From: a virus | Reading direction: 5' to 3' (one strand) | Length of the DNA stretch: 30,310 nt | IMG/VR virus record: IMGVR_UViG_3300045967_000031 | Location: 1 to 30,310 of that record | In this document: in pieces, positions 1 to 30,310 of the stretch | How positions within the stretch are numbered: position 1 is the first letter of the stretch | Layout of the letters: each line of letters opens with the position of its first letter | Program-made: the position numbers and the translations under genes | Notes under the pieces: model-generated | The model's input: the letters and a program-made list of their open reading frames with translations, nothing else | Told to the model about the DNA's origin: nothing | Database searches by the model: none

Positions 1-2
1 AC

Positions 3-236
3 CCTGACAACACGCGCGCGACCGGCACCGAATCGCAGCCGGCGGCGAATCAACTCCGGACGATCGGGACGGTGACCTTCGACAACACGGCGGCGATCAC
101 GGAGCACGGCATCTTCAGCCAGGCGGCGACCGGCGGCGGCACGCTGTGGGATCGCTCGGTGTTCGCGGCGATCAACGTGGTGTCAGGTGACTCGATCCAG
201 TTCACGTACACACTCTCAGTGTCCTCGGGCGGTTGA
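3..236 (+). CDS. C-terminal end of a fibre-type virion protein (partial)
   Basis: The reading frame is open from the window edge and stops with TGA at 234-236, leaving 77 visible residues. They are rich in Thr, Ser, Gly and Asn and contain AITEHGIF, GGTLWDRSVFAAI and GDSIQFTYTLS. I recognise this pattern from the C-terminal beta-rich domain of many phage tail or fibre proteins, where an 'AITE-G-F' strand is followed by 'L-DR-VFA-I-V--GDSI-F-Y'. The N-terminus lies outside the window, so fold and receptor role cannot be judged. The window also ends in a fibre-type gene, so this one may belong to the same tail-fibre cluster if the genome is circular or terminally redundant. Structural role is likely; the exact function is unknown. 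Confidence 0.6.
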   Translation, partial: PDNTRATGTESQPAANQLRTIGTVTFDNTAAITEHGIFSQAATGGGTLWDRSVFAAINVVSGDSIQFTYTLSVSSGG

Positions 237-510
237 CGAGATATGGGTCGATGGGCCATCAGATGGACACGGAAGGTATCAGCTGGAACATCGCGTTGTG
301 ATGCAACAAATTCTTGGAAGGCTACTACTCAAGAGCGAAACCGTGCATCACATTAACGGCGATCGCTCTGATAACCGTCCGGAGAATTTGCAACTGCGGA
401 GTGGCGGACACGGCAAGGGTGCGCATTACATGTGCGCTGATTGTGGTTCTACAAATGTGGTGGCTGTGCCCTTGCCAACAGGAGCTGACCTCGCGAAGGC
501 GGGTCGTTAA
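187..510 (+). CDS. HNH homing endonuclease (small, HNH_3-like)
   Basis: This encodes about 107 residues if it starts at GTG 187. The core reads YQLEHRVVMQQILGR, then ETVHHINGDRSDNRPENLQL, which matches the HNH_3 pattern (EHR-vm---LGR-L---E-VHHinGd--DNRpeNL). The HH pair and the Asn of NRPENL are the expected catalytic or metal-binding residues. A C-terminal CADC suggests half of a zinc knuckle. Such proteins are usually free-standing or intron homing endonucleases that nick phage DNA. The start is uncertain: the only in-frame start before the core is GTG 187, which overlaps the preceding gene by 50 bases, and recognisable homology begins near residue 23. The gene is lower in G+C than its neighbours, which suggests lateral arrival. 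Confidence 0.8.
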   Translation: MTRSSSRTHSQCPRAVDEIWVDGPSDGHGRYQLEHRVVMQQILGRLLLKSETVHHINGDRSDNRPENLQLRSGGHGKGAHYMCADCGSTNVVAVPLPTGADLAKAGR

Positions 511-635
511 TGGATCAACGTGCGAGGGCCGTCGCCGTCAGGACTCCCCCCTCTCTCGAAGAATTGCTATGAGTCTCTATACGACTTCCATCGGTACAGC
601 GAACCGGGCGTTCTTCCCGAGAGACAGGGTTCTCA
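511..635. other. Non-coding spacer after the HNH gene
   Basis: About 125 bases lie between the HNH gene and the next gene. I see no convincing gene. The spacer holds a run of six C followed by CTCTCTC (545-557), a pattern seen again near the second HNH island. A short frame opening at ATG 569 runs into the next gene out of frame and looks like chance. Confidence 0.4.
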
Positions 636-1109
636 ATGCCACTCATCACCGGATCGTGGACGCGTCTCACCGAGAGCGACTTCAACGAGTCGCTTCACTT
701 CGCGGGCACGTCGTCCTACATTCACCCGATCACGCGGGTGAACACCGGGCAGACGGCCCGCGAGATCATCGCTGCGCAGGCCGTGCAGTTCGGATGGCCG
801 TTGGTGGGGATCTATATCTCGGCCAGCGGTCAAGGGAGCCAGCCACACTGCTGCCTGCATCGCACGCAATTTCCCGCACAGACCGGCGGGCAACGCGAGG
901 AGAAGTTACAAAACCAACTCGACGAGGCCTTTCGGATCATGTACGAGGAATCCGTCGAGCAGAGTCGGAGTAATTGGGTCAAGTCGCACATCTGGACGTA
1001 TCAATCACAGGCGAACAACTACCAGCCACGCGAAGGCGGCGTCGGGCATTACGCCTTTTATCTGTCGAGCGAGAACCCGCCCGCGAGTTGGTGGCAGGAG
1101 ATTCCGTAA
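636..1109 (+). CDS. Hypothetical phage protein, 157 aa
   Basis: I do not recognise the family. The protein begins MPLITGSW and has a mixed alpha/beta look: an early amphipathic stretch (REIIAAQAVQFGWPLVGIYIS), a Gln/Glu-rich middle that may be helical, and an aromatic C-terminus ending SSENPPASWWQEIP. It has no signal peptide, membrane segment or obvious catalytic motif. Codon use and G+C match the structural genes around it rather than the HNH gene upstream. It sits just before a run of virion-type proteins and is separated from the next by 9 bases, so a structural or tail-associated role is plausible but unproven. The ATG at 636 is the first good start; its upstream Shine-Dalgarno is weak. 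Confidence 0.6.
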   Translation: MPLITGSWTRLTESDFNESLHFAGTSSYIHPITRVNTGQTAREIIAAQAVQFGWPLVGIYISASGQGSQPHCCLHRTQFPAQTGGQREEKLQNQLDEAFRIMYEESVEQSRSNWVKSHIWTYQSQANNYQPREGGVGHYAFYLSSENPPASWWQEIP

Positions 1110-1118
1110 GAGCCAGAC

Positions 1119-2336
1119 ATGGCGATCCGGACCCTGATCGGATTCGAAACCGGCGATTTCTCGGAAGCGACGTCGAGCACCGGGGCGACGATTTCCTCGA
1201 GCACCGTCAAGCATGGGGGGTACTCGGGCCGTGTCAACGCCTCGGGCGCCGGCGTCGGCAGCATTGAGATCCGAGATAATCCATCGAACAATTTTTCGCT
1301 GGCCACGATCTCGTTCAAGTTCGATCTCTACGTTGCCACGGCGCCGGGGAGCGGGAACGAAGTCGTCCTGATCATCAGCGATGGCGGCGGCGTCCCTGCA
1401 ACGGCTTCCGAGTACTACCTGCGCATCAATTCGTCTCGGCAGTTGTTTGTTGTTGACGGCGCGGGGAGCACGCGCGGGACGGGTTCGACGGCGCTCTCGC
1501 TGAGTACGTGGTACAGCATCAGCGGCTATGTCGTGAACTCGTCGACGGGCGCGTTCGAACTGCGCATCAATGGCACGCTGGAACTCTCCGGCACCGGGAA
1601 CTTCCGCGACTCTGACGGCATCTCCGGTGCGGTGGTATTCGCGCGACTGTATTTCGGCAAGCAGCATGACACGAGCGGCCAATCGCTTGATGTCTATTTC
1701 GATTCCATTGTGATCGGCGACGACACGACGATCCCCGATAGCGGGATGGGGATTATCGCCCGCTCGCCTGTGACGGGCGGATCGCCGACCGTCGACGCCT
1801 GGACGAAGTCGAGCGGCACCGATGCGGGCGCCCTGTGGGACGAGACGCCGTTCAATGCGACGACGAATTGCGTCTCCCCGGGGTCCGGTGATCCGCTCGC
1901 GCAGACCGCCGACGTCGCGTCGTTTGCGTCGACGCAGAGTCCGCACGGCAGCGACACGATCGCCAGCGGTGACACGATCTCGTTCGTTCAAGCGATCGCG
2001 ATCGCGAAGCGCAGCTCCGGGGGCGGTCGCACTCACGAACTTCGCTACAAGTTTGGCAGTAACGCCGCCGTCGATACGGCGATCGCGCCCGCCCTCGGGA
2101 CGAGTGACGCCTTCGTCCGTGGCGTCATGCAATCGAGCGTCGCCTATGCGGATCTGAACGCGGCGGAAGTCGGCGGCGAGAAGTCCGGAGGGGCGGCTGG
2201 TCAGTCAATGACGATCGAGGACATCTGGCTGATGGCGGCCTATGTGGCCGCGGCGGCACCCAAGACCGCGCCGGGATTCATGCGGTTTGCCCATCACCCA
2301 CGGCTTCGCTATCTCGGGTCGAGAAGGAGCGCGTAA
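1119..2336 (+). CDS. Jelly-roll / LamG-like virion surface protein, 405 aa
   Basis: The first 205 residues read like a concanavalin/LamG-type beta-sandwich: 'TLIGFETGDFSE' at the start, then SFKFDLYVAT, EYYLRINSSRQLFVV, TWYSISGYVVNSS, FELRINGTLE and LDVYFDSIVIGD. This order of strands is common in phage proteins that bind glycans or decorate the tail. The second half (about 215-385) contains ISFVQAIAIAKRSSGG and MTIEDIWLMAAYVA, again beta-rich, and resembles a pattern repeated in phage structural proteins. I see no catalytic residues. The stop codon overlaps the next start (TAATG), so the two are translationally coupled. Receptor binding or capsid/tail decoration is inferred from fold-like pattern and position. 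Confidence 0.65.
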   Translation: MAIRTLIGFETGDFSEATSSTGATISSSTVKHGGYSGRVNASGAGVGSIEIRDNPSNNFSLATISFKFDLYVATAPGSGNEVVLIISDGGGVPATASEYYLRINSSRQLFVVDGAGSTRGTGSTALSLSTWYSISGYVVNSSTGAFELRINGTLELSGTGNFRDSDGISGAVVFARLYFGKQHDTSGQSLDVYFDSIVIGDDTTIPDSGMGIIARSPVTGGSPTVDAWTKSSGTDAGALWDETPFNATTNCVSPGSGDPLAQTADVASFASTQSPHGSDTIASGDTISFVQAIAIAKRSSGGGRTHELRYKFGSNAAVDTAIAPALGTSDAFVRGVMQSSVAYADLNAAEVGGEKSGGAAGQSMTIEDIWLMAAYVAAAAPKTAPGFMRFAHHPRLRYLGSRRSA

Positions 2337-2827
2337 TGCTCGGGAGAATCTATCGCGTACCGATCAGCGGCACGATCGCCCAGGCGAGCGGCGATTACGA
2401 TCTGCTGAACGTCTCACCGGCGGATGACAAGCCGTGTATGCTCTTCGGCTGGTCGTTGGGCCAGATTACCGAAGCGGGCGACGCGGCGGCGGAAATGCTC
2501 GACCTGTCGATCCGCAAGGTCACCGGCTCCATTACGGATAGTAGTGGCGGCGACTCGATCACCGTGTTGACCCCCCCTGGTTACGCAAGCGTCGGATTTA
2601 CCGCTCGATCGCGAGACTCGGCGATCACGACGCAGACCGGAGGTGCGGATGATCTGATCGAGCGTCGCGGCTGGAATCTGCAAGCCGCTCCCTACGATAT
2701 GTATCTCCCGGAAGAGTTGATCCCGGCGACGCTGGTCAGACAGGGTGAGCGGCTGATCGTTCGGCTCGAGACGGCCGTCGCCGACGATCTCACGATCAAG
2801 GGTGTTTTCTACGTCATCGAGATCTAA
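2336..2827 (+). CDS. Hypothetical virion-type protein, 163 aa
   Basis: The protein starts MLGRIYRVPISGT and ends LTIKGVFYVIEI. It is beta-rich, with alternating hydrophobic residues such as CMLFGWSLGQIT and RLIVRLETAVADDLTIKGVFYVI. It has no cysteine pairs, membrane segment or enzymatic motif. The short 'tail' strand pattern and its place between a LamG-like protein and a repeat fibre point to a small structural protein, perhaps a decoration or tail-tip component. It is coupled to the gene before (TAATG) and separated by 3 bases from the gene after. I would not assign a specific function. Confidence 0.6.
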   Translation: MLGRIYRVPISGTIAQASGDYDLLNVSPADDKPCMLFGWSLGQITEAGDAAAEMLDLSIRKVTGSITDSSGGDSITVLTPPGYASVGFTARSRDSAITTQTGGADDLIERRGWNLQAAPYDMYLPEELIPATLVRQGERLIVRLETAVADDLTIKGVFYVIEI

Positions 2828-2830
2828 GAC

Positions 2831-4330
2831 GTGCCACTGATCACGCGGTCGCGGATCGTTCGGTATCTGCCGAAGCGACGCTTCGTCACGTCGAAGTTGA
2901 CGAATCTGATCCTGCAGTCTGTCGACGGGACGCTGACGACCGTCGGTGCACTCTCGAAGCAGATCGGGAAGATCACGTCGGCGACGCTGACGACCGCCGG
3001 CGCGCTGACGAAACAGACCGCCCGAGCACTGACTGCGACGCTGACGACGGCAGGCGCCCTCACGAAGCAGACGGCGCGCGCGCTCGAGGCGACGCTGACC
3101 TCGGCCGGCGCCATCATCAAACAGACACAGAAGGTCCTCGTCGGGACGCTCTCGAGCTCCGGGACGCTGATCGGCCTCTGTCTGAAGGCGCTCGGCGGCA
3201 CACTGACGACTGCGGGCGATCTGGTCAAGCAGACCGCCAGGGCGCTCGACGCGACGCTGACGTCGAGCGGTGCGCTCGCGGCGATCAAGATCGCCCTGAA
3301 GTCGCTCGACGCGACGGTGACGACGGCCGGCGCACTCCTGACGCAGACACAACGGGCGCTGACGGCGACGCTGACGACGGCCGGCACGCTCGCCAAGTCG
3401 ACGATCACGCTGCTCGAGGCGACGCTGACGACATCCGGCGCCCTGACCACGATTAAAGCCGCGCTGAAGTCGCTCGAGGCGACCGTCACGACCGCCGGTG
3501 CGCTCGCCAAGCAGGCCCACAAAGCGCTCGCGGGCACGCTGACGACGTCCGGAACAGTAACCCCCCTGCTTCAGAAAACGCTCGCGGCGACGCTCTCAAC
3601 GGCCGGGACGCTGCTGAAGCAGACCAGCCGGGAGCTGCTGGCGACGCTCTCGACGGCCGGCGCCCTGACCGCGGCCAAGATCGCGCTCCGGTCGCTCGAG
3701 GGCACCCTGAGCACGGCCGGCGCACTGACGACACAGACCGCCCGGTCGCTCACGGCGACCCTCTCGAGCTCCGGCGCACTCGTGACGTCGACGGCGAAGG
3801 CGCTCACAGCGACCCTCTCGAGCTCAGGCACGGTCACGGCGATCAAGACGGCGCTCCGATCATTCGACGGGACGCTGGCCACCGCCGGCGACCTCTCGAC
3901 GTCGACGGCGAAGACATTCGTCGCCTCGCTCAGCACGGTCGGCGCCCTCACGAAGAGCACGGCGAAGTCGCTGGCGGCGACGCTGACGACGGCCGGCACG
4001 CTGACGATCGTCCGGGCGAAGGATTTCGTCGCGACGCTCAGCTGCTCCGGCACGCTGTCCCGACACGTTGCCAGGGCACTGTCTGGCGAAATAACCCCCC
4101 TCTCTACCCTAAATAAACAATCGCTGACGTCGACGGCCGGGACGCTCGCGATCACGGCCGTGCTGACGGCGGTACTCTTCGCGCCGCCGCCGGAAGGATT
4201 CGTCCGTCAGGCCAGGACGAAGGCGCCGAAACTGTCGACGGTCTCGACATCCGCGCCGACGATCCGACCGAGCTCAACGTCGGAGCCCACACTCCGCCCG
4301 ACGCAGACGAAGAAACCGAGGATCATCTGA
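2831..4330 (+). CDS. Tandem-repeat fibre-like protein, 499 aa
   Basis: After a basic N-terminus (residues 1-32) the protein consists of 21 head-to-tail repeats (residues about 33-418), each based on ATLTTAGALTKQTARAL. Seventeen units are 18 residues long and four (units 7, 10, 14 and 17) are 20 residues long, with an AIKIALKSL-type second half. The T-L-T-T-A-G core is almost invariant and the second half is more helical. The C-terminus (about 440-499) is Pro/Thr/Lys-rich and probably disordered. Regular short units of this kind usually build an elongated solenoid or a trimeric shaft, so a phage fibre or spike is the best guess. GTG 2831 is the start; the stop overlaps the next ATG by one base. 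No enzymatic motif is present. Confidence 0.7.
   Translation: MPLITRSRIVRYLPKRRFVTSKLTNLILQSVDGTLTTVGALSKQIGKITSATLTTAGALTKQTARALTATLTTAGALTKQTARALEATLTSAGAIIKQTQKVLVGTLSSSGTLIGLCLKALGGTLTTAGDLVKQTARALDATLTSSGALAAIKIALKSLDATVTTAGALLTQTQRALTATLTTAGTLAKSTITLLEATLTTSGALTTIKAALKSLEATVTTAGALAKQAHKALAGTLTTSGTVTPLLQKTLAATLSTAGTLLKQTSRELLATLSTAGALTAAKIALRSLEGTLSTAGALTTQTARSLTATLSSSGALVTSTAKALTATLSSSGTVTAIKTALRSFDGTLATAGDLSTSTAKTFVASLSTVGALTKSTAKSLAATLTTAGTLTIVRAKDFVATLSCSGTLSRHVARALSGEITPLSTLNKQSLTSTAGTLAITAVLTAVLFAPPPEGFVRQARTKAPKLSTVSTSAPTIRPSSTSEPTLRPTQTKKPRII
2927..4084 (+). repeat. 21 coding tandem repeats of 54 or 60 bp
   Basis: The units follow one another without spacers: 17 of 54 bp and 4 of 60 bp, summing exactly to 1158 bp. 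Conservation is strongest at the bases for A/G-T-L-T/S-T/S-A/S-G. Codons differ between copies, so the repeats are old or under diversifying drift rather than freshly duplicated. Such arrays can expand or contract by recombination. Confidence 0.9.
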
Positions 4331-4734
4331 TGGCGCTTCGACCTGTCCGCCTGGCCGTGCTCGAGGGAACCTCCGGGACGGTCGTGCTGTTCCTCGAGGA
4401 CGAGAACGGCGACGCGATCCCGCTGACCTCCGTCAATTCCCTCACGCTCGACCTCTTCGACGTCAACACGCAGGAGACGATCAACAACCGCGAGGATCAG
4501 GACGCGCTCAACGCGAACGGCGTCGCCGTGGCTGGTCTGTCGGGCCAAGTCACCTGGCAGTACGACGCGGAAGATACCCCCTATCTCGGGGAAGACGACG
4601 ACGAGCTGCCGCAGGAAGAAGAGCACGTGGCCCACTTTCGAGCGACATGTACGCTCAACGATCGGACGGTCACGATCGCGCGAGAAGTGCGGTTTCGGGT
4701 GAAGAACGTGCAACGGTATAGCCCGACGGCGTAG
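4330..4734 (+). CDS. Ig-like tail/baseplate-type protein, 134 aa
   Basis: The protein is beta-rich and begins MALRPVRLAVLEGTSGTVVLFLEDENGDAI, followed by SLTLDLFDV and later VAHFRATCTLNDRTVTIAREVRFRV. This resembles the small Ig-like domains of phage baseplate or tail proteins, which read 'T-L-D--G--I-L-----L-L-L-D'. The acidic stretch EDDDELPQEEE (about 90-100) is probably a flexible loop. It is coupled to the repeat gene upstream (ATG overlaps TGA at 4330) and is the last gene before the HNH island. A structural role is inferred from fold-like pattern and position only. Confidence 0.55.
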   Translation: MALRPVRLAVLEGTSGTVVLFLEDENGDAIPLTSVNSLTLDLFDVNTQETINNREDQDALNANGVAVAGLSGQVTWQYDAEDTPYLGEDDDELPQEEEHVAHFRATCTLNDRTVTIAREVRFRVKNVQRYSPTA

Positions 4735-4792
4735 AGGCGCACCCCATGGGCGAATTTCAAATATCCCCCCCTCTCTGTCAGAACGAGAAACC

Positions 4793-5764
4793 ATGACTCA
4801 GCTCGCGTTGTTTCCAAAGCGGGGTCAGAAAATGAAACTCGAGGTTTCTTGTGTTCAATGCTCAACTGCGATTGAAACGAGAAATCCTAAGCGGAAATAT
4901 TGCACCGCGTGCTCAGCCGAACAGGCAACTAAGCGATCCGTCGAAGCCGTACGTATCCATCGGACGTGTGTTGGTTGCGGGTTAAGGTTTTGGAAAAAAT
5001 ATGGAGGGAAGAACCATGAACAACGCCGATTTTTTCATAATTACGAATGCTCGGTAGCCTGGAGGAAAGCACAACAGTCAGCCGAACTGCAGACGAGAAA
5101 AATACGCGAATCCGAAGTGCGCGCGGAACGTCGAAGATTAAAGAGTGTGGAGCGAGAAGAACGCGCACAGCGTGAGATGAATAAATGGCACCGAACGTGC
5201 CCCGCCTGCCGTTGCGAATTTCACGCCCCCCCTATCCTGAGAAAACATCGAGCCGGCCGTTCGAAATTCTGCTCTGACGAGTGTCGACGATCATCGAATC
5301 TCGAACAGCGTCGGATCTACCAACAGTCACTCAGGGCAAAGGGTCGCAGAAATCGCGGCAGACGTGGGAAAGGGTCACATTATCAGCGCGCAATTAAGAA
5401 CGGTGCGGCTCATGAACGAGTCGACAGATTCAAAGTGTTCGAGCTCGCCGGATGGCAATGCCAGATCTGCGGAATTGATACCCCCCAATCTCTTCTAAAA
5501 GATCCCAGGCACCCGCAAGCTCCAACGCTTGATCACATCGTTCCGTTTGGTAAGGGCAAAGGTGGAACACACACTTACGATAACGTTCAATTGCTCTGCC
5601 GAAGATGCAACTCAAATAAGTCGGACATGGTCTTGCGGCCTGGAAGCATTCGCGATGTCGTCGTCGTGATGTACGGGCGCCGAAGATTTAAAGAAGTTTG
5701 GTCGGAAATTAAAAAGAGGGCGGCCGAATTCGGTTTCGATCTTCAAGAAGAGGTGGCGAACTGA
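4793..5764 (+). CDS. HNH endonuclease with three N-terminal zinc ribbons, 323 aa
   Basis: Three treble-clef-like cysteine clusters come first: CVQC...CTAC (about 20-40), CVGC...YEC (about 60-85) and CPAC...FCSDEC (about 135-165). The third matches the 'C--C---F-VPPS--------FCS-EC' motif common in phage endonucleases. The HNH domain follows (about 220-285): CQIC, then PTLDHIVPFGKGKGGTH, NVQLLC and CNSNKSD, giving the DH pair, the Asn and the paired CxxC zinc site. It should cut or nick DNA as a free-standing homing endonuclease. Between the zinc ribbons and the HNH domain is a long charged helix (about 90-130). Codon use is much more A/T-rich than in the structural genes. An internal ATG at 4832 is an alternative start. 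Confidence 0.85.
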   Translation: MTQLALFPKRGQKMKLEVSCVQCSTAIETRNPKRKYCTACSAEQATKRSVEAVRIHRTCVGCGLRFWKKYGGKNHEQRRFFHNYECSVAWRKAQQSAELQTRKIRESEVRAERRRLKSVEREERAQREMNKWHRTCPACRCEFHAPPILRKHRAGRSKFCSDECRRSSNLEQRRIYQQSLRAKGRRNRGRRGKGSHYQRAIKNGAAHERVDRFKVFELAGWQCQICGIDTPQSLLKDPRHPQAPTLDHIVPFGKGKGGTHTYDNVQLLCRRCNSNKSDMVLRPGSIRDVVVVMYGRRRFKEVWSEIKKRAAEFGFDLQEEVAN

Positions 5765-6163
5765 TTGCGTGTTTGTGGTCAACCTGGCTGTTTCGAATTG
5801 GTTGAGAAGGGACGCTGTGCCAAACACAATTCCCATGCCCGGCACAATCCAGAGGAAATACCCCCCACTCTCTCAGAAAACGCCAATCGAATACGGCCAA
5901 ATCGACACGCGCTCGGCTACAACAACGATTGGGCTCGACGTTCGAAAGCTTTTCTAAGGAAGTATCCATTTTGCGGAATGCGTCCTGGGAACCGTCGACC
6001 TGTGATGTCGGGTTGTTTCGAACTTGGTAAGAGAACGCTTGCGTATCAAACCGATCACGTTGTTCCACATCGAGGAGATAAAAAACTTTTCGACGACGAG
6101 GAGAACAATTGGCAAGCGTTGTGCCGGAAGTGTCACGGGGTGAAGTCAGGGCGAGGACTGTGA
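5765..6163 (+). CDS. Second HNH endonuclease, 132 aa, directly after the first
   Basis: The protein opens with a zinc knuckle CGQPGC...GRCAKH (about 4-20), then a variable linker, then the HNH fold: GYNNDWARRSKAFL, a Cys pair (PFC...SGC), YQTDHVVPHRG, NNWQALCRKCHGVKSG. The DH, Asn and CH-K residues expected of small phage HNH proteins are present. It starts at TTG 5765, immediately after the TGA stop of the previous HNH gene and in the same frame. AGGTGG at 5751-5756 is a good Shine-Dalgarno 8 bases upstream. Some HNH proteins of this size sit beside terminase genes and assist DNA packaging, and terS lies 140 bases downstream, so a packaging role is an alternative to homing. The low G+C and the neighbouring HNH favour homing. 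Confidence 0.8.
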   Translation: MRVCGQPGCFELVEKGRCAKHNSHARHNPEEIPPTLSENANRIRPNRHALGYNNDWARRSKAFLRKYPFCGMRPGNRRPVMSGCFELGKRTLAYQTDHVVPHRGDKKLFDDEENNWQALCRKCHGVKSGRGL

Positions 6164-6303
6164 CCACCGAAAATCCGGAGGAGTTGCCAGTTCGATAAAT
6201 AGGTCCGGGGGGGTGTCGCGAACTAACGCGCGGCGCAACAAGCCGGGATGCCTCCAGCCGTCGTTTTCCGACTTTGCAACATTTGGGGAGCTTTTGACCT
6301 GAC
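6164..6303. other. Intergenic region before the terminase genes
   Basis: This 140-base gap separates the HNH island from the packaging genes and is a reasonable place for a promoter. It includes a run of seven G at 6206-6212 and a GGGGAG at 6285-6290, 13 bases before the GTG of terS. I could not identify a convincing -35/-10 pair. Confidence 0.3.
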
Positions 6304-6792
6304 GTGAAGCGCACCCGGCGCTGGGAATTCGTGAAGCAGGACGCCATCCGGCTGGCGACCCTGGGCCTGTCGGACCTTGAGATCGGGCAGCGGTTGGACC
6401 TCAATCGCGCCACGGTGTATCGGTGGAGAAAGGCCGGAAAGCTGACGGTCGAGAGTGCGTCGCCGGTGGGTCGTCTCGGGGTCGAGCGGCTCGATCAGAC
6501 GCCGGCGCAATGGGCGGCCAACGTTCGGGCGGAGTTCGACCTCGATGCGACGGACGACCAGATTCTCCGGATGGCGGAAGCGGTGGCCGTGATTGCGCGC
6601 GACCCGCACGCGGACGCGAAGCTGCGCCTGGCGGCGATGCGGGAGTTCCGCGGCGCGGTCAAGCAGCTGGCGCTCGTGACGCGCGCCACGCAGCCGGCCG
6701 ACGCGCCGACGCCGGAGGCGCCGAAGCGGCAGACGTTCCAGGCGCCGAAGCGGACGGGGACGGATCCGCGGGCGATGTTTGTGGTGAAGTGA
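6304..6792 (+). CDS. terS: Terminase small subunit (helix-turn-helix)
   Basis: The N-terminus has a helix-turn-helix: AIRLATLGLSDLEIGQRLDL then NRATVYRWRKAGKL (about 14-50), as in small terminases that recognise packaging sites. A long helical middle (about 75-130) is likely the oligomerisation domain, and the C-terminus (EAPKRQTFQAPKRTG) is basic and Pro-rich, as expected for the part that contacts the large subunit. At 162 residues it is a normal size. GTG 6304 is the best start. Its stop overlaps the ATG of the tiny zinc-ribbon gene, which in turn overlaps terL, so the three are coupled. Position directly before terL supports the call; the family identity rests on pattern and context. Confidence 0.75.
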   Translation: MKRTRRWEFVKQDAIRLATLGLSDLEIGQRLDLNRATVYRWRKAGKLTVESASPVGRLGVERLDQTPAQWAANVRAEFDLDATDDQILRMAEAVAVIARDPHADAKLRLAAMREFRGAVKQLALVTRATQPADAPTPEAPKRQTFQAPKRTGTDPRAMFVVK

Positions 6793-6968
6793 TGGGACTT
6801 GAGGAAATTCCCCCACCCATTCCACGGCCTAGACGAACGGCCGCGGCGAGGTGCGCCTATTGCGGGACGTACGGATCGCTCGGTCGCTGCGATTCATGCG
6901 GGGCTCCGAACCAACCCAGCAATCCTCGGCCGCCGACGACGGACATCGGAGGCATACAACTCAAATGA
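6792..6968 (+). CDS. 58-aa zinc-ribbon protein between terS and terL
   Basis: The ATG at 6792 overlaps the terS stop (TGATG), and its own TGA overlaps the terL ATG at 6965. The protein is MGLEEIPPP..., then CAYCGTYGSLGRCDSCGAPN, a four-cysteine CxxC-x8-CxxC zinc-ribbon signature, then a Pro/Thr tail. Perfect overlaps at both ends and the four-Cys motif argue that it is real, although it is short. I do not recognise a family. It could bind the terminase or DNA as a packaging accessory factor; that is inference from position only. Confidence 0.7.
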   Translation: MGLEEIPPPIPRPRRTAAARCAYCGTYGSLGRCDSCGAPNQPSNPRPPTTDIGGIQLK

Positions 6969-8593
6969 TCCTGATGGTCCCGCGCGACGCCGAGCTCTGG
7001 CCGTCCCTCGGCGGTCAGGTCTGCGACTTCATCGAGCAGAACATGGTGTTCGGCCCGGGCGACCTCCGCGGGCAGCCGGTGATCCTCGACGACGAGTGGC
7101 GCGCGCTCATTTACCGGATGTATGAGGTCTACCCGCAGGGCCACGACCTCGCCGGCCGTCGGCGGTTTAAGCGGTGCGGGCTGATGCTGCCGAAGGGGCT
7201 CGCGAAGACCGAGAAGGCCGCGATGCTCGCTATCTGCGAGCTCCACCCGGAGGCGCCGGTGCGCTGCACCGGATTCACTCGGCAGGGCGAGCCGATCGGC
7301 GGTCCAGTGACGGACCCGTACATCCCGCTCGTGGCAACGTCGCAGGAACAATCCGACGAGCTCGCGTTCACCGCGATGCGCGTGATCGTGGAGAACTCGC
7401 CGCTACGCGACGACTTCGACATCGGCCTCGAGCGGATCCTGCGCAAGCGCGGCGACGGCAAGGCCGAGGCGCTCTCGACGAATCCGAACTCACGTGACGG
7501 TGCGCGGACGACGTTCAGCGTGGTCGACGAATCACACCGCCTGACACTCCCGAAACAGAAGCAGGCCTACCAGGTCATGCTCACCAACATCCCGAAGCGG
7601 TACGGCGCGGATGGCTGGATGCTCGAGACGACAACGGCGCCTGAGCCCGGCGCGGGATCCGTGGCCGAAGGAACGCTGGATTACGCGCGCTCGGTGGACG
7701 AGGGCCGTGCCATCGACACGACGAGCCTCTTCTTCTTCTATCGCTACGCCGCCGAGCAGCATAACTTCTCGACGGCCGATGGCCGCATGGATGGGCTGAA
7801 GGACGCGAGCGGCGAGGCCTGGCGATGGCGCGATCTCGTGTCGATTGCGGCGCTGTGGGACGACCCAGGCCAGGATCACGCGTATCTCGAGCGCGTCTAC
7901 GGCAACCGGCTGGTGAGGGGCACGACGCAGGCGTTCTCCGTGATGCGGTGGCGGGAGCTCGCGGCGCCGCGGCCGGTGGAGCCCGGGACGCTGATCACGG
8001 TCGGCTTCGACGGATCACAGTTCCACGACTCGACGGCGATCGTCTGCACGGAAGTCGCGACGGGCTACCAGTGGCTCGCGCAGGCCTGGGAGAAGCCGGC
8101 CACCTGGCCGGACGGCAAGCAGTGGCAGGTGCCGGCGGAAGAGGTCGACGCGTGCGTCCATCGGTTGTTCGAGACGTTCAACGTCTGGCGCATGTACTGC
8201 GATCCTCCCTACTGGCAATCGTGGGTGTCGAAGTGGATCGGCATCTGGGGGAAGGAACGCGTCCTGGAGTGGTGGACGAATCGCCGCGGGCCGATGTGTG
8301 CCGCGCTCGAGGCCTTCAATACCTCCATCCGTGACGGGTCGATCTCGCACGACGGATCGAAGGTGTACGAGCGGCACATCGGGAACGCTCGTCGGAAGAA
8401 CCTCCCGATGCTCGACGACCAGGGCAAGCCGATCTGGCTGATCGAGAAGGAGCGGCACGACTCGCCGAACAAGATCGACGTCGCGATGGCCGGCGTCCTG
8501 TCGTGGGAGGCGCGGAACGACGCGATCGCGGCGGGCGTGCTCGTGCCGGTGCCTGAGCCGCAGTATCAGGCGCTCATATTTTCGGGGCGGTGA
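6965..8593 (+). CDS. terL: Terminase large subunit, 542 aa
   Basis: This is the ATP-driven DNA packaging motor and headful or site-specific nuclease. The N-terminal ATPase shows a Walker A variant LPKGLAKTEKAA (about 75-86), like the 'PKG-aKt' form in many large terminases, and a Walker B TTFSVVDESHRL (about 180-191). The C-terminal nuclease begins at LITVGFDGSQFHDSTAIV (about 343-360; first acidic residue D), continues with YCDPPYW (about 415), and has a late acidic site in KIDVAMAGVLSWEA (about 503-516). The length is normal. ATG 6965 is chosen because it overlaps the zinc-ribbon stop; a 38-residue upstream extension of the same frame has no homology and overlaps that gene. Confidence 0.92.
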   Translation: MILMVPRDAELWPSLGGQVCDFIEQNMVFGPGDLRGQPVILDDEWRALIYRMYEVYPQGHDLAGRRRFKRCGLMLPKGLAKTEKAAMLAICELHPEAPVRCTGFTRQGEPIGGPVTDPYIPLVATSQEQSDELAFTAMRVIVENSPLRDDFDIGLERILRKRGDGKAEALSTNPNSRDGARTTFSVVDESHRLTLPKQKQAYQVMLTNIPKRYGADGWMLETTTAPEPGAGSVAEGTLDYARSVDEGRAIDTTSLFFFYRYAAEQHNFSTADGRMDGLKDASGEAWRWRDLVSIAALWDDPGQDHAYLERVYGNRLVRGTTQAFSVMRWRELAAPRPVEPGTLITVGFDGSQFHDSTAIVCTEVATGYQWLAQAWEKPATWPDGKQWQVPAEEVDACVHRLFETFNVWRMYCDPPYWQSWVSKWIGIWGKERVLEWWTNRRGPMCAALEAFNTSIRDGSISHDGSKVYERHIGNARRKNLPMLDDQGKPIWLIEKERHDSPNKIDVAMAGVLSWEARNDAIAAGVLVPVPEPQYQALIFSGR

Positions 8594-8596
8594 CGC

Positions 8597-8827
8597 ATGG
8601 GTGAACCGCAGCTCGTGATCGTGTCGCGTGGGCGTGGACGACCGAAGGCGAAAGAGCAGGGATCCAGCGTGTCGACGTGGATCCCGGAGACACAACACGA
8701 CTTCCTCGTGCGACTCGCCGACGAACGATCGACGAGTGTGTCTCAAGTCCTTCGAGACCTAGTGGATACCGCGCATCGAGTCGTCCAAAAACGGCGCGCG
8801 GCGGTCAAGTCTCCCGGGTTGAAGTAG
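8597..8827 (+). CDS. Ribbon-helix-helix DNA-binding protein, 76 aa
   Basis: The core reads SSVSTWIPETQHDFLVRLAD then STSVSQVLRDLVDTAH (about 26-60), which fits a ribbon-helix-helix: one strand followed by two helices. An N-terminal RGRGRPK is an AT-hook-like minor-groove motif. Such dimers bind palindromic operators. The gene lies 3 bases after terL and 63 bases before the capsid gene, and a perfect 13-bp inverted repeat sits over the capsid start, which makes it a candidate operator. A packaging accessory role is also possible. No experimental link is visible in the sequence. Confidence 0.65.
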   Translation: MGEPQLVIVSRGRGRPKAKEQGSSVSTWIPETQHDFLVRLADERSTSVSQVLRDLVDTAHRVVQKRRAAVKSPGLK

Positions 8828-8890
8828 CCATTTTCCTAACTACACAAATCAGCGCGTCGTCCAAGCGGCTGAGCATGGACGGCGATCCCC
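8828..8890. other. Leader region of the capsid gene
   Basis: A 63-base gap, the first clear break in the packaging-head operon. Its first half (8828-8850) is relatively A/T-rich and could carry a promoter, but I see no strong -35/-10 pair. No Shine-Dalgarno precedes the ATG at 8891. Confidence 0.35.
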
Positions 8891-8901
8891 ATGCTCAGCC
8901 G
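8866..8901 (+). promoter_or_regulatory. 13-bp perfect stem-loop over the capsid start codon
   Basis: CGGCTGAGCATGG (8866-8878) pairs perfectly with CCATGCTCAGCCG (8889-8901) around a 10-base loop. The ATG of the protease-capsid gene (8891-8893) lies inside the right arm, and four T follow at 8906-8909. As RNA it would hide the start codon or act as an attenuator; as DNA it would be an operator-like palindrome for a dimeric regulator. Confidence 0.75.
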
Positions 8902-10858
8902 GGCGTTTTCCGTTCTCACGGTCAAGTCGATCGACGAGGATCAGCGCATCATCCGCGGCGTCGCGACGACGCCCGAAGCTGACCGGATCGGCGACATCGT
9001 CGAGCCGCTCGGCGCCATCTTCAAGAATCCCCTCCCACTGTTGCTGTTCCACAAGGCCGACAAGCCGGTCGGGACGGCGGTCTTCGATACGCCCACGAAA
9101 AAAGGCATCGACTTTACGGCGAGCCTGCCGCGGATCAACGAGCCGGGCACGCTGAGGGACCGCGTTGAGGAAGCCTGGCAGTCGCTGAAGGCCGGCTTGA
9201 TTCGCGGCGTCTCGATCGGGTTCAACGCGCTCGAGGACGGCGTCGAGCTCCTCAAGACCGGCGGCCTCCGGTTCACGAAGATCGAGATCCTCGAACTCTC
9301 ACTCGTCACGGTGCCGGCGAACGCGTCGGCGTCGATTCAAACGATCAAAAGCATCGTCGCCGAGCAATTCGCCATGCCTGCGCAAAACGCTCGCGGCTCT
9401 TCCTCGTCCGGTGCCTCGGACACATCTCGAAGGACTGGACCGATGAAGAAAACCATCGCGGAACGGAAGCAGGTCTGCGTCGCCGAGAAGGCGGCCAAAG
9501 TCGCGCGCATGAATGAACTCATGGGCGAGGACGACGGCGCGACACTCGACGCGGCCGGGCAGGAAGCATTCGCCACGCTGACCGACGAGATCAAGGCGAT
9601 CGACGATCAGCTCGCGCGTCTCGAGACGCTCGATCGCGTGACTCGCGAGTCGGCGGTCGTCGTCAAAGGGGGGACTCCCGAGGAGGCCTCGACGGCGCGG
9701 TCGACGCAGACGTCGCGCGTGATCACGTTCAAAGAAAACCTGCCGCCCGGGTATCAGCTCGCGCGCGCGGTCATCTGCAAGATCAACGCGTACATCAATC
9801 ACGTCAACGCCTACGAGGTGGCGAAGGGACTCTTCCCGAGCGACACGCGCGTCCAGGAATACCTCCGGCCGCAGTACCAGCGCGGCACCGTCGCGGCCGG
9901 CACGACGACCGACACAGACTGGGCGACGGCCCTCGTCGATCCGACGAACCTCGCGAGCGAGTTCATCGAGTATCTGCGTCCGATGACGATCGTCGGGAAG
10001 TTCGGGACCGGCGGCATTCCGGCGCTGCGGAACGTCCCGTTCAATGTGCGCATCGTCGGACAGACGACTGGCGGGACGGCGAACTGGGTCGGTCAGGCGA
10101 AGCCGAAACCGCTCACGAAGTTCCACTTTGCGCCGACCACGCTCACGTGGGCGAAGATCGCCGCGATCTCGGTCATTTCCGACGAGCTCGCGCGGTTCTC
10201 GGTGCCCGGCGCGGAAGGTCTCGTCCGCGATGCCCTGTCCGAGACGATCGTCGAGAAGATCGATACCGACTTCATCGATCCCGATGTCGCGGTCTCGGCG
10301 GACGTCTCGCCGGCGTCGATCACGAACGGCGTGACGCCGCTCTCGTCTGCTGGGACGTCGGCGGACAACATCCGATCGGACATTCAGAACCTGCTCGAGC
10401 AGTTCATTCTCAATAACCAGCGGGTGACCGGTCTCGTGCTGATCATGCCGGAGACGCTGGCACTCGCCGCGTCGATCATGGTCAACGACCTCGGGCAGCG
10501 GGAATTCCCGGACCTCGAAGTCGGCGGCGGTCGTCTGCTCGGGATCCCGGTCATCACGTCGCAGTATGCGGCGGACGAAGGGACACACGGCAACCTGCTG
10601 ATCGCGGTCAACGCGCGCGAGGTCTTCCTGTCGGACGACGGGCAGGTCTCGATCGACGTGAGCCGCGAGGCCGCACTCGAGATGCTCGACACCGGGTTCA
10701 CGCAAAGCCAGCCGACCGGCGCGTCGCTCGTGTCGCTGTGGCAGAACAACTTGCTCGGCATCAAGGCGGAGCGCTACATCAACTGGAAGAAGCGGCGCGC
10801 CGAAGCCGTGTCGTACATGGACGACGTGAACTGGGGCAGCGTAGGCAGCCCGGCGTAG
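8891..10858 (+). CDS. Fused prohead protease and HK97-type major capsid protein, 655 aa
   Basis: Residues 1-155 match the HK97 prohead protease (peptidase U35): IRGVATTPEADRIGDIVEPLG, the catalytic His in LLLFHKADKPVGT (about 54), the catalytic Ser in IRGVSIGFN (about 106), then ILELSLVTVPANASA. A low-complexity Ser/Gly linker (about 160-184) follows. From M185 (MKKTIAERKQ) comes a coiled-coil delta or scaffold region (to about 255), and then an HK97-fold capsid (about 285-655). The fusion means protease and shell protein are made as one chain unless an internal start is used; ATG 9443 has AAGGA 8 bases upstream. No separate protease or capsid gene is present in the window. The capsid should self-assemble with protease inside and be matured by it. 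Confidence 0.9.
   Translation: MLSRAFSVLTVKSIDEDQRIIRGVATTPEADRIGDIVEPLGAIFKNPLPLLLFHKADKPVGTAVFDTPTKKGIDFTASLPRINEPGTLRDRVEEAWQSLKAGLIRGVSIGFNALEDGVELLKTGGLRFTKIEILELSLVTVPANASASIQTIKSIVAEQFAMPAQNARGSSSSGASDTSRRTGPMKKTIAERKQVCVAEKAAKVARMNELMGEDDGATLDAAGQEAFATLTDEIKAIDDQLARLETLDRVTRESAVVVKGGTPEEASTARSTQTSRVITFKENLPPGYQLARAVICKINAYINHVNAYEVAKGLFPSDTRVQEYLRPQYQRGTVAAGTTTDTDWATALVDPTNLASEFIEYLRPMTIVGKFGTGGIPALRNVPFNVRIVGQTTGGTANWVGQAKPKPLTKFHFAPTTLTWAKIAAISVISDELARFSVPGAEGLVRDALSETIVEKIDTDFIDPDVAVSADVSPASITNGVTPLSSAGTSADNIRSDIQNLLEQFILNNQRVTGLVLIMPETLALAASIMVNDLGQREFPDLEVGGGRLLGIPVITSQYAADEGTHGNLLIAVNAREVFLSDDGQVSIDVSREAALEMLDTGFTQSQPTGASLVSLWQNNLLGIKAERYINWKKRRAEAVSYMDDVNWGSVGSPA
9430..9445 (+). 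promoter_or_regulatory. Internal ribosome binding site and in-frame start for unfused capsid protein
   Basis: AAGGA (9430-9434) lies 8 bases before ATG 9443, which is in frame with the fusion at residue 185. The predicted product starts MKKTIAERKQ and is a 471-residue delta-domain plus capsid protein of ordinary size. The upstream linker is low in complexity, so the internal start falls exactly at the domain boundary. Confidence 0.6.
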
Positions 10859-10879
10859 CGTCGTTTCGGATCGTTTGGG

Positions 10880-10911
10880 GGCCGGGTCAGGCGGGCGAGC
10901 CTGGTCCGGCC
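10880..10911 (+). terminator. Strong stem-loop after the capsid gene
   Basis: GGCCGGGTCAGGC (10880-10892) can pair along its full 13-base length with GCCTGGTCCGGCC (10899-10911), using two G-U pairs, around a 6-base loop. It begins 21 bases after the capsid stop. No U-run follows, so it may be a weak terminator or an mRNA 3'-end stabiliser rather than a full intrinsic terminator. Confidence 0.55.
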
Positions 10912-10923
10912 GTTGTGTGATCT

Positions 10924-11160
10924 ATGCACCTGACTCCGATGGTCGCGCTCGTGGACTTTTCCTTCCGCACACGCACGGCGAAGGCCGGCGAACGATTCGA
11001 CGCGACGCCGGTCGAGCGGATCGTGCTCAAAGCACGCAAGCAGGCGCGATTCGCGACGGCCGCCGACGATGTCGCGGTCGATCCGGCGCCTGACACACCG
11101 ACACGCAAGCGCAAGCGCACATACAGGCGCCGCGACCTCGTCGCGGAGCCGAAGGCGTGA
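10924..11160 (+). CDS. Hypothetical protein, 78 aa
   Basis: The protein starts MHLTPMVALVDFSFRTRTAKAGERF and ends with a strongly basic segment (TRKRKRTYRRRDL). The 'G--F-a-p-e---l' pattern in the first half resembles small phage proteins that begin with a short SH3-like strand pair. It lies between capsid and portal and overlaps the portal start by 4 bases (GTGA). No specific function can be assigned. The basic tail may bind DNA or RNA. Confidence 0.6.
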   Translation: MHLTPMVALVDFSFRTRTAKAGERFDATPVERIVLKARKQARFATAADDVAVDPAPDTPTRKRKRTYRRRDLVAEPKA

Positions 11161-12581
11161 CGTTCAAGGCCTTCGTCGGTCGGGTCCGAGACTTCTTCTT
11201 CTACAAAGCCGCTCCGCAGAACCTGTCCTCGGTCAACAGCCAGGGCGGCTGGTGGCCGCTCGTCCGGGAGCCGTACGCCGGCGCCTGGCAGCAGAACGTC
11301 ACGATCGACGTCACGACGGTGCTCTCGCATCCGGCGCTGTTCGCCTGCGCGACGCTGATCGCGTCCGACGTCGCGAAGATGCGGCTCAAGCTGGTGCAGC
11401 AGCGGATGCCGGGGCTCTGGGTCGAGGCCGAGAACGTCGCGTATGGGTCGGTGATCCGCAAGCCGAACCACTATCAGAACCGGATCCAGTTCTACGAGTC
11501 GTGGGTCCTCTCGAAGAATACGCGCGGGAATACCTACGTCCTAAAGTCGCGCGATAACCGCAGCGTCGTCGACGGGATGTATGTCCTCGACCCGCTCCGC
11601 TGCCGGCCGCTCGTCGCGCCAAACGGCGACGTTTTTTACGAACTGAAGACCGACAACCTGTCGGCGCCGGCGCTCGAGCAGATCCCGACCCTCGAAGGCA
11701 AGCAGATCGTCGCGCCGGCGACCGAGGTGATCCACGACCGGATGAACACGCTGTTCCATCCGCTCGTCGGCATTGCGCCGATCTACGCGTGCGGCCTCGC
11801 GGCGATGCAGGGGATCCGGATCCAGGAGAACTCGACCGTCTTTTTCTCGAGCGGATCGAATCCTGGGGGCGTGCTGACGGCGCCGGGGTTCATCAACGAC
11901 GACACGGCGAAGCGGCTGAAAAAGTACTGGGAGGAGAACTTCACCGGCGCCAACGTCGGGAAGGTCGCGATCCTCGGCGACGGGCTGAAGTTCGAAAAGA
12001 TGTCGGTCAACGCCGTCGACTCGCAGCTGATCGAGCAGGACCAGTCGACGTCGCTGAAGATCTGCACGGCCTACAAAGTCCCGCCCTACAAGATCGGGAT
12101 CGGCCCGTATCCGAATACGAACTCCGTCGAGGCGCTCGATCAGCAGTACTACTCCCAATGCCTGCAGATTTATCTCGAGGCGATCGAGATCTGCCTGGAC
12201 GAAGGCCTCGGCATGGCACGGGACGGGGCGCCGCAGGAGTGGGGGACGGAATTCGACCTCGACGACCTGATGCGGATGGATACGGCGACGCTCGTCCGGA
12301 CGGCGTCGGAGTCGCTGAAGGGCGGCATGTCACCGAACGAGGCGCGGCGGAAGTTCTTCGGCCTCGGGCCCGTCACGGGCGGTGATTCGCCATACCTGCA
12401 GCAGCAGAACTTCTCGCTCGAGGCGCTCGCGAAGCGCGACGCGCAGGACGATCCGTTCGCGAGCAAGAGCAGCAGTACACCGGCACCGGCGCCGCAGTCG
12501 TCAGGGGCGAGCGACGACACCGCGGCACAGGAGCGCGACATGGTGGAGATGTTGAGGAAAGAACTCGGGCTCGCCGCATGA
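11157..12581 (+). CDS. Portal protein (HK97 family), 474 aa
   Basis: The portal forms the dodecameric ring through which DNA enters and leaves the head. Visible family features are VTTVLSHPALFACATLIASDVAKMRLKL written as a long first helix (about 45-75), KPNHYQNRIQFYESWVLSKNTRGNTYV as the 'p-n--qt--eF-e-----ll-GNay' motif (about 105-125), VIHDRMNTLFHPLVGIAPI (about 195-212), SSGSNPGGVLTAPGF (about 235-250), and a late KICTAYKVPPYKIGIG (about 305-320). A Ser/Pro/Ala-rich C-terminal tail (about 430-474) is likely flexible. GTG 11157 overlaps the previous stop. The portal follows the capsid gene here, whereas it usually comes before protease and capsid. Confidence 0.9.
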   Translation: MTFKAFVGRVRDFFFYKAAPQNLSSVNSQGGWWPLVREPYAGAWQQNVTIDVTTVLSHPALFACATLIASDVAKMRLKLVQQRMPGLWVEAENVAYGSVIRKPNHYQNRIQFYESWVLSKNTRGNTYVLKSRDNRSVVDGMYVLDPLRCRPLVAPNGDVFYELKTDNLSAPALEQIPTLEGKQIVAPATEVIHDRMNTLFHPLVGIAPIYACGLAAMQGIRIQENSTVFFSSGSNPGGVLTAPGFINDDTAKRLKKYWEENFTGANVGKVAILGDGLKFEKMSVNAVDSQLIEQDQSTSLKICTAYKVPPYKIGIGPYPNTNSVEALDQQYYSQCLQIYLEAIEICLDEGLGMARDGAPQEWGTEFDLDDLMRMDTATLVRTASESLKGGMSPNEARRKFFGLGPVTGGDSPYLQQQNFSLEALAKRDAQDDPFASKSSSTPAPAPQSSGASDDTAAQERDMVEMLRKELGLAA

Positions 12582-13342
12582 CGTCCGAGGATCGGGCCGC
12601 GGTGATCAGAGCGATCGCGCCAGTCATTCGGGAATACGTCGCCGCAGAGATCGCGATGCGAGACACGAAGATCGCGATCCTGATGAACGAGATCTCGGAA
12701 TTGAAGGCCGTCGCGCCGGTGCCGGGGCCGCCGGGACCGCCCGGAGAACGAGGCGAGACGGGCGGCAAAGGCGATCCAGGGGTGCAAGGGGACAAAGGCG
12801 ATCAAGGGATCAAGGGCGACACCGGCGATCGAGGCGACCGAGGCGAGAAAGGCGATCAAGGGATCGCCGGCCGAGACGGGTTGCCCGGCGTGACGGGGCC
12901 TGTCGGGGACAGAGGTCCGCAGGGTGATCGAGGTGAGCGAGGCGATCGGGGCGAGAAGGGCGACACCGGCGACCGCGGCGAAGACGGGCTCGGGTTCGAT
13001 GACCTGGACGTCGTGTACGACGGCGAGCGAACGCTGACGCACCGGTACGTGAGGGGCGAGCGCGTGAAGGAAGTCACGGTCGTCTTCCCGGTGACGATTT
13101 ACCGCGGCGTCTGGACGAATGAGACGCAGTACGAGCGCGGCGATCAGGTGAGCGACGGCGGGTCGACGTGGACGGCGCTCGCGGCGAGCAAGGGGATCAA
13201 GCCCGGACAACGGCTCGAGGCCTCGCGGTGTTGGCAGTTGTCCTCGCAGCGTGGCCGGCAGGGCGAGCGCGGCGCGAAGGGCGATCCGGGCGACCGCGGG
13301 CCGAAGGGCGACCAGGGCGAGCGCGGTCCGAAGGGGTACTAA
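12578..13342 (+). CDS. Collagen-like virion protein with a carbohydrate-binding-type insert, 254 aa
   Basis: An N-terminal helix (about 1-48) is followed by a Gly-X-Y collagen-like stretch (about 52-137) beginning GPPGPPGERGETGGKGDPG and rich in GDRGEKGD-type triplets. A globular insert (about 138-230) contains YRGVWTNETQYERGDQVSD then STWTAL, which matches small chitin- or carbohydrate-binding modules (W----Y--GD-V---G--W-A). A second, shorter collagen-like stretch (about 230-254) ends the protein. Collagen-like segments in phage proteins form trimeric stalks. The protein could be a head fibre or decoration, given its place between portal and connector genes. It is coupled to the portal (ATGA). 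Confidence 0.8.
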   Translation: MTSEDRAAVIRAIAPVIREYVAAEIAMRDTKIAILMNEISELKAVAPVPGPPGPPGERGETGGKGDPGVQGDKGDQGIKGDTGDRGDRGEKGDQGIAGRDGLPGVTGPVGDRGPQGDRGERGDRGEKGDTGDRGEDGLGFDDLDVVYDGERTLTHRYVRGERVKEVTVVFPVTIYRGVWTNETQYERGDQVSDGGSTWTALAASKGIKPGQRLEASRCWQLSSQRGRQGERGAKGDPGDRGPKGDQGERGPKGY

Positions 13343-13687
13343 ATGGCGATCGTGTCACTCGAAACCGCGATGGCGCATCTGCACCTGAACCTCGACGGGG
13401 ACGGCTCGCCGAATCCCTACGAGTCGGACGTGCAGTTGAAGCTCCACCAGGCGACGGCGATCGTCCTCATGCACATCAAACGGCATGAGTATGCCGATTG
13501 GAGCGAGGACACGGATCCGGCGACGGATCCGGAATACGCGCTCGCGTCCGCGGCGATCTTGAAGGTGCTCGGGAACCTGTGGAAGTTCCGCGGCGACGAT
13601 GCGCAGACGCCTGGCGCCGTCGAAGGTCCGCTGACGCCTGACATCGTGCTCCTGCTGTCCGGAATGCGGGATCCGACGATCGCATGA
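13343..13687 (+). CDS. Head-tail connector protein (gp6-like), 114 aa
   Basis: The sequence MAIVSLETAMAHLHLNLDGD then DVQLKLHQATAIVLMHIKRH matches the 'vtLeeak-hLrid-----D--l--li--A---ie-yl' pattern of HK97 gp6 / SPP1 gp15-type head-tail connectors. A second helix pair ASAAILKVLGNLW and a C-terminal LLLSGMRDPTIA complete the small helical fold. It should form the ring under the portal. It starts immediately after the collagen-like gene's stop and overlaps the next gene by 4 bases. The next head genes of this module are 6 kb downstream, after the glycosylation cassette. Confidence 0.75.
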   Translation: MAIVSLETAMAHLHLNLDGDGSPNPYESDVQLKLHQATAIVLMHIKRHEYADWSEDTDPATDPEYALASAAILKVLGNLWKFRGDDAQTPGAVEGPLTPDIVLLLSGMRDPTIA

Positions 13688-14313
13688 AGGCGCCCATCGT
13701 TCCTCGAGCGGCGCGCGTCGAGCGAGACTGGCCGGGATCGACGGTCGTGTGCATCGGCAGCGGTCCAAGCCTGATGCAGGCCGACGTCGACGCCGTCCGC
13801 GGCCGCGCGAAGGTGATCGCGGTCAATGACGCGTACCGTCTCGCGCCGTGGGCAGACGCGCTCTATGCGTGCGACTCGAAGTGGTGGAGGTGGCACGACG
13901 GCGCGCAGGCCTTCGCCGGCGAAAAGTGGGCGATGCAGAGGCCGTCGGCACGGTGGCCGGGCGTCAAGATCCTGCGGAACACCGGCGCGACCGGCCTCGA
14001 GACGAATCCGACCGGCCTCCGGACGGGGCGGAACAGCGGCTACCAGGCGATCAATCTGGCCGTGCACAAAGGGGCGCGGCGGATCATCCTGCTCGGCTAC
14101 GACATGAGCGGCGGCCGGCAGCACTTCTTCGGCGAGCATCCGGATCGCACTGGGGCGCCGTTTGCGTCCTGCCTGCGCGCGTTCGCGACGCTCGTCGAGC
14201 CATTGCAGGCGCGCGGGATCGAGATCGTCAACTGCACCCGGAAGACCGCGCTCGTCTGTTTCCCGTTGCTGCCGCTCGAGGAAGCGCTCCGCGTCGAGGT
14301 CGCGGCCGCGTGA
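13684..14313 (+). CDS. MptE-like / phage 'GSGPSL' Rossmann protein, 209 aa
   Basis: The protein has VVCIGSGPSL (about 21-30) followed by VIAVNDAYRLAPWADALYACDSKWW (about 46-70), NSGYQAINLAVHKGARRIILLGYDM (about 118-142) and a C-terminal EIVNCTRKTALVCFPLLPLEEAL. This is the signature of a phage protein group related to the 6-hydroxymethylpterin pyrophosphokinase MptE-like / DUF115 family, Rossmann-like proteins that often occur beside glycosyltransferases. The substrate is unknown. It starts the cassette, overlaps the gp6-like gene (ATGA) and the radical SAM gene (GTGA). A sugar- or nucleotide-handling role is inferred from family and context. Confidence 0.7.
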   Translation: MKAPIVPRAARVERDWPGSTVVCIGSGPSLMQADVDAVRGRAKVIAVNDAYRLAPWADALYACDSKWWRWHDGAQAFAGEKWAMQRPSARWPGVKILRNTGATGLETNPTGLRTGRNSGYQAINLAVHKGARRIILLGYDMSGGRQHFFGEHPDRTGAPFASCLRAFATLVEPLQARGIEIVNCTRKTALVCFPLLPLEEALRVEVAAA

Positions 14314-16274
14314 GGTTCATCACGCCGTCGAAGGTGTTCTCGCATCTCGACCGGATGGCGGCCTGGCAGCACGGCCAGAAGGCGGCGCCGGTGACCGTCG
14401 AGTGGGATCTCTCGAACAGGTGCGTACTTGGGTGTCAAGCGTGTTTCCCCCCGGGAACACTCGTCGAGACTGAGGCGAGTGGCCGCATTCCGATCGAAGA
14501 CGTTCGCCGCGGTGACCGAGTGTTGGCGTATGACGAGAAACTGAAATCGCTCGCATGGGCCTTAGTCATTGGGACGCACGAGAAACCATACGTCGGAGCC
14601 CTACACGAAATTGAGTCCGGAGGGCTGCGTGTCGCTGCGACAAGTGAACATCCGTTCTTCACTCGTCGAGGGTGGATCACCGCAGCCGAGTTAAAATTAG
14701 AAGACGAGATCCTCCGTGAAAGCAATGTGCGCCTGTGGGTGCGGCCAAGAAGTGAAGACGCGCGGCGCGAAGCTGTGTCGCGGCCACTTCACCGCGGAAC
14801 TCAGGCAGTTGTGGAGCGAGATCAGGCGACGCAACAACCCGATGAAGAATCCAGAGATTGCAGCGAAGAGCGCCGCAGCGAAACGCGGAAGGAAAAACCA
14901 GGCGCTGTCGGAAACACGGCGACGCATGTTCGCGGACGGCACGTTGACATCTCCCGTGATGACCGAAGACTTCAAGCGTCGCGCGTCCGATCGAATGAAG
15001 CGTCAGAATCCGATGCACGATCCAGCGACGAGGGCGAAGGTGTCAGCGACGCGCCTGGAGCTTATTCAGAACTATGCCGAACCGACAATCGCTCACTATC
15101 AGAAGCACGGATCGGCGTGCCTGGTCGTCATGCTTCCGTCGAGGTCAGCAAAGAGGACGCCGGCTCTTGCTTCAGCGATGCGGACGGAAGTCCAGAAGTT
15201 CGTCCGCTCGTCGAAGAGCGCCATCTGGTATTTCGACGCATTGAGTCAATCCGTTCACGTTCTGCCCTCTCTCTCGTCTATAACCTCGAAACCAGCCTAG
15301 GGACATACGTCGCTGAAGGCGTCGTCGTCCACAACTGTCACTTCGCCCATACCCATACGCGCGGGCCCTGGGTCATGCGCGATCGCCGTCTCCCGATGGC
15401 GTTCGAGGACGTCGGCGACTACGCGGATACGACGCTCGTCCGTCGCGCGCTCGAGCAGATGGCCGCGGCCGGCGTCAGGGGCGTCGTGTGGACCGGCGGC
15501 GGCGAGCCGACCACACATAGCCAGTGGCCGGAGATCGTGCAATACGCGGCGAGTCTGGGACTCGAGCAAGGCATGTACACGCTCGGCGGTCTCTTGCGTC
15601 CGGAGTCGGCGCGCACACTCGCCGAGGCGGCGACCTGGGTCGTCGTGTCACTCGACTGTGCCGATCCGGTCACCTATCACCACGAGAAAGGCGTCCCGAC
15701 GGATCGCTTCTGGCGAGCGGTCGACGGGATCCGGTGGCTCGCCGAGCCGAAGCTGACGACGGTCGGCGTGTCGTTCCTGCTGCACGCGGGCAACTGGCGC
15801 AAGGCCGAGACGATGGTCTATCTGGCGCGGCAGCTTGGCGCGACGTATACGACGCTCCGGCCGACGATCGAGACCTCCCCCGACGCGCCGGCGACGTGCA
15901 CCGGCGACCGGTCATGGATCGCCGAGGCCTTCGAGACGCTCGTCGCGATCTCCAAAGAACCAGACGTCGAGTGCGACGTCGAGCGGTTCATGGAATATCT
16001 GGACTGGAACGGCCGGACGTATTCGACCTGCTACGGGGTGCGATTCAACGCGACGATCACACCGGACGGGCGCGTGTGGCTCTGTCCGCAACGTCGAGGC
16101 ATTCCGGATTCGTTGCTCGGCGATCTCCGGACGGAGTCGTTCGCCGACATCTGGGCGCGGCATCCCGGGCAGCGGACCGACCTGTCGGACTGTCGCGTGA
16201 TGTGTCGACTGCACCTGATGAATCAGCAGTTGTCGCAGGTCTACGCGCCGCGCGCACACGAGGCCTTCGTATGA
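14310..16274 (+). CDS. Radical SAM enzyme with SPASM/twitch-like C-terminus, interrupted by an intein
   Basis: The precursor has 654 residues and the spliced protein would have 356. The cluster motif CVLGCQAC is split: C38 and C42 are in the N-extein, and the third Cys is residue +1 after the intein (codon 15336-15338). Splicing yields CX3CX2C for the SAM-binding [4Fe-4S] cluster. Downstream, GVVWTGGGEPTTH is the radical SAM 'GGEP' motif. The C-terminus has a CX12GX4C (codons from 16029) and a late CRVMC, with GDLRTESFADIW, typical of SPASM or twitch domains that hold an auxiliary cluster. The substrate is unknown; neighbours are glycosyltransferases and a methyltransferase. GTG 14310 overlaps the previous stop (GTGA). 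Frame extension upstream of this is a shadow. Confidence 0.85.
   Translation: MRFITPSKVFSHLDRMAAWQHGQKAAPVTVEWDLSNRCVLGCQACFPPGTLVETEASGRIPIEDVRRGDRVLAYDEKLKSLAWALVIGTHEKPYVGALHEIESGGLRVAATSEHPFFTRRGWITAAELKLEDEILRESNVRLWVRPRSEDARREAVSRPLHRGTQAVVERDQATQQPDEESRDCSEERRSETRKEKPGAVGNTATHVRGRHVDISRDDRRLQASRVRSNEASESDARSSDEGEGVSDAPGAYSELCRTDNRSLSEARIGVPGRHASVEVSKEDAGSCFSDADGSPEVRPLVEERHLVFRRIESIRSRSALSLVYNLETSLGTYVAEGVVVHNCHFAHTHTRGPWVMRDRRLPMAFEDVGDYADTTLVRRALEQMAAAGVRGVVWTGGGEPTTHSQWPEIVQYAASLGLEQGMYTLGGLLRPESARTLAEAATWVVVSLDCADPVTYHHEKGVPTDRFWRAVDGIRWLAEPKLTTVGVSFLLHAGNWRKAETMVYLARQLGATYTTLRPTIETSPDAPATCTGDRSWIAEAFETLVAISKEPDVECDVERFMEYLDWNGRTYSTCYGVRFNATITPDGRVWLCPQRRGIPDSLLGDLRTESFADIWARHPGQRTDLSDCRVMCRLHLMNQQLSQVYAPRAHEAFV
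14442..15335 (+). other. Intein (298 aa) in the radical SAM gene
   Basis: The intein starts with Cys in CFPPGTLVETEASGRIPIED and GDRVLAYDE (block A), and has ATSEHPFFTRRGW (block B, TxxH). It ends with VYNLETSLGTYVAEGVVVHN followed by Cys (blocks F and G), so the terminal His-Asn and the +1 Cys needed for splicing are all present. The N-terminal splicing part spans about 91 residues and the C-terminal part about 45. Between them lie about 160 Arg/Ser/Glu-rich residues with no recognisable domain in this frame. That middle is exactly where a second frame encodes a NUMOD3-type protein. G+C is lower than in the flanking exteins. Confidence 0.88.
14716..15300 (+). CDS. Out-of-frame NUMOD3 homing-endonuclease-like ORF nested in the intein, 194 aa
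   Basis: This frame is +1 relative to the intein. The N-terminus CACGCGQEV then CRGHF looks like the small Cys/His knuckle that opens many phage homing endonucleases. Two NUMOD3 motifs follow: NNPMKNPEIAAKSAAAKRGR (about 41-60) and QNPMHDPATRAKVSATR (about 96-112), the modular DNA-binding helices of HNH and GIY-YIG homing enzymes. I see no HNH or GIY-YIG catalytic core; the last 60-70 residues lack motifs and overlap the intein C-terminal blocks in the other frame. It may be a remnant, an accessory DNA-binding protein, or a divergent nuclease. GTG 14716 is the first start; ATG 14725 is an alternative. Confidence 0.7.
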   Translation: MKAMCACGCGQEVKTRGAKLCRGHFTAELRQLWSEIRRRNNPMKNPEIAAKSAAAKRGRKNQALSETRRRMFADGTLTSPVMTEDFKRRASDRMKRQNPMHDPATRAKVSATRLELIQNYAEPTIAHYQKHGSACLVVMLPSRSAKRTPALASAMRTEVQKFVRSSKSAIWYFDALSQSVHVLPSLSSITSKPA

Positions 16275-16951
16275 GGGCGATCATCGTGTCGGTCAACTAT
16301 GCCGACTTCCTGGCGGTGACGCTGCCGGCGTGGAAGGCGATCCTGCCTCCGGGGACGCTGTCGGTCGCCACGGCGCCTGGCGATCCCTCGATCGAGCTCG
16401 CGGTCGCGCACGGGGTGACGCCCATCGTCACCGACGCGTGGACGCGGCTCGACGAGACGTGTCACGTCGGCGGGACTCCGACCTTCAACGCGGCGTACGG
16501 GATGGATGTCTGTCTCGGGTTGGTGGATGAACTGATCGACCCGCCCGAATACGGGGAAGTCGTCGTGAACATCAATGTCGACTGCTACCCGGTCGGCGCG
16601 TGGCCGCAGGACAAGCACATTCTCCCGACGATCCTGTACGGGGCGTGGCGGTATCACTGCCTGACGGCGAAGGACTTCACCACATTCCAGGCGGACGGCT
16701 CGCTCGATCGGTTTCCGCGGATGAAGAACTCGGGCGGGCGGCCGGTCGGCTACTTCAACGCCTGGCGCTGGGTGAAAGGTCGCCGGTTCGGCTCCTATCC
16801 GACCGCCGGCAAGTACGACACGAACTTCATCGAGCTCTACTACCGCAAGCGGTGGGACTACTTCGAGGGGCTGTCGCTGCTGCATCTCGGTCCGCAGGCT
16901 GGATGGGAGAACTGGCGCGGCCGCTCGGTGCCAGCGTGGGGGGCCGCGTGA
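16271..16951 (+). CDS. Phage glycosyltransferase-like protein, 226 aa
   Basis: The protein starts MRAIIVSVNYADFLAVTLPAW, the opening strand and helix of a GT-A-type nucleotide-sugar fold, and later has EVVVNINVDCYP, an acidic 'D-C' at the expected DxD position. A conserved-looking C-terminus YDTNFIELYYRKRWDYFEGLSLLHLGP is like other small phage-encoded transferases, where it is followed by 'H-G'. The donor and acceptor are unknown. ATG 16271 overlaps the radical SAM stop (ATGA), and its own stop overlaps the next gene (GTGA). Upstream open frame before 16271 overlaps the radical SAM gene and has no homology, so it is rejected as start. Confidence 0.6.
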   Translation: MRAIIVSVNYADFLAVTLPAWKAILPPGTLSVATAPGDPSIELAVAHGVTPIVTDAWTRLDETCHVGGTPTFNAAYGMDVCLGLVDELIDPPEYGEVVVNINVDCYPVGAWPQDKHILPTILYGAWRYHCLTAKDFTTFQADGSLDRFPRMKNSGGRPVGYFNAWRWVKGRRFGSYPTAGKYDTNFIELYYRKRWDYFEGLSLLHLGPQAGWENWRGRSVPAWGAA

Positions 16952-17670
16952 AGGCGTCAGCGTATCCACACGTCCTCGGCGAGCTCGAGACGCTGCAGGC
17001 GATCTGTGCGGGTCAGTCGATTGCGCGCTACGGCGACGGCGAGTTCGCGATGGCGGCCGGCTATGCGATGAAGACGCAGACGCACGATCCGGCGCTGAGT
17101 ACGCGTCTGCGGCAGATCCTCTTCGACTCTGGCGACTGCCTCGTCGGCGTGCCGAACATTCACCCGAGCATCGAGACGCCGAAGCGGACCGGATGGAACA
17201 AGCATCTCGAGCGCGGCTGCCGACTCCTGCGGCCGGGGCGTGCGTACGTGAGCTCGTTCATCACGCGGCCGGACTCGGCGCCGTGGATCAACACGCCGGA
17301 CTATTGGGCGCTGCTCGAGACGCTCTGGGTCGGGCGGGACATCGTCCTCGTCCGCGGCAGTGAGAAGTCGCTCCGGCCGACGGACCTCGTCGGCGCGACA
17401 CGTATCCGAGAGGTGATCGGGCCTGAACAGCACGCGTGGACGGAGTACCCGCGGCTGATGGACGAGATCGGCGTCCCGACGGCGCGCGTCCTGATCTGCC
17501 TCGGCGCGACGGCGACCGTGATCGCGCATGATCTCTGCGCACAGGGCGTGCACGCGGTCGATCTCGGGCACATCGGCGGGTTCCTGCGCAAGCATCGTCG
17601 AGGCGAGCCGATGTGGCTCCCGAAGGACATTCGGCAGCCGGACGGCTTTACGAAGGTGGCGACGGCATGA
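16948..17670 (+). CDS. GT-D-fold glycosyltransferase (DUF1792-like), 240 aa
   Basis: The N-terminal SIARYGDGEFAMAAG (about 24-38) matches the 'S--RyGDGE' motif of GT-D glycosyltransferases, where the Asp-x-Glu pair binds the nucleotide sugar. Later segments include VGVPNIHPSIE, YVSSFITRPDSA and RVLICLGATATVIAHDL (about 192-208), the last a Rossmann-like strand and helix, followed by DLGHIGGF, also common in this family. GT-D enzymes are known for extending glycans on bacterial adhesins. Here it sits in a phage cassette with other transferases, so the acceptor may be a virion protein. GTG 16948 is chosen from the 4-base overlap with the previous gene. Confidence 0.7.
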   Translation: MKASAYPHVLGELETLQAICAGQSIARYGDGEFAMAAGYAMKTQTHDPALSTRLRQILFDSGDCLVGVPNIHPSIETPKRTGWNKHLERGCRLLRPGRAYVSSFITRPDSAPWINTPDYWALLETLWVGRDIVLVRGSEKSLRPTDLVGATRIREVIGPEQHAWTEYPRLMDEIGVPTARVLICLGATATVIAHDLCAQGVHAVDLGHIGGFLRKHRRGEPMWLPKDIRQPDGFTKVATA

Positions 17671-18215
17671 CGGCCGAGGCCTTCGCCGTGCGCGCACACG
17701 CGATTCCCTACATCCGGAAGGGCGTCTGGTATTCGGAGCTCTATCTCTTCCTCTCCTGCTGCATCGATCACGGCGTGACGCTGATCGTCGAGTCGGGCGT
17801 CAAGTTCGGGATGTCGACGCGACTGCTCGCCGCGACGTTCGAAGGGCCCGTGATCTCGATCGACCGGGACTTCGAGATCGACGCGCCGCCGGGCGTGCAC
17901 TTCATCGCCGGCGACGTGCAAGAGATCCTGCCGCGAGTGCTCGCCGAAGCCCGGCGTCAGACGATCGGGTTGCTGATCGACGGACCGAAGGACGCGATCG
18001 CGATCGCGCTGAAGGACGCGGCCTTCATGTATCCGCACGTCGCCGTCGTCGGCGTGCACGATCTCGACGCCTCGTGTGGCGCGGACTTTCATAGCCACGC
18101 CGAAGGGTTCCGGGCGACCTATGGGCGGGCGCTCGACCGCCCGGTGATCGAGCCGTACGCGAGCAAGTATCCGGATGGGCCAGGCCTCGGCGTCTGGGTG
18201 CGGAGGGCGGCATGA
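17667..18215 (+). CDS. SAM-dependent methyltransferase-like protein, 182 aa
   Basis: The sequence LIVESGVKFGMSTRLLAATF (about 39-58) reads as class I motif I ('vE-G---G-ST--la'), followed by VISIDRDF (acidic end of strand 2) and LLIDGPKDAIA (about 109-119), the strand-4 motif seen in Methyltransf_24-type enzymes. A His near the end of strand 5 (VVGVHDLDAS) is also typical. It is short for the family, with no extra domains. It may methylate a sugar or protein in the same pathway as the neighbouring transferases. ATG 17667 overlaps the previous stop (ATGA), and its stop overlaps the next start (ATGA). Confidence 0.65.
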   Translation: MTAEAFAVRAHAIPYIRKGVWYSELYLFLSCCIDHGVTLIVESGVKFGMSTRLLAATFEGPVISIDRDFEIDAPPGVHFIAGDVQEILPRVLAEARRQTIGLLIDGPKDAIAIALKDAAFMYPHVAVVGVHDLDASCGADFHSHAEGFRATYGRALDRPVIEPYASKYPDGPGLGVWVRRAA

Positions 18216-18955
18216 GGGAGCTCACGCTGATCCTCCCCTACTACCGCAATGCCGGGATGTTGCTCGAGCACTTTCGGACCTGGCGCGCGTATCCGTGCGA
18301 TCTCAAATCGCGGTTCCACGCGATCGTCGTCGACGACGGATCGCCGGAGCACGTCGCGAAGAAGTGCATCGAGCCGACCGGGATCGCCTCGTTCCGCCTG
18401 TATCGGATCGAGGTCGACGTCCGGTGGAACTGGCTCGCCTGTCGGAACCTCGGGGTCGACCAGGCGCGCACGTCATGGGTCCTGCTGACCGACATTGATC
18501 ACCTGCTGCCGGAAGGGACGCTGCGACGGCTGCTCTACGGCGAGCTCGACCCGGCGACGGTCTATCGGTTCTCGCGCGTCGACGCGCCATACGCGACGCC
18601 GTACAAACCACATCCGAATTCGTGGCTGCTGACACGCGGCATGTTCGACGCGATCGGCGGCTATGACGAGCGGTTCTCGGGCTACTACGGGACCGACGGC
18701 GAATTCCGCGATCGCGTGCAGGCGACGGCGCGCGTCGAGATGCTGCCGGAGCCGCTGATCCGTGTGCCGCGCGACGTCATCGCGGACGCATCGACGACGA
18801 CCTACGGCCGGAAGGAAAAAGGCGACAAGGTCAACGTTGCGAAGATCCGCGCCGAGCGCGGGGCGCTGAAGGAGTGGCGGCCGCTCCGCCTGACGTTCCC
18901 GTGGTCGCATCAAGTGACGGTCCTCCCGCCGGTCGAGGTGCCGCAGGCGTGTTGA
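18212..18955 (+). CDS. Family 2 glycosyltransferase, 247 aa
   Basis: The protein is a GT-A-fold transferase. The N-terminus ELTLILPYYRNAGMLLEHF is the first strand-helix of GT2. AIVVDDGSPEHV (about 38-49) is the nucleotide-binding DDGS motif, NLGVDQARTSWVLLTDIDHLLP (about 75-97) gives the metal-binding DxD, and GGYDERFSGYYGTDGEFRDRV (about 149-169) is the acceptor/catalytic ED-like region. The Lys/Arg-rich C-terminus is variable in the family. It probably transfers a sugar onto a virion or surface acceptor. It overlaps its neighbours by 4 and 7 bases. Confidence 0.85.
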   Translation: MRELTLILPYYRNAGMLLEHFRTWRAYPCDLKSRFHAIVVDDGSPEHVAKKCIEPTGIASFRLYRIEVDVRWNWLACRNLGVDQARTSWVLLTDIDHLLPEGTLRRLLYGELDPATVYRFSRVDAPYATPYKPHPNSWLLTRGMFDAIGGYDERFSGYYGTDGEFRDRVQATARVEMLPEPLIRVPRDVIADASTTTYGRKEKGDKVNVAKIRAERGALKEWRPLRLTFPWSHQVTVLPPVEVPQAC

Positions 18956-19689
18956 CGGTCGTCTGCTGGAAATGGGCGCCGCGGCCTGGCTACCGATCGA
19001 CGTTCGGGCCGGAGACGGTGAACGTCCTGCGCGCGATGGTGCGTCGCCACTATCCGCACCCGCACCGGTTCGTGTGTGTCACGGACGACGCCGTCGGCAT
19101 CGATCCCGACATCGAGATCCTGCCAGCGTGGAACGACTTCGCGACGGTGCCCAGTCCGCACGGCGGGAAGAACCCGAGCTGTTACCGGCGCCTCCGTCTA
19201 TTTCATCCGGACGCGGCGCAGTGGTTCGGCGATCGGGTCGTGTCGCTCGACCTCGACCTCGTGATCTGCCGAGACCTGTCCACGCTCTGGAATCGGACGG
19301 AAGACGTCGTCTTCTGGGGCGACACGAATCCGCAGCCGGGCAGCCACTACAACGGCTCGATGATGCTGCTCACGACCGGCAGCCGTCCGCAGGTGTGGAC
19401 CGACTTCGATCCGGCGTCGTCTCCGCGGCGGTCGCTCCTGGCGAAGTGTTGGGGATCGGATCAGGGCTGGATCTCCTATCGCCTCGGGAGGGGCGAGGCG
19501 AAGTGGACGCGCGAAGACGGCGTCTATAGCTTCCGCAACTGGATCCAGAAACGGCGGAACGTGCTGCCGTCGAATGCGCGCGTCGTTGTGTTTCACGGCG
19601 CGATCGATCCGTGGTCGTCGCAGGCGCAGGCGCTGCCGTGGGTGCGGGCACATTGGAGGCGGGATGCCTACCTGGAACACGCCGTATAA
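18949..19689 (+). CDS. Glycosyltransferase, DLD-type (GT8-like), 246 aa
   Basis: The start TVVCWKWAPRPGYRSTF is followed by RFVCVTDD (about 42-50), DRVVSLDLDLVICRDLSTLW (about 95-114) with the DxD that binds metal and nucleotide sugar, then HYNGSMMLLTTG (about 130-141) and CWGSDQGWISY (about 166-176). This order matches the GT8-like group of phage and bacterial transferases that use DLD, NGSMM and a D-Q pair. GTG 18949 overlaps the previous stop by 7 bases; TTG 18952 is an alternative. The C-terminal 26 bases overlap the head-closure gene, an unusually long overlap for this window. Confidence 0.7.
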   Translation: MLTVVCWKWAPRPGYRSTFGPETVNVLRAMVRRHYPHPHRFVCVTDDAVGIDPDIEILPAWNDFATVPSPHGGKNPSCYRRLRLFHPDAAQWFGDRVVSLDLDLVICRDLSTLWNRTEDVVFWGDTNPQPGSHYNGSMMLLTTGSRPQVWTDFDPASSPRRSLLAKCWGSDQGWISYRLGRGEAKWTREDGVYSFRNWIQKRRNVLPSNARVVVFHGAIDPWSSQAQALPWVRAHWRRDAYLEHAV

Positions 19690-20041
19690 CCCGAAGGCGT
19701 CGGGATCCGGGCGTCGCGATCGTCCGGTGCTCGTGCAGTTTGTCACCGACGCGACGGAGGACTCCGGATTCCCGACGGAAGCCTGGGAGACGTTGATCGA
19801 CATCTACTGGTGCTCGAAGCAAGACATCAGCGGGTACATCAAAGTAGAAGCCGGGCAAGCGTCGGCGCCGTTCCAGACACGCTTCGAGGGGCACTACCGG
19901 ACGGACATGGATCCGGAGCGGATCAACATCGTGAAGGAACGGCGCTTCGTCTTCGCCGGCCGGACCTACGACATCATCGCCGCGTCGCTGATCGGCATGC
20001 ATCACGGCGTGGAATATCTGACGATCGGGAGAATGGGGTGA
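19664..20041 (+). CDS. Head-tail joining / head closure protein, 125 aa
   Basis: The protein has GSGRRDRPVLVQFVT, then ETLIDIYWCSKQDISGYIKVE, HYRTDMDPERINIVKERRFVFAGRTYDIIA and EYLTIGRMG. This is the pattern of SPP1 gp16 / phage head-tail joining proteins: short beta-barrel with 'R-r-d--I', 'y------dm-p--ri----r-y-I'. It should plug or extend the connector after packaging. ATG 19664 falls inside the end of the previous glycosyltransferase gene, so the cassette boundary is overlapped rather than clean. The stop overlaps the GTG of the next gene (GTGA). Confidence 0.75.
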   Translation: MPTWNTPYNPKASGSGRRDRPVLVQFVTDATEDSGFPTEAWETLIDIYWCSKQDISGYIKVEAGQASAPFQTRFEGHYRTDMDPERINIVKERRFVFAGRTYDIIAASLIGMHHGVEYLTIGRMG

Positions 20042-20274
20042 TCACGGTCGAGCGCTGTGACAAGCCAACGATGAAGAAGATCGCGGAGGCCCTCGAGAAG
20101 GCGGCCCTCGGGAAAACGGTCTCGTTCGTGTTCGAGGAAGGGATGCACCGGATCGAGGACCAGGGGCAGGTCTACGAGCAACCGAACGGAACGGCGACGT
20201 TCCGACTGTTCATCAATGGCGGCGCGAAGGATTCAGGGGACGAGGTCAAGGCGGATGGTCACAGTTCGGTTTGA
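20038..20274 (+). CDS. Small hypothetical protein in the connector module, 78 aa
   Basis: I do not recognise it. It reads ITVERCDKPTMKKIAEALEKAALGKTVSFVFEEGMHRIEDQ, with a helix followed by two strands, and ends in a hydrophilic tail. GTG 20038 overlaps the head-closure stop by 4 bases, and its last 20 bases overlap the gp10-like gene in another frame. Its place between head-closure and tail-completion genes suggests a minor connector or chaperone role, but this is position only. Confidence 0.5.
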   Translation: MITVERCDKPTMKKIAEALEKAALGKTVSFVFEEGMHRIEDQGQVYEQPNGTATFRLFINGGAKDSGDEVKADGHSSV

Positions 20275-20734
20275 GGGCGGCGCGGAGCTCGCCGCGGCAC
20301 TGCGGAAACTGTCGACACGCATCTCCCGCCGGATCGCGCATGAGTGTCTCGTCGAGGCCGCGGAGCCGATGCGGCGTCGGATGTCGTCGCTCGCGCCGCA
20401 CGAACCCGGGAAGCCGGACCTGCGCGACACCATCGTGATCAGCCGCGCGCGTGGCGAGGACGCCCAGGAATCGGCGGTCGCGGTTGGGCCGAGCAAGTTT
20501 GGCTTTTACGGGTCGTTCCTGGAGTTCGGCACGAAGCACATGGCGGCGCAGCCGTTCGCGCGGCCGGCGTTCGACCAGACGCACGAGCAGTCGCTGCAGA
20601 TCCTAGGGGCGGCCTGTTGGCGTGAACTCGCGGCCAGGGGCGTCTCGAGGAGCATCAGCCGGGAAGGGCCCGTCGAGGAGCTCGGCATGGAGTGGGAGTC
20701 TGAGGGCACGAAGATCCCGAGGGGCGGGCGATGA
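20255..20734 (+). CDS. HK97 gp10-family tail completion protein, 159 aa
   Basis: The sequence VRFEGGAELAAALRKLSTRISRRIAHECLVEAAEPMRRRMSSLAP matches the start of HK97 gp10 proteins ('v---G---l---l--l--------l--al---A--i---ak---P'). AVAVGPSKFGFYGSFLEFGTKHMAAQPFARPAFD follows, which is the 'vG------y--flEfGT----a-PFlrPa' motif that defines the family. The C-terminus is an acidic-basic helix. It is a neck or tail-completion component. ATG 20255 is the best start; the stop overlaps the next ATG. Confidence 0.88.
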   Translation: MVTVRFEGGAELAAALRKLSTRISRRIAHECLVEAAEPMRRRMSSLAPHEPGKPDLRDTIVISRARGEDAQESAVAVGPSKFGFYGSFLEFGTKHMAAQPFARPAFDQTHEQSLQILGAACWRELAARGVSRSISREGPVEELGMEWESEGTKIPRGGR

Positions 20735-21165
20735 GTCCGGAGGAAGCCGTGCGCGAACGGATCCTCGAGATCACGGCGGTGACGGATGTCGTCGACGATC
20801 GGGTCTATCAGTTGAAGCTGCCGGACCTCGCGCCACTGCCGGCCGTGCGTGTGCAGATGGTGAGCGGCGAGCAGTCGCTGCTCCACCTACGCGGAGGGAT
20901 CGGGATCTATCGGTCGCGGATTCAGGTCGACACCTACGCGGCCGAGGCCGACGGCGGCGATCCGTATCGGATCGCGATGTCGATCGGGGAAAGCATTCAC
21001 GGGGACGACGCGGGCGGCGGGCTCGCAGGATTCACAGGGGACATCGGCGATGTACGGGTGCTCGCCATCCGTCGGGCGGATCGTCGAACCGAGTACGACT
21101 CGGAAGAACGCAAAGAGGTTCGGTGTAGGCAGGACTTCTTCGTCGATTGGAAGCGGATCGCCTGA
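20731..21165 (+). CDS. Tail completion protein (DUF3168-like), 144 aa
   Basis: MSPEEAVRERILEITAVTDVVDDRVYQLKLPDLAPLPAVRVQMVSGE is the DUF3168 opening ('p-eal---L-----v--lvg-rIy----p----P-v-v----'), and IYRSRIQVDTYA (about 66-77) and IAMSIGESIHG continue the fold ('--r-qid-ya----a--la-av--al'). This family makes the last tail ring that contacts the connector. The order gp10-type, DUF3168-type, major tail protein is the normal one. The gene is separated from the major tail gene by 27 bases with a strong Shine-Dalgarno. Confidence 0.8.
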   Translation: MSPEEAVRERILEITAVTDVVDDRVYQLKLPDLAPLPAVRVQMVSGEQSLLHLRGGIGIYRSRIQVDTYAAEADGGDPYRIAMSIGESIHGDDAGGGLAGFTGDIGDVRVLAIRRADRRTEYDSEERKEVRCRQDFFVDWKRIA

Positions 21166-21176
21166 CGGCACACATC

Positions 21177-21195
21177 AGAGGAGCGAGCAGCAATG
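21177..21195 (+). promoter_or_regulatory. Strong ribosome binding site of the major tail gene
   Basis: AGAGGAG (21177-21183) lies 9 bases before ATG 21193. It is the best Shine-Dalgarno in the window, which fits a protein needed in many copies. Confidence 0.7.
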
Positions 21196-21699
21196 GCAAA
21201 TCGGACCGATCAATTCTACGCAGCCGAAGCCGCGATCCACGGCTACGGCGCGCAGCTCATGGTGGGCGACGGTGCAACACCGACCGAAGGGTTCGAAGCC
21301 GTCGCCACACTCGTCACGATCACGCCGGGCGAGATGTCGACGGAGGACATCGACCGGACGCACCTCAGAAGCCCTGACGCGCACAAGGAACATATGCCGG
21401 GGATGCGCGACTCTGGCGCCTTCGAGGTCGAGGGGATCTGGCTGCCGCTCGAGGAGAGCCAGAACAACGACGGCGGCGGATCCGGGTCGTTCGCGACTGG
21501 TGGCCTGATCTCGATGTGGCGCGATCGCCAGATCCGCAACTTCAAGATCGTCCTCTTCGCCGACGGCTCGCCGTCGATCGAGTGGCCGTTCCGCGGGTAT
21601 GTCTCCCAGTTCCAACCAGGGGAGATCACGACCGAGGACAAGATCAACTTCACGGCCGGATTCCAGCCGACGGAAGCGTACGACGAAGCATTGCCGTAG
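21193..21699 (+). CDS. Major tail tube protein, 168 aa
   Basis: The protein has ATLVTITPGEMSTEDIDRTHLRSPDAHKEHMPGMRDSGAFEVEGIW (about 37-81) and later GYVSQFQPGEITTEDKINFTAGFQPT (about 136-160). This matches lambda gpV/TP901 major tail proteins: '--di--p-----diD-Th--s-----e---g--d-g-v-v-g-f' then 'G-v----p-----d-i-f---l-psG'. It forms the tube hexamers. At 168 residues it is short but within range, and has no added C-terminal Ig domain. A perfect 10-bp hairpin covers its stop codon. The strong ribosome binding site fits high expression. Confidence 0.82.
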   Translation: MANRTDQFYAAEAAIHGYGAQLMVGDGATPTEGFEAVATLVTITPGEMSTEDIDRTHLRSPDAHKEHMPGMRDSGAFEVEGIWLPLEESQNNDGGGSGSFATGGLISMWRDRQIRNFKIVLFADGSPSIEWPFRGYVSQFQPGEITTEDKINFTAGFQPTEAYDEALP

Positions 21700-21716
21700 T
21701 TCGCCCACTACGGCAA
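21691..21716 (+). terminator. Perfect 10-bp hairpin over the major tail stop codon
   Basis: TTGCCGTAGT (21691-21700) pairs with ACTACGGCAA (21707-21716) around a 6-base loop. The stop TAG (21697-21699) lies in the left arm. A second inverted repeat (CGCCCAC 21702-21708 with GTGGGCG 21719-21725) overlaps it and would be mutually exclusive. No U-run follows. Confidence 0.6.
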
Positions 21717-21721
21717 TCGTG

Positions 21722-21761
21722 GGCGGCGCGTCGTCGGTCCTCAGGCTGGCGGCGCGTCGTC
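21722..21761. repeat. 14-bp direct repeat between tail tube and chaperone genes
   Basis: GGCGGCGCGTCGTC occurs at 21722-21735 and again at 21748-21761, start to start 26 bases apart, inside a 99-base intergenic gap. It may be regulatory or a leftover of duplication. Confidence 0.55.
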
Positions 21762-21794
21762 CGCCTTTTCATGGGGCGACTGAAAAGGACGGAC
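21759..21794 (+). terminator. Hairpin upstream of the chaperone start
   Basis: GTCCGCCTTTTCA (21759-21771) pairs with TGAAAAGG-A-CGGAC (21781-21794), 13 pairs with one bulged A, around a 9-base loop. It ends 4 bases before GTG 21799 and would cover or replace the Shine-Dalgarno (AAAAGGA), so it could limit chaperone translation relative to the tail tube protein. Confidence 0.5.
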
Positions 21795-21798
21795 TGAC

Positions 21799-22218
21799 GT
21801 GGCAACGACGAACGAAGCGAATCCGCATCGCGGCGAGGTCGACTTCCCGGTACGCAACGCCGGAGGCGACATCGAGCGCAATTACATCTTGAAGCTCAGT
21901 CTCAACGCCGGCGCGGCGCTGCAGAAGAAGTTCAAGGGGAAGCCGATGGGCGAGATCGTGGCTGGGCTCGACAAGATGGACTTCGACACGATCAAGGAGC
22001 TCGCCTTCATGCTCCTGCAGAAACATCACGCCGACGAGGTGACGACGCCGGACAAGGCCGGGGACGTCGTCGACGACGGCGGCGGGATCGTGAAGTTCGC
22101 CGAGGCGTTCAAGGCGCTGCTCGGTGTGAAGGATGCGAGCGAGGGTAATGGAAACCCTCAGACGGCTCAGACGTCGACTTCGGGCAGCTCTACGTCAACG
22201 CCCGGCGCGCCGGCCTGA
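21799..22218 (+). CDS. Tail assembly chaperone (gpG-like), 139 aa
   Basis: MATTNEANPHRGEVDFPV then YILKLSLNAGAALQKKFKG, DFDTIKELAFMLLQKHH and FAEAFKALLGV match the tail assembly chaperones that sit between tail tube and tape measure ('---------i-f----f-l-l---A--aie---g-------l-----d----l---l-----'). They coat the tape measure during tail assembly. The C-terminus after about residue 118 (TAQTSTSGSSTSTPGAPA) is low complexity, as is usual where a frameshift makes the longer form. Start is GTG 21799; a hairpin overlaps its upstream region. Confidence 0.75.
   Translation: MATTNEANPHRGEVDFPVRNAGGDIERNYILKLSLNAGAALQKKFKGKPMGEIVAGLDKMDFDTIKELAFMLLQKHHADEVTTPDKAGDVVDDGGGIVKFAEAFKALLGVKDASEGNGNPQTAQTSTSGSSTSTPGAPA
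22152..22158 (+). promoter_or_regulatory. Candidate -1 programmed frameshift site A-AAC-CCT
   Basis: The heptamer AAACCCT fits the X-XXY-YYZ rule in the zero frame of the chaperone (codons AAC CCT slip to AAA CCC). The -1 frame has a TAA just before it (22146-22148) and is then open to 22541. The resulting protein would be about 247 residues, like lambda gpGT. Confidence 0.65.
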
Positions 22219-22541
22219 GCGGGGGCGATGCCTTCTGGGACTTGTCGGCGATCGAAGTCACGCACGAGATCGAGGCGGCGCGGCTGCGACGGATCGACCA
22301 GATGAACGCGTCGATCTTTCACGCGTGGCAGATCGAGAACATCAAGGCCCTGACGAAGAAGACGGAACGCAAGGTCGGGAAGAAAACGCAGATCAAGATC
22401 ACGCTACCGAAGCTGGAGAAGCTGTTGATCCCTGATCAGGAAAAGAAGCATCAGACCGTCGGCGAGATGCGCGGGGCACTGGCGGTGCTCTCGGCGCGTA
22501 CCGGGTTCCCGCTGAAGAAGGCGCCGCCGCGTGGCGACTAA
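22158..22541 (+). CDS. Frameshift extension of the tail assembly chaperone (gpT-like)
   Basis: This is the -1 frame after the slip site. It reads SDVDFGQLYVNARRAGLSGG, then DAFWDLSAIEVTHEIEAARLR, typical of the T part of phage GT chaperones ('--------A---G-s---fw-ltp-E--------------'). It continues with helical, Lys-rich sequence to TAA 22539-22541. Translation from the first later start, TTG 22242, would lose the conserved first 28 residues, so frameshifting from the upstream gene is the better explanation. It overlaps the tape measure start by 11 bases, and the T part normally contacts the tape measure. Confidence 0.65.
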   Translation, partial: SDGSDVDFGQLYVNARRAGLSGGDAFWDLSAIEVTHEIEAARLRRIDQMNASIFHAWQIENIKALTKKTERKVGKKTQIKITLPKLEKLLIPDQEKKHQTVGEMRGALAVLSARTGFPLKKAPPRGD

Positions 22542-25320
22542 CATCACCGTAGGCGTCCTGCGGGCGCTGCTGACGCTCGATACCGCGCAGTTCCAGAGCG
22601 GGATGCGGGAGTCTGCCGGGTCGGCGAAGAAGTTCGAAGGCCAGCTCCGCAGCATCGGCGGGAACATGACGCAGATCGGCGGCACGCTGACGGCCGCCGT
22701 CACCTTGCCGATCGTCGCGGCGTTTGGTGGTGCGACGAAGGCCGCGATCGACTTCGAGTCGAGTTTCGCCGGCGTCCGCAAAACCGTCGACGCGTCCGAG
22801 GCCGAATTCGCGGCCATGTCCGAGCAGTTCCGCGGCCTGTCGAAGGAGATCCCGGTCAGCGTCCACGAGTTGAATCGACTCGGCGAGGCGGCCGGGGCGC
22901 TCGGCATTCCGAAGGAAGACGTGATCGAGTTCGCGGAAGTGATGGCGAAGCTCGGCGTCACCACGAACGTCACCTCCGACCAGGCCGCCGAGAGCATCGC
23001 CAAGATCCAGAACATCTTTGGCGCGTCCGGGAAGTTTACCGAGGAGTTCGCGTCGACGCTCGTCGACCTCGGGAACAAAGGGGCGTCGACCGAAGCCGAG
23101 ATCCTCGCGCTCGCGACACGGATCGCGTCAGCCGGCAATACCGTCGGGATGACGCAGGCGCAGGTCCTCGGGTTCTCGTCGGCGATCGCCAATGTCGGCA
23201 TGGAGGCAGAGGCGGGCGGCTCGGCGTTCTCGCGTGTCGTGCTCAGCATCTCGCAGGCCATCACCGCAGGCGGCGCAGAGCTCGCGCGGTTCGCGCAAGT
23301 CGCCGGAATGTCGACGCAGCAGTTCGCGACGCTCTTCCAGACGGACGCAGCCGGCGCGGTGACGGCGTTCATCGGCGGACTCGGTCGAATCAAACAGAGT
23401 GGGGGCGACCTCAACGCGACACTCAACGCGCTCGGCTTCACGGAGATCCGGCAGTCCGATCTGCTCCGTCGACTCGCCGGGGCGAGCGATATGGTCGGCC
23501 TATCGCTGCAGACGGCGAACACGGCGTGGCAGCAGAACACGGCACTGTCGGCCGAGGCCGAGAAGCGGTTCGTCACGTTTCAATCGCAGCTGACGATCTT
23601 CTGGAATCGCCTCACGGACATCGGGATCACGCTCGGCACGGCGCTGCTGCCGGTCCTCACGGCCTTTCTGAACATCCTCGGCGCGATCATGCCGGTGATC
23701 GAATTCCTCGCGCAGTCGTTCGCGGCGATGCCGATGCCGATGCAACTCATGGCGATCGGCTTGGCGGGACTCGTGGCGGCGATCGGTCCGCTCCTGCTGA
23801 TCGGCGGACAACTGGCGATGGGCCTGGCCGCGCTGATCGGCCTCGGCGGATTCGCCGGCGTCACGGCGGCGATGACGGCGGTCGCGACGTTCATTACGGG
23901 CGGGCTCACCGCGGCCTTCACGATGATCCTGCCGTGGCTCGGTCCGGTCGGGCTGATCGCTGCCGGCGTGACGGCGATCGTCCTCGCGTGGAAGTACTGG
24001 GATCAGATCGTCGCGTTCTTCCAGGGCGCGTGGCAGTTCGTCGTCCAGAACTTGACGAAGGTTCCGGACCTGTTGCTGCTGCTACTCGGGCCGATCGGTC
24101 AGGTCGCGCTCGCGTTCAAGCACTGGGACACGATCGCCGCGATCGCGCAAACCGTGTATACCGCGGTGAAGACGTGGCTCGTCGACAAGTTCAACGCGAT
24201 CGTCGACTCCATCAGGCAGAAGGTCGCGGCGGTGACCGGGTTCTTCCGCGACATGTACATCAAGGTCGTCGGGCAGTCCTACGTCCCGGACATGGTCACC
24301 GGGATCGGCTACGAGTTCGGACGCCTGGACGATCTCATGGTCGAGCCGACGCGGCAGTCGACGTCGGTCGTCGGGACGATGTTCCGGAGCCTGTCGGACG
24401 AAGTCAATAACGTCGTCCGCGACATGCTGCGCCAGGTGTCCTCGACGCTCACCGGATGGCTCGACGGGTTTATGCCGTCGTGGGCGGCGCAGCTGCTCGG
24501 AGGCGTCGCGGATGCCGTGATGAGCGGCCTCACGGAGCGGCTCCTGCCTGGCCTGTCAGGGTTCGGCGGCGGCGGACTGTTCGGCGGCGGCGGCGCGGGA
24601 GGGCTGATCGGGAAGATCCCGGGCCTCGGCGGTCTCATGGGCGGCGGCGCTGGCGGCGGTCTCGCCAGTGGCGCGGCGATCAACGCGCAGACGGCGGCAC
24701 TCGGCGGCGGCGCCGGCGGCGGGATGGGCGCGCTCGGCGCGTTCTTCACGAATCCCTTCACGCTCGCCGGCGCGGCCGGTGTCGCGCTGGGACTCGGCAT
24801 CTGGAAGAAGGGCCTCTTCCGCGGCGGCGAAGAGGCGCTGAAGGTCTCGCCACGGCGCGATCAGTTCTTCGCGCAGTTCGGCGATATCCAGAATCGCGGC
24901 GAAGGCGGCGCCGCGTGGAACCTGGCGTCGCGGCTGGTCGCACTCGGACAGGGTGAAGGCGGCGGGCCGCTGTTCGCGGCCCTGCAGAAGGCCGACACCG
25001 TCGCGCAGTGGGACCAGGCGCAGGCGTCCGTCGTCGCGGTGCTGAAGCGTGCGGGGATGGCCGTGCGGTCCTTCGCGCAGGGCGGGTTCATTCCACCGGG
25101 TGTCGTGACGCCGGCGATCCTGCACGGCGGATCGTCAGGTGAGATCGTGGCGCCGCTCGACAAGATGCGGACGGTCGTCACGTTCGCCCCCACGATCGTC
25201 GCCTGGGATGGCGCGGACGTGAAGCGCGCGATGCCGGCGCTGATTCGCGAGCTCAAGATGGCCATGCTCCTGAACACCGACGGCCTGAACACGGCGCAAC
25301 GGCGGGCGCTCGAGGCCTGA
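22531..25320 (+). CDS. Tape measure protein (TP901 family), 929 aa
   Basis: This sets tail length and is threaded inside the tube. Residues about 1-330 are the TP901 core: AFGGATKAAIDFESSFAGVRKTVD (about 68-92), IPVSVHELNRLGEAAGALGI, GVTTNVTSDQAAESIAKIQNIFG and FTEIRQSDLLRRLAG. A strongly hydrophobic middle (about 365-500) contains several possible membrane segments. A Gly-rich stretch (FGGGGLFGGGGAGGLIGKI and on, about 675-735) and SFAQGGFIPPGVVTPAILHGGSSGEIVAPLDK near the C-terminus are also family features ('---GG-------alVGE-GpElv-p'). No peptidase or lysozyme domain is visible. GTG 22531 overlaps the frameshift product. Confidence 0.93.
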   Translation: MATNITVGVLRALLTLDTAQFQSGMRESAGSAKKFEGQLRSIGGNMTQIGGTLTAAVTLPIVAAFGGATKAAIDFESSFAGVRKTVDASEAEFAAMSEQFRGLSKEIPVSVHELNRLGEAAGALGIPKEDVIEFAEVMAKLGVTTNVTSDQAAESIAKIQNIFGASGKFTEEFASTLVDLGNKGASTEAEILALATRIASAGNTVGMTQAQVLGFSSAIANVGMEAEAGGSAFSRVVLSISQAITAGGAELARFAQVAGMSTQQFATLFQTDAAGAVTAFIGGLGRIKQSGGDLNATLNALGFTEIRQSDLLRRLAGASDMVGLSLQTANTAWQQNTALSAEAEKRFVTFQSQLTIFWNRLTDIGITLGTALLPVLTAFLNILGAIMPVIEFLAQSFAAMPMPMQLMAIGLAGLVAAIGPLLLIGGQLAMGLAALIGLGGFAGVTAAMTAVATFITGGLTAAFTMILPWLGPVGLIAAGVTAIVLAWKYWDQIVAFFQGAWQFVVQNLTKVPDLLLLLLGPIGQVALAFKHWDTIAAIAQTVYTAVKTWLVDKFNAIVDSIRQKVAAVTGFFRDMYIKVVGQSYVPDMVTGIGYEFGRLDDLMVEPTRQSTSVVGTMFRSLSDEVNNVVRDMLRQVSSTLTGWLDGFMPSWAAQLLGGVADAVMSGLTERLLPGLSGFGGGGLFGGGGAGGLIGKIPGLGGLMGGGAGGGLASGAAINAQTAALGGGAGGGMGALGAFFTNPFTLAGAAGVALGLGIWKKGLFRGGEEALKVSPRRDQFFAQFGDIQNRGEGGAAWNLASRLVALGQGEGGGPLFAALQKADTVAQWDQAQASVVAVLKRAGMAVRSFAQGGFIPPGVVTPAILHGGSSGEIVAPLDKMRTVVTFAPTIVAWDGADVKRAMPALIRELKMAMLLNTDGLNTAQRRALEA

Positions 25321-25321
25321 G

Positions 25322-26113
25322 ATGTTCGGACGCTACGCGCTCCCGTCGGACGATTACGCGGGACTCTCGAGCAGTGTGTCGGCGAGTGCCGAGGATCCGG
25401 AATATCCGGCCGGGAACCTCGTCGCGCTCGCGAATACCGGGCACCTGAACCTCCCGAGCCGTCCGGCGAAGCTGGTCTCGAGCTCCGGGTCGTGGACGGT
25501 GTCGTTCGATGCGCCGGTGACGGTCGAAGCGGCCGCGCTCATCTATCACGACCTCGACGCCGGTCTCGACGTCACGATCAACGGCGAGCCGATCATCATC
25601 CCGCCGCACATCGAGGGCGGGATCGCAAACGTGACGCCCGAGACGGTTAACGCCTGGGTCGAATTCGACACGCCGTTGACGGCGTCGAGTTTCACGCTCT
25701 CGATCAACGAGGCCAACAGTCTCGACGTCGTCGTCGGACGACTGCTCCTGATCGGGACACTCCGGCAGCTCGAGACGGACGTCCGATGGGGCGAAGAAGA
25801 GATGGAGGACTTCGGCCTGATCGAGCATCCGACTGAGCTCGGCGTCGAGACGATGTACGACCTCCCGGGCCGTCGTCGTGCGTTCGCTGGCGAGCTGAAG
25901 GTCCGCGACTCTGAGGCGCCGAGTTTGATCTCGCTCGCCCGATCCGCGCGAGGCCGGATCCTGCCGTGGCTCCTGATTCCCGATGAGGACATCAACGACG
26001 CGTGGCTCGTGCGATTCGAGGAGTCACGATGGAGTCGGACGCGTGAGACGATCAACTTCAATAGCTTCCCGTTTCGCGTGCGCGAGTTGTCGCGCGGTCT
26101 CCCCTGGCCGTGA
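25322..26113 (+). CDS. Distal tail / minor tail protein, 263 aa
   Basis: The N-terminal half (about 15-150) reads like a galactose-binding beta-sandwich ('NL-------P----------w-v-fd--v-vea-aliyh'): SSGSWTVSFDAPVTVEAAALIYHDLD. The C-terminal half has MYDLPGRRRAFAGELKVRDSEAPSLISL and INFNSFPFRVRELSRGLPWP, as in minor tail proteins that close the tube. It lies directly after the tape measure, the usual place for a distal-tail protein. No enzyme motif is seen. Its stop overlaps the small gene that follows. Confidence 0.55.
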   Translation: MFGRYALPSDDYAGLSSSVSASAEDPEYPAGNLVALANTGHLNLPSRPAKLVSSSGSWTVSFDAPVTVEAAALIYHDLDAGLDVTINGEPIIIPPHIEGGIANVTPETVNAWVEFDTPLTASSFTLSINEANSLDVVVGRLLLIGTLRQLETDVRWGEEEMEDFGLIEHPTELGVETMYDLPGRRRAFAGELKVRDSEAPSLISLARSARGRILPWLLIPDEDINDAWLVRFEESRWSRTRETINFNSFPFRVRELSRGLPWP

Positions 26114-26292
26114 GTCGGAATAGCACCGCCGGCCGGGCGACACTGACGACGGCCGAACGGGCCGCCGTGTTGGCGCTGCTCGACGGGACGCCTGAGGGAG
26201 AGGATCGCGCCTTCAAGGAGCAACTCCGGATCGCGCGCAGCAAGATCAAAGAGACGCGACAGGCACGACGCGAGCGAGGGCGCGGCCAGTAG
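26110..26292 (+). CDS. Small helical protein, 60 aa
   Basis: It reads MSRNSTAGRATLTTAERAAVLALLDG then a basic helix (EQLRIARSKIKETRQARRERGRGQ). GTG 26110 overlaps the previous stop and its TAG directly precedes the next ATG, so it is tightly packed in the operon. The family is unknown. The charged helix may contact nucleic acid or another tail protein. Confidence 0.5.
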   Translation: MSRNSTAGRATLTTAERAAVLALLDGTPEGEDRAFKEQLRIARSKIKETRQARRERGRGQ

Positions 26293-27684
26293 ATGCCTCC
26301 CCCTGCCAGTTACGTCGACATCGATACGATCCCGTTCGCGGCCGTCGTGACGCAGGCGGCCTTCAACGTCGCGAACGAGCGATGGTTCCGTCTCGTCCTC
26401 GCGTCCGATGCCGTCGCCGGGTTCTTCACGGAGATCGGGGGGACCTTCACGCCGCGGTATGACCTCTTCGAGGACGACGGATCGACGCTCGTCCGGACGA
26501 TCAATAACGCCAACAATAACGCCTGGAACTTCCCGCTCGAGTCTGGGACCTACTACCTGCAGGTGCGGAAGTTCGGGGGCGGCGCCTCGAACTTCGACTT
26601 TACCTTCCACGCCGACACGCGGCCGCTCGACGGGTTCACGGTGCCGGAGGACGCGATCGTCATCAATGACGATACCGGGCTGTTTCCGGCGACCGTGATG
26701 CAGATGGACGGGACCGTCGTCGGGTATCTGCGGATGCCGGCGGGCGAGATCGGCGGGTCGCTGCCGACGGGCGAGTCGATCTGGCAGGATCGCTTCGGTC
26801 GGCGCGCGGCGTCGGGGACGCTGGCCGTCTTCGACAATACCGGCGCCTATGTCGACTCGACGTCGCAGACGTTTTCGGACTTCCCGATCCCGGTCTCGAT
26901 CACGGGCTCCGATACCGACTTCTATGCACACGAGCCGACGACGGGCAACGTCTATCGCATCACGACCGCGGGCGCGGTGACGCTCGTCGCCACGATTCCG
27001 CAGGCGACAGCGATCGGCGTCTCGGCGGACGGGACGGTCCTCTACTACGTCGACGCGACGGACTACCTGACGCTCTTCGACGCCAGCGATCACGTGATCC
27101 ACCGCTGGGATCTGGTCAACGACGAGGCCGATCCGGACTTCTACACCTACGCGGGACTCGCGACCGACGTCGGCGGCCTCGCGGTGACGGCCAACTTCTG
27201 GCCGGCCGAGATCCTCGAGCTCCCAGACGGCTCCGTCGTCACCTGGGCGCGGAACGAGGACGACGCCGAAGACGTGCTGCTCCACCTCTCGAGCGGCGGC
27301 ACGCTCCTGCACTCGTACACCTACGCACACGCGAGCCGGCAGATCAATCACCTGGGGCGGCCGCCCGGCGGCGGGTCCGATCACATCAACGTCTGGTTCT
27401 ATACGCCCGACGACGATACGGCGCGGTTCGCGCTCGTGCTGCTCGCCGACGGATCCGAGGTCGAGTTCTTCGATACGTCCATGTTCACGCAAGGCCGGAA
27501 CATGGAGGCGAATACACAGCAACTCTTCGGGCCGTCGACGTCCTGCACGATGGTGACGCTGCTCTTCACGGAGGTGCCGAGCGAGGCGTCGGAGGGCAGC
27601 GGCAGCGTCGGCGATCCGGAACCGGTGCCGACCGGCGCGATCGGGCCGATCTCGTGGATCGAGTGGCCGGAGGCCGACGACTAG
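26293..27684 (+). CDS. Large beta-rich tail protein with PPC-like N-terminus, 463 aa
   Basis: Residues about 15-105 read RWFRLVLASDAVAGFFTE, YDLFEDDGSTLVRTI and PLESGTYYLQVRKFGGG, the pattern of a bacterial pre-peptidase C-terminal (PPC) beta-sandwich. The middle and C-terminal parts (about 190-430) repeat short strand groups such as TDFYAHEPTTGNVYRITTAG, AIGVSADGTVLYYVD and EILELPDGSVVTWAR, which suggest a beta-propeller like those of surface-binding proteins. Its position after the distal tail gene favours a tail-tip or receptor-recognition role. This is inference; no catalytic motif is present. Confidence 0.55.
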   Translation: MPPPASYVDIDTIPFAAVVTQAAFNVANERWFRLVLASDAVAGFFTEIGGTFTPRYDLFEDDGSTLVRTINNANNNAWNFPLESGTYYLQVRKFGGGASNFDFTFHADTRPLDGFTVPEDAIVINDDTGLFPATVMQMDGTVVGYLRMPAGEIGGSLPTGESIWQDRFGRRAASGTLAVFDNTGAYVDSTSQTFSDFPIPVSITGSDTDFYAHEPTTGNVYRITTAGAVTLVATIPQATAIGVSADGTVLYYVDATDYLTLFDASDHVIHRWDLVNDEADPDFYTYAGLATDVGGLAVTANFWPAEILELPDGSVVTWARNEDDAEDVLLHLSSGGTLLHSYTYAHASRQINHLGRPPGGGSDHINVWFYTPDDDTARFALVLLADGSEVEFFDTSMFTQGRNMEANTQQLFGPSTSCTMVTLLFTEVPSEASEGSGSVGDPEPVPTGAIGPISWIEWPEADD

Positions 27685-27685
27685 C

Positions 27686-29395
27686 ATGTTCATTTACTCC
27701 GATCTCGACCTCGCGGATCCCGAGTCGTATTACGGCGGCTTCAAGGAAGGCCGCGTCATGCAGTGGGGCACCGCGGAACGCGCGATGTCCTCACGCTTCA
27801 CCGGCGACTGGACGGGCTCGCAGTTCAATCTCAAGGTGTCGGATTACGACCGCTCGATCCGGCAGCGGTTCGCGAGTACGACCGAGCGCATCTGGACGCA
27901 GCCGCTCACCGTCCGGATGACGAATCGGATCAACCGTGCCGCGCTCGGCGCGCCGTACACGGTCTTCAACGGCGTGATCGTGAGCGCGCAGCCAGGCGAC
28001 GGCCTGACCTGGGACTTCACGCTCTCCGACTTCGTCTCGTCGCGGCTGCTGACCGACTCCGGGATGATCCCGTGGCGGATGATCAAGGACGGCTTCCTCG
28101 AGCAGATGGACGAGGTCGCCGAGGTCCTCGATCGCGAAATGCCGGAGCCGATCATTTACGGCCGGCACCTGCGGATCCCGGACGAGACGCCCCCCGTCGG
28201 TGCCGGATTCGTCTACGAGCCGATGTACCTCGGGATCATGGGCGGCCAACATCTTTGGCTGATCGCTGGGCACGCGTGCGCGAATACCGGGCCGCTCTAT
28301 ATCGACGGCGAGGAGACGACCGGGGCCTTCATCATTCCCGGGCCTGGCGACTTCGAGGACTTTGTCTCCGACACCTTCGGCGACACGCGGCGCTATACGC
28401 TGCTCCGCGCGCCGGTCGGTGACGAGCTCGCGGACGAGACCGCGCGCGGCGATCACGAGATCGCGATCGCGGTCGACGGCATCGAGCCGAACGGCGACGG
28501 CTCCGGCGAGGTCATCACGGACCGGTTCGAGCAATACAAGCATTTCCTGATCAACTTCGTGTGTCATCGAGGGCAGGCGTCGTACCAGTCCGGCGCGTGG
28601 CTGACGAATCCCGAGTGGAATATCCAGTTCGAGGACACGCCGATCCTGATGGTCGACGAGCAGTCGTTCGACGACGGGAGCGCGATCGCCTTCACCTGCC
28701 TCGACGACGGGTACATCGGCGCGGCCATCATCGGCGCGCGCGCCGGCGACCGCTCGAGCGCGAAACGGTGGATCGCCGAGTGGAACCGGTCGTGCCGGGC
28801 GCAATTTGGGATCACCCGGTACGGGCAGATGCGGATCGCACTCCTGCATCCGACGCAGGCGATCAAGGATGCGGCCGTCCTCTATACCGGCGCCTACGAG
28901 ATCCTGCGTGACAGTTTCCAGCCGGGCGACGTCGGCTGGCAGGATCACTGCAACATTCTCCCGGCGCGCGGCGACTACGAGCACGTCTCCGGCCAATGGA
29001 AGACAAACGTGATCAATCGCCACGATCAGTCGCTCGCCGACTACGGGATCGAGATCCCGGGCGACACGCGCGACTACCCCTTCGCACCGGGGATCACGCA
29101 CATCAATCACCTGGCGGTGCTCGAGGGGCGCGTCCGCGCCTATCCGCGCTGGCGGATCGCCTTCGACGGGACGGTTGGGCCGGATCCGGTGACGCTTGAC
29201 TCGCCGGGGTACCGGGAGCTCGGCGACTACATCCGGTATACGCATCATGCCGCGATCGGTGAGCCGGATCAGATCCGACTCGCGCAGATCGAGCGCATCC
29301 AAGTCAACCCAGGGACGCGGAAGGTCCGGATCGTCGCCTTCGACTGCGAGGACCTGATCGACTTTGACGCGCCTGACGACGGGTCGCCGGCCTGA
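27686..29395 (+). CDS. Tail hub / baseplate-type protein, 569 aa
   Basis: The first 130 residues contain FIYSDLDLADPESYYGGFKEGRVMQW, FTGDWTGSQFNLKVSDYDRSIR and PYTVFNGVIVSAQPGDGLTWDFTLSDFVSSRL, a strand-rich opening like that of hub proteins at the tail tip. The middle has long, low-homology strands (e.g. HLWLIAGHACANTGPLYIDG). The C-terminal region includes HINHLAVLEGRVRAYPRWRIAFD and PDQIRLAQIERIQVNPGTRKVRI, again hub-like. It overlaps the next gene by one base (TGATG). I am fairly confident it is tail-structural but not of its exact name. Confidence 0.55.
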   Translation: MFIYSDLDLADPESYYGGFKEGRVMQWGTAERAMSSRFTGDWTGSQFNLKVSDYDRSIRQRFASTTERIWTQPLTVRMTNRINRAALGAPYTVFNGVIVSAQPGDGLTWDFTLSDFVSSRLLTDSGMIPWRMIKDGFLEQMDEVAEVLDREMPEPIIYGRHLRIPDETPPVGAGFVYEPMYLGIMGGQHLWLIAGHACANTGPLYIDGEETTGAFIIPGPGDFEDFVSDTFGDTRRYTLLRAPVGDELADETARGDHEIAIAVDGIEPNGDGSGEVITDRFEQYKHFLINFVCHRGQASYQSGAWLTNPEWNIQFEDTPILMVDEQSFDDGSAIAFTCLDDGYIGAAIIGARAGDRSSAKRWIAEWNRSCRAQFGITRYGQMRIALLHPTQAIKDAAVLYTGAYEILRDSFQPGDVGWQDHCNILPARGDYEHVSGQWKTNVINRHDQSLADYGIEIPGDTRDYPFAPGITHINHLAVLEGRVRAYPRWRIAFDGTVGPDPVTLDSPGYRELGDYIRYTHHAAIGEPDQIRLAQIERIQVNPGTRKVRIVAFDCEDLIDFDAPDDGSPA

Positions 29396-30310
29396 TGGCA
29401 CAGACGGGGCCCGAGGGGCGCTTCCGGGTTCGGCTGCACGAAATCCTGATGCTGCGGCGCAGGCTGATCGAGTTGATCGAGCAGCTCGAGGAGATGTTCT
29501 TCCCGACCGCGGTCGCCGCGGCCGGGGCGCTCGACGGCGACGGCACCGACGGCGATCCGCTCGCCGTGCGGGTCGACGGCGTCACGATCACGATCAACGG
29601 CTCGAATCAACTCGAGGGCACGCCCGGCACGCCGTCGGACACGGTCGCGGCGCTCGACGGGACCGGCGTCGCCGGCGCCTCGACGGAATACTCCCGCGGC
29701 GATCATCGCCACGCCGACGCGAATCGGCCGACGGACGACCAGAAGGCGGCGCTCGTCGGGACCGGGACGCCGAGCGCGTCGAATCCCTACGTGACGCTCG
29801 ACACGCTCGAGGCCGAGACCGGGGCCGGGGCCAGTCCCGGCGACCTTCCCCCGCACGCGGAGACGCACGAGGAAGGCGGCGACGACGAAATCGATATTAC
29901 GCAGCTCGGGGGCTACAGCGGCGATCCCGACGACGTCCTGCACGGCGACGGGACCTGGGGACCGGCCGGCGGCGGCAGTCCTGGCGGGTCCATCTCGGGC
30001 ACGCTCTACCCGATCAAGTTCACGGCCGACGGCCAGGGCGCGGACGTCACGACCGGCGTCAAGAACTACACGGCCCTGATCCCGATCGACACCTACGACG
30101 GCACGATCATGGCCTGGAACCTGCGGTCGCCGGTGGCCGGGAGTCTCGAGGTCAACGTCCGGAAGAACGGCGCCTCGGTCACATCTGGGAATAACCCGGC
30201 GCTGATCGCCGACGACGAGGCCGAGGACACGAACCTCGGCGACTGGTCGGACGTGTCGGTCGCCGGCGGGGATCGCTTCTCGATCAATGTCCTCTCCTGC
30301 TCGGGGATCG
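29395..30310 (+). CDS. Tail fibre protein, N-terminal 305 residues (partial)
   Basis: ATG 29395 overlaps the previous stop and the frame is open to the window edge. After an amphipathic helix (about 14-35) the protein has DGVTITINGSNQLEG, then GASTEYSRGDHRHADANRPTDDQKAALVG, the common fibre motif 'g-S-eYaR-DH-H'. HAETHEEGGDDEIDITQLGG and LHGDGTWGPAG follow, another fibre motif ('Ha--H--GG-D-id---L-g------fL-gDGTW'). The visible C-terminal part is beta-rich and resembles small trimeric fibre domains. It is probably a host-recognition fibre. The C-terminus is outside the window. Confidence 0.7.
   Translation, partial: MAQTGPEGRFRVRLHEILMLRRRLIELIEQLEEMFFPTAVAAAGALDGDGTDGDPLAVRVDGVTITINGSNQLEGTPGTPSDTVAALDGTGVAGASTEYSRGDHRHADANRPTDDQKAALVGTGTPSASNPYVTLDTLEAETGAGASPGDLPPHAETHEEGGDDEIDITQLGGYSGDPDDVLHGDGTWGPAGGGSPGGSISGTLYPIKFTADGQGADVTTGVKNYTALIPIDTYDGTIMAWNLRSPVAGSLEVNVRKNGASVTSGNNPALIADDEAEDTNLGDWSDVSVAGGDRFSINVLSCSGI

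Follow-up and report, generated by a model that had tools for sequence, protein, structure and literature searches.

Can one stretch of phage DNA encode protein splicing in one reading frame and a homing endonuclease in another? Inteins are taught as one-frame elements, in which the two splicing halves carry an in-frame endonuclease or none. The window analysed here is the whole of a 30,310-nucleotide (30.3-kb) IMG/VR phage contig, with terminase, major head, portal and tape-measure genes. It contains an intein for which a preliminary description, made from the letters alone, proposed a different layout: an independent endonuclease gene would lie out of frame within the intein, and the middle of the splicing frame would be only the shadow of that gene. 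I put at roughly three chances in four the reading that the window element is a cis-splicing intein of a two-frame class, and that its nested nuclease is now probably a relic.

The intein, its host gene and its empty site

The intein and its surroundings comprise the following features:

14310–16274, plus strand: host radical SAM/SPASM gene with in-frame intein; GTG start, 654-aa precursor.
14442–15335, plus strand: intein of 298 aa, from Cys1 to the last Asn before C+1 (15336); by Pfam Intein_splicing, block motifs and the empty site.
14415–14441, plus strand: putative co-conversion tract, by comparison with the intein-less L010 allele.

The host gene product matches Pfam Radical_SAM (E 8.1e-12) and SPASM (E 4.4e-6), and its 356-aa spliced form is what the intein-less relatives L010–L022 encode. 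Upstream of the host gene, at 13684–14313 and beside the phage head genes, is a gene matching a PHROG named alpha-2,3-sialyltransferase (E 2.9e-47). The G+C content is about 58% within the intein, against about 69% in the flanks.

The intein frame matches Pfam Intein_splicing (E 3.7e-11), and direct reading recovers a complete set of block motifs, CFPPGTLV, TSEH (TSEHP), VYNLE and VVHN/C (here and below, a slash marks an intein boundary or insertion point). All hallmarks of a class 1 cis-splicing intein are present, namely Cys1, the TxxH of block B, the C-terminal HN and a nucleophile at +1; by these motifs the element is a canonical cis-splicing intein, splicing itself being predicted. The insertion point lies before the third Cys of the CX3CX2C motif (CVLGCQA/C). 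As had been described, the intein frame is uninterrupted throughout, and its Arg/Ser/Glu/Asp-rich middle gave no domain match. A single open frame spans 13848–16274; the host gene is not broken into two ORFs, which upholds the distinction drawn at the outset from split inteins with a free-standing endonuclease. Because a second IMG/VR contig (3300045947_000067, L009) carries an identical intein, and the two contigs align over 4,990 bp with 3 mismatches and 0 gaps, a sequencing indel or assembly error is an unlikely source of the two-frame layout. The sequencing frameshift that the preliminary description had named as a hazard was thus not seen, nor was any relative found with this nuclease in frame with this intein.

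The suggested search for intein-lacking relatives led to the exact empty site, in L010. Intein-less alleles are L010–L012 and L014–L022, the first three being identical contigs with about 97.5% DNA identity to the window. Over the tract at 14415–14441, 9 of 27 bp differ from L010, affecting 8 of 9 codons and silent except in the last; beyond it there are 0 differences in the next 240 bp upstream and 0 in the first 37 bp downstream of the insertion (binomial P 2e-9 for this clustering). The simplest reading is that the 27-bp tract is donor flank, co-converted during recent homing. Judged from this tract and from the empty sites in near-identical contigs, the window intein is a recent arrival. 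The L009 contig differs from the window at 14412, three bases past the tract, which may mark a different tract end, a single base being insufficient to tell.

A pattern search for other inteins at CX3CX2/C did not find the donor of the window intein. What it returned were inteins next to the cluster cysteines of QueE-like radical SAM proteins (L096:9094, L099:8362, reverse strand of the locus); one has its endonuclease in frame, the other is a mini-intein. The radical SAM cluster-cysteine motif is a repeated intein target.

The nested frame of the window

The second frame, P0002, lies wholly inside the intein and has these parts:

14703–14718, plus strand: intein codons GAC GAG ATC (DEI) and then GTG, the GTG 13 nt after the GAC.
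14716–15300, plus strand: nested ORF P0002, 194 aa, GTG start, +1 relative to the intein; read directly, and by profile and L116 alignment.
14728–14787, plus strand: Cys/His knuckle of P0002, CACGCG-x11-CRGH; read directly, aligning with CECGCG of L116.
14824–14886, plus strand: NUMOD3 motif 1 of P0002, NNPMKNPEIAAKS (RRNNPMKNPEIAAKSAAAKRG); profile match.
14983–15051, plus strand: NUMOD3 motif 2 of P0002, RMKRQNPMHDPATRAKVS (ASDRMKRQNPMHDPATRAKVSAT); profile match.
15048–15075, plus strand: probable junction of the catalytic-core deletion; by alignment with L116.
15055–15249, plus strand: remnant of the nuclease C-terminal part, LELIQNYAEPTIAHYQKHGSACLVV...; by Smith-Waterman alignment with L116.

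The out-of-frame ORF was thus correctly described, its start codon, Cys/His knuckle and two NUMOD3 motifs all being present inside the intein. A profile built from related nested nucleases gave two matches, in the window's +1 frame only (together 38 bits, against scores below 0 in each of the other two window frames), one covering the knuckle and first NUMOD3 motif and one the second NUMOD3 motif. The catalytic half of the profile, positions 111–232, had no match in P0002. Single-sequence searches of P0002 against Pfam, PHROGs and NCBIfam gave nothing significant, the NUMOD3 motifs being too weak for Pfam alone, and in particular no HNH (checked to E up to 1) or GIY-YIG match. No match to P0002 was found in phage records by tblastn; a genome-collection scan returned two weak NUMOD3 matches only, and a plasmid search with the frame-joined intein returned Hint domains only.

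Since high G+C eases the opening of shadow frames, the preliminary description had asked whether chance could account for the two frames. With the P0002 amino acids fixed, the intein frame is open with a probability of 0.0046; with those of the intein fixed, the +1 frame is open with a probability of 0.049. Openness is weak evidence at this locus alone, and it is homology, through L116 and the profile, that decides.

The nearest relatives of the window intein that were found, L116/L117, are in a different radical SAM gene, with the intein at the equivalent position (CNHKCNW/C). Their intein frame is open throughout, and their +1 frame encodes an intact 265-aa nuclease with a CECGCG knuckle, two NUMOD3 motifs and a core with E, PDF and IEL residues. 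Conservation of one frame only, which had been named as grounds for doubt, was therefore not seen in them. No Pfam match was obtained for the L116 nuclease, and no clear Shine-Dalgarno site was seen in L116. The C-terminal part of P0002 aligns to this nuclease with a Smith-Waterman score of 60, against 24.5 +/- 4.1 for shuffles (0/5000 as high). The same part compared with the catalytic domains of L028 and L047 scored no better than shuffles, and with L004 marginally (2% of shuffles).

Between the second NUMOD3 motif and the C-terminal part, about 60–65 codons are missing relative to L116, and neither the profile nor the L116 alignment gave a counterpart of the E/D/H/D catalytic domain in the window copy. 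The window copy appears to have lost the catalytic core of a Vsr/EDxHD-like nuclease with both frames staying open and, because both are still open, the deletion would have been a multiple of three bases. P0002 is probably a relic, and presumably inactive as a homing enzyme.

Two-frame inteins in other phages

The same two-frame layout occurs in about 27 other phage inteins and in one on a bacterial plasmid, with an apparently intact nuclease in most. An alignment search seeded by two chance finds (L036 and L037) led to a class set of 26 further loci, near-copies removed, together with plasmid L081, whose nuclease looks decayed. The 26 loci come from phages of Vibrio, Corynebacterium and Pseudomonas and from IMG/VR contigs, and include the isolated phages Corynebacterium phi673, Vibrio CP-T1, 104E43.1 and 1.088.O, and Pseudomonas MR14. 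Each has a complete +1-frame NUMOD3-DUF559 nuclease nested in the intein. Insertion is mostly in DEAD/H-type helicases at DE/CH, and in some cases in SNF2-like genes. Among the annotated isolates examined (Vibrio CP-T1 gp10, Corynebacterium phi673 gp43), only the helicase is annotated there. The plasmid locus (L081:2396-5517, Rhodovastum atsumiense) lies in a SNF2-related gene; its NUMOD3 region is mostly lost and its EVDG motif altered, and the intein frame is open. The SPbeta BnrdE intein, considered as an earlier example, proved to be an ordinary in-frame LAGLIDADG-type intein with its other frames closed.

All class members share one pattern of frames: nuclease in +1, intein frame open, third frame closed. 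Given the nuclease residues, the third frame has a probability of 0 of being open in every member except one that is decayed; part of the reason is that Met-Lys in the NUMOD3 motif, encoded by ATG AAR, puts a TGA there. As the third frame cannot open, it is always the +1 frame that is used. For the intein frame, the probability of being open given the nuclease residues ranges from 1e-2 to 3e-7 per locus, with log10 P summing to -120 over the 26 loci, which are related and hence not independent. A nuclease of the same family outside any intein, in L059, has 18 stops in the frame corresponding to the intein frame.

The class nuclease is of the NUMOD3 plus Vsr/EDxHD-like (DUF559) type. DUF559 was detected in two nested members (E 6.5e-13 and 1.2e-9), and the intact nested nucleases share invariant E..D..H..D columns. 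Their PDB relatives, by sequence and by Foldseek, are 3hrl and 3r3p (I-Bth0305I). The predicted structure of the L047 nuclease (pLDDT 90.7) has I-Bth0305I as its best PDB match (probability 1.00, E about 0.01), the sequence similarity reaching only E 0.012. Of the domains for which a profile search had been proposed, NUMOD3 was confirmed in the window gene, whereas HNH and GIY-YIG were not found, and the class nuclease is neither. Two further arrangements were encountered. In L028:2997-4100, at a radical-SAM-like CX2-3C site, the Hint-N frame ends in a TAA overlapping the nuclease ATG (ATATGGTAA), and the NUMOD3-EDxHD nuclease continues in frame into Hint-C, which makes this a split or frameshifted version of the two-frame theme. 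L030–L033, from nt 3001, are LAGLIDADG inteins with an in-frame CACGCGQ Zn-knuckle insertion inside Hint-N.

Which of the two frames is selected was addressed by a codon-level comparison of the kind that had been proposed. In the closest Vibrio pair, L079/L080, differences at intein codon positions 1/2/3 number 12/5/56 before the nested gene, 32/3/0 inside it and 14/4/46 after it, or 26/9/102 summed outside. The corresponding counts are 9/1/32, 20/4/3 and 5/2/18 for L077/L078, and 0/0/5, 4/2/1 and 4/2/28 for L056/L057. Comparing positions 1 and 3 inside and outside the nested gene, Fisher tests give P of 5e-18 (L079/L080), 5e-8 (L077/L078) and 0.003 (L056/L057). In more distant pairs, identity in the nuclease frame (mean 0.42) exceeds that in the shadow frame (mean 0.23) in 325/325 cases. 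Since the substitution phase switches exactly inside the nested gene, these comparisons identify the nuclease frame as the one under purifying selection in the class and the linker as its shadow, as first supposed. The phase-switch evidence is drawn from three pairs of relatives; the only other known carrier of the window copy has an identical intein.

In many members the nested start follows the first base of GAC/GAT GAG GTN, the intein's DE(V) codons, by 13 or 16 nt, which places a GAGG as putative Shine-Dalgarno site in L055, L056, L061, L075, L076, L077, L079, L088 and L089. No clear site was seen in about a third of the class, and some members start elsewhere. In the window (GACGAGATCCTCC-GTG), the spacing is that of L056, L077 and L079, with a weaker site, GAGA against GAGG. 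The ribosome-binding site of the nuclease is thus probably often the intein's own conserved DEV codons, a putative assignment.

Explanations and known systems

In the favoured explanation, the intein frame would supply the splicing halves, joined by a linker rich in Arg, Ser, Glu and Asp that is tolerated and has no function of its own, while the linker DNA read in +1 would encode, as a gene in its own right, a homing endonuclease of the NUMOD3 plus Vsr/EDxHD-like (DUF559) type. This gene would, in intact members, begin at its own start codon just after Hint-N and end before the last splicing block. The nuclease, if translated as predicted, would presumably cut intein-less alleles, and repair would copy the whole intein. 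In the window copy, where the core deletion would have spanned a multiple of three bases and left both frames open, splicing should be intact and homing probably lost. The original idea of one segment serving splicing and homing in two frames therefore holds in kind, across the class, and is weakened for the window itself, whose nuclease is probably a relic with its core deleted.

An origin by frameshift decay, in which a compensated pair of indels displaced a nuclease that had shared the intein's frame, is unlikely. Such a history would agree with the existence of in-frame NUMOD3-EDxHD inteins (L004, L067–L069), with the decay that the missing catalytic core attests, and with the Hint tree, which does not place the window intein inside the nested helicase clade. 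However, the closest relative found has an intact +1 nuclease at the same site, the start codon keeps its recurring 13-nt distance from the DE motif, and the in-frame nucleases form a separate branch (96/98). Under the two-frame reading, the radical SAM lineage may be a second, separate origin of the layout.

A remaining activity of the shortened P0002, such as regulation through DNA binding or cleavage from a different active site, is improbable. P0002 has no equivalent of the segment in which L116 and L004 carry their catalytic residues, and AlphaFold from the single sequence gave no confident fold (pLDDT 47); what speaks for a working product is that both frames are still open, that the DNA-binding NUMOD3 parts are retained and that the intein arrived recently, judged from the flanking tract.

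I consider it more doubtful still that ribosomes slip from Hint-N into the nuclease by programmed frameshifting and so make a fusion with no fresh start. The members with no clear Shine-Dalgarno site, and the nested frames that are often open upstream of the start, would fit this, but the start codon stands at a recurring position with a GAGG/GGAG/AGGA-like site upstream in 16/26 members, and the same nuclease family occurs free-standing. The latter case (L059:2986-5275) is directly upstream of, and overlaps, a helicase gene whose VIDECHRS site is uninterrupted, plausibly an ancestor-like state.

Finally, a G+C-driven shadow frame that was never a gene can be set aside as very improbable: the window is G+C-rich and has many long shadow ORFs, and the +1 frame has a probability of 0.049 of being open given the intein residues, but the knuckle and NUMOD3 motifs match the profile only in +1, both ends of P0002 align to the L116 nuclease, and G+C in the nested region peaks at the third codon position of the nuclease (0.71 vs 0.56 and 0.53).

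Beyond the window, I think it somewhat better than an even bet that two-frame inteins are widespread, unrecognised phage mobile elements, with a ribosome-binding site in the DEV codons, and that free-standing nucleases like that of L059 entered mini-inteins, possibly repeatedly (helicase, radical SAM). The importance lies in this class rather than in the window copy, most likely a relic. Many large inteins annotated as having no endonuclease may carry one in another frame, their disordered linkers being coding shadows. The class would explain how one element yields two independently expressed products and how the nuclease can be lost with no harm to splicing. It also offers a natural system for overlapping-gene evolution, in which the flanking splicing halves serve as internal control for the direction of selection.

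Several known systems share part of this layout. In fractured genes, which Dassa et al. reportedly described in 2009, a split intein is accompanied by a free-standing endonuclease of the EDxHD type. There too the endonuclease gene is separate from the splicing frame and lies between intein halves; in contrast to their broken host gene and trans splicing, the host frame here is unbroken and overlaps the nuclease gene. The in-frame EDxHD/Vsr-like inteins have the same order of parts (Hint-N, Zn knuckle, NUMOD3, EDxHD-like catalytic domain, Hint-C) in one continuous frame, whereas the nuclease of the two-frame class is in +1 and ends before Hint-C. I-Bth0305I, which shares the catalytic fold with the modelled nested nuclease, differs in being intron-borne: this EDxHD homing endonuclease (PDB 3r3p; Taylor et al., 2011, as cited in PMC9403480) comes from a group I intron. 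A literature search for an out-of-frame endonuclease within an intein returned only the work on the ShiLan element and the announcement of a phage that carries it; older intein papers may mention an overlap. The nearest published precedent, and a non-intein one, is the ShiLan element (2025): an insertion in a phage methylase, judged by its authors to be neither intein nor intron, holds an HNH gene out of frame. Both elements have a homing-type nuclease gene out of frame inside a host gene whose frame stays open throughout, a patchy distribution and an uncertain translation start. Unlike the ShiLan element, with its HNH nuclease and no splicing domain, the window element combines a splicing domain with a nuclease of the NUMOD3 and EDxHD-like type.
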